From: Nitrosomonas sp. Nm84
GTDB taxonomy: Bacteria > Pseudomonadota > Gammaproteobacteria > Burkholderiales > Nitrosomonadaceae
Assembly (NCBI RefSeq): GCF_003201565.1
Contig: NZ_QJJP01000001.1
Span: 1 to 64,000, forward strand
Direction: 5' to 3'
DNA: 64,000 nt
Shown here piece after piece: positions 1-64,000 of this stretch. The translations under genes were made by a program, and so were the position numbers. The first letter of the stretch is position 1; every line of letters begins with the position of its first letter. The notes under the pieces were generated by a model that was not told the origin of the DNA, made no database searches, and was given only the letters and a program-made list of their open reading frames with translations.

Positions 1-12
1 CTCCGACTAAAT

Positions 13-102
13 GTCGGATATTTAACAATCCTGGGTGGAAACTTTTCAACGCCGATTTACCCAAAATCCCGGTAAGTTTTGCACGCCGATTGACATGACG
101 TA
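13..102. mobile_element. Possible terminal fragment of an IS21-type element
   Basis: The segment opens with TGTCGG and closes with GATTGACA, so both ends carry TGTC/GACA. It holds two copies of CGCCGATT(T/G)AC (about 51-61 and 91-100). Repeated sub-terminal motifs containing ATCGGCG are typical of IS21-family ends, and the reverse complement resembles such ends as I remember them. No transposase is visible in the window. Assignment is tentative; it could also be a small non-autonomous element. Confidence 0.3.
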
Positions 103-330
103 TGTTGAAAGATGATATTCGATGAAATGACGTGTGTTTATTTGGATGGTTTGGATATTTTTTGTTAAACCTTACACAAAAGAGAGGCAAAATTTTTTGA
201 GTGCAAATTGATAGCAAACTTTGGGAGTAGAGGGAGATTACACTGAACGAGCTTTTATCTGATTAGTCTACTATACGGCTACTAATACTTGTTATCAGTT
301 TCTTTCTTTTATGTAACTCATTGTTTATTT
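103..330. other. Non-coding stretch before tRNA-Asn
   Basis: AT-rich sequence between the possible IS end and tRNA-Asn. I see no open frame with a ribosome binding site and no clear terminator or RNA. Confidence 0.4.
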
Positions 331-406
331 TGGCTCCCCGACCAGGGCTCGAACCTGGGACCTGCGGATTAACAGTCCGTCGCTCTACCGACTGAGCTAT
401 CAGGGA
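331..406 (-). tRNA. tRNA-Asn (anticodon GTT)
   Basis: Read on the minus strand, the 76-nt sequence folds as a full cloverleaf: acceptor TCCCTGA pairs with TCGGGGA, the D-arm contains AGCTCAGTCGGTAGAGC, the anticodon loop is CTGTTAA with GTT, and the T-arm contains GGTTCGAGCC. The 3' CCA is encoded. It reads asparagine codons AAC and AAU. It stands alone, on the same strand as the MutS-like gene. Confidence 0.97.
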
Positions 407-584
407 ATTGATGAGAGGTGCATGTTAACGTTTTGAAGCTTCTCGGTCAACTATCTGCGTAGAGAATTGTAGCGAACAAATGAATCATCCTGAATTTTAG
501 TACAAGATCTGTCTTGTTTTATATGAAGCTCAGGAGGGTATTCAAGGATTAACGGTTTGAGCTAGTACAGTACAACTGATCTGG

Positions 585-2216
585 TCACTGTTCATTTTGC
601 CTCCCCAGGTGTTCTTCAATATCCTTTTGACTAAATCCAATTGCACTGGCAACACGATCCGCATGACTGACTTTGGATATCCCTTCAATCAAACGATGCG
701 TTGGGCCTTGCGGCATGAATTCCACTTGCAGATACCGACCAATGCCATCACTTTGCAGTCGTTCGCATAATTCGTGGTTATGCGTTACCAGCAGTGTGCT
801 TGCACCCAGTTTATGAAAGCCTTTCAGGATATATTCCGAAATAGTCATTTTTTCTTCAAATGTTGTACCTTCAGATAATTCATCCAACACCACCAAGCTG
901 CGTTGCGTGGAATTAAAAAATATTTCGCGCGTGCGTTTGAGTTCGTGGCCGAAGCGCCCCATCGCGGCGCTGAGTTGGCCTGGATCGGGAACCTGATAAT
1001 AGATATGCTCTGCCGGCACCAATTGCCCGTGGGCAGCGGGAATATAGCAACCAATTTGTCCCAATAATTGGATCTGTACGATAGTTTTGCAGTAAGCCGT
1101 TTTACCACCGCTGTTCGGACCGGTAATGATCAGTACGCGGCCGGCTGGATCCAAGTGGATATCATTTGGCACATAATCCGGGATCACCTTGATCAATAGT
1201 GGATTCCTGGCTTGGCTGACGGTCAGCCGATGTTGTTTTTCATCAAGAATCTCCGGTAATGTCTTGTCACCAATACATGCTTTCCCATAGCGATAAAAAG
1301 ACAGCAATTCGTCAAGCATACCTAATGCCTCCACTGCCCTCGCCAATTCCGGGCTTTCGCGGAATTGCTTTCGTAACGGATAAATGATCGAATCGCGGTC
1401 TGAAACACCCATTGCCAGTAGGATAATCGGCAAAACCGGCGCGGTGAGCGCCAGAATGCCATAACCGATATGTGATGCACCGAATTGCGGCATCAACGTA
1501 TCAAAGAAGAGCAGGATGCCATACGATGCGGAAAAGAAAATCAGCGTCGGTATGATTTTAAGCAACGCAGGTCGGAAACGCGCATAGAGATCCAATGCTG
1601 ATTTCTCTTTTTTCGTTTTAAACTTGCTGCCGGAAGAATAAACCGGGCCTTGCATTAATGCATAAATACGCGACTGTCCGAAGTCACGGATGGCATCCAG
1701 CAGCGTACGCAAATAAGCGGATTGTGGGCGTGGTATTTTTTCGACGCCAGCAACCAAATCCACGGCAAACTGAGTACCATCCTTGTATTGCCGGTAGCCA
1801 TAACCGCCAAATTCAAGCTTATCTGAACGAGTACTCGGTTCATCGGTAGCCAGGCCGCCTGAAAATTCGCCATACAAAAGATACTTCAATGACCTTTCTC
1901 CCGAAACCGCTTTACTCACAAAATGACCCAGCACGCTATATAATTCCGGATTCGATTCAATTTCGCGCAAAGCAATCTGTTTCTGCTGTAACGTTTGCGC
2001 ATCCTGAACAGGACGGGAGATGGATCGATACAGCGTCAGATATCCTGTTTCTGTTTGGGTACTATCGATCGCGCTAAGTAGCGTCGCCGCTTCTATCGCC
2101 TCAAAAGTTTTCGGATCCAGTGCGTCATGATTCGCATCGGTTGGGCGAATATCATCGATAGTCGCGGGTTGATCGGAGTCGGATAAGATGAATTTCTTGC
2201 GCCAAATATCAATCAT
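585..2216 (-). CDS. Membrane-anchored MutS-family ATPase
   Basis: The 543-residue product carries only the C-terminal ATPase half of MutS. The Walker A GPNSGGKT lies near residue 365, a Walker B LVVLDEL near 447, followed by an SEGTTFEEK stretch and a THNHEL switch segment. The mismatch-recognition domain of true MutS is absent. Two hydrophobic segments (about 217-240 and 252-272) come before the ATPase and suggest a membrane anchor. Related short MutS-like proteins are annotated as MutS-related or DNA mismatch repair protein, but canonical mismatch repair is unlikely. The gene is monocistronic and divergent from the efflux operon. Its substrate is unknown; the family assignment is firm. Confidence 0.85.
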   Translation of the reverse strand: MIDIWRKKFILSDSDQPATIDDIRPTDANHDALDPKTFEAIEAATLLSAIDSTQTETGYLTLYRSISRPVQDAQTLQQKQIALREIESNPELYSVLGHFVSKAVSGERSLKYLLYGEFSGGLATDEPSTRSDKLEFGGYGYRQYKDGTQFAVDLVAGVEKIPRPQSAYLRTLLDAIRDFGQSRIYALMQGPVYSSGSKFKTKKEKSALDLYARFRPALLKIIPTLIFFSASYGILLFFDTLMPQFGASHIGYGILALTAPVLPIILLAMGVSDRDSIIYPLRKQFRESPELARAVEALGMLDELLSFYRYGKACIGDKTLPEILDEKQHRLTVSQARNPLLIKVIPDYVPNDIHLDPAGRVLIITGPNSGGKTAYCKTIVQIQLLGQIGCYIPAAHGQLVPAEHIYYQVPDPGQLSAAMGRFGHELKRTREIFFNSTQRSLVVLDELSEGTTFEEKMTISEYILKGFHKLGASTLLVTHNHELCERLQSDGIGRYLQVEFMPQGPTHRLIEGISKVSHADRVASAIGFSQKDIEEHLGRQNEQ

Positions 2217-2346
2217 AGGGATAGTTTGTTAAAGGTATTTTTTGTTTTGTGCGTTGCCAACAAGCAGTGCTCATTGAATGTGTAAAATACGCATATTTGA
2301 AATGAAACACAATGTCATTTTATTACATACGAGCGCTTAGTTTCAG

Positions 2347-3495
2347 ATGATATCCATCAAAAAACCGCTACGACTAATCGGCTTGATTGCTACGATGAGC
2401 GCAATTGCGCTTGCCGGTTGGTATTACACTCGCCCCAAGCCATTGCAAGTGGATTTAGCCACGATCGCTGCAGGCAATGTGGAAGCAACGATTGTCAACA
2501 CGCGCGCCGGTACGATTAAATCCTGCCAAAGATCCAACCTCGCTCCCATTTCCGGCGGAAAAATCGCCAAAATATGGATAAAAGAAGGCGATCATGTGCA
2601 AAAAGATCAGGTTTTGTTGGAACTTTGGAATCAAGATTTACAAGCACAACGTGAATTGGCGCAACGACAACTGACCATGGCACAGGAACGACGCCGTGAA
2701 ACCTGCATTCTGGCTGAGAATGCCCGGCGCGAATCCGTTCGCACACAACAACTGGTGACGCAAGGCTTTGTTAGTTCACAGCGCGCAGATGATATCAACG
2801 CCAACGCACGTTCCCGACAAGCCAGTTGTGAAGCGGCCATCTCCGATATCAAGCGCGCTGAAGCACAAATTCGCGTGTCTCAAGCCGGAATTGATCGCAC
2901 CGTGATCACTGCACCTTTTTCAGGTGTCATTGGCAAAATCACCGGTGAGTTGGGCGAATTCACTACGCCCTCGCCTCCCGGCATCCCTACGCCACCCACG
3001 ATAGATCTGATTGATGATCGTTGCTTGTATGCCACAGCACCGATGGATGAAGTCGATGCGCCTAAAATCAAGGTTGGACAAGAAGCTCGTATCACGCTGG
3101 ATGCCATACCAGGAAAAGTTTTCTCCGGAAAAATCCGGCGCATTGCACCATACGTGACCGAAATCGAAAAACAGGCACGCACTGTGGATATCGAAGTGGA
3201 TTTCCAGCAAGTACCCGTGGATGCTTTGTTGGTGGGCTACAGCGCGGATGTTGAAGTTGTGCTGGATCGCAAAATCGACGTATTACGTATTCCCACGCAA
3301 GCGATACGGCAAAACAACATGGTATGGATGGTAGACGACAACAGCCGGTTAGCGGAACGGCAACTGGAAGTCGGCCTCAGCAACTGGAGTTTTACTGAAA
3401 TTCGCAGCGGCTTGAAAGCAGGCGATCATGTATTGATTTCATTCGATCACGACAACATCAAGGCTGGTGCTGCCGTACAGTCAAAAACCCAATGA
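2347..3495 (+). CDS. HlyD/MacA-type periplasmic adaptor of an ABC exporter
   Basis: A 382-residue membrane-fusion protein with one N-terminal membrane anchor (about 9-26) and no lipobox. The order is first half of the biotinyl-lipoyl-like domain with GGKIAKIWIKEGDHV (near 70), a coiled-coil hairpin rich in Gln, Arg and Ala (about 95-175), second lipoyl half with TAPFSGVIG (near 190), then beta-barrel and membrane-proximal domains. It should link the inner-membrane MacB-like complex encoded immediately downstream to an outer-membrane channel, which is not in the window. It overlaps the ATPase gene by 4 bp, so the two are translationally coupled. The substrate is unknown; macrolides, lipids or peptides are typical for the family. 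Confidence 0.9.
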   Translation: MISIKKPLRLIGLIATMSAIALAGWYYTRPKPLQVDLATIAAGNVEATIVNTRAGTIKSCQRSNLAPISGGKIAKIWIKEGDHVQKDQVLLELWNQDLQAQRELAQRQLTMAQERRRETCILAENARRESVRTQQLVTQGFVSSQRADDINANARSRQASCEAAISDIKRAEAQIRVSQAGIDRTVITAPFSGVIGKITGELGEFTTPSPPGIPTPPTIDLIDDRCLYATAPMDEVDAPKIKVGQEARITLDAIPGKVFSGKIRRIAPYVTEIEKQARTVDIEVDFQQVPVDALLVGYSADVEVVLDRKIDVLRIPTQAIRQNNMVWMVDDNSRLAERQLEVGLSNWSFTEIRSGLKAGDHVLISFDHDNIKAGAAVQSKTQ

Positions 3496-4175
3496 TTCGT
3501 CTGACAGCCATTACCCGCACATTTTACATGGGTGACCAGACGGTTTATGCGTTGAACAATATTAACCTGCATATCGCTTCGGGTGAATATGTTTCGATCA
3601 TGGGACCTTCCGGTTCAGGAAAATCCACACTACTGAATATTATCGGCTTACTGGACAAACCTGACAGCGGCAATTATGAATTGGATAACAAGCTGATTAC
3701 CGATTTGTCGGAAACAGAACAAGCACAGATCCGCCGAGAAAAAATCGGCTTTGTTTTTCAATCGTTTCATCTCGTTCCACGCCTGACCGCTGCAGAAAAT
3801 ATCGAACTACCGTTAATTTTAAGCGGTATGCCGCCCGCGCAGCGGCAACTGCGTGTCAATGATGCCTTGCAAGCATTTGAACTGACACCGCGCGCACATC
3901 ACCGCCCTTCTGAACTTTCCGGCGGACAACGCCAGCGCGTGGCAATTGCGCGCGCAACCATCATGCGGCCCAGCGTTATCCTGGCGGATGAACCGACCGG
4001 CAATTTGGATCATCAGATCGGCGCTGAAGTGATGCTACTGCTGGAAAACCTGCACCATGGCGGTACCACGCTGATCATCGTCACGCATGACCGCGAATTG
4101 GGCGCACGCGCACACCGACAGATCGCCATGCGCGACGGCAAGATTTTAACGGATCAAACTGATGACGCTCACTGA
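3492..4175 (+). CDS. MacB/LolD-type ABC transporter ATP-binding subunit
   Basis: A 227-residue stand-alone nucleotide-binding protein. Walker [10 protein letters not shown] is near residue 39, the Q-loop lies in [14 protein letters not shown], the signature LSGGQRQR is near 142, Walker B VILADEP near 163 with TGNLDH after it, and the H-loop is VTHD. The TGNLD sequence is typical of the MacB/LolD/FtsE group that works with FtsX-fold permeases. It overlaps the adaptor gene by 4 bp and the next permease gene by 14 bp. In classic MacB the ATPase is fused to the permease; here it is separate and is probably shared by two permeases. Confidence 0.93.
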
Positions 4176-5364
4176 CACACTGCACACTTCGTTGAAATCC
4201 GTGATGAGCTATCGCGTCCGCTCACTGCTGATCATACTGGCAATGGCGCTGGGTGTGGCTGCGGTGGTCGTGCTGACGGCTTTGGGTGACGGCGCTAGAA
4301 ATTATGTCGTCAACCAATTTTCTTCCATCGGCACTAATTTACTCGTCGTTTTGCCAGGACGCGCGGAAACTTCCGGCGCATTTTTGGGCGCGGTATTAGG
4401 CCAGACACCGCGCGATTTGACGTTAAAAGATGCACAATTGCTGGGTCGGTTACCGCAAGTCCGTCGCTATGCGCCACTCAATGTCGGCGCTGCGGAATTA
4501 TCTGCCGCCAATCGCCTGCGCGAAGTCACCGTGCTGGGTAGTACCGCTCATTTGATACCCATTCGACATATGAAGCTGGCGCAAGGAAGCTTTCTGGCAC
4601 ACGGCACCGAACGTAGCGCCCAAATCGTTTTGGGTGTAAAGATAGCCAATGAATTCTTCCCTCGCAGTCAAGCCGTTGGTCAACGGGTTCGATTGGGTGA
4701 TAGTCGCTTTCTGGTATCCGGCGTTTTAGCATCCCAAGGCGAATCGATGGGCTACAATACCGATGAAATCGTCATCATTCCCATTGATTACGCACAGGCG
4801 ATGTTCAATACCACGTCGTTATTCCGTATCCTGGTAGAAGCCAAAAGCCACAGTGAAATTGAATCCGCCAAGCAAGCCATTTTAGCCAGCTTGCGGCAAA
4901 GTCATGACGGCGAAGATGACGCTACCGTCATTACGCAGGATGCCATTCTCAACACTTTTGACCGGATTCTGCATGCACTGACGTTGGCTGTTGCCGGAAT
5001 TGCAGCAATCAGCCTGCTTGTCGCCGGGATTTTGATCATGAATGTGATGCTGGTTGCAGTAAACCAACGTACCGAGGAGATCGGCTTGCTGAAAGCCATC
5101 GGCGCCACGTCCACTGACATCCACCGCTTATTTTTTGCTGAAGCCGTATGGTTGACATTGGTCGGTGCCATACTAGGATTTTTATTAGGAGAATTCGGTA
5201 GTTTGTTGCTGCGTCTGACATACCCGCAACTTCCCGCCTGGGCGCCCGCCTGGGCTGCGATCGCAGGCATCAGTGTCGCACTCGTGACCGGCATTCTGGC
5301 AAGCATACTCCCTGCAAGTCAGGCGGCGCGATTGGATGCCGTGCAAGCGCTAAGCAAGAAATGA
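4162..5364 (+). CDS. FtsX/MacB-type ABC permease (first copy)
   Basis: A 400-residue permease with the MacB architecture: a membrane helix near 20-42, a large periplasmic MacB-PCD domain (about 45-240), and three C-terminal helices forming the FtsX domain (about 275-395) with the coupling segment NQRTEEIGLLKAIGAT near 310. It should act in the inner membrane as one half of a mechanotransmission-type transporter energised by the preceding ATPase. It shares layout and many residues with the next gene, which points to an old tandem duplication and a likely heterodimer. It overlaps the downstream permease by 4 bp (ATGA). Confidence 0.9.
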   Translation: MTLTDTLHTSLKSVMSYRVRSLLIILAMALGVAAVVVLTALGDGARNYVVNQFSSIGTNLLVVLPGRAETSGAFLGAVLGQTPRDLTLKDAQLLGRLPQVRRYAPLNVGAAELSAANRLREVTVLGSTAHLIPIRHMKLAQGSFLAHGTERSAQIVLGVKIANEFFPRSQAVGQRVRLGDSRFLVSGVLASQGESMGYNTDEIVIIPIDYAQAMFNTTSLFRILVEAKSHSEIESAKQAILASLRQSHDGEDDATVITQDAILNTFDRILHALTLAVAGIAAISLLVAGILIMNVMLVAVNQRTEEIGLLKAIGATSTDIHRLFFAEAVWLTLVGAILGFLLGEFGSLLLRLTYPQLPAWAPAWAAIAGISVALVTGILASILPASQAARLDAVQALSKK

Positions 5365-6560
5365 ACCTGACCGATACCTTCCGATTTGCTTTTCGTTCGC
5401 TGACAGCGCATCGTTTGCGCACCCTATTATCGGCATCGGGAATTGCTGTGGGAATTGCGGCGGTTATTCTCCTGACCGCGATTGGTGACGGTGTGCAGCG
5501 TTTTGTGTTATCGGAATTCACGCAATTCGGCACCAATATCGTCAATATCAACCCTGGAAAAATCCATACCCATGGCGGTTCATTGGGTGCCATCGGTAGT
5601 GCGCGATTGCTGACGATAGAAGATGCCATGGCACTCAAACAAAGTCGCTATGCGCAATACACCAATGCCAATGTAGTCGGCAATGCAGAAATCCGCGCGC
5701 AAGGCCGCAGTCGGCGCGTAACTGCTTACGGACAAGGACCGGATTTCGCCAAAGCATTCAACATGCAAGTCGAGATCGGGCAATTTCTGCCACATGATGA
5801 TCCGCGTAATCCGCGTGCGTATGTGGTGCTGGGTGCAAAAGTGCGCACCGAATTATTTGGTGCTATCAATCCGCTGGGGGCGTTGCTGCAAATAGGCGGA
5901 TCGCGCTTCCGGGTCATCGGTGTGATGGCATCCAAGGGTCAAGTACTCGGTTTTGATCTGGACGACACGGTTTTTATGCCTACAACTCGTGCATTGGAGG
6001 TATTCAACCGGCAAGGCGTGATGGAAATCAATTTTTCCTATTTCTCCGATGCACCGATACAAGCGGTAGTCGACGATATTCAGCGCATCCTCGTGGCACG
6101 GCATGGGCGCGTGGATTTTACCATCACACCGCAAAAACAAATGCTCAGTACCTTATCCACGGTATTGAATGTATTAAAGTTTGCGGTCGCCGCATTAGGA
6201 GGTATTTCCTTGCTGGTCGGTGCAGTTGGCATGGTGACGCTAATGCATATCGCGGTTTCGGAGCGGGTATCAGAAATCGGCCTGCTTACCGCATTAGGTG
6301 CGACGCGCGCGCGTATTCGCATCATATTTTTATTGGAATCCACTGCGCTCTCCACGGTTGGTGGCCTGATAGGATTAATTGTCGGTGCAAGTATTGCAGG
6401 TCTGCTCAAACTGCTGATTAGCGGCTTGCCTGTCAATATTCCATGGGATTATGTACTGGGTGCTTTATGTGTATCGATTCTGATTGGTCTTGCAGCCGGT
6501 GTGATACCGGCTATGCGCGCTGCAAACTTAAACTCGGTTGATGCATTGCGCACAGAATAA
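5361..6560 (+). CDS. FtsX/MacB-type ABC permease (second copy)
   Basis: A 399-residue paralogue of the preceding permease, with helix 1 near residues 20-42, a periplasmic MacB-PCD domain and a C-terminal FtsX domain. The coupling segment SERVSEIGLLTALGAT (near 307) matches the other copy. This is the last gene of the four-gene exporter operon, which has no intergenic gaps. The run ends 44 bp before the stop of the convergent GGDEF/EAL gene, and no clear terminator hairpin is visible between them. Two different permeases with one ATPase suggest a heterodimeric exporter, an inference from gene content. Confidence 0.9.
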   Translation: MNLTDTFRFAFRSLTAHRLRTLLSASGIAVGIAAVILLTAIGDGVQRFVLSEFTQFGTNIVNINPGKIHTHGGSLGAIGSARLLTIEDAMALKQSRYAQYTNANVVGNAEIRAQGRSRRVTAYGQGPDFAKAFNMQVEIGQFLPHDDPRNPRAYVVLGAKVRTELFGAINPLGALLQIGGSRFRVIGVMASKGQVLGFDLDDTVFMPTTRALEVFNRQGVMEINFSYFSDAPIQAVVDDIQRILVARHGRVDFTITPQKQMLSTLSTVLNVLKFAVAALGGISLLVGAVGMVTLMHIAVSERVSEIGLLTALGATRARIRIIFLLESTALSTVGGLIGLIVGASIAGLLKLLISGLPVNIPWDYVLGALCVSILIGLAAGVIPAMRAANLNSVDALRTE

Positions 6561-6604
6561 CAATGTATTGCGTTTTGTTGTGTAGTCCATCCATCATTTC
6601 CAGA

Positions 6605-9502
6605 TCAATCGTCAGCGCTATTTTGTGCTGCTAGAAATTCACGTGCCGGCGATGGCTTTCCGATGTAATACCCCTGTGCGTAATCAATATCCAGTTTTTC
6701 AATCAATGAGAATATTTCAGCATTTTCAACAAATTCTGCCGTGATTCTCTTACCAAAACCTCTGGCGACGCTGCATAGCGCATTGACTAGAATCAGATCA
6801 TCACTGCTTTCAGATAAATTGCGTATGAATGAGCCGTCGATTTTTACAACATCAACCGGTAATTCTCTTAAGTAATAAAACGACGAGAAACCGACACCGA
6901 AATCATCCAGCACAAAACCGCAACCCAATTCCTTAATCTCTCTCATCAGCCCGCGCGCACCAGGCAAATCTTCTAGTGCTGCGGTTTCGGTTATCTCAAA
7001 CATTAAATTTTCCGGATTGATTCGGTGCTGCGCCAGTTGTTGTTTGAGGATCGGCAATAATTCAGGATCATTGAAAGCATGTGCGGATAAATTGATGGAG
7101 AAATTAGCCAAGTGTCCTGCTTGATAAATCTTGGCGGCCTGTGCAATCGATTTGCGCAACACCATATGATCAATAGCGTGAATTAACCCGGTATGCTCCG
7201 CAGCGGGGATAAAATCGGCAGGTGAACGAATTGTGCCATCGGTGTCCTGCATTCGCAGCAGTACTTCGTAGTGTGAAACTTGCTTCGATTTGACTGTCAT
7301 GATGGGTTGCAAGTACAGCATGAAATTATCATGCAAATGCGAGTATTCGATCTTTTCTTTCCAGTAAACCAATGTGTGAATACGTTCACGGCTACGATCA
7401 TTATCCGAGAATAAATACCAAGCATTGCGCCCCATTGCTTTTGCCTGATACATGGCAAGATCAGCAGCAGCCAGCAAATCATGGATATTAGCACCATGCT
7501 CGGGAAACAAGGCAATACCAATGCTGGCGGAGATTTTATGGGTGCGATTATTAATGGTTAATTGCGCCTGATCCAATTGATTCAGCACTTTTTTGGCGAC
7601 TTCGATCGCGCCATCGGCATTGATTTCCGGCAAGATGATGGCAAATTCGTCACCCCCTAAACGGCCGGTAATATCATCGGTGCGAATGGTTTGCGCCAGC
7701 ATGCCCGCAACGATTTTAAGCAGTGTATCGCCGGCTTGATGTCCGCTGGTGTCATTCACATATTTGAAGCGATCCAAATCAAAGAATAACAAAGCACCCG
7801 GATGTCGATACCGCTCCGCCCGGCTTAGCACCTGCTCCAGCTCTTCGCTGAAACGCCGCCGATTAAACATGTTAGTCAGCGGATCATGATCCGCCAACCA
7901 GGCTAAGTGACCTTCAACTCGTTTGTATTCAGTAACATCTAAACCGACTGATAAAATGGATGGATCTTCTTCAGAATTCCGACTCAGGTGCGAATGCAGC
8001 CAGGCAACATGACGCGTTGCGCCATCTTTACAGTGTGTAATCGCTTCATGACGAAGCTGCATTTTCTGTCCTGCATGAACTTCTTTAAAACGCGCCAGCG
8101 AATCTTGCGATTCGAATTCAGGAATCAATACATTTAGAAAGGGTTTACCCAATAACTCCCTTTCTGTGTAACGCGTTAGCATTTCTCCATACGCATTGAG
8201 TGAAATGATCTTACCTTCTGAATTTTGTGTCAAAACGATTGCCTGCGCCGTATCCAGCAGATTTTTCACAAAATCCCTTTCCTTGCTCAGCTCATCCCGC
8301 TGCTCGATAAGCATTTTAGTGCGGGTGGAAACCTTTAGCTCTAATTTTTCCAACTGCACAGACAGCGTAACCGCAGCCTCGGATAGCGTATCAATTTCAT
8401 CACTAAACCGTTGCGCCCGATCAGTTGAAGCCAGCGATAAGCGGAAATTTTCAAACTGCCCATTCGCAAGCAACGGAAGTGCAAATGCAACATTTTTTAA
8501 GCGCGACAGCAAGCGGGTAAAAATCAGGAATAATAAAATTTCAGAGATAATCAGGCCAAGCAAACCAATTAACGCAATTTTCCAAATCGACGCATGAATA
8601 TTATTCACCGTAGCCGTAACATCTGTGATGACAACCAAATTCGCATTATCAGGCTCGATTGAATCTAAAGGAAATAACTTTACCTGCTGATATAAGTCAT
8701 GCCAGTTAACCTGGATACTTTCATTCAGCACATCGATATCAGGGTATAGCTGCGAAACTGTTTTGAGAATTTGAGAATTCCGTTCCCGGTCAGTCAGTGC
8801 GGAGATTTGAAAATCCCATTGCAACGCATCGGTATCATCTTGAAGTAACAGATTACCCCGTTTCTTGATCAACAAGCCGATATCAGCACCAAATATCCGC
8901 TTGAAGGCTAAAAGTACATCCGCTAATGAAATACCCAATACCACTACGCCGACTTTCTTTCCTTCCACCAATAACGGTGCAACGATAAATTGTATACAAC
9001 TATCTCTACACAGTAAGGGATTGATTGGTTGTTCTGAGCGATTAACATCACTGACCCAACTCAGCAATAAATTTTCATCATCGATATTCGATTCTAAATT
9101 GCCCCAGCCCGCATTCAGCTGATTGGATGAATTATAAAAATGTGCGAATTCAACACCATTATGAAATTGTAATAATGCCCAGTGTTGATCAAAAATCTTA
9201 CTAATACTCTCACCATCGCTCGTTCGCAACGCATTCTTCATACCGTCCAGAAATGGCACTATCTCGGCGAGACGATATAAACTTTGTGAGGTATTTTTAA
9301 TTAAATTATCGATTTCTCTTGAGTAACGCCTGTTATCAGTATCCTGTTGATTATCAAAATTGGCCATTAAACTTAAATAGCTCACAAAGCAAAACAGCGT
9401 GACAACGGCAAGCAATATCAGGCTGCTGCTCAGTGAAATCTTCCACCTTAAGCTCCGGAATTTTGTCTCTTTGCGATCATGAGTCAAGTGAATTTTTTCC
9501 AA
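6605..9502 (-). CDS. Membrane sensor with PAS, GGDEF and EAL domains
   Basis: A 965-residue c-di-GMP enzyme. Membrane helices near 22-45 and 305-325 bracket a periplasmic sensor region of about 260 residues. A HAMP-like linker, a coiled coil and a PAS domain (about 410-520) follow. The GGDEF domain (about 535-695) has an intact LGGDEF active site near 618. The EAL domain (about 715-955) carries EVLLR in place of EALLR, while the ITETAA, DDFGVG and VKIDGSF motifs remain. Both synthesis and breakdown of c-di-GMP are possible. It is the last gene of an operon after a barrel protein and a small binding protein, so the signal may come from the envelope. Confidence 0.92.
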   Translation of the reverse strand: MEKIHLTHDRKETKFRSLRWKISLSSSLILLAVVTLFCFVSYLSLMANFDNQQDTDNRRYSREIDNLIKNTSQSLYRLAEIVPFLDGMKNALRTSDGESISKIFDQHWALLQFHNGVEFAHFYNSSNQLNAGWGNLESNIDDENLLLSWVSDVNRSEQPINPLLCRDSCIQFIVAPLLVEGKKVGVVVLGISLADVLLAFKRIFGADIGLLIKKRGNLLLQDDTDALQWDFQISALTDRERNSQILKTVSQLYPDIDVLNESIQVNWHDLYQQVKLFPLDSIEPDNANLVVITDVTATVNNIHASIWKIALIGLLGLIISEILLFLIFTRLLSRLKNVAFALPLLANGQFENFRLSLASTDRAQRFSDEIDTLSEAAVTLSVQLEKLELKVSTRTKMLIEQRDELSKERDFVKNLLDTAQAIVLTQNSEGKIISLNAYGEMLTRYTERELLGKPFLNVLIPEFESQDSLARFKEVHAGQKMQLRHEAITHCKDGATRHVAWLHSHLSRNSEEDPSILSVGLDVTEYKRVEGHLAWLADHDPLTNMFNRRRFSEELEQVLSRAERYRHPGALLFFDLDRFKYVNDTSGHQAGDTLLKIVAGMLAQTIRTDDITGRLGGDEFAIILPEINADGAIEVAKKVLNQLDQAQLTINNRTHKISASIGIALFPEHGANIHDLLAAADLAMYQAKAMGRNAWYLFSDNDRSRERIHTLVYWKEKIEYSHLHDNFMLYLQPIMTVKSKQVSHYEVLLRMQDTDGTIRSPADFIPAAEHTGLIHAIDHMVLRKSIAQAAKIYQAGHLANFSINLSAHAFNDPELLPILKQQLAQHRINPENLMFEITETAALEDLPGARGLMREIKELGCGFVLDDFGVGFSSFYYLRELPVDVVKIDGSFIRNLSESSDDLILVNALCSVARGFGKRITAEFVENAEIFSLIEKLDIDYAQGYYIGKPSPAREFLAAQNSADD

Positions 9503-9538
9503 TTTATAACTCGGAATTTTTGTTCATTAAAACCTTGC

Positions 9539-10951
9539 TTAGAAGCGAAAAGAAGCCTGGATTGCGTACAGATCCCAATGCTGGCTTAGCGGGCCTTCAC
9601 TTGCTGGATTGTCTAATCTCGAAAGCCATCCGGTTCCATTGACGTGATGGTATTCGGCACGCAACATGAACTCGGGCGTAACGTTCCAGCGCAAACCTAC
9701 CATGATATCCTTGGCAAAACGGGAATGCGCAGGAGCGATCCCGCCAACGTTATGCGCAAACTTGCTGCCATTCCGATCTGATCTATCGGTAAAGAGAGCA
9801 TCATAACGCACAATAGCTTCCCATTTTGGAGTAAAACGATACTCACCTTGAAAGTAATAGCTCTCGCCATAAAAATTTTGGTTATCGAGCAGATGATAAC
9901 CATTTGGCAGTACCAAATTAAAATTATTATCATATTTAAAATGACGAATTGCATACTCAGAGGTCAGCGTCCAGCGTTCCGCGTTATATTGAGCGGAAAA
10001 AATAACCGGAGTGAATTGCAAGGCGCCGGGACCCAACCTATCATTATGGCTGATGCTAGGATCATAGGATGTATTTAACCATATGCCACTGACACCCAGA
10101 CGAAGTCGTTTATCATTCGTTTCAAAAATTGCACGACCAATATACGAAACTTCGCGATTTAATTGTCCTACCCGTACACCTGCAAGCAGCGAACTTTCCG
10201 TATCCCTGTCATTGACGACTGGCAGCGTTACCCCAAATTGGGTAGAAACTGTACCCAAATTGAATAATGTTGTGTCACCGTAGAGCTGCACGGAATCACT
10301 CGAAAGACCTAAATTACGCGTACGATCAAAATAAATCGATTGTGGTAACAGAATGCCCGGACGAGTAAACGCCACATCTCGCGTATCATTATAAAAACCA
10401 AATGGATTCTTCAACCGGCCAACGCGTATACCAAACTGATTCACTTCCTGAGAGAACAGTCGGTAATCCAAAAAGCCATAATCAAGACGTGGCGTGCCGG
10501 TATTTCCTTCACCTGCACGACGGGATAGCACCTGTGCTGATAACTGCAACCTAGGCAATGGCCGTACTGAAGCATTGAGTCCAGCCTCTGTGAGGCCAAA
10601 TCTACCACCATCATCACTGTTGCCAAATACGTCATTATCAGAGGTTAAGATATATGCTTGGCTAGCAAAACCATGAATCTGGAGATCTCCGGGAAGCTCT
10701 GTCGTGCGCCACCAATTTAACGCCGAACTTATCGCACCAGGCTTTTTCTTAGCTTCAGCAGATTCAGTCGCTTGCGCCGGCAACTCTGATGTTTGCAGCC
10801 TAGTGGGCGACTGAATGGATTCGGGTTCCTTCCGCGGTTGATTAGGCTGTTGCGCCTGAGCAGAGAAGCTTCCGATAAGCGATAGCAAAACCAATCGCCT
10901 AACCGTCCATCTCAGTAAGCTACTTAATTTGGAGCACGTTAACATTTTCAC
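9539..10951 (-). CDS. Outer-membrane beta-barrel, porin-like protein
   Basis: A 470-residue protein with an N-terminal signal peptide ending around SFSAQAQ (near residue 33), a Pro/Gln/Ser-rich linker, then many alternating amphipathic strands. It ends in a terminal Phe (QASFRF), the usual recognition signal for the BAM complex. I do not recognise a narrower family; phosphate-selective porins and other short barrels look like this. Its start overlaps the preceding binding-protein gene by 32 bp, and a second ATG two codons in is an alternative start. It is followed after 36 bp by the GGDEF/EAL gene, so the three are probably one operon. Confidence 0.75.
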   Translation of the reverse strand: MKMLTCSKLSSLLRWTVRRLVLLSLIGSFSAQAQQPNQPRKEPESIQSPTRLQTSELPAQATESAEAKKKPGAISSALNWWRTTELPGDLQIHGFASQAYILTSDNDVFGNSDDGGRFGLTEAGLNASVRPLPRLQLSAQVLSRRAGEGNTGTPRLDYGFLDYRLFSQEVNQFGIRVGRLKNPFGFYNDTRDVAFTRPGILLPQSIYFDRTRNLGLSSDSVQLYGDTTLFNLGTVSTQFGVTLPVVNDRDTESSLLAGVRVGQLNREVSYIGRAIFETNDKRLRLGVSGIWLNTSYDPSISHNDRLGPGALQFTPVIFSAQYNAERWTLTSEYAIRHFKYDNNFNLVLPNGYHLLDNQNFYGESYYFQGEYRFTPKWEAIVRYDALFTDRSDRNGSKFAHNVGGIAPAHSRFAKDIMVGLRWNVTPEFMLRAEYHHVNGTGWLSRLDNPASEGPLSQHWDLYAIQASFRF

Positions 10952-11405
10952 TAATATTTGCTCTCCATAAATAACCTATCGCTCCAGGTGTACTAGCAAC
11001 CTTGGCAAGCATTTCTTCACTTGAATTTACTTTGATGGGTGCTTGACCAGTCCCTGAAAATACCAGCCGGTCCCACATGGACCTTAATTGATAAGGAAAT
11101 ACGTTTAATTTTTCCTTGGAAAAACTTTGATGCAGTTGATCATCATCGGGTAGTACAAAAACCCTGATTTTAGTTCCATCAGGCCAAGTTTTTAAATGCA
11201 TACTGAAGATAGAACGTAACGAATTCACCGAGAGCACTTTCTCGCCGACTCCTGGATAAGTAACAATCGCATAATCATTATCCGCCCGGACTTCGGTCTT
11301 TACACATAACACGCATATTAATAAAACGTAATAGAAATATGCCTTAACCCTAGGCAAACAATATCTTGAAAATTGTATTCGTATTAAGAATTGAAGTAGA
11401 TTCAA
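10920..11405 (-). CDS. Small PstS-like periplasmic binding-domain protein
   Basis: A 161-residue protein with a hydrophobic N-terminal segment (about 24-37, followed by VRADN) consistent with a signal peptide or anchor. The mature part resembles the short single-domain phosphate-binding-like proteins of the PBP superfamily: VNSLRSIFSMHLKTWPDGTKI near 60, a DDQLHQSF segment and a final TPGAIGYLW stretch near 144. It is roughly half the length of true PstS, and no pstCAB genes are nearby, so phosphate uptake is unlikely. Its location ahead of a barrel gene and a c-di-GMP enzyme suggests ligand sensing at the envelope. The fold is fairly clear; the ligand is not. Confidence 0.7.
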   Translation of the reverse strand: MNLLQFLIRIQFSRYCLPRVKAYFYYVLLICVLCVKTEVRADNDYAIVTYPGVGEKVLSVNSLRSIFSMHLKTWPDGTKIRVFVLPDDDQLHQSFSKEKLNVFPYQLRSMWDRLVFSGTGQAPIKVNSSEEMLAKVASTPGAIGYLWRANISENVNVLQIK

Positions 11406-11431
11406 AAAATAAGTTCCTAATTCAATACTTT

Positions 11432-12223
11432 TTATGGGTTGGTGAGAACGAATTGATTATATTTGCCATAATCTGTCACAACTTCCCAAGCATCGTGATG
11501 CTCTTTGTACATTCTGTTTAATACGTCGCCTATCTTTGCGAAATAAGGTCGACGCTGGCCGTGATATTCGACAAGGGGGCCAATTGCATTTAATTCCAAA
11601 CCATAATAGCCTAGTAGTCTATTTAAAGCAGGATCCATAACTGACAACCAAATATTGATTTTCTGTTCAGCGCTTAAACGCACGATACCTGCTGCAAGTA
11701 ATAAGGCTAGAGGAGGCGTTAACCGACGGTCTCGACGGTCTGCGGATCGCCTTTCTCTGATATCCGTATTTCCTTCTTTATTCTCTGTTTTTTCTACTCT
11801 ACGATCAATTTCGTCTATATTGCGATCTCCTCTTCGCCGCTGAAACTGACTCGTAATAACAAAACGAGAAATTTCACCAGCTTGATGCCGTGGTAATGTT
11901 TTAATATCGCAGAGTGTTGGATCTAATTGACCATACAATTCAATCGGAAATAATTTCTCGGGTTGTATCGGATTCGGGATTATCAAACGCACCGTACCAA
12001 TAAAATTTCCAGATGGCAGGTGCCGCAAAAGAACATGAAGAGAATGATTGTCATAATCGTCTTTTTCCAATTCATCCGGATAAAGTGATGCATCAAATCC
12101 GGGGAGACGTTGTTCGATACACAATACTTGATAGCGAAGTTTATAGGCACTCTCAAGTAACTCAGGCGTATCAACTACCACAACTTCAAAATATTTCTGG
12201 AAGTTTAAATATAAATCATTCAT
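11432..12223 (-). CDS. PEP-CTERM/exosortase system-associated acyltransferase
   Basis: A 263-residue protein of the GNAT-like N-acyl amino acid synthase/autoinducer-synthase fold. Features are LRYQVLCIEQRLPGF near residue 28, a GTVRLI core strand near 76, the AGEISRFVI strand near 115, and LNRLLGYYGLEL near 201. This layout matches the TIGR03694 family found with exosortase-A loci. Between the conserved strands is an insertion of about 40 residues (about 128-167) rich in Arg, Asp and Glu (RRRGD, RRSADRRDRR). It lies near the PLP decarboxylase and acyl-CoA ligase genes of the same system, separated by 452 bp. The acyl acceptor is unknown. Confidence 0.82.
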   Translation of the reverse strand: MNDLYLNFQKYFEVVVVDTPELLESAYKLRYQVLCIEQRLPGFDASLYPDELEKDDYDNHSLHVLLRHLPSGNFIGTVRLIIPNPIQPEKLFPIELYGQLDPTLCDIKTLPRHQAGEISRFVITSQFQRRRGDRNIDEIDRRVEKTENKEGNTDIRERRSADRRDRRLTPPLALLLAAGIVRLSAEQKINIWLSVMDPALNRLLGYYGLELNAIGPLVEYHGQRRPYFAKIGDVLNRMYKEHHDAWEVVTDYGKYNQFVLTNP

Positions 12224-12675
12224 AGAATCACCCAGTTTAGCTCTGCAACAATAAAATCTCTATTTGAACAATCACTCCAAGCGCATTCTCTCATCAAAAA
12301 ACAAGAATTGCAGCCAGTTACTTATGCACAGCAGAAATATAAACTAGACCACTTTTATTACATGTATGAATAAACATAAAAACATTGCCCTATTTCTTCT
12401 TCTCATTGGAGTTTCTTTCCTTGCCATTCCATATTGCCAGAAAGTTAATTCCATGGTCGAATAAATACTTTTCCATTCAATAACTAATGCAGACTAATTA
12501 TATTAGTCATTTAAGGTGAATATTCAACTGATCATTATTAATTAGTAGAAAGAATTACAACAAAAATGCAAATCTGTACACAATAAACAACACATACCCT
12601 GAAACACTTGATCGTGATTGAATCAGAGGTACCGCACAATATTTGATAGAAACCTATCATTCATAGCGCAACAGA
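12224..12675. other. AT-rich gap inside the exosortase-associated cluster
   Basis: 452 bp between the acyltransferase and decarboxylase genes, both on the minus strand. The only open frame of note is a 32-codon plus-strand frame at 12366-12464, listed separately. No terminator or known RNA is visible. The acyltransferase promoter should lie here. Confidence 0.4.
12366..12464 (+). CDS. Possible 32-residue single-helix membrane peptide
   Basis: The frame starts MNKHKN, is followed by a hydrophobic run (about residues 7-23, IALFLLLIGVSFLAIPY) and ends KVNSMVE. The positive start and single helix look like a small membrane protein. Against it: no Shine-Dalgarno sequence is visible upstream, and the strand is opposite to its neighbours. 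I cannot name a family. Chance is a real possibility. Confidence 0.18.
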   Translation: MNKHKNIALFLLLIGVSFLAIPYCQKVNSMVE

Positions 12676-13911
12676 CTACACCAACACTTCCATTGGCACT
12701 GGGTGATTAAGAAATGCAGTTGGACTAGCTGTCAAGCCATAAGCGCCTGACTGTAATACAACAACCAGATCACCCACCGAGGCTTTAGTGATCTGCATCT
12801 GCTCTGCCAGGATATCCAATGGCGTGCACAGCGGTCCTACGATTGAGACAATCTCCTTTTCAGCGCTTTGCACCTTATTTCCGATGATAACAGGATAATT
12901 TTTTCGAACCACTTGACCAAAGTTACCCGAAGCAGCCAAGTGATGATGCAAACCGCCATCGGTCACCAAAAAAACCTGCTCGCGCGATAACTTCCGTTCC
13001 AGAATACGGCAGACATAAATCCCCGCTTCCGCCACCATATATCGTCCCAATTCAATCGCAATCCGGGTGTCCGGCAATTGCCGTTTTACTTCCGGCATCA
13101 GACGCTGCAAATTCTCACCAATGGCAGGCAGATCCAGTGCTTGGTTTCCAGGAAAATAGGGAACGCCAAAACCGCCGCCGATATTTAGCAAGCGCACGGC
13201 TGATGGCGCATGCTCAGCAACTCTGACAGCAAGCTCAAAAGTTTTTGCATGCGCCTCACCAATCGCTGCTGCATTCAAGTTCTGAGAACCGCTAAAAATA
13301 TGAAAACCAACAAAATCTAATCCCATCGCACCTAATCGCATGAGCATATCAGGTACGCGCTCGGCATCTACACCAAATGGCTTAGACCCACCACCCATTT
13401 TCATTCCGGAAGATCTGAGTTCAAAGTCTGGGTTAACGCGGATCGCCACTTTTGGAGTGATGCCTAAGCTTTCGCCCGTTTGCGCGATCAATTCCAATTC
13501 CTGCGCGGATTCGACATTCAAAACAACACCGGCAGCGATAGCGCTGCTCAGTTCATGCATTTTTTTTCCTGGTCCGGCAAAACTGATGCTACCCGGCGGC
13601 AGAATTGTATCCAATGCAATTTTCATTTCCCCGACGGAAGCGACATCCATGCCATCCACCAGTCCCGCCAAGTGCTGCACCACTGCCGGCATAGGATTAG
13701 CTTTCATCGCGTAATGCAACAGAATCTCCGGCGGCAAATGCCGACGCAACAAGGCAATCCGCTCGGTGATTTTTTGCCGGTCATAGGCATAAAAAGGCGT
13801 AGTGCCTACTCGCTGCGCCAATCGGGTCAGCGCAACACCGCCTATATACAGGCAATCATTTCGTATCGGAAATTGCACAAACGGGGCATGTTTTGGGAGT
13901 GAATCACGCAT
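12676..13911 (-). CDS. PLP-dependent decarboxylase, exosortase A system-associated
   Basis: A 411-residue fold-type III (alanine-racemase/LysA-like) enzyme. The PLP lysine is in HYAMKANPMPAV (near residue 69), and the glycine-rich phosphate-binding loop is NIGGGFGVPY near 245. The C-terminal domain has the GPLCTPLD and SGAYG elements typical of diaminopimelate and ornithine decarboxylase relatives. The family matches TIGR03099, which co-occurs with exosortase A (EpsH) loci and PEP-CTERM proteins. It overlaps the upstream acyl-CoA ligase gene by 8 bp, so the two are co-translated. The substrate is unproven; diaminopimelate decarboxylation for lysine synthesis is the main alternative, but the context favours the exosortase role. 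Confidence 0.85.
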   Translation of the reverse strand: MRDSLPKHAPFVQFPIRNDCLYIGGVALTRLAQRVGTTPFYAYDRQKITERIALLRRHLPPEILLHYAMKANPMPAVVQHLAGLVDGMDVASVGEMKIALDTILPPGSISFAGPGKKMHELSSAIAAGVVLNVESAQELELIAQTGESLGITPKVAIRVNPDFELRSSGMKMGGGSKPFGVDAERVPDMLMRLGAMGLDFVGFHIFSGSQNLNAAAIGEAHAKTFELAVRVAEHAPSAVRLLNIGGGFGVPYFPGNQALDLPAIGENLQRLMPEVKRQLPDTRIAIELGRYMVAEAGIYVCRILERKLSREQVFLVTDGGLHHHLAASGNFGQVVRKNYPVIIGNKVQSAEKEIVSIVGPLCTPLDILAEQMQITKASVGDLVVVLQSGAYGLTASPTAFLNHPVPMEVLV

Positions 13912-15496
13912 TGTCTTTGATATGCTCCGTAAATAAATGTCGCATTTCCTGTAACAATAACTTGCGGTCTATTTTACCGTTCGGGTTGCGTGGCAAATCA
14001 CCTTCACGCACATCAATATGATGCGGCAACATATAAGCAGGCAAGCAATGTTTGCATGCCGCCATCAAAGTATCGATATCCACCGTAATATCATTGCGTG
14101 CGACAACAATCACGACAATCGCTTGTCCCAGCACGGCATGCGGAACACCCAGAGCAACCGCTTCTATGACACATTCCGTTGCATAAATAACTTCTTCTAT
14201 TTCTGTCGGGCTGACCCGATAACCCGAGGTCTTGATCATCTCATCACGACGTTCAATAAAATACAAAAATCCCTCATCATCCATGCGTACGGTATCACCC
14301 GACCATGCCGCGATTTCGGCAATAGACAATCCGGCTTGCGCCTTGATCGGTTTAAAACGCATTGCCGTTTTTTCGATATCATTCCAATAACCCAGCGACA
14401 CTAAAACACCCCGGTGCACCAATTCGCCGGGCTCACCCGGCACGCAGTGCGAGCCATCTTCACGTAATACCAGTATCTCCGCATTCGGTATCGCTTTACC
14501 CATAGAATCAGGATGCCGGTCGATTTCCTCCGGCGCCAGATAGGTGGAACGAAAAGCTTCGGTAAAACCATACATCAGGAAAATTTGTGTAGCCGGCAAT
14601 GCGATACGTAACTGATTTAATGTCGTACCCGGCATGGCACCACCCGAACTGGTGATATAGCGCAATGATGATATCTCCCCCCAATTCAGTTGTGCCAATT
14701 GGATCCATAGCGGCGGCACTGCTGCAAGGCCAGTGATTTGTTGTTCTTTTATTGTATTGATAATGTCGCGCGGCAACAGATAATTCATTAGAATATTCGT
14801 TGCACCCACATAAAAAGCCGTTGTTAGTTGACTCAATCCATAATCGAAGCTCAGCGGCAGTACAGTCAGAATGCGATCATCCGGTCGGTTCCGCAAATAC
14901 TGCGCGACACTTTTTGCACCGGCCACCAGATTACGATGCGAAAGTACAACTCCTTTGGGTTTACCGGTGCTGCCTGAAGTATAAATAATCGCAGCCATAT
15001 CGCTATCGATTGTGCAGACTGATGCTGCGATTTTGTGCGCAGCATCAATTGTTCTCCAGTCGACGATGAGAAATCCGACAATGGTTGGCAAATCGTCTTT
15101 GGCATCCGTCACGACAATCGTATGCAAATCATGGCAAAACAGCAAAACCGCTTGCAATACCTTCAAGCGTTCCCGCGAGGTAATCAGTATTCTCACATTG
15201 CAATCCGTCAGGATATAAGCCACCTGCTCAGGTTTCAATACCGGATTGACCGGCACAAACACGCCACCTGCCGCCGCTGCAGCAAATAGCGCAATCACCG
15301 TCTCAAAACGTTTCTCAAGATAAACAGCGACACGCTCACCACGATTTAATCCCAATGCATGTAAACCACTTGCTTTTGCTGCAACTTCTTCAGCCAAAGT
15401 TGCATAGCACATATGTTGACCTTGATATGACAAGGCCTCAGCAGCAGGCAGTCGCTCAGCAGTTGTAAAAATTAGATCATGGATTAAGTCAGTCAT
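13904..15496 (-). CDS. Acyl-CoA ligase (AMP-forming), exosortase A system-associated
   Basis: A 530-residue adenylate-forming enzyme of the ANL superfamily. The P-loop-like motif YTSGSTGKPKG is near residue 172, the A5 motif MYGFTEAFRSTYL near 310, the W-SGDTVRMDDEG motif near 402, and the catalytic C-terminal lysine in NPNGKIDRKLL near 510. Length and gene partner match TIGR03098, the ligase of exosortase-A loci. It is the first gene of a two-gene minus-strand operon with the PLP decarboxylase, and it is divergent from gltX. The pair could activate and load an acid onto an amine, an inference shared by the family and untested. Confidence 0.85.
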   Translation of the reverse strand: MTDLIHDLIFTTAERLPAAEALSYQGQHMCYATLAEEVAAKASGLHALGLNRGERVAVYLEKRFETVIALFAAAAAGGVFVPVNPVLKPEQVAYILTDCNVRILITSRERLKVLQAVLLFCHDLHTIVVTDAKDDLPTIVGFLIVDWRTIDAAHKIAASVCTIDSDMAAIIYTSGSTGKPKGVVLSHRNLVAGAKSVAQYLRNRPDDRILTVLPLSFDYGLSQLTTAFYVGATNILMNYLLPRDIINTIKEQQITGLAAVPPLWIQLAQLNWGEISSLRYITSSGGAMPGTTLNQLRIALPATQIFLMYGFTEAFRSTYLAPEEIDRHPDSMGKAIPNAEILVLREDGSHCVPGEPGELVHRGVLVSLGYWNDIEKTAMRFKPIKAQAGLSIAEIAAWSGDTVRMDDEGFLYFIERRDEMIKTSGYRVSPTEIEEVIYATECVIEAVALGVPHAVLGQAIVVIVVARNDITVDIDTLMAACKHCLPAYMLPHHIDVREGDLPRNPNGKIDRKLLLQEMRHLFTEHIKDNA

Positions 15497-15684
15497 TGAT
15501 AAAGCAGATCACCGTTATATACATGGAAAAATCAACCGGAGTGAAATTATTAACAATTATAGTCAGCTTTGAATAGTATCCTTTAGCCATTAATACAACA
15601 TCAAATGATGATGAACACCGCCTCTGCAGAATCGCGTAAACTATCGTTTTTCTTCAGCTCGGCATAATAGTTGACACAATAATC

Positions 15685-17079
15685 ATGATGGTACGTACAC
15701 GATTTGCACCCAGTCCAACCGGTTATCTTCACATTGGCGGCGCACGCACCGCACTTTTTTCCTGGGCTTACGCGCGTCGGCATGGCGGCAAGTTTATTCT
15801 ACGCATTGAAGATACTGATCAAGAACGCTCAACTCAGCAATCCACACAGGCAATTCTTGATGGCATGGCATGGCTGGGGCTGGAATATGACGAAGGTCCA
15901 TTCTATCAAATGCAACGATTACAGCGCTACCACGAAGTCGCCGAGCAATTATTACGAAATAATCAGGCTTATCATTGCTATGCGACTAAAGAAGAACTCG
16001 ATGACATGCGTGAGCGACAATTAGCTGCAGGCTTAAAGCCGAGATACGATGGCCGCTGGCGTGACTCAACACAAACACCACCTGCTGGAGTAAAACCGGT
16101 CATTCGGTTCAAAAACCCATTAGAAGGCTATGTTACGTTCAATGACCAGATCAAGGGCCGCATCAGTGTTGCCAATCATGAACTCGATGACTTGGTACTG
16201 TTACGAAGTGATGGAATCCCTACGTATAATTACAGCGTTGTACTTGACGATCTCGATATGAATATCAGTCATGTCATACGAGGCGATGATCACGTTAATA
16301 ATACGCCACGACAGATCAATATTCTCAAAGCACTCAATGCATCGTTGCCAGAATATGCACACGTTCCCATGATCCTAGGTTCCAATGGTGAACGTTTATC
16401 CAAGCGCCACGGTGCCGTCTCAGTGACTCAATATCGTGATGATGGCTATTTACCGGAAGCTTTATTGAATTACCTGGCAAGGCTTGGCTGGTCACATGGC
16501 GATGAAGAAATATTCAGCCGGGAAGAATTGATCGAATGGTTTGATTTATCATCAATTAGTCGCTCCCCTGCGAAATTCAACCCAGAGAAACTGCATTGGA
16601 TTAATCAGCAATATCTTAAAAAAACTGATAACTCACGTTTGGCTCAATTGGTCGTGCCCTTCCTTAATAAAGATAATTGTCATGTTTCTGGTGGCCCCAA
16701 TTTGACGCATGTTGTCAATTTATTAAAAGAAAGAGTGAATACCATCGAAGAATTGGCAAACGCAGCAGTTTACTTTTATCGTCCACTAGACCCAACCGAT
16801 GAACTGAAAGCGCAATACCTTAATTCGGAAACAAAATCTCTTTTAGCTGATTTAATTGAGAAACTGAATCATATTGAATGGACGCGCGAATCAATTCATC
16901 ATGAAATAAAAACAGCAGCCAAGAATCATGATGTTAAGTTGCCGAAGATCGCAATGCCGCTGAGGGTGATGGTAACCGGAGAAGTACACACTCCTTCAAT
17001 TGATGCAGTATTGGAACTACTGGGCCGTGAAGAAACACTTGCTCGTATCAATAATCGTCTCAGCAAATTTCCAGATTGA
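15685..17079 (+). CDS. gltX: Glutamyl-tRNA synthetase
   Basis: A 464-residue class I synthetase that charges tRNA-Glu. The HIGH-type motif is PTGYLHIGGARTAL near residue 10 and the KMSKS-type motif is RLSKRHG near 240, with the Rossmann fold between them and an alpha-helical anticodon-binding domain after about 320. Length and motif placement match bacterial GltX. Two ATGs in a row begin the frame (15685 and 15688), so the start may be one codon later. Its transcription unit lies just upstream of tRNA-Ala and tRNA-Glu; the tRNAs have their own promoter inside or just after the end of this gene. Confidence 0.97.
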   Translation: MMVRTRFAPSPTGYLHIGGARTALFSWAYARRHGGKFILRIEDTDQERSTQQSTQAILDGMAWLGLEYDEGPFYQMQRLQRYHEVAEQLLRNNQAYHCYATKEELDDMRERQLAAGLKPRYDGRWRDSTQTPPAGVKPVIRFKNPLEGYVTFNDQIKGRISVANHELDDLVLLRSDGIPTYNYSVVLDDLDMNISHVIRGDDHVNNTPRQINILKALNASLPEYAHVPMILGSNGERLSKRHGAVSVTQYRDDGYLPEALLNYLARLGWSHGDEEIFSREELIEWFDLSSISRSPAKFNPEKLHWINQQYLKKTDNSRLAQLVVPFLNKDNCHVSGGPNLTHVVNLLKERVNTIEELANAAVYFYRPLDPTDELKAQYLNSETKSLLADLIEKLNHIEWTRESIHHEIKTAAKNHDVKLPKIAMPLRVMVTGEVHTPSIDAVLELLGREETLARINNRLSKFPD

Positions 17080-17086
17080 TCTTTTC

Positions 17087-17115
17087 TTTACAATAAATCA
17101 TGGCATCAGTATAAT
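17087..17115 (+). promoter_or_regulatory. Sigma-70 promoter for the tRNA-Ala/tRNA-Glu unit
   Basis: A TTTACA -35 box (17087-17092) and a perfect TATAAT -10 box (17110-17115) are separated by 17 bp. Initiation would fall near 17122, about 11 bases before mature tRNA-Ala. The -35 box starts 8 bases after the gltX stop. Confidence 0.7.
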
Positions 17116-17132
17116 CGCTGTTCCTTTGATTA

Positions 17133-17208
<76 letters not shown>

Positions 17209-17252
17209 GTTTATCATTGCTAGTGAAGCTATAACGATATAAACATGAATTA

Positions 17253-17328
17253 GTCCCCATCGTCTAGAGGCCTAGGACATCGCCCTTTCACGGCGGTAAC
17301 ACGAGTTCGAATCTCGTTGGGGACGCCA
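17253..17328 (+). tRNA. tRNA-Glu (anticodon TTC)
   Basis: A 76-nt cloverleaf with the usual tRNA-Glu start GTCCCCATCGTCTAGAGG, anticodon loop CTTTCAC (TTC), T-arm GAGTTCGAATCTC and encoded CCA. It lies 44 bp after tRNA-Ala and is probably co-transcribed. The 3' end of this gene borders a zone of decayed mobile elements, which fits its common use as an integration target. Confidence 0.97.
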
Positions 17329-17681
17329 ATAAAAACAAGGAGTTATAAAAAATTTATATCTTTTTTGTTTCCCATGCGTAATCCGTGCGTAATCTATGAA
17401 GGCAAAAGTTCATGCCTTCAAAATCGAAACTAGCGTAAAAATAATCAAAATTTTTAAAATAAATTGGGATTAATGGCGAAAATTGTCGCTGTCAATGTGG
17501 GCAATGCAAAACTTGCCTACAATCCATCCAATCCTCGCCTCCGTCAGTACAAACGATATATTACCTATAAATAGAACACGACTAAGTTCCAGCCCTGCTT
17601 GTTACACCTTGGTGTATAAAGCTGATACCTGGATTTTAGCCATGTTTTTTCCAATTATTACTTAGATATAATTGACTGAAT
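17329..17681. other. Gene-free stretch at the edge of a mobile-element graveyard
   Basis: No convincing gene. Two very short frames are present (25 codons from 17395 and 33 codons from 17474, starting MAKIVAVNVGNAK); neither has a recognisable family. No copy of the tRNA-Glu 3' end could be found as an attachment repeat further downstream in the window. Confidence 0.4.
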
Positions 17682-18480
17682 TCAATCCGGTATATCCAAA
17701 ATCCTGGTTTTCAGAACTGTATACTTTTCTCTTTGCGGATGATCTGCAGTAGAAGTGGCCTCACTGGATTGGACAGTTTTTTGCATTGCAGGCAGGTTAT
17801 TGAAGTAGAACTCATTTGGTGTTTTGTCGTCAAACGCGGTGTAAGGTCTGTTTTGGTTGTAGAACACGAAATATTTCTCTAGGCCTTGTTTTGCATCACA
17901 TACGCTGTCGTAGGCGTGCAGATATACCTCTTCGTATTTAACGCTCTTCCAAAGCCGTTCGACAAATACATTATCACGCCAGCTATCCTTGCCGTCCATA
18001 CTGACCTGAGTACCGTTATCCTTTAGCAGCCCGGTGAATTCCAAGCTGGTGAATCGGCAACCTTGGTCAGTATTGAAAATATTCGGTTTGCCATGCATGT
18101 TTATGGCTTCTTGCACAGATTCAATGCAGAAGTCGACAGTCAGGGTGTTAGATAATCGCCATGACAGCACCCGACGGCTTGCTCAGTCGATACGGCGAAC
18201 AGATAAACGAAGCCACGTTTCATTGGAATGTACGTGATATCTGCTGCCCAGGCATGGGAGCGGGTGATGGACAAATTGCGTAACCGATGCGGATAGACTG
18301 GATACGCCTGATACCGCTTGCTGGTGCTGGGCTTGCGGTAGATTGCGTGAATTCCATTCGCTTCATCAGCGTGGATACACGACGCTGGCCGAATAAACTT
18401 CCTTCACGTTTGAGCATTTTGGCCCCTGCAAAGGGATGGTTCAGAAGCAATTCGTCTATCCGGCGCATCAGTGCAAGCAC
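17682..18480 (-). pseudogene. Decayed IS3-family transposase (OrfB)
   Basis: The minus strand carries a rve-type DDE transposase spread over three frames. The first part (18480 downward) starts MLALMRRIDELLLNHPFAGAK and runs to STLMKRM. After a one-base loss the second frame reads GIHAIYRKPSTSKRYQAYP and on to AADITYIPMKRGFVYLFAV, which includes the first catalytic Asp. A second lesion plus a TGA in place of Trp (ID*ASRRVLSW) leads to the third frame (18170-17682) with NTDQGCRFTS and DNVFVERLWKS, which hold the second Asp and the Glu. A few residues also seem lost near KMLKREG. OrfA is absent. The element is inactive. Confidence 0.88.
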
Positions 18481-18502
18481 TTGTGCTGAGAGTTTCTTTG
18501 TT

Positions 18503-18689
18503 CGTCATGCCTATTTTCTTGGGGCAAACGATCCATACAAATCGCTGAAAACCACACTAAAAGCCGAGATCAATCAGGAAGCTTGGAATTCGCTGAACAG
18601 TACAATATATCCCGGCCTTTTGATAAGCCCAAAAAGGACGCATCTCCGTGAAGGTTATCAATCACCTGGGCGATGAGGTGATGAATGTA
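18503..18689 (+). pseudogene. 3' remnant of a probable adenine-specific DNA methyltransferase
   Basis: Joined over three frames the plus strand reads YFLGANDPYKSLKTTLKAEI, then NQEAWNSLNSTI, SRPFDKPKK, and GRISVKVINHLGDEVM. This resembles, from memory, the C-terminal end of Mod-type (type III-like) DNA methyltransferases, which finish with a VKVINH.GDEV segment. A two-base insertion after NSTI and a one-base loss in the A-run near 18640 break the frame. The homology stops abruptly at about 18689, where the IS200-type remnant begins. Only about 60 codons survive, so the family call is tentative. Confidence 0.4.
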
Positions 18690-19020
18690 GCCTATTACCT
18701 GCGATACTCGAACATTTCGGCGGTATACTTATACACATATGAATATGATCTAGCATCAAATACCCTTCCAATATTTCGCACCCCTTTTGCTATGCCAAAT
18801 CATGCAGCACTTCCCTAGATGCTTACGTATCACTCCAAATATCATCCTCTTTCGTTTCTTCGGAATAAATACTACGTGATACTTACAATCCCATGTCGTA
18901 TGCGTCACCCTCTGTAATCTCTCATTTGATTCTCCTAGCTTTTGGTCAAGCTAAAAGAATCAAGGTGACCGTTTCTCCCGATCAAACCTTTATCATTCCC
19001 TCGGCATAGCCGGGGGATTA
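18687..19020 (-). mobile_element. Decayed IS200-type element with tnpA remnant
   Basis: From an ATG at 18925, the minus strand encodes pieces of a Y1/HUH TnpA: LQRVTHTTWDCKYHVVFIP, KKRKRMIFGVIRKHLG, then in another frame EVLHDLA, a TAG stop, QKGCEILEGYLMLDHIHMCI and SIPPKCSSIA. DHIH is the HUH metal-binding motif. A two-base insertion after the start codon, a frameshift near LG, and the in-frame TAG inactivate it. A GC-rich hairpin at 18998-19016 fits the subterminal end of such elements. The 3' part, including the catalytic Tyr, is missing. Confidence 0.75.
18998..19016. repeat. Palindromic end of the IS200-type remnant
   Basis: CCCTCGGC, loop ATA, GCCGGGGG form an 8-bp stem with one G-T pair. 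IS200/IS605 ends carry such hairpins, which TnpA recognises as single strands. It lies about 70 bp upstream of the decayed tnpA start. Confidence 0.5.
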
Positions 19021-19135
19021 CCTTATTTATTTACTATTTTGATTGAAAAGTGCACACTGATAAAGATCCACTTACACAAAATGTAGAACATTACTAAGTA
19101 TTAACCGATCAGTTTTGAAATGAGTCATAGAAAAA

Positions 19136-20044
19136 ATGAACATACTCATAACTGGCGCGACAGGGTTCATTGGCCGGCACCTTGTACAGCGTCTAAAGCA
19201 AGATCACCATACGATCAAGGTGCTTAGCCGGAATGCTGTGCAGGCTAGCCAAAAGCTAGGCGTGTCGGCGTATGATTGGAACTATGCCTATGAGGAAGTG
19301 CCTGCCGAAGCACTGAAAAATATCCAAATAATCATTCATTTGATGGGTGAAAATCTGGGTAATGGTCGGTGGACAGTCCAGCGCAAACACGAGATCTATG
19401 ATTCGCGCATTGTAAGCACTCGTAAGCTGGTAGCAGCAGCGCCTTCCAGCCTGAAATGTTTTATCTGCGCTTCAGCGATTGGCATTTATCCCGGCCATGG
19501 CGATGAAACTTATGATGAATCCTATGCAGTACCTGAACAGGGAAATTTCATGCAAACCATCTGCCGTGATTGGGAAAAAGAAGCCGCGGCGATTGAAAGC
19601 AAAGGAATACGCCGGGTGAGCATTCGCACCGGCATTGTATTGGGGGATGGCGGCATGCTGGCAAAGCTCTTGCCCATATTTAAACTGGGATTAGGTGGAC
19701 CTGTCGGCGATGGGTGCCAATGGTTGCCGTGGATTCATATTGACGACCTGGTCTCAGCGTACGTGGCCGCTGCTGTGGATACGCGTTATCACGGCGCGGT
19801 GAATGTCGTTTCACCCAATCCGGTACGATTCAATGACTTTGCGACCGCGCTCGGCAAAGCGCTCCATCGGCCCGCATTCTTTCCAACTCCGGCTTTTGTT
19901 TTGAAACTGGCATTAGGAGAAGCCGCTGCACTGGCGCTCAATAGCTATCGCATCGTACCCACTCAGTTGCTGCAAACATGTGGCTTTGAATTCAAATTTA
20001 CTCAGCTATCAGCCACACTGGATGATTTATTCGGAAAAAGCTAA
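19136..20044 (+). CDS. yfcH: TIGR01777-family NAD(P)-dependent epimerase-like protein
   Basis: A 302-residue extended short-chain dehydrogenase-like protein. The nucleotide-binding loop GATGFIGRHL is at residues 7-16. The central part includes LMGENLGNGRW (near 65) and SAIGIYPGHGDETYDE (near 115), in which the catalytic Tyr region of classic enzymes is altered. The C-terminal DUF1731 segment ends the chain. Such proteins (YfcH, cell-division inhibitor SulA-like in older annotations) have no established reaction. It is monocistronic and faces efp, with a shared bidirectional terminator between them. Confidence 0.88.
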   Translation: MNILITGATGFIGRHLVQRLKQDHHTIKVLSRNAVQASQKLGVSAYDWNYAYEEVPAEALKNIQIIIHLMGENLGNGRWTVQRKHEIYDSRIVSTRKLVAAAPSSLKCFICASAIGIYPGHGDETYDESYAVPEQGNFMQTICRDWEKEAAAIESKGIRRVSIRTGIVLGDGGMLAKLLPIFKLGLGGPVGDGCQWLPWIHIDDLVSAYVAAAVDTRYHGAVNVVSPNPVRFNDFATALGKALHRPAFFPTPAFVLKLALGEAAALALNSYRIVPTQLLQTCGFEFKFTQLSATLDDLFGKS

Positions 20045-20093
20045 ATACAGCCACATAATGCGTGGAAGTACTCGCGCTTACTCATGATTCAAT

Positions 20094-20120
20094 AAAAAAA
20101 GCGGCTAACGCCGCTTTTTT
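20094..20120. terminator. Bidirectional rho-independent terminator between yfcH and efp
   Basis: A run of A (20094-20100), stem GCGGC (20101-20105), loop TAAC, stem GCCGC (20110-20114), and a run of T (20115-20120). The A and T runs make it work in both directions, which fits the convergent genes on either side. Confidence 0.88.
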
Positions 20121-20135
20121 AGACCCGAACATGCA

Positions 20136-20699
20136 TCAAACCCGTTTTCTGAATTCATTGTTATGCGGATCGATCTCAATCTTGTCGCCAATTTCCACAA
20201 AACCAGCCACTGGAATTTCAAATCCTGTTCCGACAAGCCGCGCCGGTTTCATGATTTTTCCCGTGGTATCCCCTCTCACCGCAGGCTCTGTGTATTCAAC
20301 TTCGCGCACAATCGTGTTGGGTAATTCAACGGAAATCGCTTTGCCATCATAAAAGGTTACCTGACAAACATCTTCCATGCCATCGATCAAATAATTCAGA
20401 ACGTCCGGCATATTATCAGCTTCCACTTCAACCTGGTTATAGTCGGCATCCATGAAAACATACAACGGATCGGCAAAATAGCTGTACGTGCAGTCTTTGC
20501 GATCCAGTACAACCAGTTCGAATTTTTCATCGGCTTTGTAAACACTTTCGGTCGTCGTGCTGGAAAATAAGTTTTTAAGTTTCATTTTGACCACCGATGC
20601 ATTACGGCCAGATTTGGTAAATTCCGCCCGCTGCACGACCATGGGATCATTACCAACCATTACGACGTTACCTGAGCGTAGTTCCATTGCGGTTTTCAT
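20136..20699 (-). CDS. efp: Elongation factor P, arginine (rhamnosylated) type
   Basis: A 187-residue translation factor that relieves stalling at polyproline stretches. The KOW-like N-terminal domain has the modification loop KSGRNASVV with Arg32 at the tip, instead of the Lys used with EpmA/EpmB. Two OB domains follow, ending [11 protein letters not shown]. The arginine type is activated by rhamnosylation, and the modifying enzyme EarP is encoded 79 bp upstream. The gene is probably expressed with earP and rimO, although the gap could hold its own promoter. Length is normal for the family. Confidence 0.97.
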
Positions 20700-20778
20700 A
20701 GTTCAATTCCAGAATTTTAGTTAAAAGCAAAAATGATGTTGTTGAATAAAACCCAGCATCAAATTTATAAGCAGCGGA

Positions 20779-21903
20779 TTATAGCCGATTTTCAGCAAAC
20801 TGCACCAGACTGGATGTCAAATCATTCTGTTTCAGTAATTGCTTAACCCAGTTTTTGTTATGGTACGCAAGAGGCTTGCGGAAGGATAAGAAATTCATCC
20901 AGATTGCGCTATTTACTTCACTCCTACCATTCCAGCAATGCCACATTTCGCGTACTGCCGCAGCCATTTCCATCGACATATCGACGGTATATAACTCAAG
21001 GAATGCATCCAGTTTTTTCCAATGCGCGCTCTCCGTCTGCGGATAAATATTCCAGACAAAAGGATTCATTCCCCACTGGGCGCGCACGAAAGAGTCTTCA
21101 CCGCGCACAAAATTAACATCACAACTCCAGAGCAGCCGATCATAATCAGTCTGTTCCATAAACGGAATGACCTGCACGGTTAGTTGCCCATGCGTCATCA
21201 ACGCCGATTCACATGCAAAGAATGCCATGATGCTCTCAGCCACCTTTCCTTTTGGCACGACTAATAAAACCGGCACTGTCGATTCTGATAATATTTGGAT
21301 CAGTTTTTCGACTGGCGCAGTGTCGTAACAAAATAGTGAAATACGTATTTCATCAGAGTTACGTTCAGGCAAGTCCTGGCGTTGTAAAAATGCATGTTCT
21401 ACTGCCATGCCAAAAGCTTCCCTTTGCCCGATCAAATCCCTTTCGCGCAGCAACCCGCCAGTGCCTTGCACAAAACCAGGGAAAAAGAATGTCTTGGTTA
21501 AAGAAAGACGCGGATGTGGTGACGGTAGCGCATGATATTGAGTGACCCACGGTTCAGCACTGAGATATTCCAGATTGATCCAGACAGGTTGCTTTATTTT
21601 CTGCAACAGTGCAGCCACATAAACCTCCGGCAGCTCACAGGCAAACGCTTCAATCACCACCTCTGCAGGCTCAACGGCAATAAATACTTCTTGCCAGCGA
21701 CCAATCTCAACACCATGTATTACTTGATATTGGATGTTTGGATCGACAGTCGGCGTTATACAGGCAAAACTGGCCAGATCATCAATCCATAGCCGCACAC
21801 TTTGGTGGTGTTCATGCGTTAATTGTCTGGCCAGGCGCCAACAGACGCCAATATCACCAAAATTATCAACAACTCTGCAAAAAATATCCCAGCGGCGCTG
21901 CAT
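20779..21903 (-). CDS. earP: EF-P arginine rhamnosyltransferase EarP
   Basis: A 374-residue GT-B glycosyltransferase of the DUF2331 family. It transfers rhamnose from dTDP-rhamnose to Arg32 of EF-P. The N-terminus RWDIFCRVVDNFGDIGVCWRL (residues 4-24) is the family hallmark, with the Asp of DNFGD needed for catalysis. The C-terminal half has VNFVRGEDSFVRAQWGMNPFVW (near 280) with the nucleotide-sugar contact residues. It lies between rimO (39 bp upstream) and efp (79 bp downstream) on the same strand, matching the usual efp-earP linkage. dTDP-rhamnose synthesis genes are not in the window. Confidence 0.96.
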   Translation of the reverse strand: MQRRWDIFCRVVDNFGDIGVCWRLARQLTHEHHQSVRLWIDDLASFACITPTVDPNIQYQVIHGVEIGRWQEVFIAVEPAEVVIEAFACELPEVYVAALLQKIKQPVWINLEYLSAEPWVTQYHALPSPHPRLSLTKTFFFPGFVQGTGGLLRERDLIGQREAFGMAVEHAFLQRQDLPERNSDEIRISLFCYDTAPVEKLIQILSESTVPVLLVVPKGKVAESIMAFFACESALMTHGQLTVQVIPFMEQTDYDRLLWSCDVNFVRGEDSFVRAQWGMNPFVWNIYPQTESAHWKKLDAFLELYTVDMSMEMAAAVREMWHCWNGRSEVNSAIWMNFLSFRKPLAYHNKNWVKQLLKQNDLTSSLVQFAENRL

Positions 21904-21942
21904 GGCAATATAGGGAAGATTGCGCGAACAGTGAATTACGCG

Positions 21943-23277
21943 CTATGTGTTAATCTGCTTGGCGAAAAGATCGTGCGTATCCGAATCCACAATCTCAACT
22001 TCAATGAAATCACCCGGCTGACCATGAGTCACTTGATCCACGTACACCAGACCATCGATTTCCGGTGCGTCGGCACTACTTCTGGCAACAACGCCATCCT
22101 CAGTCAATTCGTCAATCATCACGGTCATCCTTCGGCCTATTTTTGCGGCCAAACGTTGACGACTGATCTCCTCCTGCAATTGCATGAAACGCACACGGCG
22201 ATCTTCCTTGATATCCTCCGGCACAGGATCAGATAACTGGTTAGCCGTTGCGCCCGCCACCGGCGAATAAGCAAAGCATCCCACACGATCCAATTGCGCT
22301 TCCCGCAAAAATGCTAATAATTCCTCAAACTCCGCCTCAGTTTCACCCGGAAAACCCACGATAAAGGTACTGCGCAAGGTAATATCAGGACAGACTTGGC
22401 GCCATTGCTGAATGCGCGCAAGATTATTCTCAGCATTCGCCGGACGCTTCATGGCTTTCAGGATGCGTGAATTGGCGTGTTGGAATGGCACATCCAGATA
22501 AGGCAGTATTTTACCTTCCGCCATCAATGGAATCACTTCATCCACATGCGGATAGGGATAAACATAATGCAAGCGCACCCAGACCCCTAATGTGCCCAGC
22601 GCCTGTGCAAGTTCAGTCAACCTGGTCTTAACCGGTCTGCCTTGCCAAAAACCGGTACGATATTTCACGTCAACACCATACGCACTGGTATCTTGCGAGA
22701 TAATCAACAGCTCTTTTACACCAGCGTTTACGAGATGTTCCGCTTCCTGCATCACTTGATGAATCGGCCGACTCACCAGGTCGCCGCGCATTGAAGGAAT
22801 AATGCAAAATGTGCAGCGATGATTACATCCCTCGGAAATTTTCACATAAGCATAGTGTTTGGGCGTCAACCGGATTCCTTGGGGCGGTATCAGGCTGGTA
22901 TAGGGATCATGCGGCTGCGGTAAATGCGTGTGGATCGCGGACATCACTTCCGGCAGTGCATGCGGTCCGGTAACCGCCAACACTTGCGGGTGGGCTTTTT
23001 TAACGACATCACCATCCTCTTTGGCACCCAAACAGCCTGTGACAATGACTTTGCCATTTTCGGCCAGCGCTTCGCCAATAGCATCCAGCGATTCTTCCAC
23101 CGCACTATCGATAAATCCGCAGGTATTAACGACAACCAGATCAGCGTCTTCGTACGAAGGTGATATTTCATAACCTTCAGCTCGTAACTGTGTCAGAATT
23201 TGCTCGGAATCTACCAGTGCTTTTGGACAACCCAATGAAATAAAACCAACTTTTTGTGCAGTATGTTTAGATGACAT
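21943..23277 (-). CDS. rimO: Ribosomal protein S12 methylthiotransferase RimO
   Basis: A 444-residue radical-SAM enzyme that methylthiolates an Asp of ribosomal protein S12. The N-terminal UPF0004 domain has [10 protein letters not shown] and NTCGFID, whose cysteines bind one Fe-S cluster, with GCLGA providing a third Cys. The radical-SAM motif CNHRCTFC follows near residue 150, and the C-terminus is a TRAM domain. The ATG at 23277 ([12 protein letters not shown]) is chosen; an in-frame start further upstream would add a hydrophobic stretch not seen in the family. It is probably the first gene of rimO-earP-efp. Confidence 0.96.
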
Positions 23278-23398
23278 GTAAAAATAATTAAATAAGAATA
23301 TGATCCAGCTATTGAGCAAATACTGAATTTTATCTGATAACTGCCCATTACAATTTTTTATCTTCTAATACATTAGCAATTGGCAAAAAGGGAAAAAC

Positions 23399-23971
23399 AT
23401 GGATTATTTGCAAATCCGGTATATATTGAAAGTAATTCTATACTTGCTTATGCTCACACCAACGTCAGTATTCGCCCAGATTGATTGCGCGTCACTACCG
23501 CATTGGGCGACATTGAACAATGGATTGCAGATCAATCAACAGCATATTTTTTGTGGTGAATGGAGCCACAATCGCCCCAAAGGTTTTCATTCGCGACCTG
23601 GCGGCAACAATCCTTCGACCGTCGCACACCTGACCGTTCAAAGCAAACCCAATGCAGCGGGAATTTATACCAGTCGTTGGTCATATAAGGATCATTCGGA
23701 TAAAAACAAATTCTCATCCATGTTTCCGGACCATTGCACCCTCTCACAAGTGTTAAATTCCATCAGTTATGCAACGGCAAGTTCAAGCACAAAGTGCCCA
23801 TCTGGTTCTCCCGATTGGACGCAATGCGGAAAAAACAAACCTGAAAACAAATCTGCAGCGAATCAAGACGAGAACCTCCAATACTGCAGCAAAGATGGAA
23901 AGTTTTTTACCATCGGCTTTGCACCCGCCAAACAAGGCAAAATTAATACAGCATTTCCAATTTTCGAATGA
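23399..23971 (+). CDS. Secreted EndoU-type nuclease
   Basis: A 190-residue protein with a Sec signal peptide (hydrophobic core about 8-20, likely cleavage after TSVFA, residue 26). The mature part matches the bacterial EndoU pattern: QQHIFCGEW with His49, then GFHSRPGG with His64, the two expected catalytic histidines. Five mature cysteines or more suggest disulphides outside the cytoplasm. A good ribosome binding site (AAGGGA) precedes the ATG. EndoU RNases occur as effector domains of contact-dependent and other interbacterial toxins; here the domain is stand-alone. The downstream gene overlaps by 4 bp and may encode its immunity protein. Function inferred from motifs. Confidence 0.7.
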   Translation: MDYLQIRYILKVILYLLMLTPTSVFAQIDCASLPHWATLNNGLQINQQHIFCGEWSHNRPKGFHSRPGGNNPSTVAHLTVQSKPNAAGIYTSRWSYKDHSDKNKFSSMFPDHCTLSQVLNSISYATASSSTKCPSGSPDWTQCGKNKPENKSAANQDENLQYCSKDGKFFTIGFAPAKQGKINTAFPIFE

Positions 23972-24294
23972 ATGATCATCCTTTTACCTGGCCGGGGCAT
24001 CATCCCGATGAACCCACGCATCGCCTGATCATTGCTTATTTGACGATCGATATACAAAGAAGCCCAGAAGATGCGAGTGAACTGTCACAGAAAATCAGCG
24101 CTGTTCACTCCGGACAGCTTCCTGAATGGGAACGCATCGGTAATGCATACTGCCTGCGATTATTCCCGGATTATGTCGAAATTGAAGAGGACTTTGCAGA
24201 AGAAGGCGGAAAGCCTGAGAAAATTCCACTGACCACATTTAAAATGGCAGTACAGTCATGGCTGGAACACATCGCTGGTCAACAAAATAAATGA
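23968..24294 (+). CDS. Small cytoplasmic protein, possible EndoU partner
   Basis: A 108-residue acidic protein without signal peptide or membrane segment. Visible parts are THRLIIAYLTIDI (near 18), LPEWERIGNAYCLRLFPDYVEIEEDF (about 49-75) and a C-terminal helix VQSWLEHI. The layout (W-G-Y-L-V core, acidic loop) loosely recalls YacL-like proteins, but I cannot assign it. Its ATG overlaps the stop of the EndoU gene (ATGA), so the two are made together. A small acidic cytoplasmic partner of a secreted RNase fits an immunity protein. That role is inference from position. Confidence 0.6.
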   Translation: MNDHPFTWPGHHPDEPTHRLIIAYLTIDIQRSPEDASELSQKISAVHSGQLPEWERIGNAYCLRLFPDYVEIEEDFAEEGGKPEKIPLTTFKMAVQSWLEHIAGQQNK

Positions 24295-24319
24295 CAACTA
24301 TTTATGAATTAAAAGCAAT

Positions 24320-24544
24320 CTAATCAACGCCAACAAACCTTGCTGCATCAATAATCGACCACAGATGAAAAATTCCGCCAATGACTGCAGGAATAATCAG
24401 CACTGCGAAAAAGTAACCTACCCCGACGATGGCAAAAAATAAAATTGCCGCCAATATCCGCCCTTGCACCAGTTGTCCCAAACCAGGAATAAAAAAACTA
24501 CAAACCGCTGCAAGTACATTTCCACCAGATCCTTGCCCTGACAT
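24320..24544 (-). CDS. Small TM2-like membrane protein
   Basis: A 74-residue protein with two hydrophobic segments (about 8-24 and 30-64, the second probably a helical pair) joined by IPGLGQLVQGR, a turn typical of TM2-domain and related short membrane proteins. It ends WSIIDAARFVGVD, also common in that group. No function is known. It lies convergent to the EndoU pair and upstream of no other minus-strand gene in close range, so it is probably a single-gene unit. Confidence 0.65.
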   Translation of the reverse strand: MSGQGSGGNVLAAVCSFFIPGLGQLVQGRILAAILFFAIVGVGYFFAVLIIPAVIGGIFHLWSIIDAARFVGVD

Positions 24545-24760
24545 TGTTCTTCCTCTCTCGATATTGTGTTGTTACAAATGCATTATAGTTTACTAATTGT
24601 ACCTTCATCATTGACAGAATGCTCATAATCAATAGCGATATCACTCATATCGCCTGCCCTTCTTTTCTTAATCTCATTGAATTATTTATTCTGATTTCAC
24701 CAAACAACTGTAAGACTATTCCTACGCAACTATACCAAATTACTATGACTACAATCACCT

Positions 24761-25675
24761 TTATTTTTTTGATTCAACCATCAATGTGGCAGCTTCCTTC
24801 AGCAGAAATTCTCTGAAAGCATTGGCAACACTGGACAACCGCTTGTTCTTTCTATTTACCACATGCCAATACCGAATAATAGGAAAATCCTGCACATCCA
24901 GAATTTTTAAACGATTCATCTCAAGTTCCAGTTCAGCGGTATGCTGCGACATAATCCCCAATCCCATTCCAGCTTGTACGGCTTGCTTAATGGCTTCAGT
25001 CGTATCCGTTTCCATGCCTTTATTGATTTTGATGCTATGCTCGACGAAAAAACGCTCCATGGCACCGCGCGTTCCGGAGCCCGATTCACGCACCAGAAAA
25101 ATCTCTTTTTCCAGTCGTTTGACCGGTATATTATGTTCTTGGCACAACGGATGATTAGGTGGTGCTATCACCACTAATGGATTTTCCATAAACGATTCGC
25201 TATCAATATCGAGATCCTCCGGTGGCTGCCCCATAATCGCAAGGTCAATCAGATTATCCGCCAATTGTTTCAATACTGCTTCACGGTTGGAAACATTTAA
25301 ACTGACGGTAACACCGCTGTATCTTTGACAAAACTTCGCCAATAAGTGCGGTGCAAAATAATTGGCCGTTGTCACCACCGAAATGTTTAATTTACCACGC
25401 TCCATGCCTTTCAGTTCATCCAAGGCAACTTCCATATCAGATAGCTGTTGGGAAATTGCACGACTATAGTGATACAACTCGCGCCCGGCTTCAGTCAGAT
25501 AAATTCGTTTACCCAAATGCTCAAATAGCGGTAAACTAACGTTGTCCTCCAATTGCTTAATTTGCATGGAAACAGCAGGTTGAGTCAAATGAAGTTCATC
25601 AGCTGCACGCGAGTAGCTTAAATGCCGAGCAACCGATTCGAATACTTTTAGCTGTCGCAAAGTAAGATGTAGCAT
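24761..25675 (-). CDS. cbbR: LysR-type regulator of the RuBisCO operon
   Basis: A 304-residue LysR-family regulator. The winged helix-turn-helix is at about 4-63 (LRQLKVFESVARHLSYSRAA and LHLTQPAVSMQIKQLE). The periplasmic-binding-type effector domain follows, with VVTTANYFAPHLLAKF near 100. It is divergent from cbbL with a 198-bp shared control region holding a T-N11-A palindrome. CbbR activates cbb transcription in response to metabolites such as RuBP or NADPH. Assignment rests on the HTH type, the length and the divergent placement, the standard arrangement in autotrophic proteobacteria. Confidence 0.95.
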   Translation of the reverse strand: MLHLTLRQLKVFESVARHLSYSRAADELHLTQPAVSMQIKQLEDNVSLPLFEHLGKRIYLTEAGRELYHYSRAISQQLSDMEVALDELKGMERGKLNISVVTTANYFAPHLLAKFCQRYSGVTVSLNVSNREAVLKQLADNLIDLAIMGQPPEDLDIDSESFMENPLVVIAPPNHPLCQEHNIPVKRLEKEIFLVRESGSGTRGAMERFFVEHSIKINKGMETDTTEAIKQAVQAGMGLGIMSQHTAELELEMNRLKILDVQDFPIIRYWHVVNRKNKRLSSVANAFREFLLKEAATLMVESKK

Positions 25676-25692
25676 GTATCATCTCAGTAAAA

Positions 25693-25718
25693 TTATCATA
25701 AGTATAACCTTATCATAA
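25693..25718. repeat. Direct repeat in the cbbR-cbbL control region
   Basis: TTATCATAA occurs at 25693-25701 and 25710-25718, 17 bp apart centre to centre, just inside the cbbR start. A half-site pair for a regulator or a chance AT-rich repeat are both possible. Confidence 0.35.
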
Positions 25719-25720
25719 AT

Positions 25721-25735
25721 ATCAGAATTACTGAT
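25721..25735. promoter_or_regulatory. Candidate CbbR operator (T-N11-A palindrome)
   Basis: ATCAG-AATTA-CTGAT is a perfect 5-bp inverted repeat containing T (25722) and A (25734) with 11 bases between, the LysR-family consensus. It lies 45 bp upstream of cbbR and about 140 bp upstream of the cbbL start. Confidence 0.6.
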
Positions 25736-25873
25736 TTGTTCTTATAGATAAATAACGCTATAGTGCATTTCATAGATTTGAGTAGTCATGTTTGATGTTT
25801 GTAACGCAATATCCTCTCTTTTCTGTCTGTGTTGTTGGCTGAAGTTGAGTGGAATTTAACTGGAGAAGAAACT

Positions 25874-27295
25874 ATGGCCGTAAAAATATATAACGCTGGT
25901 GTAAAAGAATATCGACAAACTTACTGGACCCCTGATTACACGCCACTGGATACCGATCTTTTGGCATGTTTCAAAATTACGCCACAACCCGGTGTACCTC
26001 GTGAAGAAGTTGCTGCTGCAGTGGCTGCAGAATCTTCCACAGGTACCTGGACCACGGTATGGACTGATCTGCTTACCGATCTGGATTACTACAAAGGACG
26101 CGCTTATAAGATTGAAGACGTACCTGGGGATGATACCTGTTTCTATGCTTTCGTAGCATACCCAATCGATCTTTTTGAAGAAGGTTCTGTCGTTAACGTG
26201 TTGACCTCGCTGGTAGGTAACGTGTTTGGTTTTAAAGCGTTACGTGCACTGCGTCTGGAAGACGTTCGTTTCCCGATTGCTTACGTCAAAACCTGTGGCG
26301 GACCTCCTACCGGTATTCAAGTAGAACGCGATCGTTTGAACAAATATGGCCGTGCGCTGTTAGGTTGTACCATTAAGCCTAAGCTGGGCCTGTCTGCCAA
26401 GAACTATGGTCGTGCTGTGTATGAATGTCTGCGTGGCGGCCTGGATCTGACCAAAGACGATGAAAACGTTAACAGTCAGCCTTTCATGCGTTGGCGCGAT
26501 CGCTTCCAATTCGTGGTGGAAGCTTGCCAAAAAGCTGAACGTGAAACCGGAGAACGTAAAGGCCACTACCTGAACGTAACCGCACCAACCCCGGAAGAAA
26601 TGTACAAACGTGCTGAGTTTGCTAAAGAATTAGGCGCACCGATTATCATGCATGACTACTTGACCGGTGGTTTAACAGCCAATACGGGACTGGCTAACTG
26701 GTGCCGCAACAATGGAATGCTGTTGCACATCCACCGCGCTATGCACGCTGTGCTTGATCGCAACCCTCACCATGGTATTCATTTCCGTGTTTTAACCAAA
26801 GTGCTGCGTTTGTCAGGTGGCGATCACCTGCACTCCGGTACCGTGGTTGGTAAACTGGAAGGTGACCGTGCAGCAACCCTCGGTTGGATCGATACCATGC
26901 GCGACAAATTCATCAAAGAAGACCGCAGTCGCGGTCTGTTCTTCGATCAGGATTGGGGTTCCATGCCAGGTGTATTCCCAGTTGCTTCGGGCGGTATTCA
27001 CGTTTGGCATATGCCAGCGCTTGTCGCAATCTTCGGTGATGATGCCTGCTTGCAGTTTGGTGGTGGTACTCTGGGTCATCCATGGGGCAACGCTGCTGGT
27101 GCTGCTGCTAACCGTGTTGCATTAGAAGCCTGCGTAGAAGCACGTAACCAAGGTATTGACATCGAAAAAGAAGGGAAAGCGATTCTGACCAAGGCAGCGA
27201 AAAGCAGTCCCGAACTAAAAATCGCCATGGAAACATGGAAAGAGATCAAGTTCGAGTTTGATACAGTTGACAAACTGGACGTAGCCCACAAGTAA
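25874..27295 (+). CDS. cbbL: RuBisCO large subunit, form IA
   Basis: A 473-residue carboxylase subunit that fixes CO2 onto ribulose-1,5-bisphosphate. The catalytic Lys lies in [11 protein letters not shown] (near 170), the carbamylated Lys in [17 protein letters not shown] (near 195), the His region in HIHRAMHAV, and loop 6 in [13 protein letters not shown] (near 325). The sequence style is form IA (green-like) of proteobacteria. The ATG at 25874 (MAVKIYNAG) is chosen because GGAGAAG lies 6-12 bp upstream and the protein then has the family length. cbbS follows after 76 bp. The presence of cbbQ/cbbO and no carboxysome genes suggests the cytoplasmic type. Confidence 0.98.
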
Positions 27296-27312
27296 GCAAT
27301 GCATAGTTAAAG

Positions 27313-27344
27313 AAGAAGAGCTAATGACTAACATTACTCTTCTT
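27313..27344 (+). other. Intercistronic hairpin between cbbL and cbbS
   Basis: AAGAAGAG (27313-27320) can pair with CTCTTCTT (27337-27344) around a 16-base loop. No T-run follows, so it is not a classical terminator. It may stabilise the cbbL transcript end or adjust subunit ratio. Confidence 0.45.
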
Positions 27345-27371
27345 CACCTCTCTAAAATTAAGGAATAAATA

Positions 27372-27728
27372 ATGAGTGAAGTAATCGATTACAAATCACG
27401 TGTCAGTGATCCAGCAAGCCGTAAATTTGAAACATTTTCCTACCTGCCTGCGATGGCTGACAAGGAGATCAAAAAGCAAGTACAGTATTTGATCAGTAAA
27501 GGCTGGAACCCAGCCATCGAACATACGGAACCTGAGTATGTCATGGACTCCTACTGGTACATGTGGAAGCTACCCATGTTTGGTGAAACTGATGTAGATC
27601 GCGTGCTGGGGGAGGCTGCTGCATGTCATAAAGCCAACCCGAATAATCATGTCCGTTTGATTGGTTACAACAATTTCAACCAATCACAAGGTACCGCCAT
27701 GGTGATATACCGCGGCAAGACTGTTTAA
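27372..27728 (+). CDS. cbbS: RuBisCO small subunit
   Basis: A 118-residue small subunit that caps the L8S8 enzyme. Family features are [19 protein letters not shown] (about 19-37), the [12 protein letters not shown] segment (near 50), [14 protein letters not shown] (near 66), and VRLIGYNNF towards the end. Length matches proteobacterial form IA. A good ribosome binding site (AAGGA) lies 9 bp before the ATG. A strong terminator begins 24 bp after the stop, so most transcripts probably end here and cbbQ/cbbO receive less. Confidence 0.97.
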
Positions 27729-27752
27729 GACACAACGGGTTTCTTACCCTGG

Positions 27753-27790
27753 AACCCCCTTTACCTGCAACAGGGTCGGGGGTTTTTTTT
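27753..27790 (+). terminator. Rho-independent terminator after cbbS
   Basis: AACCCCC (27753-27759) pairs with GGGGGTT (27778-27784), with a loop that itself can pair CCTG with CAGG. A run of eight T follows. It lies inside the cbb operon, between cbbS and cbbQ, so it should attenuate cbbQO. Confidence 0.85.
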
Positions 27791-27833
27791 GATCAAAATA
27801 ATACTTATCAGATTGCTATAACAGGAGTTCATC

Positions 27834-28640
27834 ATGAGCAAAATCATTGATCAATACCGCGTAACCGCAGAGCCCTATTACCATCCCGTAGCTGATGAAG
27901 TGGAATTATATGAAGCGGCCTATTCAGTGCGCATGCCTATGATGCTGAAAGGTCCTACGGGGTGTGGCAAAACCCGTTTTGTCGAGCACATGGCATGGAA
28001 ATTAAAAAAACCACTGATTACCGTCGCCTGCAACGAAGATATGACCGCATCCGATCTGGTGGGCCGCTTTTTGTTGGATGCCAATGGTACGCGCTGGCAA
28101 GATGGCCCGTTAGCTGTCGCCGCACGGTATGGCGCTATCTGCTATCTGGATGAAGTCGTTGAAGCACGCCAGGATACCACCGTGGTGATCCATCCATTAA
28201 CCGATAATCGACGTGTCTTGCCATTGGAGAAAAAAGGCGAACTCGTTCATGCGCATGCTGATTTCCAGATTGTCATTTCCTACAATCCAGGTTATCAAAG
28301 TTTGATGAAAGATCTCAAGCAATCGACCAAACAACGTTTTGGCGCGCTGGATTTCAATTATCCCAGTCATGACATTGAAAGTGAAATTATCGCGCATGAA
28401 ACCGGCGTATCCACTGAAATTGCAGAAAAATTGGTGTCGATTGCCGAACGTGCGCGCAATCTGAAAGGCCATGGATTGGATGAAGGAATCTCGACACGCA
28501 TGTTGATTTACGCCGGTAGTCTCATCGTCAAAAAAGTAGATGCCCATGCCGCTTGCCGCGTTGCTTTGGTGCGCCCCATTACCGATGACCCTGATATGCG
28601 CGATGCATTGGATGCCGCTGTGTCAACTTTCTTTAATTAA
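27834..28640 (+). CDS. cbbQ: CbbQ, MoxR-type AAA+ RuBisCO activase ATPase
   Basis: A 268-residue AAA+ protein. Walker [10 protein letters not shown] is near residue 41, Walker B ICYLDEV near 101, followed by VISYNPGYQ as sensor 1 near 143 and the C-terminal CbbQ domain with GISTRML. CbbQ forms a hexamer that, with CbbO, removes inhibitory sugar phosphates from RuBisCO. It is the third gene of the cluster, 105 bp after cbbS and across a terminator, and is followed by cbbO after 57 bp. NorQ (nitric oxide reductase assembly) is the closest relative, but the position settles the call. Confidence 0.96.
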
Positions 28641-28697
28641 ACTTGGCAGGTTCATTGCATACAGTTGCTCAATAATCTTATATAAGAGTGTGTCACG

Positions 28698-31025
28698 ATG
28701 AGTATTAATCTGGATGACTACAAAGAATTACTGGAAGATCTGGAACCGGAATCGCTTGAATTACTCAGTCATGCCTGGCCTGAGGTAGTCAAAACTTTTT
28801 CAGCGCGTGGATTGGATAATTACCTGAAAGGCGTCTCAGCACTGCGTGGATTGGGTCGTGGACGCAGTCTGGTGGATTGCTGGATTGATGAAATCCCATT
28901 GGTCGCCAAAGAAATTGGTGAGGATGTCATCAGCGATCTGGCGACTTCCGTGCTTTCGCTTGCGTCAAGAACTTCAGGCGCGGTAATTGAATTGGTATTA
29001 GCCACCTCCCCCACAGCCGCCAAACGCCTGGGTGATGCCCAGTTATTCCAGAATTACCTGCAATTCCTGAATACATTGATTGCACAAGCACCTCGCGGCA
29101 TGCGCCCCATGCTCAACAAACTGGATATCCTGTTTGGACAATTGACGCTAGGTGGCCTGCGCCGTTGGGCCATGTGGGGAGCACATGCGCATCGCACGGA
29201 TTACGAAGAGCAGATAAAGTATTTTGGATTGGAATCCAAGGAGTCACTCGCAGTTCTGCAAAAAGAGCGCAAAGGTACGCTGTTTGTCGATGTACAGCGC
29301 CGCATCAATATGTATCTGCGCGCACTTTGGGGGCGTGATTTTTTCATGAAACCCACTTCTGGTGATTTTGAAACGCGTGAAGGCTACAAACCCTATATTG
29401 AAAATTATTTCATCTACTTACCTGATGCCTATGACAGTCATGGCGATGTTACCGCCACTGAAGTCTATCGAGCCGCCGCTGCACACGCCGCCGCACACTT
29501 GGTGGAAACCAAACAACCCATTTCTGCGGAAGGATTGAATCCAATGCAAATGGCGGTAATCTCCGTGATTGAAGATGCACGTATCGAAGAACTTGCTATT
29601 CGTCGCTTTCCCGGATTGCGCAAAACTTGGGCAGCGTTGCATACTGCCGAACCCGACATGGTTGCCACGATGGGAGATTACCTCAATCGCCTGGCACGCG
29701 CTTTACTCGATCCTGATTATCAGGATAAAGATCACTGGATTGCCGAAGGCCGCCGTCTTTTTGTAGCAGCACAGGACAAACTGGACAGCTACCAAATCTC
29801 ATGGGATATCGGTGTTCAACTAGCCCACAGCTTTAGAGAAAAAAATATTCCTTTCGCCATGCTCACGGATCACCTCACCGCACCTTATCGCGATGACAAT
29901 CGTTATTTCTGGGAATTCGAGGAATTTGATTTCAATAAATCATTATCGGCTGGTTATGAAGCACCGAAACAAGTGCGCAAATATGTCAATGTGATGGAAT
30001 TCGCCAACGAAGTCGAAGTGGAATCAGCCGGAGATGATGCCCAGGAAATCTGGGTCATGAGTACTGAATTCTTTCCCTATGAAGATACCGGTGTTTCCTA
30101 CAACGAACTGGAAGGCAAAGAACCAGTTTCAGCGCCCTATCACTATTCCGAATGGGATTACCAGATTCAACTGGAACGCCCTGATTGGGCAACGGTACAG
30201 GAAAAACGCGCCAAGCTGGGCGACATGCAATGTATTGACGACATCGCGCAGCAATACAAGCGTGAAATTGCGCGCATGAAGTTTTTACTAGATGCCATGC
30301 AACCGCAAGGTACCCGCCGCATCCGCAAACTGGAAGACGGCGATGAAATCGACATCAACGCCGCCATCCGTTCGATGATCGATATCCGCATGGGCATGCA
30401 GCCTGACCCTCGCATCATGATGCGTTCGGTACGCAAGGTCCGTGACATCTCGGTACTGGTGCTGCTGGATTTATCCGAATCCACCAATGAAAAAGTCGCC
30501 GGACATGACTACTCCGTGCTGGATCTGACCCGTCAAGCCACCGTGTTGCTTGCGAACGCCATCAACAAAATCGGCGATCCGTTTGCAATTCACGGTTTCT
30601 GCTCGGATGGACGGCATGATGTAGAATATTATCGCTTCAAGGATTTCGATCAACCCTACAACGAAATCCCCAAAGCTCGCCTCGCCGGCATGACCGGGCA
30701 ACTTTCCACGCGCATGGGTGCCGCAATGCGCCATGCCAGCCACTATCTGAAACTGCAAAAGTCTGCAAAAAAACTGCTCCTGGTCATCACTGATGGTGAA
30801 CCCGCTGATGTCGACGTACGCGACCCACAATACCTTCGCTACGACACCAAAAAAGCGGTGGAAGAAGCTGGCCGCTCAGGCATCCTCACCTACTGCATGA
30901 GCCTCGACCCACGGGCAGATCAGTATGTTTCGCGGATTTTTGGTGAGCGTAACTATTTGGTAGTGGATCATGTGGAGCGGCTGCCGGAGAAATTGCCGGT
31001 ATTGTATGCGGGGTTGACGAGATAA
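28698..31025 (+). CDS. cbbO: CbbO, von Willebrand factor A activase adaptor
   Basis: A 775-residue partner of CbbQ. The long N-terminal helical region (about 1-560) binds the ATPase ring. The C-terminal VWA domain (about 570-775) has the MIDAS motif LLDLSESTN (DxSxS), with TGQLSTRMGAA supplying the Thr-region and VITDGEP the second Asp. CbbO recruits RuBisCO through the VWA domain. Its length and the split of the domains match characterised CbbO. No further cbb gene follows; a 304-bp gene-free stretch ends the cluster. Confidence 0.96.
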   Translation: MSINLDDYKELLEDLEPESLELLSHAWPEVVKTFSARGLDNYLKGVSALRGLGRGRSLVDCWIDEIPLVAKEIGEDVISDLATSVLSLASRTSGAVIELVLATSPTAAKRLGDAQLFQNYLQFLNTLIAQAPRGMRPMLNKLDILFGQLTLGGLRRWAMWGAHAHRTDYEEQIKYFGLESKESLAVLQKERKGTLFVDVQRRINMYLRALWGRDFFMKPTSGDFETREGYKPYIENYFIYLPDAYDSHGDVTATEVYRAAAAHAAAHLVETKQPISAEGLNPMQMAVISVIEDARIEELAIRRFPGLRKTWAALHTAEPDMVATMGDYLNRLARALLDPDYQDKDHWIAEGRRLFVAAQDKLDSYQISWDIGVQLAHSFREKNIPFAMLTDHLTAPYRDDNRYFWEFEEFDFNKSLSAGYEAPKQVRKYVNVMEFANEVEVESAGDDAQEIWVMSTEFFPYEDTGVSYNELEGKEPVSAPYHYSEWDYQIQLERPDWATVQEKRAKLGDMQCIDDIAQQYKREIARMKFLLDAMQPQGTRRIRKLEDGDEIDINAAIRSMIDIRMGMQPDPRIMMRSVRKVRDISVLVLLDLSESTNEKVAGHDYSVLDLTRQATVLLANAINKIGDPFAIHGFCSDGRHDVEYYRFKDFDQPYNEIPKARLAGMTGQLSTRMGAAMRHASHYLKLQKSAKKLLLVITDGEPADVDVRDPQYLRYDTKKAVEEAGRSGILTYCMSLDPRADQYVSRIFGERNYLVVDHVERLPEKLPVLYAGLTR

Positions 31026-31329
31026 ATGGTTAGGCCAGATAAAAATATTTCATTTAATACCTGTATCGTTATGTAATAGTTACTAGAAGCAGAGCAACAG
31101 AAAACTCTTGAATAGTTATAATATTATTGATGCCGTTTATAATTTACTCCTTGACACATCTTTACTATCCATAACGAAAATGTAATTGAAGAAATTAATG
31201 ATATATCAAAGCTGTTATCGTACTTAGATCAACAATTTTTGACGACCGCTATGAGGTAACTACCTCAATAAACGAACCTATCGCAAAATACGTATTCTTA
31301 ATTTACAACGATTATTCTGGAGATAAAAA
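31026..31329. other. Gene-free stretch after cbbO
   Basis: 304 bp of AT-rich sequence without a convincing frame. A TTGACA at 31151-31156 could be a -35 box for the downstream gene, but no good -10 follows at the right distance. No clear terminator for the cbb operon is visible. Confidence 0.4.
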
Positions 31330-31995
31330 ATGCCCAGCTCCAAGAAACTGACTACAGTACTGTGTATTTACTTGTTGAACATGCCACTAACTCAGGCTGA
31401 TGATCGTTTGAGAATCGGCTCCAAGATTACTGAATTTTCTTCACCTGTAGAATTATGCTTACCGGAAGTTGCGGTACGTGGTAAAACATTCAACAGTGTT
31501 GGACTTAGTCATTACCTGGTCGTTCCGCCAGAGGATCATTCCAAGACAGGCGATATTTTTGTCGGATTCCGACTCAAAAACCAGCCTAATGACATATGGC
31601 TTACAGATGGTTCTTCCTGGTGGGCTGCAACAGACGAGAATATTTTTCCCCAAAAAGCTTTTAAGGTTTTTGACAAACTCCCGCCTTTTGCATACCTTGA
31701 AGTCTTCAATAACTTAGTTGACGTGAGCGCTTTTGTTGGCATCGGAGAAATATGGGCCGGCTATGGATTGAGATTAGGTGAAGGCGCAACCTGGTGGGAT
31801 TCTTTCGAGGAAATGATGCGTAATCAACGATTCAAAATCTTATGGGAAATTGGACCGAATCTAGATTTATCGGAATCGCAACTACCCCTGACACCTCAGC
31901 ATGGCTTGTATGAGTCGCAATCAACGATTTGCTTAACTGTCACTAGGGCAAATGAGCAAGCAAATGTGCCATGCTGCGATACAGCTAAGCAGTAA
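31330..31995 (+). CDS. Secreted protein of unknown function
   Basis: A 221-residue protein with an N-terminal signal peptide (hydrophobic about 8-20, likely cleavage after LTQA). The mature part is rich in Trp (DGSSWW near 96, GATWWDSF near 156, ILWEIGP) and has four Cys residues, including the pair in PCCDTAKQ at the end. I do not recognise a family. A ribosome binding site (GGAGATAAAAA) precedes the ATG. It stands alone between the cbb cluster and the toxin-antitoxin pair. Confidence 0.55.
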   Translation: MPSSKKLTTVLCIYLLNMPLTQADDRLRIGSKITEFSSPVELCLPEVAVRGKTFNSVGLSHYLVVPPEDHSKTGDIFVGFRLKNQPNDIWLTDGSSWWAATDENIFPQKAFKVFDKLPPFAYLEVFNNLVDVSAFVGIGEIWAGYGLRLGEGATWWDSFEEMMRNQRFKILWEIGPNLDLSESQLPLTPQHGLYESQSTICLTVTRANEQANVPCCDTAKQ

Positions 31996-32032
31996 ATAGG
32001 GGTAGTGTGCATGCGCACAATCAGCGCACAAT

Positions 32033-32080
32033 CGGGGTCAGGTCTAGAACAGAGAATATTCAGGCTCAAGCCCGGTAGGA
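32033..32080 (+). repeat. Direct repeat copy 1 flanking mntA/hepT
   Basis: Starts with the 16-bp sequence CGGGGTCAGGTCTAGA, found again at 33144-33159, and ends with CTCAAGCCCGGTAGGA, matching TTCAAGTCCGGCAGGA of the second copy in 13 of 16 bases. The GGGGTCAGGTCT core resembles short intergenic repeats that accompany REP-associated transposases, a resemblance from memory. Confidence 0.6.
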
Positions 32081-32094
32081 TGCGCCGACACAAA

Positions 32095-32116
32095 AAGGCG
32101 CATTAGCCTTATCTTT
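32095..32116 (+). terminator. Weak hairpin after repeat copy 1
   Basis: AAGGC (32095-32099), loop GCATTA, GCCTT (32106-32110), then ATCTTTT. The stem is short and the T-run weak, so termination is uncertain. Confidence 0.25.
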
Positions 32117-32178
32117 TAATTTCACAACCTGCATGACTTTTGCTAACCAGAGTACCTTCTCGTCGATGTGCTTCACGC

Positions 32179-32607
32179 TTACTCTTTTGTCTGAGAAGCA
32201 TTACCCAACAGCAACGCATGGCTATACTCTAAAAACTCATCCAAATGCGTTTCGATGATACTAATCAAGATCGGCAGTTGCAGTGCCTGATAATCGTGCA
32301 CGGCAATGTTGCGAAAACCCACCATACGTTTAAGTTTGTCGGCAAGCACGGTATCGATCCAACCGCTCTGCGCCAGCAACGCGAAAACATCGCGCGCACT
32401 TTGCGGCACGCCCAGCTTTTCACGCCGGATTACGTGCTGCCCCATGTCCAGCGCTGCTTCGCAAGCTCGCTGAATGTTCAGGATAGCCGCATCTTGCCGT
32501 GTGAAATCGATAGGAAAAGTAGTGGGATTTTTTACATATTCTTCCCGCGCCCGCGCCACACAGCGCTCGATGGTGGCAGCCTTGTTGATCAGCACATCAT
32601 CAACCAT
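32179..32607 (-). CDS. hepT: HepT-like toxin (DUF86/HEPN RNase)
   Basis: A 142-residue HEPN-family protein, the toxin of a MntA/HepT module. The catalytic RX4HXY motif appears as RNIAVHDY near residue 104. HepT is an RNase that cuts tRNA or mRNA and is held in check by polyAMPylation of the motif Tyr by MntA. The ATG at 32607 (MVDDVLINKAATIERC) is chosen because AGAGGAAAGG lies just upstream and it overlaps the mntA end by 8 bp (ATGGTTGA). The pair sits between two direct repeats, which suggests arrival as a cassette. Confidence 0.88.
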   Translation of the reverse strand: MVDDVLINKAATIERCVARAREEYVKNPTTFPIDFTRQDAAILNIQRACEAALDMGQHVIRREKLGVPQSARDVFALLAQSGWIDTVLADKLKRMVGFRNIAVHDYQALQLPILISIIETHLDEFLEYSHALLLGNASQTKE

Positions 32608-32992
32608 AGACCTTTCCTCTTTTTTGAATGTCGGATAGCAATCCGGAACGAGTAGTATCCAGTTCCGTTTTTTCACTCAAGATAGCGATCTCGAACAAAG
32701 CCGCTTGTACATCCAGTGCCCACCAGCGCTGACCGGTGACGATAACTTGGTATTGCATCACGGTGGAAGCAGCGCGCAGATCGAGCAAATCGATCGGGCA
32801 ACCAGCTACATCCGCCAGATCACCTGCCAGCGTCCACAATACCAGAGGCTCGGCATAGCCAGCGACCAGCACCGCCAGGTCGAGATCACTATCAACTTGT
32901 GCAGTACCTTGAATACGGCTGCCGAAAGCGTAGATCGCCAGCAGATTGGTTAGACGGGCTTGCAGCATTTGGATGATGGCAATCTGGTTCAC
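32600..32992 (-). CDS. mntA: MntA-like antitoxin nucleotidyltransferase
   Basis: A 130-residue minimal nucleotidyltransferase. The GSX10DXD motif is intact (GSRIQGTAQVDSDLD, about residues 24-38), and a further Asp in the strand PIDLLDL (near 75) completes the metal site. MntA adds AMP units to the HepT catalytic Tyr and so neutralises it. The gene lies upstream of hepT and overlaps it, the usual order for this type VII system. Another hepT/mntA pair is not seen in the window. Confidence 0.9.
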   Translation of the reverse strand: MNQIAIIQMLQARLTNLLAIYAFGSRIQGTAQVDSDLDLAVLVAGYAEPLVLWTLAGDLADVAGCPIDLLDLRAASTVMQYQVIVTGQRWWALDVQAALFEIAILSEKTELDTTRSGLLSDIQKRGKVYG

Positions 32993-33346
32993 AATGCGAA
33001 GCAGCTCGACCCAGCAAGCCAGTGTGATAATAAATCAAGATCTAAGAACATAAACCCATACGCTAAGGAAGTCTAAAGAAATAAATTGATTTTGAACGTT
33101 TGATCGCATTGGTACCGCCTATTAATACTTTGATGAACACAACCGGGGTCAGGTCTAGATTTTAAGTTCAAGTCCGGCAGGAAAGCCCCCTGCACAACTC
33201 TGAGAATCTCGCTGTAGTGACAGAGAAAAATTTCCAAATGACACTTGTCGCACGTGATTCTGATAAAAAGTGAAGTTTTTTCCTTTTTTAGGAAAACTTT
33301 CCCTCTTTACGCATGAAAGCACATTTATTCGGCATTCAAACGTTCT
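32993..33346. other. Gap holding the second direct repeat
   Basis: 354 bp with no gene. It contains the second copy of the flanking direct repeat (33144-33191). The mntA promoter should lie near 33000-33050. A T-rich stretch near 33280-33310 could serve the end of the lipoprotein operon, but no clean hairpin is visible. Confidence 0.45.
33144..33182 (+). repeat. Direct repeat copy 2 flanking mntA/hepT
   Basis: CGGGGTCAGGTCTAGA (33144-33159) is identical to the first copy at 32033-32048. It is followed by TTCAAGTCCGGCAGGA, imperfectly matching the tail of copy 1, with about 10 fewer bases between the two blocks. Confidence 0.6.
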
Positions 33347-33964
33347 TTATTGGATAATCTTCTGCAATCCAGTAGCTATCTCATGACTCAATGTTCCGAT
33401 TACTTTACTCTGTGTTTTGACAATGGTGTTAAAGTCATTACTATCGGCTTCCTGCGTGATAGTACTTTTTTGCGTATGTAAGATTTTACCATCAGATTTT
33501 CTCTGAATCGTCCAGTGTGCGAATAACTGAATCTTGTTGCTGAGATCTGCATCAAAGCGTGCAACCTGAATAATTACCTGGTAATCAATGTCCTTTGAGT
33601 TGTGCCAAGGAAACATTACAACAGATGTATTACCTAATAGCATTTGCAAATTATCTGATAGCACTCGCAGAAAGTTTTTATCTAGTGACTCAGCCCAACG
33701 ATGATAGTCATTGATAATAATCTCCGCTCCAGGGCTGCGTAATACAATGGCTGGTCTGTCCAGATATTCTGGAAAATTCAAGGGACCCAAGCCGATTCGC
33801 GCACCGGAGGAGCCTGGCATTGAGGGGGCGCTTTCACGAGCATCATCAAGGCTGGTTAGCATGTAGTATTGAGTAGGTTGGGTAGTTATACACCCGATCA
33901 GAATCAAACTAGATGCGTAAATAGCGGTGCGTGATATTAACAGCCGAATTTCTGAGAATGTCAT
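33347..33964 (-). CDS. PqiC-type auxiliary lipoprotein of an MCE transporter
   Basis: A 205-residue lipoprotein of the ABC-type transport auxiliary family (DUF330/PqiC). The lipobox is LILIGC with Cys near residue 25. The YYMLTSLDDA segment near 33 and RPAIVLRSPGAEI near 70 are typical of the family. It should sit in the outer membrane facing the periplasm and receive the tip of the MCE tunnel. It begins one base after the MCE gene ends and is the last gene of the operon. Long-range function is lipid transport between membranes, by family. Confidence 0.85.
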   Translation of the reverse strand: MTFSEIRLLISRTAIYASSLILIGCITTQPTQYYMLTSLDDARESAPSMPGSSGARIGLGPLNFPEYLDRPAIVLRSPGAEIIINDYHRWAESLDKNFLRVLSDNLQMLLGNTSVVMFPWHNSKDIDYQVIIQVARFDADLSNKIQLFAHWTIQRKSDGKILHTQKSTITQEADSNDFNTIVKTQSKVIGTLSHEIATGLQKIIQ

Positions 33965-34876
33965 TTATTTTCCTGTTTTCTTTCCGTGAATCAGCACTTC
34001 CGGGTGATTCTCCAGCATGTCAGTCAGCGTACGCATTGATCTTGTGGCGCGCGTCAATTCATCCATTGCTGTGTTGAATTTATAAAGCGTTGGTGATTCT
34101 GTATCACTTAGTTCCTGAACGTTGATCGCTGCAGCATCAATTCTGGATACCGTATCTTGCAACCCATTCAATAACTGTTCAATTCTACTCGACAAAGGAA
34201 TAATTTTGTTATCGATGGAATGTACCAGAGATCTCATTGCTGTTAATGTTGCCTCAAGTTGCCGGACTGATTGGTTTAATTCCGGGTTGCTAACAAGCTG
34301 AGAAACCGCATTGGCAGCGGACGATACATCCTCTACCAATGCAGACAACTCAAGTTTCTCAAATCTCTTCTCAAGCATTTCCAATGTGGATGGTATGATA
34401 GGGACTTCAATCGTTTCATCATCACCATCATCACCGCTATAGTACTTATAGGTAGTTCCTGGATGGTAATCCAACTGCACGTAGAGTTGGCCTGTTATAA
34501 TACTTTGAGTTTGTAATTGCGCACGCAGACCGAATTTTTCCACCAGTTTCTTTACTGTTTCATGAGTCGGTCCACGGCTTTGATCAACATGTATAATGTT
34601 ACCGGGATAAAATTCCGCAACGACGGGAATGATAATTTGTCCTTTAGCGTAATTGTGAATCAGGGAAATACGCTTGATGATACCAATTTGTACGCCGCGC
34701 ATAGTAACAGGTGCTCCAACATTCAATCCATTGACGGAGCCATCAAAATACATGACAAACTCATGTTTCTCCTGATAAAAACCTCCCCTGCTCAATAAAA
34801 TAATAATGCCAATGCTCAGGACAAAGCCACCCAGCACAAAAAGGCCAATGGTGGCGGGATTTGCTTGCTTACTCAT
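33965..34876 (-). CDS. MlaD/PqiB-type MCE-domain protein
   Basis: A 303-residue protein with one N-terminal membrane helix (about 9-28) and a single MCE domain (about 38-120, FDGSVNGLNVGAPVTMRGVQ). The remaining part is a long alpha-helical tail (about 165-300) with coiled-coil character, which in PqiB-like proteins forms a needle across the periplasm. It should bind lipids between inner and outer membrane. The gene overlaps the ATPase gene by 4 bp and touches the lipoprotein gene. Naming as mlaD is avoided because the helical tail is longer than in E. coli MlaD. Confidence 0.9.
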   Translation of the reverse strand: MSKQANPATIGLFVLGGFVLSIGIIILLSRGGFYQEKHEFVMYFDGSVNGLNVGAPVTMRGVQIGIIKRISLIHNYAKGQIIIPVVAEFYPGNIIHVDQSRGPTHETVKKLVEKFGLRAQLQTQSIITGQLYVQLDYHPGTTYKYYSGDDGDDETIEVPIIPSTLEMLEKRFEKLELSALVEDVSSAANAVSQLVSNPELNQSVRQLEATLTAMRSLVHSIDNKIIPLSSRIEQLLNGLQDTVSRIDAAAINVQELSDTESPTLYKFNTAMDELTRATRSMRTLTDMLENHPEVLIHGKKTGK

Positions 34877-35673
34877 ATTTCTCCTCGATTTAAGAAGGAT
34901 CGCACCTGCGGAATGTGCGATTCGTCACGCAGGATTTTGGGATCACCGGTGGTGAGCATTGTTTTTGATTCCGCGTCCAGAAACACTGAATTATTGCCAA
35001 TAGTAAAAATGCTGGCCAGTTCATGTGTTACGACCACAACCGTTGCACCCAAACTGTGGCTTAATTCTAAAATCAGATGATCCAACCGTACCGAACTGAT
35101 CGGATCCAATCCTGCCGAAGGCTCATCAAAAAATAGAATCTCTGGATCCAATGCCATCGCGCGTGCAAGACTCGCACGCTTCTGCATACCGCCGCTGATT
35201 TGAGAGGGATAGAAATCTTCAAATCCCGCTAGACCGACCAATGCCAATTTGAATTCGACCACTTCCGCAATCTCTTTTTTAGGTAATCGCGTGTATTCAC
35301 CCAAAGGCAACGCGATGTTTTCTGCTAGCGTCAGTGAGCTCCAGAGCGCTCCCGCCTGAAACATGACACCAAAACGACGTTTGATTTCTTCTTGTTGAGC
35401 AGATGGCGCTTTCCAGAAATTCTGTTTATCGATCAATACATCGCCTTTGGCGGGTGGCTTGAGGCCAATCAGGTGTTTCATCAAGGTGCTTTTCCCACAG
35501 CCACTGCCACCCATAATGATAAATATGTCACCTCGGTTGATCGTGAAATTGAGATTTCGTTGAATGATGTAGTCGCCATAAGCCATGGTAAGATCATGCA
35601 CTTCAATATGCGGACGGGTATTTTGTCGAGTGACAGCAGTATTTTCTTGATGTGTTTCAGAAAGTAATGTCAT
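34873..35673 (-). CDS. MlaF-type ABC ATPase
   Basis: A 266-residue ATP-binding subunit. Walker A GGSGCGKST is near 51, the signature in this family is SGGMQKRASLARA (about 151), Walker B ILFFDEPSAGLDP near 172, and the H-loop VTHEL near 206. The SGGMQKR variant is specific for Mla/TTG2-type transporters. The ATG at 35673 (MTLLSETHQ) is chosen because it follows the permease stop by four bases; an upstream in-frame start would overlap it by 44 bp. It powers the MlaE-like permease encoded just upstream. Confidence 0.92.
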   Translation of the reverse strand: MTLLSETHQENTAVTRQNTRPHIEVHDLTMAYGDYIIQRNLNFTINRGDIFIIMGGSGCGKSTLMKHLIGLKPPAKGDVLIDKQNFWKAPSAQQEEIKRRFGVMFQAGALWSSLTLAENIALPLGEYTRLPKKEIAEVVEFKLALVGLAGFEDFYPSQISGGMQKRASLARAMALDPEILFFDEPSAGLDPISSVRLDHLILELSHSLGATVVVVTHELASIFTIGNNSVFLDAESKTMLTTGDPKILRDESHIPQVRSFLNRGEI

Positions 35674-35677
35674 TCCA

Positions 35678-36826
35678 TCAAATTCCCAGATTGTGAAATA
35701 GTATGGTGAGGAGTGATGCAAATATCACAATCAATAATATGCCCGTCACTACCGCTGATGTTGCTGCCTGTCCTACCGCTTGAGCACTGCGGCCGCATTG
35801 TATCCCCCTGAGGCAACCGGCATAAGCGACTAAAATGCCATAAACCGTACCCTTAGCGATTCCAACTGCGAACTGATTCAGATCAAGTGCACGCACCGTT
35901 TGATGATAATACTCAAAGATCCCAATATCAAAAACAGCATAACCAACGAGCGATCCGGCCAAGATGCCGATGATTCCGGAGTAAATTGTCAATAGTGGTA
36001 TCATGAGAACCAACGCTAGCAAACGTGGCAGCACCAAAAAATCCATAGGTGAAATTCCTAAGGTTTTAAATGCATCGATTTCCTCATTTACCTGCATGGT
36101 GCCCAGTTGTGCAGCAAATGCAGCACCAGTGCGGCCCGCAACAATAATTCCTGTCATCAGTGCGCCGATTTCGCGTACCATGCCGATAGCAACGAGATCA
36201 GCAACGAAGATCTGTGCTCCAAACTGGCTCAGTTGTATTGCTCCCATATAAGCCAGAATCAATCCGACCAGAAAACTGATGAGCGATACAATCCCAAGTG
36301 CTTGTGGTCCGACTTCCTGCACGACCAAGAAAAAATCGGATTTCCGATACTGCGCCTTGCCAAGTATGAAACGTTTCAGAGACAATATTATTTCACCTAG
36401 GAATGCGAGCATCCCTATCGCGCCACGGTACCAATCCAAGGCCGAGTTGCCAAGTTCCGTGATAAAATTCGTAGACTTCTTTTTTTTGTTGGCGTTGGCG
36501 TTGGATGTTTTGGTGCTTGCCAGATCCATCAAGCGGTGCACGCCATTCGGCAAACCGGAATAATCAATTTCCATTCGGTGTTGCTGGGAAAATTTAAATA
36601 GCCGGGAAAGGAAAATCAGTAAACTGGTATCCCAACTGTCTAGCGCCTGACTATTGAAACTTATCCGAATGCTTGGCATATCACGTACTAATGGTTCAAT
36701 ATCAGTGAACGATGGATGGTCTTGCTGTATTTGCCAGTTGCCTCCCAGAATGATATTCAATTCATTTGTGCCGATCTGGTTCAAATCGACTTTAGCTGCA
36801 GGTTGTTTTGCGACAGTTGCTTGCAT
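35678..36826 (-). CDS. MlaE-type permease with N-terminal STAS domain
   Basis: A 382-residue permease. Residues about 10-110 form a STAS-like domain (SIRISFNSQALDSWDTSLLIFL). The MlaE domain (about 140-375) has five or six membrane helices and the family features GMVREIGALMTGIIVAGRTGAAFAAQLGTM (about 240-270) and EEIDAFKTLGI. STAS-fused MlaE proteins are common outside Enterobacteria, where the STAS protein MlaB is separate. It should import or export phospholipid at the inner membrane. It is followed directly by the ATPase gene and preceded by a small secreted protein gene after 26 bp. Confidence 0.92.
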   Translation of the reverse strand: MQATVAKQPAAKVDLNQIGTNELNIILGGNWQIQQDHPSFTDIEPLVRDMPSIRISFNSQALDSWDTSLLIFLSRLFKFSQQHRMEIDYSGLPNGVHRLMDLASTKTSNANANKKKKSTNFITELGNSALDWYRGAIGMLAFLGEIILSLKRFILGKAQYRKSDFFLVVQEVGPQALGIVSLISFLVGLILAYMGAIQLSQFGAQIFVADLVAIGMVREIGALMTGIIVAGRTGAAFAAQLGTMQVNEEIDAFKTLGISPMDFLVLPRLLALVLMIPLLTIYSGIIGILAGSLVGYAVFDIGIFEYYHQTVRALDLNQFAVGIAKGTVYGILVAYAGCLRGIQCGRSAQAVGQAATSAVVTGILLIVIFASLLTILFHNLGI

Positions 36827-36852
36827 AGAAAGCTGAATATCAGTTAAATGAT

Positions 36853-37230
36853 TTAAAAACGCAATTCAAATTGTCGTTCCAATTCGATCTGTGGCGCAGA
36901 AATTCTATCTTGGCTATCGGGAATCGTCTGTGGATGCTGCTTGTTATGCTCCGCATAATGAAATTCAGCTCCTTTCCAGCGATATCCCTTTGATGATTCA
37001 TCAGCATGCTCGCGCCATTGCCGCGCTTTGGCTTTGGGTTCATTTTTAGATTGAGTACCACGATTAAATTCTGAATCGGATAACTGCTGTTCACGATAAA
37101 ACTCATCTGGAAAGCTGAGCTTTAGTCTTGTTTCTGCCATTGCGATAGAAGCCAGCAATAGCAACATCGTAAGAAATACCCTGCGATCGAACATTGCGAT
37201 AGCGACACGATCGAGTGGAATGATTGCCAT
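36853..37230 (-). CDS. Small exported protein of unknown function
   Basis: A 125-residue protein that begins at ATG 37230, which overlaps the stop of the upstream gene (TAATG). A hydrophobic segment (about 18-33, VFLTMLLLLASIAMA) ending in AMA-E is a likely signal peptide. The mature part (about 90 residues) is hydrophilic, rich in Gln, Glu, Lys and Arg, with GYRWKGAEFHYAEH near 82. I do not recognise a family. It lies between a periplasmic solute-binding protein and an MlaE-type permease, so a periplasmic role in that system is likely. Confidence 0.65.
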   Translation of the reverse strand: MAIIPLDRVAIAMFDRRVFLTMLLLLASIAMAETRLKLSFPDEFYREQQLSDSEFNRGTQSKNEPKAKARQWREHADESSKGYRWKGAEFHYAEHNKQHPQTIPDSQDRISAPQIELERQFELRF

Positions 37231-38030
37231 TATTTCTTTTTCCAATCTAGCGATTCGAACCAGTACTTATGCCTGGATGAGATCCATCTATCTGCATCCC
37301 GAGCGGTAATCCAGGAATTAAGATAGTTCAGAAATTCTTGATTACCTTTATGGATTGCCATTCCAGCTTTGTAACCAAGCAGAGGTTCTTTAAGTGGGGT
37401 ATCCACCTTGTCAGGATATTCGAGCGCCAGATAACGTGGTATCGGTGTCGAATCGAACCACGCATGAATTTCACCATTCAAGATTGCTTTTCTGACATCA
37501 TAGTGCTGCTTAAATGATTTTATAGTGGCTTTCTCAAACATCTTTTTGGCTAGTTGCTCAGGTGCAGTGTTGCTGACTACACCGATCGTAATCTCAGGAT
37601 GATTCAATTCATTCAGTGAGTTAATGTGAGCTGTTTTTGAGAGTGAAGCTGCAACGTCAAACCCAGCAGATGCATATGCGCTGGAAAAATTGACACGCAA
37701 AGCACGTTCCGGGGTTATTGCCATGCCGGATATAATAATATCTATCTGTTTTGCTTCAAGAGCACTGATCAATTGTGACCATTCAAGAGTAACAAATGTA
37801 GGTTGAACACCCATATCTTTTGCAAGCTGTTTAGCCAGTTCAATTTCAAATCCGGTTAAATTATCTGCTTGATCCTTAAAAGCCCAAGGTTCATACAATG
37901 ATACCCCAACACGTAGTTGCTCGGACTTCAATATTTTTTCAAAAGTGTCGGCATGGACGTGGTTGGCGAGAATCAGAAAGGTAGTCAGAAAAAACAAATA
38001 CTTTAGTCGATTTATAGATTTAAATGTCAT
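37230..38030 (-). CDS. Amino-acid-type (family 3) periplasmic solute-binding protein
   Basis: A 266-residue protein. The ATG at 38030 (MTFKSINRLKYLFFLTTFL) gives a standard signal peptide ending HVHA before DTFEKIL. The mature part is an SBP-bac-3 domain: LRVGVSLYEPWAFKDQADNLTGFEIELAKQLAKDMGV (about 37-75), IDIIISGMAITPERALRVNFS (near 96), and the hinge AYASAGFDV. Such proteins deliver amino acids or serve sensor domains. No amino-acid permease follows; the next genes are a small exported protein and an Mla-type operon. Its ligand is unknown. Confidence 0.87.
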   Translation of the reverse strand: MTFKSINRLKYLFFLTTFLILANHVHADTFEKILKSEQLRVGVSLYEPWAFKDQADNLTGFEIELAKQLAKDMGVQPTFVTLEWSQLISALEAKQIDIIISGMAITPERALRVNFSSAYASAGFDVAASLSKTAHINSLNELNHPEITIGVVSNTAPEQLAKKMFEKATIKSFKQHYDVRKAILNGEIHAWFDSTPIPRYLALEYPDKVDTPLKEPLLGYKAGMAIHKGNQEFLNYLNSWITARDADRWISSRHKYWFESLDWKKK

Positions 38031-38247
38031 TTGGTAATCTAGTAGTTTATAAGGTTCATCAAACATAAGCGCTAAACAAGAATTCGTCAAACTTAGATGA
38101 CATTTAACGAGTTCTGTGAATTTAAAAAATACTTTCTTATTTTATGATGTTATTCGTGGAATCCAATGAGCCCGAGTTCAATTTCCCGTTCTCTGAGACG
38201 GGGTTTCAACTCTAAAATAAAAATTAACCTGATCAATGGAAGCGGGT

Positions 38248-38627
38248 CTATTTCTTATTGGGTAACGCAAAGGTAACAATGTAATCACCTCAGTCATTCG
38301 GATTGTAGCAAGCGCACTTGCTGTCGTAATAGCGAATTGACGTCCTGTACGTTCGTCAATATAACTCATCGGCGTTGCTTGCGCACCGGAAAGTAGTCTC
38401 CCTTGCCAAAGGACTTCACCCGTTTCTACATCATACGCACGAAGATAATAATCCTGGGTGCCTCCGTGAAGAACGATACCGCCTTTCGTGGTTATTGTCC
38501 TACAAGACTTAGCATACCGACAAAAAACCCCAATTGTGGCTGAATGATACCAATAGAATAGTCTATTGCAGTGCCTGCGAGCTGTTGCCAGATCAGCTGA
38601 CGACTCGCCAAATTGTACTGCTAGCAT
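38248..38627 (-). pseudogene. C-terminal relic of a PQQ-dependent dehydrogenase
   Basis: The minus strand reads GGIVLHGGTQDYYLRAYDVETGEVLWQGRL, followed by SGAQATPMSYIDERTGRQF, the last blade of a quinoprotein dehydrogenase propeller. After that a frameshift is needed: the correct end, NPND, a TGA stop in place of Arg, GDYIVTFALPNKK, runs in another frame to a TAG at 38248. The upstream part of the gene is absent. Membrane-bound glucose-type quinoproteins are the likely source. It is not functional. Confidence 0.75.
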
Positions 38628-39010
38628 CGTATTGAATCATAACCACGTCGAATTATCTCAGTTTTTCCGAAAGCTTTCTAATTTGAAGACCTTATCAGTC
38701 TAGCTCCCATTATTAGCGATAATATGTCATTTTAAGTTCAACTGGTCTAACAATCGCCGATTATTGAATCGATTCACTCATTCTGAGGTGATGACTATAA
38801 AGGATGGTTTGGTTTTTTGGTGAGAATTGATGGACGATCTAGTGATCAGTTTTTTTAACCATGCCACAAGCAATCAATATAAATAAGTGCTTGTAATGAA
38901 TGACGGAACATCGCACAGAGTGATCTTCTATTGATCATCATATTTTCAATGTGATAATGCTTAAAAACTGTCAGAATTCTTTGGCAAAGAGGAAATGACA
39001 TAAATTTTAT
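38628..39010. other. Gene-free stretch before the GAF-GGDEF-EAL gene
   Basis: 383 bp with no open frame of interest. Decayed remains of the quinoprotein gene may extend here, but I cannot trace them. No terminator is evident for the minus-strand c-di-GMP gene. Confidence 0.4.
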
Positions 39011-41194
39011 CTAAAGTGATTGTGCCAAATGTTCTTGGTAGATAGCTTCTGCAGATGAAGGCTTTCCAAAATAATAACCTTGCGCATAATCGCATTTATA
39101 TCGAGACAAAATATTTAATTGGTCCGCATCTTCAACACCTTCAGCAATAACTTTGTAGCCTATGCCATGCGCCATAGTGATAATAGATCTAACCAGATGT
39201 TGACTCTGCGTATCAGTTGTTATGCTTTTAATGAAACTACGATCGATCTTAATCATATTGAACGGATATCGGTTTAAATAGCTTAAAGACGAATAACCTG
39301 TACCAAAGTCATCCATGGTTATCATTATGTTGCATTCTCTGAGGCTAGTCAGTGTATCAAACACATATGAGTTCTTGCTCATTAGCAGTCCCTCGGTAAT
39401 TTCAACATCCAGGCTATTAGCGCTGAGTTTATGCTTTGCCAATGCATTTTGTATCGTAGCAAACAACAATGGATCATAGAATTGGCGCGGCGAAAAATTA
39501 ACTGCCATTTTTAATGATTGATCCTGTGTTTTTTGCCAGATTGAAAGTTGCATCAGCGCTTGATCCAAAACAAATTGACCAATCTGAATTATTAGATCGG
39601 TTTGTTCTGCCAGAGGAATAAATTCATCTGGCGAAACTTCACCCAGTTCCGAATTATGCCAGCGTATCAATGCTTCAAATCCAATTATTTTCCTTGAAAC
39701 AATATCAACTTGAGGTTGATAAAATACTTTAAATTCACCCAGCCCCAAAGCCTTGTTGAGCTGTTCTTCAAGCTTGAGTCGATACTCGGCAATTTGATTC
39801 ATCGATTTTGTATGAAATGTATAAGTATTCCTGCCATTTTTTTTGGAATAATACATCGCGGTATCTGCGCTTCTAATTAAAAGTGACGGCGTGTCACCAT
39901 CATCAGGATAAACAGCAACTCCCATACTTGCAGATATCGGAAAATTCCGATTCCTGATTTGACAGCTTTTACTAAATAAGTCTTTAATTCTGCCCATTAA
40001 TTGTTGAATAGATGCAATGTCGTCCAAATTTTCCATCAAAATGATAAATTCATCGCCACCAAACCGGCCCAACATATCGTTTGTACGGAGGATGGCATTG
40101 ATTCGACCTGCAATATTAACAATCAATTCATCGCCGCTTTCGTGTCCCATGCTATCGTTGATTTTTTTAAAATCATCGAGATCGAGGAAAATAACAGCAA
40201 CTCTTTGTCCACTTTTTTTGGCAACTTCGATTAGCTGATTTAACCGATGAATAATCAGCCTACGGTTCGGTAAGCCTGTCAATTGATCAAACAATGCGAG
40301 CTGGCGCAGCTTATCTTCGTGTGTTTTTTGTTTGGTGATATTTTCTCGAATCAACAAGTAATTATTGGGATTTCCAGACTTATCCAAAATACTGGAAATT
40401 TGTACATGTTCCCAATGTTGACGATTATTCTTATCCAGCGTTTGAATTTCTCCTGTCCAATAATTGTTGATCAGTAATCCACGCCGGATATCTTCTTCAG
40501 TTAAATTGGACATTTGATTTCTTAATAAATTATTCAATGCCTTGTCAGATGATTCATTATTGAAATGCGCTGATAGTTTTTCATAACCTTGGTTAGCATA
40601 GATAATGTCCAGCTTTGTATCCGTAATGGCAATAGCATTAGGACTTTGCTGTAGAGCTTGTAGCATGATGTTGAATTTCTCATTGGCTATACTCGCTTCT
40701 TTCGCGTAATAGTGCTTTTGATAAGTAGCTTCCAATCCATAAAGCACACTTTGTTGGAAACGCTTCAATATTTTCATGTATTGCAGGCAATAGGCATTTT
40801 CTTTATTGTCGAGTATGCAAATAGTCCCGAAAATTTCTCCATAAGGCCAGGTAAGTGGCAAGCCATAATACGAAATCATGCCTAAAGCAATGTCAGGATT
40901 TTTATTCCATTTTGGATCTTTGAGTGCATTGGGAACTAGCAACTCATTTCGTGTACTCATTACAGTTTCACAGTAGAGACCAATATTCAAAGGCGATTTT
41001 TCACCTTGTCGATAAACATTATCTTTATTACTGCTTGTAGCAAATACTTCGAGATCTTCTGCGTGTACCCGCATGACGAGTGCGGCGGGTATCGAAAAAA
41101 TTTCCGCCATGAGATTTACCGTTTCCTGCCACGAATTAAACATCAATTCAGAAACTTCCAGGTTATCTAAAACAGAATATTTAGATGTTGACAT
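39011..41194 (-). CDS. Cytoplasmic GAF-PAS-GGDEF-EAL protein
   Basis: A 727-residue c-di-GMP enzyme without membrane segments. The GAF domain (about 15-165) is followed by a PAS domain (about 180-285), a GGDEF domain (about 300-460) with intact RFGGDEF near 380, and an EAL domain (about 475-725) with EALIRW near 507, ITEGLL, DDFGTG and IKIDRSF. All key motifs of both enzymes are present, so it may be bifunctional or regulated by the GAF ligand. The gene is monocistronic. Confidence 0.94.
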   Translation of the reverse strand: MSTSKYSVLDNLEVSELMFNSWQETVNLMAEIFSIPAALVMRVHAEDLEVFATSSNKDNVYRQGEKSPLNIGLYCETVMSTRNELLVPNALKDPKWNKNPDIALGMISYYGLPLTWPYGEIFGTICILDNKENAYCLQYMKILKRFQQSVLYGLEATYQKHYYAKEASIANEKFNIMLQALQQSPNAIAITDTKLDIIYANQGYEKLSAHFNNESSDKALNNLLRNQMSNLTEEDIRRGLLINNYWTGEIQTLDKNNRQHWEHVQISSILDKSGNPNNYLLIRENITKQKTHEDKLRQLALFDQLTGLPNRRLIIHRLNQLIEVAKKSGQRVAVIFLDLDDFKKINDSMGHESGDELIVNIAGRINAILRTNDMLGRFGGDEFIILMENLDDIASIQQLMGRIKDLFSKSCQIRNRNFPISASMGVAVYPDDGDTPSLLIRSADTAMYYSKKNGRNTYTFHTKSMNQIAEYRLKLEEQLNKALGLGEFKVFYQPQVDIVSRKIIGFEALIRWHNSELGEVSPDEFIPLAEQTDLIIQIGQFVLDQALMQLSIWQKTQDQSLKMAVNFSPRQFYDPLLFATIQNALAKHKLSANSLDVEITEGLLMSKNSYVFDTLTSLRECNIMITMDDFGTGYSSLSYLNRYPFNMIKIDRSFIKSITTDTQSQHLVRSIITMAHGIGYKVIAEGVEDADQLNILSRYKCDYAQGYYFGKPSSAEAIYQEHLAQSL

Positions 41195-41672
41195 AGAGAT
41201 TTCCTAGCATAAGTATAGTGATTCAAATTTGATGGAATTGTATGCGTTGATGGAACTGATAATGTTGCCATTGATCAAGGTATTATGAGAGAAGAACAAA
41301 TGTGCATACGATATACGGCAATTATTCTTTGAAATAAATAGTTGCAGTGATTACGGAATAAGGATGCAACGTTCGGCATGAAATGTATTTGCTGAATATT
41401 CGCAGCAATATGCTTTATTGATGGGGAGTAACAACGAGATCCCAAAAGCGTCTGTCATAAAGATGATGAACGTGTCGATTTGAATTTCTGATGATTGTTA
41501 TGAGTATTACTCGCCATGATACTGATCGGTTAAGATGAAATCCACCGCAGTGAATTAGGGCAATCAATAATAAGTTACGGTATTATATTAATCGCAGAAT
41601 TGATTAGCAAATAGTCAATTCAAGTTTAGCTTAAACTTTTAAGTATCAATACATCAAAAACTGGCGAAAGAA
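41195..41672. other. Long intergenic region upstream of two divergent genes
   Basis: 478 bp between the GAF-GGDEF-EAL gene (minus) and the ferritin-like gene (plus). No frame with coding character and no RNA is seen. It should hold both promoters; AT-rich segments are too many to choose between them. Confidence 0.4.
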
Positions 41673-41954
41673 ATGGCAAACGAAGGTTACCACGAACCGA
41701 TAAATGAACTGACTGACGAAACCAGAGATATGCATAGAGCAATTACTTCGTTGATGGAGGAATTGGAAGCGGTAGATTGGTATAACCAGCGAGTTGATGC
41801 ATGCAAGGATAGACAATTGAAAGCAATTCTAGCGCATAATCGAGATGAAGAAAAAGAACATGCTGCAATGGTGCTTGAATGGATCAGACGAAAAGATCCT
41901 TCTTTTGATAAAAAAATAAAGGACTATTTATTTACCGATAATTTGCAGCATTAG
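41673..41954 (+). CDS. EncFtn-type ferritin-like protein
   Basis: A 93-residue two-helix protein of the encapsulated-ferritin family. The first helix carries EELEAVDWYNQRVDA (Glu30, Glu32, Trp36), the second HNRDEEKEHAAMVLEWI (Glu59, Glu60, Glu62, His63). These match the ferroxidase-centre residues of Rhodospirillum EncFtn, which forms a ring-shaped decamer and oxidises iron(II). The protein ends at LFTDNLQH; the C-terminal peptide that targets EncFtn into an encapsulin shell is absent. No encapsulin gene follows. A weak ribosome binding site (GAAAGAA) precedes the ATG. Confidence 0.9.
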   Translation: MANEGYHEPINELTDETRDMHRAITSLMEELEAVDWYNQRVDACKDRQLKAILAHNRDEEKEHAAMVLEWIRRKDPSFDKKIKDYLFTDNLQH

Positions 41955-41977
41955 CTCGCAAGTTCCGTCGTTTTCAC

Positions 41978-42571
41978 ATGTCTATCAAGGAAGATATACT
42001 CGAACAACTCGTGGCGGAGTACTTACTTCACGAGGGCTATTTCGTGCAGCACAACCTGAAGTTTCGACCTGATGAAGCACATCCCGATTTTGTGCGACAA
42101 TTAGATTCGAACCACAGTGACATCGATGTTGTTGGCATTCATCCGCACCGGCAAGGAGAGGATCGCGTTGTTGCGGTAAGCTGTAAAAGTTGGCAAAGCG
42201 GCTTCAATCCTAAGACCGAGATCGAAGCGATCGAACAAAATAAGAAAATTTCTGGCCGAGAACGATGGAAGCCATTCCGTGAACTTGTTAACCCCAAATG
42301 GTCCGAAGCGTTTCTTCAGCGAATGGAAGACGCAACCGGAACCCGGCGCTTTACTTATATCACTGCGGTAACGCGGATCAATGGCGAGAAATTGCTGTGG
42401 GAAGAAAATCCAGCCTTTCGTCGCGCATAAAACGGGAATCCAATAAAGATCCTCGATATGTGCAGTCTATTGACATCGGTATTGCCGAAGTTAACCACTA
42501 CACCAGCCAATACAAATATTGGTCGTATCCTGCAGCTCATCAAAGCTGCCGGCATTGATATCAAGGTATAA
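41978..42571 (+). pseudogene. PD-(D/E)XK-like protein gene interrupted by an in-frame stop
   Basis: The first 150 codons (to a TAA at 42428-42430) encode a protein with SDIDVVGIHPH (Asp48, Asp50) followed by VVAVSCKSW (Lys70), which resembles a PD-(D/E)XK nuclease core with Ser in place of Glu. The same frame continues without a shift for another 46 codons (NGNPIKILDMCSLLTSVLPK and on to LIKAAGIDIKV) to a TAA at 42571. The continuation looks like a normal protein end, so the gene probably had a sense codon such as CAA at position 151. Either a recent pseudogene or a truncated protein. The family is uncertain. Confidence 0.6.
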
Positions 42572-42585
42572 GAGAGAAGGGAAAA

Positions 42586-42921
42586 ATGTTCAATAGTCTG
42601 GAACAGCTATTGTTTTCGATCATTGGAGTTGCCATTCTGTTTTATTTTGATAATTATCCTCAGCTTGCGATATAGAAAAAACTGCAAAAGCAATGGGTCT
42701 TTGAAACATATGCAGAAACGATGGCCCTCTGTTTTCCCAAGGATATTTTAGATCGCAAAGCTTTTTTATATGGCACATAACAGGATTCTTCGACCACAAT
42801 GACCGGAATGGTGGTCAAAAATAAGAAAGATGTAGAAGTTATTTATATATGTAAAATCTATTCCATTAGATCAGAGCGAGAATCATCCAAAAGAAAACAA
42901 TGCAGCAATTTTAGTTTTTAG
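42586..42921 (+). pseudogene. Probable small gene with two in-frame stops
   Basis: A clear ribosome binding site (GAGAGAAGGG) precedes an ATG at 42586. The frame reads MFNSLEQLLFSIIGVAILFY and on to PQLAI, TAG (42673), KKLQKQWVFETYAETMALCF to FLYGT, TAA (42778), then QDSSTTMTGMVVKNKKDVEV and on to a TAG at 42921. The coding character is fair across all 112 codons, so this may be a decayed membrane-protein gene that followed the interrupted gene above by 14 bp. Alternatively only the first 29-residue peptide is real. Confidence 0.35.
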
Positions 42922-43068
42922 TGTTAAATTATATGGATTCTTTGTTTGTTCTATCAATAACAGATATGTGCGTACATATCCAATTATGATTCTTTGGTTA
43001 ATTGCTCTTTTTACTTATTCGAGGGGTGGTCTTAGTTTTGACACTAAAAATTCTCCGAGGAAATCAAA

Positions 43069-46035
43069 ATGAAGATAGCGACAACTGCTGCTATTGCACT
43101 GGCTATCCCTGCGATTATTTCCGGTCTTCTGGTACTGAATATTGGGAAATTATCATCAATCAATAAACAACTGACCCTTACTAAGGGAAACAATATTAAA
43201 TCAATTCATCTGGCTAATGAATTACGGCAGAGCTCTGATGACCTTACTCGCATGGTTCGCACTTATGTGGTAACCGGTAATACTGCTTATCGAAACTATT
43301 TTTATAAAATATTGGCAATTCGGGATGGAACGGCTCCCCGACTAGCAGATTACGGCAGCATATATTGGGATTTGATAATCCCAAATGAACGCGAACCACG
43401 AGAGGAGGGATTACCACAGATTTCCTTAATGGAACAAATGACGCAAGCAGGGTTTAGTCAAGAAGAATTTAACTTGCTTGCAGTGGCACGATCACGTTCA
43501 GATGCGCTGGTCAAGCTTGAATCCGATGCAATGGATCTGGTGATACGCGCGGCATCCTTATCTCCTGACGACGAACGTAAACGCATATGGTTAGAAAAAG
43601 CCAGAGATCTGGTGCACGGTTTGGAGTATCACCATGCAAAGGCAGATATTATGACACCTATAGATAGTTTCTTCAAAGAGGTAAGAGCTCGTACCAATCG
43701 AGAAATCTCATCCTTAGAATACCAGCAAAAGGAATTGATATTTCATACTTGGGTAGAACTGATTGCCATTATCCTCGGATTGATAGCGGCCTTATTTCTG
43801 ATGCACCGACAGATTCTCAGGCCAATTCAGGATCTGGTCAAAGGTACTTCACAGATTTCCGTTGGAAATTACCGCGTCACAATTGACACAGAAAGTAACA
43901 ATGAAATCGGTCAATTAATACATGAATTCAATAAGATGACCCATGCGATTTGGCTAGATATTGTACAAAAGGAGAAAACACGGCAATTTGCTGAAACGAA
44001 AGCTTCAATAACGATCGGTATGTATTCTCAAGGATATCTGGAAACGGAATCGAATGGAACAATAGTATTTGTTAATGATGTCTATACTCGAACCAGCGGA
44101 TATCAAGGATGGGAATTGATTGGAAAGAATATCAGTAAACTGGATGCGAATCAGTCAACTGATGAAATCACAGCTTATTTTTCCCAGCTGGCACAAAAAG
44201 GGCATGCACAGATGCGTACACAACATGTAAAAGCTGATGGAACTATTTGGCCTGTAAATGTCACAAGCCGACTATTCCCCGATGGAAGTGGTATGAGCTT
44301 CTCTTTTATTGAAGATTTGAGTGAAATATTGGAACGTGAAAAGAATGCCGAGTTAGCTGCTCAAGTACTTAATACCATGAACCAAGCAGTAATTGTGTGT
44401 GATGCGAATTTTTGTATTTGCTCAATGAACCCATCTGCAGAAAAAATAACCGGGTATCGTTTGGAGAGTATCAAAGGTAAGAATGCAAAACTACTCTATT
44501 CTGAGAAATTTATTGAAAAACAGAATCTCCCCGACGGAATGTGGACGTTGCTTATGCGTAAAGGACAATGGAAAGGTGAAGCGTGGCAAGTTCGAAGTAA
44601 TAGGAAAGTATTCCCTACCTGGTCAACGATTAGCGTTGTGTTGGATAATAATAATGATATCGATCGGTATGTCTGCGTATTTTCGGATATATCAGACCTA
44701 AAAAAAACAGAAGCGATGATCTGGAAGCAAGCGAATTTTGATGTATTGACGGGATTATTGAGTCGAGCTGGTTTCGAAATGCGCTTTGAACAAGAATTGA
44801 ATCATCATCACCGCGCTCATAAATCGTTTGCAATCGTCTATTTAGATCTAGATGGGTTTAAAGATGTAAACGATAGTCTTGGTCACGGCTCTGGTGATAA
44901 GGTGCTGATAGAAGTAGCGAAACGTATCAAACAGTGCATACGAAAACCCGATCTGGCTGCGCGCTCTGGAGGCGATGAATTTACTCTGTTATTGACAAAT
45001 ATTGATTCACCGGAACAGATTGGCCCGCTGACCAGTAGGATTATCGCGTTGATTAATAACGTCATTATCATTCCTCCCAATGAAGTACGAGTAGGGGCAA
45101 GTATCGGTATTGCCCTGTATCCAGATGACGGAGATACATTGGAGGAGCTGTCCAAGCATGCCGATTTGGCAATGTACCATGCAAAAAACTTGGGTAAAAA
45201 TCAAGTGCAGTTCTTTCAGCGAAACATGACAATTCGGGCAAATAATCGGCTAAAAATGATCAATGAACTACATCATGCCGTAAAAGACATGAGCTTTGAA
45301 GTTTTTTATCAGCCTAAGATTCGCTTCTCCGATCAGCATTTTATTGGTGTAGAAGCTCTGATACGCTGGCGCGTAGACAATGAAACATTGATTGGTGCCG
45401 ATGAGTTTATTCCTTACGCAGAAGAAACTAACCTGATTATTCCGATCGGTGCATGGACCATAAGAGAAGCTTGTCGACAAGTTTCTAAATGGAATCAATA
45501 TCATAAAATACAGCTATGTGCTGCAGTTAATTTATCTGCCCGGCAGTTTCGTACACCGAATTTAGCAAATGAAATACTTAATATTCTTAACGAGCAGAAC
45601 TTCCCACCTCATTTACTCGAGATTGAAATTACTGAAAGTACTTTGATTGATGATTTTGAAAAAGCGATTAATACTTTGAATCAGCTTAATGAGATAGGCG
45701 TTAAAGTAGCAATTGATGATTTTGGCAAGGGATATTCGTCATTGTGGCAGTTGCAACGTTTTCCAATCAACACGCTTAAAATCGATCAATGTTTTGTGAA
45801 TGATTTAATCAACGATATCAAGGCTGAATCTATCATCCGCACAATAATAAATTTGGGTAAAAACCTGAATTTATCCGTGGTCGGAGAAGGCGTTGAAGTA
45901 GATGAACAGGTACGTAAGCTCACAGAATTCGGCTGCGATATCGGACAAGGTTATTATTTCTCTCCTCCGGTTTCGGCAGCGGTTATCGATGAGAAACTGT
46001 CAAAGCGGGGAATACTCGCTTTCAGCAAAAACTAA
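43069..46035 (+). CDS. Membrane sensor with HAMP, two PAS, GGDEF and EAL domains
   Basis: A 988-residue c-di-GMP enzyme. A first helix (about 5-24), a periplasmic four-helix-type sensor region (about 25-220), a second helix (about 224-245) and a HAMP domain (about 246-300) come first. Two PAS domains follow (about 315-420 and 435-555). The GGDEF domain has an intact SGGDEF near 634. The EAL domain has EALIRW near 761, ITESTL, DDFGKG and LKIDQCF. A ribosome binding site (CGAGGAAA) is present. It is monocistronic and probably makes or degrades c-di-GMP in response to an external signal. Confidence 0.94.
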   Translation: MKIATTAAIALAIPAIISGLLVLNIGKLSSINKQLTLTKGNNIKSIHLANELRQSSDDLTRMVRTYVVTGNTAYRNYFYKILAIRDGTAPRLADYGSIYWDLIIPNEREPREEGLPQISLMEQMTQAGFSQEEFNLLAVARSRSDALVKLESDAMDLVIRAASLSPDDERKRIWLEKARDLVHGLEYHHAKADIMTPIDSFFKEVRARTNREISSLEYQQKELIFHTWVELIAIILGLIAALFLMHRQILRPIQDLVKGTSQISVGNYRVTIDTESNNEIGQLIHEFNKMTHAIWLDIVQKEKTRQFAETKASITIGMYSQGYLETESNGTIVFVNDVYTRTSGYQGWELIGKNISKLDANQSTDEITAYFSQLAQKGHAQMRTQHVKADGTIWPVNVTSRLFPDGSGMSFSFIEDLSEILEREKNAELAAQVLNTMNQAVIVCDANFCICSMNPSAEKITGYRLESIKGKNAKLLYSEKFIEKQNLPDGMWTLLMRKGQWKGEAWQVRSNRKVFPTWSTISVVLDNNNDIDRYVCVFSDISDLKKTEAMIWKQANFDVLTGLLSRAGFEMRFEQELNHHHRAHKSFAIVYLDLDGFKDVNDSLGHGSGDKVLIEVAKRIKQCIRKPDLAARSGGDEFTLLLTNIDSPEQIGPLTSRIIALINNVIIIPPNEVRVGASIGIALYPDDGDTLEELSKHADLAMYHAKNLGKNQVQFFQRNMTIRANNRLKMINELHHAVKDMSFEVFYQPKIRFSDQHFIGVEALIRWRVDNETLIGADEFIPYAEETNLIIPIGAWTIREACRQVSKWNQYHKIQLCAAVNLSARQFRTPNLANEILNILNEQNFPPHLLEIEITESTLIDDFEKAINTLNQLNEIGVKVAIDDFGKGYSSLWQLQRFPINTLKIDQCFVNDLINDIKAESIIRTIINLGKNLNLSVVGEGVEVDEQVRKLTEFGCDIGQGYYFSPPVSAAVIDEKLSKRGILAFSKN

Positions 46036-46158
46036 ATTGTATCGGTTCATCGTCGCACCAATACTCGCCTTCTCTACAGCATCTCGCATCCCAGCAGTCT
46101 ATGCCTAACCAGATCCCGCGGCAAAAACACGGAGAATCACAAGTTCACAAGGTCAGAT

Positions 46159-46623
46159 TCACTTGAATGCAGTGACAAAACTCAAAACTTCTTGAACGTG
46201 CCCCGGCACTTTTACACCCCGCCACTCTTTTCTTAATATACCTTGCGTATCGATTACAAACGTACTGCGTTCAATGCCACGAACTTGCTTTCCGTACATG
46301 TTTTTCATTTTCATGACGCCAAATAAGTTACAGACACTTTCATCTTCATCACTCAATAATTCAAAAGGAAACTGCATTTTTTCCTTAAAATCCTGATGTG
46401 ATTTGACACTATCTCGTGAAATACCCAGAACAATACAATTATTCTCAATAAACTCATGCCAGTGATCACGAAAATCCTGACCCTCCAAGGTACATCCTGG
46501 CGTATCGTCTTTAGGATAAAAATAGATAATAAGATTTTTACCTCTATTGGCTGACAACGAAAATTCTTTATTGTCAGTTGAGGGTAAAACAAAATCTTCA
46601 ACAGGGTGATTAATCGTTAACAT
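46159..46623 (-). CDS. bcp: Bcp/PrxQ-type peroxiredoxin
   Basis: A 154-residue AhpC/TSA-family thiol peroxidase. The peroxidatic Cys44 is in DDTPGCTLEGQDFRDHW, with the conserved Thr and Arg of the active site. In E. coli Bcp a resolving Cys lies five residues later; here that position is Gln49. Two other Cys are present (ENNCIVLG and ESVCNLFG), so the resolving partner may be one of these or an external thiol. The gene follows ccmI by 5 bp and belongs to the end of the ccm operon. Confidence 0.93.
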   Translation of the reverse strand: MLTINHPVEDFVLPSTDNKEFSLSANRGKNLIIYFYPKDDTPGCTLEGQDFRDHWHEFIENNCIVLGISRDSVKSHQDFKEKMQFPFELLSDEDESVCNLFGVMKMKNMYGKQVRGIERSTFVIDTQGILRKEWRGVKVPGHVQEVLSFVTAFK

Positions 46624-46628
46624 TCTGT

Positions 46629-47966
46629 TTATGGAGCCAGTTTATTAATCACGATCGATACATTATTGTGGCCAAGTTTGACTGGCTCGCTAAATCCTAG
46701 CAGATCCCCACTAGCAGTGACTGCTTGCCCGGATTTCGAGACTCTGGCCTCAATCACCACTTCTGGGAAGCTCGATATTTTCATGGAGGGCATCATCGCC
46801 ATATCATCAGTTAATGTAAAGGTAGCGGGGAGGTCACTCGCCTTCAAACGCAAAATAGCCAGCGGCATTTTAGGTCCTGTTTTAGCACGAGCATAGATAA
46901 ATAATGTGTCATTAGGAGAAGCTTTTGACGTTAGCTCTTTACTAATAGTCACTTGCCCAGAAATTGAAATCGAATTCGATGCAGCTACATTTGAGCTCTT
47001 TTCAGGTTGGGACTGAGCAACGGAGTTCTGCTGCGATTGTGATTCGGTGACTGTAGCGGCATGTTGTTCCGATACAACCCTTTTACCACCATCTGCTGCC
47101 AGTGATCTAGCCTCATCAATACTATCTTTTACTGATTTAGCTAATTGAGAGTCAACGGGAATTACTGCCAGTAATTTCTCCCAATGAGCCGCAGCTTGTT
47201 CAAATTTTTCTTGCTCAAATTCAGCTGTTCCCGCCAGAGCTAGCGCCTTTGGATATTGTGGATCAATACTCAAAGCTTGATAAATCAATTCGGTAGGTTT
47301 TCCTGCCAAATTCCCTTGATTCTTCATTGCCAGTACGTCAGCATAATCACTCAGTATCTGAGGGTTATTGGGAACTAATTCTGCCAATTTAGCATAGGTA
47401 TTACTCGCATCAGTATAGCGTTCCATGATCGCATACGTACGACCTAACATTATCCATCCTTCTATGTCTTCAGGATTTTTATTTAATCGCGCGACAAGAT
47501 TGTCCAAAACAGATGAAAAGTCATGTCCAGCAGGAGAGTCATTACCGCCACCGCGATTCATTTGTGTCGCATTAGCAAGTTGTGCTTGCGGTAATAAACC
47601 TCTTGTATCTCCAATTACCAAATACAGAAAAACTGCCGTAAGTGGCAAAGTTAATGTAATAACAACTGAGGTTGCAATACTGTAAATTTTCTTATTTTTC
47701 TTAATAATCGCTTTCTCTCCTTCAGGAACGTCTTGTAACATGCGCTGCTGAAGTTCTTGTTTACTTTTGCTATATTGCTCGCGAGTCAAGATATCATTTT
47801 GCAAGTCATTATCGAGCTCAGCCAATTGATCACGATAAACAGTGATGTTCACTGCATCATGCTCTAAATTTTCTTGTTGTATATTCCTATTTCGCAATAG
47901 TGTAGGCACTACAAATAACAAGGCTGTTACAATAAAAACACCAGAGATAACCCAGAATGACGTCAT
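46629..47966 (-). CDS. ccmI: Cytochrome c maturation protein CcmI
   Basis: A 445-residue protein with two membrane helices (about 5-22 and 98-118) separated by a coiled cytoplasmic loop, then a periplasmic TPR-containing domain (about 155-275) and a C-terminal beta-rich domain after a Ser/Gln-rich linker (about 300-335). This is the CcmI/CycH layout. The TPR domain chaperones apocytochrome c, and the N-terminal part aids haem ligation with CcmF and CcmH. It overlaps ccmH by 4 bp and is followed by bcp. Confidence 0.92.
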   Translation of the reverse strand: MTSFWVISGVFIVTALLFVVPTLLRNRNIQQENLEHDAVNITVYRDQLAELDNDLQNDILTREQYSKSKQELQQRMLQDVPEGEKAIIKKNKKIYSIATSVVITLTLPLTAVFLYLVIGDTRGLLPQAQLANATQMNRGGGNDSPAGHDFSSVLDNLVARLNKNPEDIEGWIMLGRTYAIMERYTDASNTYAKLAELVPNNPQILSDYADVLAMKNQGNLAGKPTELIYQALSIDPQYPKALALAGTAEFEQEKFEQAAAHWEKLLAVIPVDSQLAKSVKDSIDEARSLAADGGKRVVSEQHAATVTESQSQQNSVAQSQPEKSSNVAASNSISISGQVTISKELTSKASPNDTLFIYARAKTGPKMPLAILRLKASDLPATFTLTDDMAMMPSMKISSFPEVVIEARVSKSGQAVTASGDLLGFSEPVKLGHNNVSIVINKLAP

Positions 47967-48487
47967 AAGTCCTTACCTTTATTCTCGTTCAGTAATGCCT
48001 CAGCTTTTTTGAGCTGCGCCTCGGATAATGGCACATCCTCTATTTGTCTGCGCCGACGCCTTAAATAAATTATCAGCGATCCAAATCCGATAATAAACAG
48101 AGCAACAGGACCAAACCACAACAATATTGTCGTGGGCTTCATGGGCGGATTATAAAGAACAAAGTCACCATACCGATCAACCAAAAACTGAATAATTTCC
48201 TGATCATTTTTATTCGCTTTAATTTGCTCACGAATTTCACGTCTTATATCATTAGAAAACTCAGCGCGGGAATCAGCGATTGATTCATTCTGACAAACCA
48301 AACAGCGTAAATCCATTGTTAATGCCAACATTCTCTTCTCAATTTCAGGATCTTCTGCAACGGGTATCGCTTCCTTAGACCACGCCAATGAAGGAATAAT
48401 AAATATCAGAAAAAGAAAAATGACAATTCCGTTTGCTCTCTTCAATTGACACAAAGCCCAGTCGTGCTGATTATGATCTCTAAACAT
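47963..48487 (-). CDS. ccmH: Cytochrome c maturation thiol-reductase CcmH
   Basis: A 174-residue protein with a signal peptide (hydrophobic part about 20-38, cleavage near LAWS), a periplasmic three-helix domain carrying the LRCLVCQ redox motif, and a C-terminal membrane helix (about 118-140) with a charged tail. It reduces the haem-binding cysteines of apocytochromes. The ATG at 48487 (MFRDHNQHD) is chosen; an upstream TTG would overlap the ccmG end by 23 bp without a ribosome binding site. It lies between ccmG and ccmI, as usual. Confidence 0.93.
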   Translation of the reverse strand: MFRDHNQHDWALCQLKRANGIVIFLFLIFIIPSLAWSKEAIPVAEDPEIEKRMLALTMDLRCLVCQNESIADSRAEFSNDIRREIREQIKANKNDQEIIQFLVDRYGDFVLYNPPMKPTTILLWFGPVALFIIGFGSLIIYLRRRRRQIEDVPLSEAQLKKAEALLNENKGKDL

Positions 48488-48500
48488 ATTTATTAATTCT

Positions 48501-49031
48501 CTAGGCTTGTTTTTGCAATTCAATAATGAGTGGAATGATTGTTTTTTCTAATGATTCCACAGTTACTGGTCCGATTTGTTTATGCCTGATGATCCCATTT
48601 TTATCAATAACATATGTCTCAGGAACACCATAAACACCATAATTAATTCCAACCTTTCCATCCGAATCAACGATACTGATCGTATAAGGATCACCATATC
48701 GTTTCAACCATTGCATCGCAGTAGTACGTTCGTCTTTATAATTAAGTCCATATATTGGCACAATACCCGAATTAGCCAACTGAACTAACAGTGGATGTTC
48801 ATCACGACAAGCAACACACCACGACGCCCATACATTCAACAACCAAACCTTACCAAGGTTGTCACCTGACGCCATAACCTTATCAGGCTCATGTAAATGG
48901 TTAAGCTGGAATACAGGAGCGGGCTTGTCAATAAGTGGCGATGGAACCTGGCGCGGATTCAATGTAAGGCCAACCAGCAAAAATGCTGCGAGTACCATAA
49001 AAGCAAATAATGGAATTAGATATCGCATCAT
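48501..49031 (-). CDS. ccmG: Thiol:disulfide interchange protein CcmG/DsbE
   Basis: A 176-residue thioredoxin-fold protein anchored by an N-terminal helix (about 4-22). The active site is WASWCVACRDEHP (near residue 72), followed by the cis-Pro YGVPETYVID (near 135). It keeps apocytochrome cysteines and CcmH reduced in the periplasm, using electrons from DsbD/CcdA. It overlaps ccmF by 4 bp. Confidence 0.95.
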   Translation of the reverse strand: MMRYLIPLFAFMVLAAFLLVGLTLNPRQVPSPLIDKPAPVFQLNHLHEPDKVMASGDNLGKVWLLNVWASWCVACRDEHPLLVQLANSGIVPIYGLNYKDERTTAMQWLKRYGDPYTISIVDSDGKVGINYGVYGVPETYVIDKNGIIRHKQIGPVTVESLEKTIIPLIIELQKQA

Positions 49032-51088
49032 ACTTTTCTGGTTTCTGTGGATAGCACAGAATTACTTATCGCAGGAGTAACTGCTACTGGAGGAGCTTCT
49101 GATGATTGCGAGCTCTCAGTTTCTATATTATTAACCACACTATGACTTGTTTTGCTAATTTTCAAACGATAACGACGATCCGTTACAGAAAGAATGCCTC
49201 CGATCGCCATCAAAAAGCATCCTAACCAAATCCAGTCAACGAATGGTTTATGGTAAGCACGAACTACCCAGGCATTATTAGCTAGCGGCTCACCCAAAGC
49301 CACATAAAGATCTCGGAATAAACCGGTATCAATTGCTGCTTCTGTCATTGCCATTCCAGACGCATTGTAAGTGCGTTTCTCAGGATGCATAGCACGAATA
49401 ACTTTATCATCCTGAATTACATCAATATCACCACGAACTGCTTTATAGTTAGGACCAATGACATCACTTGTTCCATTAAACTGGAATGTATACCCTCCAA
49501 CGGTTACCCTGCTACCAACGTCCATACGAACATCTTTTTCAGTTTCATAGCTATTTACCAGTGTTACGCCAATAATAAACACAGCTACACCGATATGTGC
49601 ACAATGCATTCCGTAATAACTTCTGGATTGCCTAGCCAATCGAGCGAATATACTGCCTTGCCCACTATTACTTAAGCGATGCTTCAAATTAACAAATGCA
49701 CATGCAACAATCCAAAATGCTAATAATAAACCAAAGCTTACCAGCGGCTTCCACTCTCCCATTAAATATGGAGTCGTGAGAGCAGAAATGACACTCACAG
49801 CAAATGCCCAACGTAAGCGAATTACCAGTGTAGGCAAGCTCATTTGCTTCCAGCGAGAAATGGGGCCGATACCAATCAAAAAGATTGCCGGTGTCATAAC
49901 GGGAACAAACACTGCTTCGAAATAGGGGGGGCCGACCGACAGCTTTCCAAGACCTAACGCATCAATAATCAATGGATATAACGTACCCAACAGGATACTG
50001 CCTGCCGCCACTAATAGCAGTATATTGTTTGCAAGTAATAATGACTCTCTCGACACTAGCTCAAATTTTCCACCCAAACCAACTTTAGGTGCTCGCCAGG
50101 CAAATAATAATAAAGAGCAACTCATCACTATAACCAAGAATGCGAGAATAAATACACCACGTGCTGGATCTGTTGCAAAAGCATGCACAGAAGTCAGTAC
50201 ACCTGATCGAACTAAAAATGTTCCTAGGAGACTTAATGCGAATGTGCTTATCGCCAGTAATACTGTCCAGCTTTTGAAGCTACCTCGTTTCTCAGTAACA
50301 GCTAATGAATGAACTAATGCCGTACCGACTAACCAAGGCATGAATGATGCATTTTCTACTGGATCCCAGAACCACCAACCACCCCAACCCAATTCATAAT
50401 AAGCCCACCAGCTCCCCAGCATGATCCCAATAGTCAAAAATACCCAAGCAACTATTGTCCAAGGGCGTGACCAACGCGCCCAAGTTGCATCTAGTTTTCC
50501 ACTGAGCAAAGCAGCAATAGCAAAAGCAAAAGCAACTGAAAAACCTACATAGCCCATATAGAGCATCGGGGGGTGTATCACCATACCTGCATCCTGCAGT
50601 AATGGATTTAAATCACTGCCCTCTAGTGCTGCAGGTAATAACCGGTCAAATGGGTTTGAAGTAAACAGCATAAATAGTAAAAAACCTACACTAACAAGCC
50701 CAAGAACACCCAAAACTCTCGCCACAACATCATCTGGCAATTGCTTACTAAAAACACTCACAGCCACAGACCAGCCTGCTAGCATCAAAACCCATAATAA
50801 TAAAGAACCTTCATGAGAACCCCATGTAGCAGCCACCCGAAAATGAAAAGGCAATTCTGAGTTTGAGTTTTTTGCCACATTCATTACTGAGAAATCGCTA
50901 CTGACAAACGAATACCCCAAGCATAGAAACGCAATTAAAACAAAAACGAATTGCCCCTGCACCACTGGTTTGGCCAACGCTATCCATGACGGAATACCTC
51001 GTGCAGCACCAATAATAGGCAGTGTTCCTTGTGTGATGGCTAAAAGTAAAGCGAGAATTAGGGAAAAGTTACCAATTTCTGGAATCAT
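49028..51088 (-). CDS. ccmF: Haem lyase subunit CcmF
   Basis: A 686-residue polytopic membrane protein with about 15 helices. The Trp-rich periplasmic WWD domain is WAYYELGWGGWWFWDPVENASFMPW (near 228-252), with conserved His nearby (WGSHEGSLLLW and VIHPPMLYMGY) that bind haem. Together with CcmH and CcmI it attaches haem from holo-CcmE to apocytochromes. The final part is a longer, less conserved tail after residue 640. It lies downstream of ccmE with a gap of 77 bp. Confidence 0.97.
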   Translation of the reverse strand: MIPEIGNFSLILALLLAITQGTLPIIGAARGIPSWIALAKPVVQGQFVFVLIAFLCLGYSFVSSDFSVMNVAKNSNSELPFHFRVAATWGSHEGSLLLWVLMLAGWSVAVSVFSKQLPDDVVARVLGVLGLVSVGFLLFMLFTSNPFDRLLPAALEGSDLNPLLQDAGMVIHPPMLYMGYVGFSVAFAFAIAALLSGKLDATWARWSRPWTIVAWVFLTIGIMLGSWWAYYELGWGGWWFWDPVENASFMPWLVGTALVHSLAVTEKRGSFKSWTVLLAISTFALSLLGTFLVRSGVLTSVHAFATDPARGVFILAFLVIVMSCSLLLFAWRAPKVGLGGKFELVSRESLLLANNILLLVAAGSILLGTLYPLIIDALGLGKLSVGPPYFEAVFVPVMTPAIFLIGIGPISRWKQMSLPTLVIRLRWAFAVSVISALTTPYLMGEWKPLVSFGLLLAFWIVACAFVNLKHRLSNSGQGSIFARLARQSRSYYGMHCAHIGVAVFIIGVTLVNSYETEKDVRMDVGSRVTVGGYTFQFNGTSDVIGPNYKAVRGDIDVIQDDKVIRAMHPEKRTYNASGMAMTEAAIDTGLFRDLYVALGEPLANNAWVVRAYHKPFVDWIWLGCFLMAIGGILSVTDRRYRLKISKTSHSVVNNIETESSQSSEAPPVAVTPAISNSVLSTETRKV

Positions 51089-51165
51089 AATTTTATATTA
51101 TAAGTTAATGATTATAGAACTAAACAATATTATGTTTAAGTATTGAGATAATGCTCATGAAACGA

Positions 51166-51615
51166 CTACTGCACTAGAGAGGCTTTCTGTGCTTTGGCTG
51201 CTTGCTCTAAAGCTTCTGCTGCTTCAGGTGGCATATAATTTTCATCATGTTTCGCCAGTACTTCATCAGCCTCAAAAATACCATTTGCTGATATTTTTCC
51301 TTGCGCAACAACACCTTTACCTTCTTTAAATAAATCTGGAAGAATGCCTGTATATACAACCGGTATGGTTTGCGCCGTATCTGTCACTGCAAAGCGAACT
51401 GTTGTACTTCTATCATCACGTTGCACGCTACCTTCTGCCACTAGTCCACCAATACGAAAGCTCTTCCCTATTGGTGCTTCTTTTGCTACAACCTGTGATG
51501 GGCTAAAGAAAAAAACCAGATTACTTTGAAAAGCATTCAGTACCAGAATTGAAGCTACACCTAGTGCAGTAACTGCTGATGCAATAATTACAAGTTTCTT
51601 ATGACGTGGTTTCAT
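51166..51615 (-). CDS. ccmE: Haem chaperone CcmE
   Basis: A 149-residue protein with an N-terminal membrane anchor (about 8-27) and an OB-fold periplasmic domain. The haem-binding motif is [12 protein letters not shown] with His123, which carries covalent haem, and Tyr127, which co-ordinates it. A short Ala-rich tail follows. It accepts haem with CcmC and delivers it to CcmF. It overlaps ccmD by 4 bp. Confidence 0.96.
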
Positions 51616-51797
51616 TTGTTATCTCTTTTTCTATTTATATCGAAAATGAGACCATGCTGCTTCTCTAAAGTTCGGTGGCGATTTGAAATCAGCAAAATTT
51701 CTCCTACAATACAAACCAATGTCACAACATATGAGCCCCAAACATAGAAGCCATATCCCCCCATCGAAAAAAACTCTGATAAATTTGACCAATTCAT
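51612..51797 (-). CDS. ccmD: Haem exporter accessory protein CcmD
   Basis: A 61-residue protein with one membrane helix (about 19-40). [14 protein letters not shown] is typical of CcmD, as is the charged C-terminal tail [11 protein letters not shown]. It helps release holo-CcmE from the CcmABC complex. The ATG at 51797 ([11 protein letters not shown]) overlaps the ccmC stop as ATGA and gives the family length; an earlier in-frame start would overlap ccmC by 40 bp. Confidence 0.92.
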
Positions 51798-52540
51798 TGT
51801 ACGGTTCCTTTCTTTTGTAACTCTGCCACCCATGCTGTATGGCTTTCACGTTCAAGGATAATGACACGTGTACGCTTTAATATTACTGCAATGGAATACA
51901 TCCAACTTGCAAACACCATGACGAGCATACCTACTAGCATCGTGGTAGCCATCGAAGGCGCTTGATTTACACTTACTGATGCACCTTGATGTAAGGTATT
52001 CCACCATTGCACTGAAAAATAAATAATCGGAATATTAACTACCCCAACCAATGCAATAATTGCACCTGCCTTATCTGCACGTCGCGGATCATCAATAGCT
52101 GCCTGTAAGGACATGAAACCAATATAAAGAAACAGCAAAATCAATTCAGAAGTCAACCGCGCGTCCCATACCCACCATGTTCCCCACATCGGTTTTCCCC
52201 ATAGCGCTCCCGTCCATAATGCAATAAAGGTAAACATGGCACCTGTTGGAGCAATGGCTGTAGCAAACATGGAGGAAAGTCGTGTATTGAAAGCCAAACC
52301 AATACCCGCCCAAAAAGCCATGACGACATACAGAAACATCGACATCCATGCAGCGGGAACATGAATAAAAATAATCCGATAGGCTTCACCTTGTTGAAAA
52401 TCAGTAGGTGCTACAAAAAAACCAATATAAAGACCTGCCACCAGTAATATCACCGCGGCAAAAGCAAATATTGGAGTAATTTTTCCCGCTAATGAATAAA
52501 AACTTGCAGGAGAAGAATATTTGAACCAATTAATCGACAT
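51794..52540 (-). CDS. ccmC: Haem delivery protein CcmC
   Basis: A 248-residue six-helix membrane protein with the WWD-type motif WGKPMWGTWWVWDARLTSEL (near 118-137) and the two conserved His (HVPAAWMS near 55 and WNTLHQGAS near 185). It loads haem onto CcmE. A 198-bp gap separates it from ccmB, unlike the overlapping genes after it, so a second promoter may lie there. Confidence 0.96.
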   Translation of the reverse strand: MSINWFKYSSPASFYSLAGKITPIFAFAAVILLVAGLYIGFFVAPTDFQQGEAYRIIFIHVPAAWMSMFLYVVMAFWAGIGLAFNTRLSSMFATAIAPTGAMFTFIALWTGALWGKPMWGTWWVWDARLTSELILLFLYIGFMSLQAAIDDPRRADKAGAIIALVGVVNIPIIYFSVQWWNTLHQGASVSVNQAPSMATTMLVGMLVMVFASWMYSIAVILKRTRVIILERESHTAWVAELQKKGTVQ

Positions 52541-52738
52541 ATTAAATTTTATAATTCTTCAAATTAAGTTTGAGTCCGGAACCGAACCCTAAATTTTGTA
52601 GCCGCCAATTCTATACTAAAAACACAAAATCAAGAATTGCTTTCTTGTTAGCAAATTCAGAGTATTGAAAGTTCAGAAAACAGAATTTATGAAATGAATA
52701 CAGTGGGTTTATTACCAATAATCTTTTCAAAATCTGTT

Positions 52739-53398
52739 TTACTCTAACGAAACCCGCAAGGAAGATGCTGCGGCCCAAGGTGCAAAAACTAGTGACATAA
52801 GAAGAAATGCACCTATTAATGACAAATGCGCATCATATCCTACACCTGCCATATTAGCTTCAACCGCACCCGCACCGAAAATCAACACAGGTATATATAA
52901 TGGCAATACCAATAGCGAAACCAGTACACCTCCACCCCGTAATCCTAAAGTAAGCGCGGCACCGATTGCCCCGATCAAACTCAATACTGGCGTTCCCAGC
53001 AACAAAGTTATCGTTAAAACAAATAATGCCTCTATTGGCAGATCATACTGAATACCTAATATCGGCGCCATCAATACTAATGGAATGCCTGTCACCAGCC
53101 AATGCGCTAAGGCTTTTCCAAGTACTAAAAGTGATAATGACTGAGGTGATAGCAGCATCTGCTCTAATGTACCATCCACATAATCATTCGAAAACATTCT
53201 GCCTAGGGAAAGCATTGAAGCCAGAAGGGCCGCAACCCATACCACACCTGGCGCCATGGTTCGCAACATATTCATTTCCGGCCCCACACTTAGCGGAAAC
53301 AAACTAACGACAATGATAAAAAAAAATAGGATCGTGAATACATCCGATTGGCGTCGCATAGCCAGTAAAAGATCACGTTTAATGATCCACATAAGCAT
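52739..53398 (-). CDS. ccmB: Haem exporter permease CcmB
   Basis: A 219-residue membrane protein with six helices and the CcmB pattern (LLLAMRRQSDVFTILFFFI at the start, FSNDYVDGTLEQMLLSPQS near 70, GLRGGGVLVSLLVLPLYIPVLIFG near 155). It is the permease of the CcmAB ATPase, which releases haem-loaded CcmE. It begins 2 bp after ccmA ends. Confidence 0.95.
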   Translation of the reverse strand: MLMWIIKRDLLLAMRRQSDVFTILFFFIIVVSLFPLSVGPEMNMLRTMAPGVVWVAALLASMLSLGRMFSNDYVDGTLEQMLLSPQSLSLLVLGKALAHWLVTGIPLVLMAPILGIQYDLPIEALFVLTITLLLGTPVLSLIGAIGAALTLGLRGGGVLVSLLVLPLYIPVLIFGAGAVEANMAGVGYDAHLSLIGAFLLMSLVFAPWAAASSLRVSLE

Positions 53399-53400
53399 GA

Positions 53401-54015
53401 TCAGGCCAATTGCAACTGCGTAATCGATGCAGCTGCAATATCAATTTCCTGATGCGTTGTCATTACCACCATACCACCTTGCAATAAATGTTGTTCCAAC
53501 AATCCTTGGATTAGCTTAACTGCGGCTACGTCCAATGCAACCAAAGGTTCATCTAAAATCCACACTGAAGTTTTACAAACAAGTAAGCGAGCTAGTGCTA
53601 CGCGCCGACGCTGACCTTGCGACAAAACCTTAACAGGTAGTGCCTCCCTTCCGCTCAATCCAATGTATTCAAGCGCCTCCTTAGCTTGATCTGCACTAAT
53701 TTCAGAACCTGCAAGCGCGCTAGAAATTCGCAAATTTTCCATGACCGTCAAATCATCTTTAGTCCCACTTAAATGACCAATATATGTCATCACAGCAAAA
53801 TAATCGCCATCTAAGGAATGAATAGCCTTATCACACCAACGAATTTCACCGGCGGCAGGATTTGATAATCCACATAACATACGCAATAAGCTAGTTTTAC
53901 CACTACCATTTGGACCGTGCACTTGCATCAAACCACCCGCCTCAAGAGAAAAATTGATATTCTTAAAAAGCTCACGGTCACCACGAACGCATGCGAGATT
54001 AATCCCCTGCAACAT
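53401..54015 (-). CDS. ccmA: Haem exporter ATPase CcmA
   Basis: A 204-residue ABC ATPase. Walker A GPNGSGKTS is near 35, the signature LSQGQRRRVALARL near 130, Walker B VWILDEPLVALD near 150, and the H-loop TTHQEI near 188. It powers CcmB. It is the first gene of the ccmABCDEFGHI-bcp cluster. The second ATG (MLQGINLAC) at 54015 is preferred over one four codons upstream by comparison with family length; both are possible. Confidence 0.94.
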   Translation of the reverse strand: MLQGINLACVRGDRELFKNINFSLEAGGLMQVHGPNGSGKTSLLRMLCGLSNPAAGEIRWCDKAIHSLDGDYFAVMTYIGHLSGTKDDLTVMENLRISSALAGSEISADQAKEALEYIGLSGREALPVKVLSQGQRRRVALARLLVCKTSVWILDEPLVALDVAAVKLIQGLLEQHLLQGGMVVMTTHQEIDIAAASITQLQLA

Positions 54016-54129
54016 TATTTTGATCAATTAGTGAAAAAACATAGAATTATAGCTCATTACAGGTGCTTGTAACATCGGATAATTAAGTAACAACACGCAT
54101 CGGTACCCGGTAAACTTCAGCACAATAAA

Positions 54130-54912
54130 TTAAGCGACAAGCTCAACCTTACCAGTATTCAGGTGATATATCCCTCCTACGATGCGAATTTTCTTGTGAT
54201 CGTGGTAATAATCCAGAATTGGCGATTTAGTTCTCAATCTTTCGACTGTCATGATGACATTCATTCTGGTTATATTCATTACGCGACTGCTTGATCTATC
54301 ATTGACAGCTCTAACCGAAGGCGCTATCGCACTGGCCATTAACTGAATATGACCAGGAAAATCCCGATGATTATCAACCGCATCAACAGCTGCCTTAACA
54401 GCACCACAGCTTTCATGACCGAGAACCATAACTAATGGGGTATTCAATACGGCAACTGAATATTCAATGGTAGCAATGTTATCGTTGGTCAGGTAATTAC
54501 CGGCACCTCGCGCAACAAACAAGTCCCCATGCGCCTCGTCAAAGCAATGCTCTGGACTCACTCTCGAATCAGAGCAACCCAGTATGGTGGCATACGGATT
54601 TTGCCCACCAGCTAAAGTGGACTGAATGTCATGAAAGTCTAATGGCTTGGATTTTCCTGAAACATAGCGTTCATTACCTTGCATCAGTCTTTCCAACGCT
54701 TGATCTGGCGTTAAGACATTTTCTGGTTTAGGAGAACTTGCGCGAGGAGTTTGAACAGGCATGCTTTCATCGGCACTTAGCATTCCGGCACGCAGCATTC
54801 CAAAACTGACAGCGGATGCCACGGCCAGCCTGAGAAAAGATCGTTTACTGCGACATAAATTTAAATTTGGACTTTCACCCCGGCTATTACTTTGTTCACA
54901 CTGATAACACAT
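54130..54912 (-). CDS. Beta-carbonic anhydrase with Tat-like signal
   Basis: A 260-residue beta-class carbonic anhydrase that interconverts CO2 and bicarbonate. The zinc ligands are Cys113 in GCSDSRVSPE, with the Asp115/Arg117 dyad, and His166 and Cys169 in GHESCGAV. The N-terminal 50 residues contain RSKRSFLRLAVASAVSFGML (about 21-40), a Tat-like signal with Lys-Arg in place of the twin Arg, so export to the periplasm is likely. Before it lies an unusual MCYQCEQ start. The gene is monocistronic, downstream of the ccm operon start, and may supply bicarbonate or CO2 to the RuBisCO pathway. Confidence 0.93.
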   Translation of the reverse strand: MCYQCEQSNSRGESPNLNLCRSKRSFLRLAVASAVSFGMLRAGMLSADESMPVQTPRASSPKPENVLTPDQALERLMQGNERYVSGKSKPLDFHDIQSTLAGGQNPYATILGCSDSRVSPEHCFDEAHGDLFVARGAGNYLTNDNIATIEYSVAVLNTPLVMVLGHESCGAVKAAVDAVDNHRDFPGHIQLMASAIAPSVRAVNDRSSSRVMNITRMNVIMTVERLRTKSPILDYYHDHKKIRIVGGIYHLNTGKVELVA

Positions 54913-55262
54913 TCAAAAAACCTATCTATAAAATTAATCGATCAAACAAACTATCTGTACCCTCTCACACAAAAAACCGTTCAGCAAAAAGCCTGTACCA
55001 CCGCAGGCTTATTCGTTTACCTGAGGCTGCACAATCAACTTTCCTGTCCGTTTTCAGCTGATCCGGCTTGCTTGTTGCCTTATATGTTATCAGCAAATTT
55101 GAATTGTCAATAATGTTCATAAAGCGAATTTCGAGTATACTGCCCCGCTGCAAGAATTATCCAGCGTAAAAATAGAAACTTACCTGGAAGCACAATGTGC
55201 TAATCAATAATACGATTTATATATTTATAGCTAATGAATTGGCATTCGCCAGGAGGGAATAT
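54913..55262. other. Divergent intergenic region
   Basis: 350 bp between the carbonic anhydrase gene (minus) and a small secreted protein gene (plus). No gene is supported. A strong ribosome binding site for the latter (AGGAGGGA at 55250-55257) closes the region. Confidence 0.4.
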
Positions 55263-55712
55263 ATGCACAAACTATTATCCGGCTTTTTACTATTTTTGAT
55301 ACTCGCCATACCATCCAGTGTTTTTTCTCATGCAGGGGAAGATCACGAACACGACGAACCGACTGCAGCTACGAACGCTTCACCTCAATTGGAAAGCGGT
55401 AATGGCTGGCGAGTGGTTCGTGCTATTGAAATGGGTACTTCTGGAAAATTTGTTCATATGGTACTCATTGATCACAGCGTCTACACAGACAAAACCATTT
55501 ACAGTGCCGCTATCAACAGATTGTGCCGCGCTGATGATGATTTTTGTAGAATTAGATTCTGGAGTCAAGAACGTTTTATACCGGAAAAAGCTTCCTTGAC
55601 AATAGAGCAAAATAAGCAATTAAAAGCCGAATATATCGTCAATAAATCTGCTGGAATGAAGCAACTGCGCTGGTCCTGCAGTGTTGATCCCGACAAGACT
55701 CATTGTTTTTAG
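55263..55712 (+). CDS. Small secreted protein with a His/Asp/Glu-rich start
   Basis: A 149-residue protein. The ATG at 55263 has AGGAGGGA just upstream. The signal peptide (about 5-20, LLSGFLLFLILAIPSSVFS) ends before HAGEDHEHDE, a short His-rich, acidic segment that could bind metal. The rest has GNGWRVVRAIEMGTSGKFVHMV (about 47-68), four Cys that may pair, and ends DKTHCF. I do not recognise a family. The protein is probably periplasmic. It is convergent with lpdA. Confidence 0.6.
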   Translation: MHKLLSGFLLFLILAIPSSVFSHAGEDHEHDEPTAATNASPQLESGNGWRVVRAIEMGTSGKFVHMVLIDHSVYTDKTIYSAAINRLCRADDDFCRIRFWSQERFIPEKASLTIEQNKQLKAEYIVNKSAGMKQLRWSCSVDPDKTHCF

Positions 55713-55738
55713 TTATCACATGCATCATACCAATTGAT

Positions 55739-57199
55739 TTAGATATGCAAGGCACGCTTATCCACCCCAAGGGCAGCTTCATGGAATACTTCCGATAAAG
55801 ATGGGTGAGCATGAACAATACAAGCGATATCTTGGCTACTGGCAGAGAATTTCATTGCCATAACGGCTTCTGAAATAAGCTCCGAAACATGCGGACCGAT
55901 CATATGCACACCCAGCACACGATCGGTTTTTTCATCTGCCAATATCTTGACAAAACCACTCGTTTCTCCCATTGCGCGCGCACGGCCGTTAGCAATAAAA
56001 GGAAATTGCCCCGTCTTATAAGCAATACCGGCAGCTCTTAATTCTTGTTCATTTTTCCCCACCCAGGCAATTTCAGGCGCAGTATAAATAACCCAAGGTA
56101 CCGTATTAAAATCGACTACCTCATTTTCACCTGCTTGGCTTTTTGCAATATGCGCAATCATTTCAGCGACGACTACCCCTTCCTCGGATGCCTTATGCGC
56201 CAGCATTGGTCCGCGCACCACATCGCCTACCGCATAAACATTCGTTAGATTGGTACGGCAATATTGATCGACGACAATAAATCCACGTTCATCCAATAAT
56301 AAACCGTTCTCGCCTACACCTAATCCTGTGGTATTCGGAATGCGGCCGATAGCGATAATTAATTTATCAACCTCCAAAATCTGCTCCTGATTATTGGAAT
56401 CGCTGTAATTCACAATCACATTATTATTGGATACCTTAATCGATTTGATGTTGACACCGGTATTGATTTGCAAACCAAGTTCTTTGGTAAATATGCTTTT
56501 TGCTTCTTTGGCAATTTGTTCATCAGCTGCCATGAGAAATCCAGGCATTGCTTCGAGAATAGTGACTTCCGCACCTAATCTGCACCACACACTGCCCATT
56601 TCAAGGCCGATCACCCCAGCACCGATAACGCCCAATCGCTTGGGCACTTCCGTTAAAGCTAACGCACCGGCATTATCCAGAATCAGGTTATTGTCGATCG
56701 ACGTGAAAGGTAACGATCGTGGTACTGAACCGGTTGCCACGATGACATGCTTTGCTTGGATTATTTCAGTACTGCCATTATCATCAATTTTTATCTGCCA
56801 AGCATTGGCGGATGATTCCTGCTTCAATAATGTTCCCCTGCCGTGTATTGATTTAATTTTATTTTTTTTGAATAGCGACGCAATGCCAGCAGTAAACGTA
56901 GTAACAATCTTGTCCTTACGCGCAATCATAACAGGAACATCCACAGACACATTTTCTGTGGCGATACCGTGAGCTGAAACCTTGTGTTTTATTTGAAAAT
57001 AATTCTCGGAGGATTCCAGTAAAGCTTTGGACGGAATACACCCTACATTCAAACAAGTGCCACCGAGACTTGCTTTGCCCTTTGGGTTCTTCCATTCATC
57101 AATACAAACCGTATTCAAGCCAAGCTGCGCACAACGAATCGCAGCAACATAACCGCCTGGACCTGCTCCAATGACTGCTACATCAAATGTTTCTGACAT
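55739..57199 (-). CDS. lpdA: Dihydrolipoamide dehydrogenase (E3)
   Basis: A 486-residue flavoprotein disulphide reductase that reoxidises dihydrolipoamide of 2-oxoacid dehydrogenase complexes or glycine cleavage. The FAD-binding loop is [17 protein letters not shown], the redox pair is in [16 protein letters not shown] (near 47-62), the NAD loop is [13 protein letters not shown] (near 192), and the C-terminal His-Glu pair is in [13 protein letters not shown] (near 462). No E1/E2 genes are adjacent, so it may serve several complexes. It is a single-gene unit by position. Confidence 0.96.
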
Positions 57200-57294
57200 G
57201 ATTAAGACCTTATAAGAAATCTTATGAATGAAGTAATTTTAAAGTAAAACAGAATGTACTGGTCATGATTCTTTTCGCTGGGTAAATCGCAGAT

Positions 57295-58347
57295 TTACTG
57301 TAATGGTAACTCTTCACTTTCACATCCAATGATACTGATCTCTCGCACAGCTTGCACATAATCACCATTCTCACGCAGCTTTGTCATTGAACCAAAGTTA
57401 TTTCTAGCGTGCAGCCGCGCCAAGCGAGAAAGGCTGGTCGCTGGCATCTCCCATTGTAATTCCGTTAAGATTTCATCTGCACCTGCGGAATTATTGCAAA
57501 CCAATATCATATCGCAGCCCGCGGTAAGTGCAGCTTGTGCGCGCAGCAGCATGGATTCCAGATAATCACCTGCACCGCGCATACTCAAATCATCGCTGAA
57601 AATACACCCCTCGAATTGCAGTTCTGTACGCAGTATTTTTTGCAACCAGACAGTCGAAAAACCGGCAGGCTTGGGATCAATTTCCGGATAGATCACATGT
57701 GCCGGCATTATTCCAGCTAATCCAGAATCAATCATGTGCTGAAACGGAACCAGATCATTCATTTCGATATCAATGTATCGACGCCGATCAATTGATTTTT
57801 CCAGATGAGAATCGGTTTGAATATAGCCGTGACCGGGAAAATGCTTCCCTATCGCCAGCATACCGCCTTTTTTCAAACCGAGCATCAGATTATTTGCCAG
57901 ATCGGAGACGACATTAGGATCACGATGGAATGCACGATCGCCGATGACACAGCTTTGTCCATGATCAAGATCCAACACCGGTGTAAAGCTGAAATCGACA
58001 CCGCAAGCATTTAATTCTGCAGCCAGCACAAAACCAACTTGTTTAGCAAGATGACGCGCACGAATGGACTGTTTATCCCAGATTTCCCCCAACGCATGCA
58101 TGGCAGGCAATTTTGTAAAATCTTTCTGGAAACGTTGAACACGACCGCCTTCATGATCGACTGCTATCAGCAAATGCGGATTGCGTAACGAATGAATCTG
58201 CTGCGTCAATTCAGTTAACTGGCGATGATTGGAATAATTCCGGGCAAACAGTATGACACCGCCCGTGAGCGGATGTGAAAGCCTTCTTATATCGTCTTCG
58301 GTCAATTGCGTGCTGGCGATATCGAGCATCACTGGCCCAAGCGACAT
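57295..58347 (-). CDS. nagZ: Beta-N-acetylhexosaminidase NagZ
   Basis: A 350-residue family-3 glycosidase that removes GlcNAc from muropeptides in peptidoglycan recycling. The family signature is [20 protein letters not shown] (about 155-174), where the His-Asp pair acts as general acid/base, and the nucleophile Asp is in [12 protein letters not shown] (near 238). The ATG at 58347 (MSLGPVMLD) is chosen; it follows the acpS stop by two bases. It is the last gene of the lepA-rnc-era-pdxJ-acpS run. Confidence 0.95.
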
Positions 58348-58349
58348 GG

Positions 58350-58727
58350 TTATTTCTCCAATACAACAAAGGCACAAACCATATTTATTTCATCGCTGAT
58401 AGAAAGATGGTGCTGCGTGATACCTTCGTCGCTAAGTAATTGGTTGAGTTCAGGATGGAATTGAAAAAATGGCTTTCCCAGCTGATCATTGGTAATTGTA
58501 ATATAGGCCAAATTAACCGGATGACGTAAACCGGTACCCATTGCTTTAGACAGCGCTTCTTTGGCTGCAAAGCGACTGGCCAGAAACAGAATTGGCTTGC
58601 TGCTTGCGTGATACTCTAACCATTCGCTATCGGTTAATATACGCCGCGCAAACCGATCTCCAAAACGCTCCAGCGATTGTGCGATACGCGCTGACTGCAC
58701 GATATCGGTGCCGATACCATAAATCAT
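58350..58727 (-). CDS. acpS: Holo-[acyl-carrier-protein] synthase
   Basis: A 125-residue phosphopantetheinyl transferase that activates ACP. The metal-binding motifs [12 protein letters not shown] (residues 4-15) and [16 protein letters not shown] (near 51-66) are intact. It overlaps pdxJ by 4 bp and is followed by nagZ after 2 bp. Length is typical. Confidence 0.97.
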
Positions 58728-59452
58728 CTACGCGCCTCGAGCATGAGTTGCTTCATTTCCTGCACGGCCTGTTTAAAACCAACAAAAATGGCACGGGCAA
58801 CAATGGCGTGACCGATATTGAGTTCGGAAATTTCAGATATGGCAGCAATGGGTTGAACATTTTCATAATGCAAGCCATGCCCGGCATTTACTTTTAAACC
58901 CAAATCAATACCCAACGCAACCGATTCTCGTACCTCATTGAATTGTTTTTCTTGTACTTCAGGCGTAGACGCATCGGCATAACTACCGGTATGGATCTCA
59001 ATAACAGGTGCGCCTGCACGAAATGCTGCATTGATTTGCAGCGAATCCGCATTGATAAACAATGAAACACGTATTCCGGCTTCTCCCAACTTCTGGCACA
59101 CACGCTTGATTTGATCAAAATGCTTCACGACATCAAGCCCGCCTTCTGTCGTTAATTCTTCGCGCCTTTCGGGGACCAGACAAATATCATGGGGTTTTAT
59201 TCTGAGTGCGATGCCAACCATTTCATCCGTTACTGCACTCTCCAGGTTCATTCTGGTCGTTAACCGGTCTCGCAGAATTTCAACATCGCGATCCTGAATA
59301 TGGCGACGATCCTCGCGTAAATGCAGGGTAATCGCATCAGCGCCAGCAGATTCAGCAATCATTGCTGCTTCGATTGGATCCGGATATCTGGTGCCGCGCG
59401 CCTGCCGTAATGTTGCCACATGATCAATATTGACGCCCAGTTCAATCATCAT
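58724..59452 (-). CDS. pdxJ: Pyridoxine 5'-phosphate synthase
   Basis: A 242-residue TIM-barrel enzyme that makes pyridoxine phosphate from 1-deoxyxylulose-5-phosphate and 3-amino-1-phosphohydroxyacetone. Hallmarks are [22 protein letters not shown] (about 5-26), [12 protein letters not shown] near 41, and GHGLHYENV near 192. It is preceded by era with only 31 bp in between; recO, commonly found here, is missing. A short overlap with acpS suggests coupled translation. Confidence 0.97.
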
Positions 59453-59483
59453 TCAAAATTCCCCGAGATACCGGTGTAAGTAA

Positions 59484-60392
59484 TTATTCATAACCAAGGT
59501 TCCTTAATACGCTTTCATCATCAGCCCAACCGCTTTTAACTTTTACCCAGACTTCAAGGTACACTTTCCCTCCAAACATCAATTCCATATCTTTGCGTGC
59601 TTGGCTAGCTATTTGCTTAAGCTTTTCGCCCTTTTTCCCAATAACAATCGCTTTCTGATTCGCTTTATCAACAAGAATCGTGGCATAAATTTTGTGTAAA
59701 TGCCCTTCCAGCTTAAATTGATCGATCACGACACTGGTTGAATAGGGAATTTCATCACCGATTAAGCGGAATAACTTTTCCCGGATGAATTCACTAGCGA
59801 TGAAACGCTCACTACGGTCTGTTACCTCATTTTTATCATACAAGAGTTGATTAACAGGCAAATAGGTACGGATTGTATTTAGCAGTTCCGGTAATTGAAT
59901 TTTATGAACGGCGCTCACCGGTATCATGGCTGCAAATTGAAATACTTTGGCCATATCGTTTAAGAATGGAAGCAAGCGATTTTTATCGTCCAGCTTATCA
60001 ATTTTGTTGATCACCAAAATAACCGGAACATTTTGAGGTAAAATTTTGAGTGCGGCAAGGTCGCGCTGATCAAAACGCATTGCTTCAATAACAAATAAAA
60101 CAACATTCACATCTTGAATACTTTGTGTTACCACCCGGTTCATTGCAGTGTTCAATCGGTTGGTATATTGCGTTTGAAAACCTGGCGTATCAACAAAGAC
60201 AAATTGTGTTTGTTGGTCGGTTAAAATACCGTTGATGCGGAAACGAGTTGTTTGTGCTTTCCTGGATGTGATACTGATTTTCTGCTGAAGTAGCTTATTC
60301 AGTAATGTTGACTTACCAACATTTGGACGACCAATAATCGCAATATAGCCAGTGCTAAAACCGGCATCAACGGTCATTCTGATAAATCGCAA
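59484..60392 (-). CDS. era: GTPase Era
   Basis: A 302-residue GTPase for 30S subunit maturation. G1 is GRPNVGKST (near 22), G3 VDTPGFQ near 70, and G4 NKIDK near 132. The KH domain near the C-terminus has [20 protein letters not shown] (about 251-270), which binds 16S rRNA 3' end. It follows rnc by 38 bp. The start may be at ATG 60392 or at the second Met a few codons later (MTVDAGFS). Confidence 0.96.
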
Positions 60393-60430
60393 ATATTAGA
60401 ACATTATCACCGATCATATTTTCCAATTTT

Positions 60431-61165
60431 CTATACTGAATGAGGTACGTAGATTTCTTCATAGGCTAATTTTGCTGCTGCTTGCTCCGCATTGCGACGG
60501 CTTGTTCCTTCACCTAACGTTCGAATATTAAACGTCGGCAACACACACTCCACTTTAAATTTCTGTTTGTGCGCTTTCCCAGTTGTTGTAACCACAGCAT
60601 ATTCCGGCAACGCCAACTTCTGGCTTTGCAGCAATTCCTGCAACAAGGTTTTAGGGTCTTTCCCTTGCTTCTTAGTGTCTATACTTTCCATCTTGGGCAA
60701 GTAGAGCAATGCAATTACAGTTTCCACTTGAGCATAACCACTATCTAAATAAATTGCCCCCAATACGGCTTCGAAAGCATCGGCCAAAATAGATGGACGA
60801 TGACAACCGCCGCTTTTTAATTCTCCTTCGCCCAATCGAATGATTTTATCGATTTGCAAGCTAAGCGCTATATCTGATAATGCTTGTTGATTAACAAAAT
60901 TGGCGCGAAGCCGGGATAAGTGTCCTTCAGGTAAGTCTGGAAAATATTTATAAACCAACCCAGCAATGGCGCAATTTAATATGGCGTCGCCCAAAAACTC
61001 AAGACGCTCGTTATGCGATGCGCTATGACTCCGATGAGTTAACGCCTCCCGCAATAATTCTGGCCGTGTAAAGGAGTATTTGAGCTGCTTACAAAATGTA
61101 TCGAGTAACAATCCGTTATTGCTTGAGCTTTGCATATCTCCATTTGGCATGATATTACCGAGCAC
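60431..61165 (-). CDS. rnc: Ribonuclease III
   Basis: A double-stranded RNA endonuclease that processes rRNA and antisense duplexes. The signature NERLEFLGDAILN (near 52-64) holds catalytic acidic residues, the second set is ADAFEAVLGAIYLDSG near 127, and the double-stranded RNA-binding domain occupies the last 70 residues (KTLLQELLQSQKLALPEY and RNAEQAAAKLAYEEI). The longest frame starts with GTG at 61165 overlapping the DUF4845 stop (TAGTG); ATG at 61150 (MPNGDMQSSS) is the more likely start. Confidence 0.96.
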   Translation of the reverse strand: MLGNIMPNGDMQSSSNNGLLLDTFCKQLKYSFTRPELLREALTHRSHSASHNERLEFLGDAILNCAIAGLVYKYFPDLPEGHLSRLRANFVNQQALSDIALSLQIDKIIRLGEGELKSGGCHRPSILADAFEAVLGAIYLDSGYAQVETVIALLYLPKMESIDTKKQGKDPKTLLQELLQSQKLALPEYAVVTTTGKAHKQKFKVECVLPTFNIRTLGEGTSRRNAEQAAAKLAYEEIYVPHSV

Positions 61166-61533
61166 TAATGGCTCATAGATTCAAAATCAATATTCAACGA
61201 TATATTGGAGATAAGCGGTATTTTTACGGTATATTTGGCACTCAAAACAACGCGTCCGTTTTCTCGATTGATCTTAATATCTTGCCCACTAATCGATTTA
61301 ATGTTATCAATCTGCGCACGCTTACTAAACGATAATCTTATTTGATTAGGATCACCAGCCTGCAATTCAACTTCCTTCGCAATAGCCTTTAAATTTTTTG
61401 TAATTGCGGAATGCTCAATATAGGCTGGCACAAGCTTCATTCCAAATACTGCAATCAACACTAGGATGATTGACCATATTAACAAACTAGACAGACTCAA
61501 GCCCTGTTGTTTCCGTATTGCCGTGTAATGCAT
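61165..61533 (-). CDS. DUF4845 membrane protein
   Basis: A 122-residue protein with one membrane helix near the N-terminus (about 14-34, SLSSLLIWSIILVLIAVFGMKLVP). The rest is a periplasmic or secreted alpha-beta domain with the DUF4845 style. It resembles a type IV pilin-like N-terminus but lacks the Glu. In betaproteobacteria it sits between lepB and rnc, as here, with no assigned function. It begins 27 bp after lepB ends. Confidence 0.88.
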   Translation of the reverse strand: MHYTAIRKQQGLSLSSLLIWSIILVLIAVFGMKLVPAYIEHSAITKNLKAIAKEVELQAGDPNQIRLSFSKRAQIDNIKSISGQDIKINRENGRVVLSAKYTVKIPLISNISLNIDFESMSH

Positions 61534-61560
61534 GGTCCCTCCAAGGAGAAATTTGAATAG

Positions 61561-62364
61561 TTATTTAATTGCTAATCCAATACGACCAAAATCTCCAAAA
61601 TTCCACCAAATCATAAAAGCCTTACCTACAATATTTTCTTCCGGAACAAATCCCCAATAACGGCTATCACTACTACTGTCACGATTGTCACCCAGCGTAA
61701 AATAATTGCCTGGTGGCACTTCACACGTAAATCCGGTGCTACGGTATTTACAATTTTCCTTAAATTCGAATTGCCTGACATTTGAAAATTGTATGCCTTT
61801 CACATCCTGATTGATAAGAATCGAATGACTCTCGTCAGTTAAATATTCTGAAAAACGATCGGAGTAGATATACCCAAATCCTGACTCAACATATTTGTAA
61901 TCACCTTCATATTCTGTTCTGATCGTTTCACCATTAATAATTAATTGCTTATTATGATAAGTAATCGTGTCACCCGGCAGCCCAACGACACGTTTGATGT
62001 AATCAATCGATGGATCTTCCGGATAACGAAATACCAACACATCGCCGCGCTTTGGTTCATTGATATCAAATACTTTTTTGTTGATTACCGGGAGCCTGAT
62101 ACCATAGGTATACTTGTTCACCAGGATAAAATCACCAACCAGCAATGTGGGTATCATTGAGCCGGATGGTATTTTAAATGGCTCAATCACAAACGAGCGC
62201 AAACTGAAAACAATCAGGATAATCGGGAAAAAACTTTTAGGATACTCAATCCACCACGGTTCATTGTCTTCCGGTGTGCGCTTATTCTTCCACAGCAGCG
62301 TATCTAACAACCAAATACTGCCGGTAATTACGAGCAAAACAAATAAGACCAAAGGGAAATTCAT
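61561..62364 (-). CDS. lepB: Signal peptidase I
   Basis: A 267-residue inner-membrane protease that cuts Sec and Tat signal peptides. Two N-terminal helices (about 3-20 and 48-65) precede the catalytic domain. The nucleophile Ser is in PSGSMIPTLLVGD (near 73) and the general-base Lys in YIKRVVGLPGD (near 128). The box E motif GDNRDSSSDSRYWGFVP is near 232. It follows lepA, as usual. Confidence 0.97.
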   Translation of the reverse strand: MNFPLVLFVLLVITGSIWLLDTLLWKNKRTPEDNEPWWIEYPKSFFPIILIVFSLRSFVIEPFKIPSGSMIPTLLVGDFILVNKYTYGIRLPVINKKVFDINEPKRGDVLVFRYPEDPSIDYIKRVVGLPGDTITYHNKQLIINGETIRTEYEGDYKYVESGFGYIYSDRFSEYLTDESHSILINQDVKGIQFSNVRQFEFKENCKYRSTGFTCEVPPGNYFTLGDNRDSSSDSRYWGFVPEENIVGKAFMIWWNFGDFGRIGLAIK

Positions 62365-62467
62365 ACGATTCCCTTTGCTGATACAACATTAAAACCATTT
62401 TGTATTTTGTTATATTCACTCAGACTCAATCTATGGTTAGGTGAACGAATTTTATTTTTACGCATCA

Positions 62468-64000
62468 TTATTTATTGTCAACCTGCAAAATCGCCAGAAA
62501 TGCTTCTTGCGGAATTTCTACATTACCAACCCGCTTCATTCTCTTTTTACCTGCTTTTTGTTTCTCCAGCAACTTTCGTTTACGTGTTATATCGCCACCG
62601 TAGCATTTTGCCAACACATTCTTGCGTAATGCCTTAACAGTTTCACGCGCAATGATATGTGCTCCGATGGCTGCTTGTACGGCAATATCGAACATCTGAC
62701 GAGGAATCAATTGACGCATTTTCTGCACTAATTCGCGCCCTCGATATTGACTGCTGCTTCTATGGATAATCAATGACAAAGCATCCACTTTATCACTATT
62801 AATCAATATATCCAGCTTCACTAAATCAGAAGCACGAAATTCTTTAAATTCATAATCCAATGAAGCATAACCGCGACTGGTCGATTTCAATCGGTCAAAA
62901 AAATCCATGACGACTTCGTTCAGCGGCATCTCATAAGTCAGCATGACTTGCTTACCCAGATATTGCATATTCGTTTGATTACCGCGCTTACTCACGCACA
63001 ATGTAATCACTGCACCAACATATTCTTCCGGTACCAAAATGGTCGAAGTAATAATAGGCTCACGAATCTCTGCAATTTTAGAAAGATCAGGGATTTTTGA
63101 TGGATTTTCAATTTCGATGAGTGTGCCATCGCGCATCAATATCTGATAAACCACTGTCGGTGCAGTCGTAATCAAATCCATATCGTATTCTCTCTCTAGT
63201 CGCTCTTGGACAATATCCATATGCAGCAACCCAAGAAAACCGCAACGGAATCCAAAACCCAATGCTTGCGATACTTCCGGCTCGAAATGCAGTGACGAAT
63301 CGTTCAATTTTAATTTTTCCAATGCTGAACGTAATGCGTCGTATTGATTGGATTCGACCGGATACAGACCGGCAAATACCTGTGGTTTTATCTCCTTAAA
63401 ACCCTGCAGTGGCTTTTCCGCTGGATGATTAACCAATGTCACCGTATCGCCAACTTTCGCCGCATCCAACTCTTTAATGCCGGAAATGATAAATCCTACT
63501 TCCCCTGCACTGAGCGCGTCACGATAAGCTGATTTCGGTACAAATACCCCCACCTGTTCACACAACTGTACTGCCCGACTGGCCATCAATAAAATTTTAT
63601 CACCAGGTTTGATGATGCCATCCATGACTCTTACCAATATTACGACACCCACATAATTATCAAACCAAGAGTCAATGATTAAGGCCTTTAATGGTGCATC
63701 CGGATTGCCTGTCGGCTCAGGAATTCTTGCAATCAGTGCCTCTAAAACATCTTCAACACCTTGCCCGGTTTTAGCACTAACTCTGACCGCATCATGCGCA
63801 TCGATTCCAATCACTTCTTCAATATTGCTGATAACACGCTCGGGATCAGCAGCCGGCAAGTCAATCTTGTTTAAAACCGGAATAACTTCAACGCCTTGTT
63901 CAATTGCGGTATAACAGTTGGCAACGGTTTGCGCTTCGACTCCCTGCGATGCATCAACAACCAAGAGAGCACCTTCGCATGCAGCCAGCGAACGCGACAC
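62468..64000 (-). CDS. lepA: Elongation factor 4 (LepA), partial
   Basis: The C-terminal 510 residues of the about 600-residue back-translocase GTPase LepA; the start lies beyond the right edge. Visible parts are the end of the G domain ([28 protein letters not shown]), domain II ([18 protein letters not shown]), the EF-G-like domains III and V ([23 protein letters not shown]), and the LepA-specific C-terminal domain that ends [19 protein letters not shown]. It promotes ribosome assembly and initiation under stress. It is the first visible gene of the lepA-lepB operon. Confidence 0.97.

What the first reader, a model, noticed from the sequence alone, without database searches (positions are those of the whole stretch)
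23399..24294. Stand-alone secreted EndoU nuclease with an overlapping small gene: possible toxin-immunity pair
Sequence: a signal peptide, then the two-histidine EndoU pattern (QQHIFCGEW, GFHSRPGG), and a 108-codon acidic partner starting at an ATGA overlap. Known: EndoU domains are toxic tips of large CdiA/polymorphic toxins, with cognate immunity proteins. Here the domain is a free Sec-exported protein without a carrier. A toxin exported alone, or a periplasmic RNase with an unrelated small partner, would both be unusual.
Basis: partly seen in the sequence, partly recalled or inferred. Interest (0 to 1): 0.6.

Follow-up and report, generated by a model that had tools for sequence, protein, structure and literature searches.

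The report
Exported EndoU ribonuclease with paired inhibitor
Ammonia-oxidising bacteria, and scattered bacteria of several phyla, carry a two-gene unit that very probably makes an exported RNA-cutting enzyme and a small inhibitor that keeps it harmless inside its maker; the inhibitor is related to YacL, an E. coli protein of unknown function.

Summary
23399-23971 encodes a 190-residue EndoU nuclease (Pfam PF14436, E 1.4e-18) with a Sec-type signal peptide and both catalytic histidines. 23968-24294 encodes a 108-residue acidic protein joined by an ATGA overlap. Free exported EndoU is not a one-off: it forms its own supported clade in proteobacteria, cyanobacteria, Desulfobacterota and Myxococcota. 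A homologous small gene lies just downstream in 60 of 72 such loci. In 101 related genomes the two genes occur in exactly the same 20, and the pair sits at a site that is empty in other members of the genus. The partner is a divergent UPF0231/YacL relative without a signal peptide. The strongest evidence for an immunity role is that the same family follows Rhs-borne EndoU toxins in enterobacteria. Its predicted fold weakly resembles CdiI-STECO31, an EndoU immunity protein. Best reading: an exported EndoU RNase with a cytosolic inhibitor, laid out like barnase-barstar. Still unproven: activity, binding, release across the outer membrane, and whether it serves competition or self-protection only. 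E. coli YacL, an RNA-polymerase-associated orphan, is the main rival clue. New variant of a known kind.

The parts
23399..23971 (+). Exported EndoU endoribonuclease, 190 aa; predicted signal peptide residues 1-26, mature domain 27-190, six invariant cysteines
   Evidence: PF14436 E 1.4e-18; alignment A1; VIA-align of the model to BECR/EndoU folds, 7m5f_C Z 6.4, Nsp15 Z 4.7, XendoU Z 2.7
23399..23476 (+). Sec signal peptide, cleavage predicted at VFA|QID
   Evidence: sequence and hydropathy only; conserved in all relatives
23543..23545 (+). Codon of catalytic His49 (NQQHIFCGEW)
   Evidence: invariant in 19 close and 38 diverse homologues
23588..23590 (+). Codon of catalytic His64 (KGFHSRP)
   Evidence: invariant in 19 close and 38 diverse homologues
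23948..23950 (+). Codon of Thr184 (INTAFP), matches the conserved [ST] of the second EndoU half
   Evidence: invariant in A1, at least 90% in A3; XendoU alignment
23968..23971 (+). ATGA stop/start overlap, likely translational coupling
   Evidence: kept in most Nitrosomonas loci
23968..24294 (+). Putative cytosolic inhibitor (immunity-type), 108 aa, UPF0231/YacL-like
   Evidence: 18 of 20 orthologues match PF06062, best 8.9e-8; profile to YacL 95% probability, E 2.6e-8; family follows Rhs-EndoU

Best explanation
The two genes encode an exported EndoU-family ribonuclease and its dedicated cytosolic inhibitor. The nuclease is made as a precursor, crosses the inner membrane by Sec, and folds outside the cytoplasm, where six invariant cysteines can form three disulfides (inferred). 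The downstream protein has no export signal and stays in the cytoplasm. There it binds the basic nuclease and blocks its active site, protecting the producer from precursor that folds before export and from enzyme that re-enters from kin. Most likely the nuclease acts as a weapon against other bacteria that lack the inhibitor. Shown here: sequence identity of both genes, the signal peptide pattern, near-obligate pairing, unit-wise gain or loss, and the partner family's association with Rhs-EndoU toxins. Inferred: RNase activity, inhibition, release across the outer membrane, entry into targets.
For: EndoU family match and invariant catalytic residues. Same 20 of 101 genomes hold both genes, always adjacent. 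Partner detected in 61 of 72 loci, 60 of them within about 260 bp on the same strand; outside Nitrosomonadaceae 29 of 39. Partner family follows carrier-borne EndoU in six Enterobacteriaceae loci, four clearly Rhs, and is an orphan in a Proteus rhs locus. The rimO site is empty in 8 genomes without the pair there. Co-divergence beyond RimO: partial r 0.74, 0 of 2000 permutations. Opposite charges in all orthologues, pI 7.8-9.3 against 4.3-5.6. Partner model against CdiI-STECO31: Z 6.7, rmsd 3.8, 93 residues. Precedents: barnase-barstar (PMC8837141); Sec-dependent secreted EndoU toxin with immunity, MafB-MafI (PMC4287609).
Against: No experiment. Z 6.7 lies in the range the tool calls common, and higher or similar rows are unrelated proteins. 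The pair is stably inherited at one site across many Nitrosomonas species without toxin swapping, unlike classical polymorphic toxins. E. coli YacL, a distant relative, binds RNA polymerase and NusG (PMC8196013). About ten related free EndoU loci show no recognisable partner. No canonical type II secretin reached the cut-off in Nitrosomonas, so the exit route is unknown.
Confidence: 0.6

Rival explanations
1. Self-protection only: the nuclease is a periplasmic or extracellular scavenging RNase, and the partner merely guards the producer's cytoplasm from unexported enzyme. There is no antagonism between bacteria.
For: Stable vertical inheritance at the rimO site in about 24 Nitrosomonas loci without toxin swapping; six cysteines suit a robust extracellular enzyme; an EndoU-like nuclease, All2314, is in the Anabaena exoproteome (PMC10957091).
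Against: Sister clade is carrier-borne Rhs-EndoU with the same partner family; no Pho-box upstream of the pair in a simple scan; patchy presence, 20 of 101 genomes, with gain or loss as a unit.
Confidence: 0.27
2. The partner is a YacL-like RNA-polymerase-associated factor that regulates transcription, and its place next to the nuclease is incidental or regulatory.
For: Homology to UPF0231/YacL; E. coli YacL binds RNAP and NusG (PMC8196013); UPF0231 genes in 51 of 398 genomes, of which only two also hold a PF14436 gene.
Against: The close subfamily is absent from all 81 relatives that lack the nuclease; four of five class-level hits adjoin an EndoU; repeated pairing with Rhs-EndoU; one enterobacterium has both a canonical YacL and a separate EndoU-linked copy.
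Confidence: 0.09
3. Linked by chance or by shared operon history; the proteins do not interact.
For: No direct binding data.
Against: Pairing recurs across phyla and in carrier toxins; co-divergence beyond RimO.
Confidence: 0.04

Closest known systems
Barnase-barstar (Bacillus amyloliquefaciens)
   Same: Free secreted BECR-fold RNase with a small intracellular inhibitor that protects the producer
   Different: Barnase is an N1/T1-type RNase, not EndoU; barstar is another family; here six cysteines, Gram-negative and cyanobacterial hosts, and overlapping genes
MafB-MafI (Neisseria maf islands), EndoU type
   Same: Signal-peptide-dependent secreted EndoU toxin with an immunity protein from the next gene
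   Different: MafB has a long N-terminal region and swaps C-terminal domains; here only the EndoU domain and no swapping
Rhs-borne EndoU toxins of Enterobacteriaceae (L118, L158-L160)
   Same: Sister EndoU clade, followed by a UPF0231-like gene
   Different: Fused to an Rhs core, no cysteines in the nuclease domain, no own signal peptide
CdiA-CT/CdiI STECO31
   Same: EndoU toxin with immunity; partner fold weakly similar (Z 6.7)
   Different: CdiA carrier; distant EndoU clade; CdiI not detected by the partner sequence profile
Ribocin (RbcN) of Pseudomonas aeruginosa
   Same: Free signal-peptide RNase of a related fold
   Different: RNase A-like, acts on eukaryotic ribosomes; no inhibitor gene mentioned in the passages read
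UPF0231 / YacL of E. coli
   Same: Homologous to the partner
   Different: Orphan, bound to RNA polymerase and NusG

Membership tests
Bacterial EndoU nuclease (PF14436) | Profile score above gathering cut-off | tested here: met
   68 bits against 25.3
Bacterial EndoU nuclease (PF14436) | Two catalytic histidines and [ST] of the second half | tested here: met
   H49, H64 invariant, T184 at least 90%
Bacterial EndoU nuclease (PF14436) | EndoU/BECR fold | tested here: inconclusive
   Model pLDDT 76 with a weak active-site loop; best VIA rows are BECR and EndoU folds, Z 6.4 to 2.7; Foldseek alone found nothing at E 0.001
Bacterial EndoU nuclease (PF14436) | Metal-independent RNase activity | not testable with these tools
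   needs enzyme
UPF0231 (PF06062) | Profile score above gathering cut-off | tested here: not met
   window protein 17.4 bits against 25; homology shown only by orthologues and profile-profile, so a divergent relative, not a filed member
Polymorphic toxin system | Large multi-domain carrier with variable C-terminal toxin | tested here: not met
   Free 190-aa protein; same EndoU at the site in all holders, site otherwise empty
Polymorphic toxin system | Cognate immunity gene immediately downstream | tested here: inconclusive
   Met by position and by family shared with Rhs-EndoU loci; immunity function untested
Secreted RNase plus cytosolic inhibitor (barnase-barstar layout) | Signal peptide on enzyme, none on partner | tested here: met
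   Hydropathy and alignment, no SignalP
Secreted RNase plus cytosolic inhibitor (barnase-barstar layout) | Tight 1:1 inhibition | not testable with these tools
   needs co-purification or assay; co-folding was not available

The most novel reading that the evidence does not exclude
UPF0231-like proteins are a previously unnamed inhibitor family for one branch of EndoU RNases, both free and Rhs-borne, and E. coli YacL is a descendant of such an inhibitor that was recruited to RNA polymerase. Free exported EndoU plus this inhibitor would then be a cross-phylum secreted RNase weapon needing no carrier.
Probability: 0.35. Interest if true: 0.75.

Novelty: new variant of a known kind. Interest (0 to 1): 0.56.

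Why it matters
It would add a Gram-negative and cyanobacterial counterpart to barnase-barstar built on EndoU, link an uncharacterised conserved family (UPF0231/YacL) to toxin inhibition, and give nitrifying bacteria a candidate antibacterial RNase. It also makes a simple test possible: does the small protein, or E. coli YacL, bind an EndoU RNase?

Tried and rejected
Foldseek of the nuclease model gave no match at E 0.001 because the model is weak (pLDDT 76); the second-look aligner recovered EndoU folds. Foldseek of the partner gave no match at E 0.001. Single-sequence PDB search of the nuclease found nothing. The profile of the partner against PDB gave only TPR-like chance rows and no CdiI. 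PADLOC gave nothing and PHROGs only one weak, function-unknown match for the window partner. No plasmid record matches the nuclease, and no E. coli genome carries the L118 Rhs-EndoU stretch at DNA level. Type II secretin GspD: only partial secretins below cut-off in Nitrosomonas, not informative. A Pho-box search upstream of the pair found none, which is weak evidence. The simple scan found no intrinsic terminator. Co-folding could not be run. Michalska 2018 on EndoU clades is not held, so it was not read. In the tree the carrier EndoU domain ends were cut by hand and one residue of L119 was mistyped; no effect on the main grouping is expected.

Full report
WHAT IS THERE. The window holds two overlapping genes on the + strand between rimO (21943-23319, minus) and a small membrane protein gene (24320-24544, minus), about 1.9 kb before the RuBisCO gene. 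The genome's relatives are Nitrosomonas; the closest named locus is L041, Nitrosomonas sp. GRE_AOB_3, with 92% identity in the nuclease. The first gene (23399-23971) encodes a 190-residue EndoU_bacteria protein (PF14436, 68 bits, cut-off 25.3). The second (23968-24294) starts inside its stop codon.

THE NUCLEASE. Among 19 close orthologues, H49, H64, T184 and six cysteines are invariant, and every sequence has a hydrophobic signal-peptide-like N-terminus. Among 38 diverse homologues both histidines stay invariant. The predicted model is only moderate (pLDDT 76, weakest around the active-site loop), yet its best second-look matches are BECR and EndoU folds: the CdiA toxin of 7m5f (Z 6.4, rmsd 3.1, 86 residues), coronavirus Nsp15 (Z 4.7, rmsd 5.1, 113 residues) and XendoU (Z 2.7). 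The 7m5f toxin is described as a BECR RNase fold (PMC8616854). The EndoU identity rests mainly on the sequence profile.

FREE EXPORTED EndoU IS A WIDESPREAD CLADE. A scan of 84,980 species genomes gave 72 loci in Nitrosomonas, Nitrosospira, Nitrosovibrio, Methylobacter, Desulfobacterales, filamentous cyanobacteria, a myxococcote, marine gammaproteobacteria, alphaproteobacteria and Pseudomonas. All 71 assessable loci encode a free EndoU protein with a hydrophobic N-terminus; most have six cysteines, some four, some none. In a tree, all free forms group together (99/96 support), next to Rhs-borne EndoU and apart from CdiA-type EndoU; the root is the midpoint.

THE PARTNER. It is acidic (orthologue pI 4.3-5.6) while the mature nuclease is basic (7.8-9.3). 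It has no signal peptide. Orthologues match Pfam UPF0231, the YacL family: 18 of 20, best E 8.9e-8. The window protein itself is below the family cut-off (17.4 against 25 bits). Profile-profile comparison with canonical YacL gives 95% probability and E 2.6e-8. It is a divergent relative.

PAIRING. In 101 related genomes the nuclease is in 20 and the partner in the same 20, always adjacent. Of the 72 wider loci, 61 have a partner by profile, 60 of them within about 260 bp on the same strand. Outside Nitrosomonadaceae, which shaped the profile, it is 29 of 39. Exceptions: two cyanobacteria, two Thalassospira, Pseudoalteromonas and three Pseudomonas; one locus at a contig end; one truncated gene; and L106, whose next gene looks like a divergent version. 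In Nitrosomonas the pair sits beside rimO in about 24 loci. In eight genomes without it there, rimO and the small membrane gene are 76-274 bp apart with no ORF above 34 codons between them. Two of these, G042 and G053, carry a different lineage of the pair elsewhere. The unit is gained or lost whole. Both genes are under purifying selection (dN/dS 0.14 and 0.17, RimO 0.03). Their distances correlate beyond what RimO explains (partial r 0.74, 0 of 2000 permutations), though physical linkage alone also contributes to this.

LINK TO KNOWN TOXIN LOCI. In a sample of Enterobacteriaceae, six EndoU domains of the related type are followed by a partner-family ORF; four are plainly Rhs C-termini (DPIGLAGGLNPYGYV... 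motif), two belong to other carriers. CdiA-type EndoUs there have no such neighbour. A Proteus mirabilis record carries a partner-family gene next to an orphan Rhs C-terminal module. G741 holds both a canonical YacL and a separate EndoU-linked copy. This is the best evidence that the family acts as EndoU immunity. The partner model also resembles the immunity protein of a solved EndoU complex, 5hkq chain I (Z 6.7, rmsd 3.8, 93 residues); the tool warns that such Z values are common, and a T7SS chaperone ranks higher, so this is a hint only.

THE YACL QUESTION. UPF0231 genes occur in 51 of 398 sampled proteobacterial genomes. E. coli YacL binds RNA polymerase and NusG (PMC8196013). Either a role at the polymerase is ancestral, or YacL is a domesticated inhibitor. 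The evidence here does not decide. The close subfamily is nearly always with a nuclease: of five class-level hits, four adjoin an EndoU and one (L116) is an orphan.

MECHANISM. Best supported: an exported RNase and a cytosolic inhibitor. I put about 0.85-0.9 on that core and about 0.6 on the fuller claim that the enzyme is used against other bacteria. The layout is that of barnase and barstar, where the inhibitor controls the enzyme inside the cell (PMC8837141). The closest EndoU precedent is MafB-MafI: signal-peptide-dependent secretion, uridylate-preferring RNase, immunity by direct binding, exit route independent of PilQ and unknown (PMC4287609). Here no carrier exists and no exit route is known; no full type II secretin was found in Nitrosomonas. 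Whether the enzyme kills competitors or only digests external RNA is open. I favour competition because of the Rhs link and the patchy gain and loss, at modest odds.

NOVELTY. I found no paper naming UPF0231/YacL proteins as EndoU inhibitors, but the main EndoU paper (Michalska 2018) could not be read. Filed as a new variant of a known kind.

Noticed in passing
L093, L095, L114, L115: Some free EndoU relatives have a lipobox-like LSAC/VAAC at the end of the signal peptide, suggesting membrane-anchored lipoprotein versions.
   Followed up: partly
L109, L111, L112 downstream of the EndoU gene: Three Pseudomonas loci without a partner each have an opposite-strand ORF that looks like an ECF sigma factor just after the nuclease.
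   Followed up: no
L116:1342-1761: Orphan partner-family gene with no EndoU nearby, near a two-component response regulator.
   Followed up: partly
L102:3983-4201: Truncated EndoU remnant in Nitrosospira multiformis Nl18, without partner.
   Followed up: no
L189:6037-6354: Partner-family gene in a Proteus mirabilis rhs locus next to an orphan Rhs C-terminal module, as in polyimmunity arrays.
   Followed up: partly
window 24320-24544 (-): Small hydrophobic 74-aa protein of unknown function, next to rimO in many Nitrosomonas; marks the empty site.
   Followed up: partly
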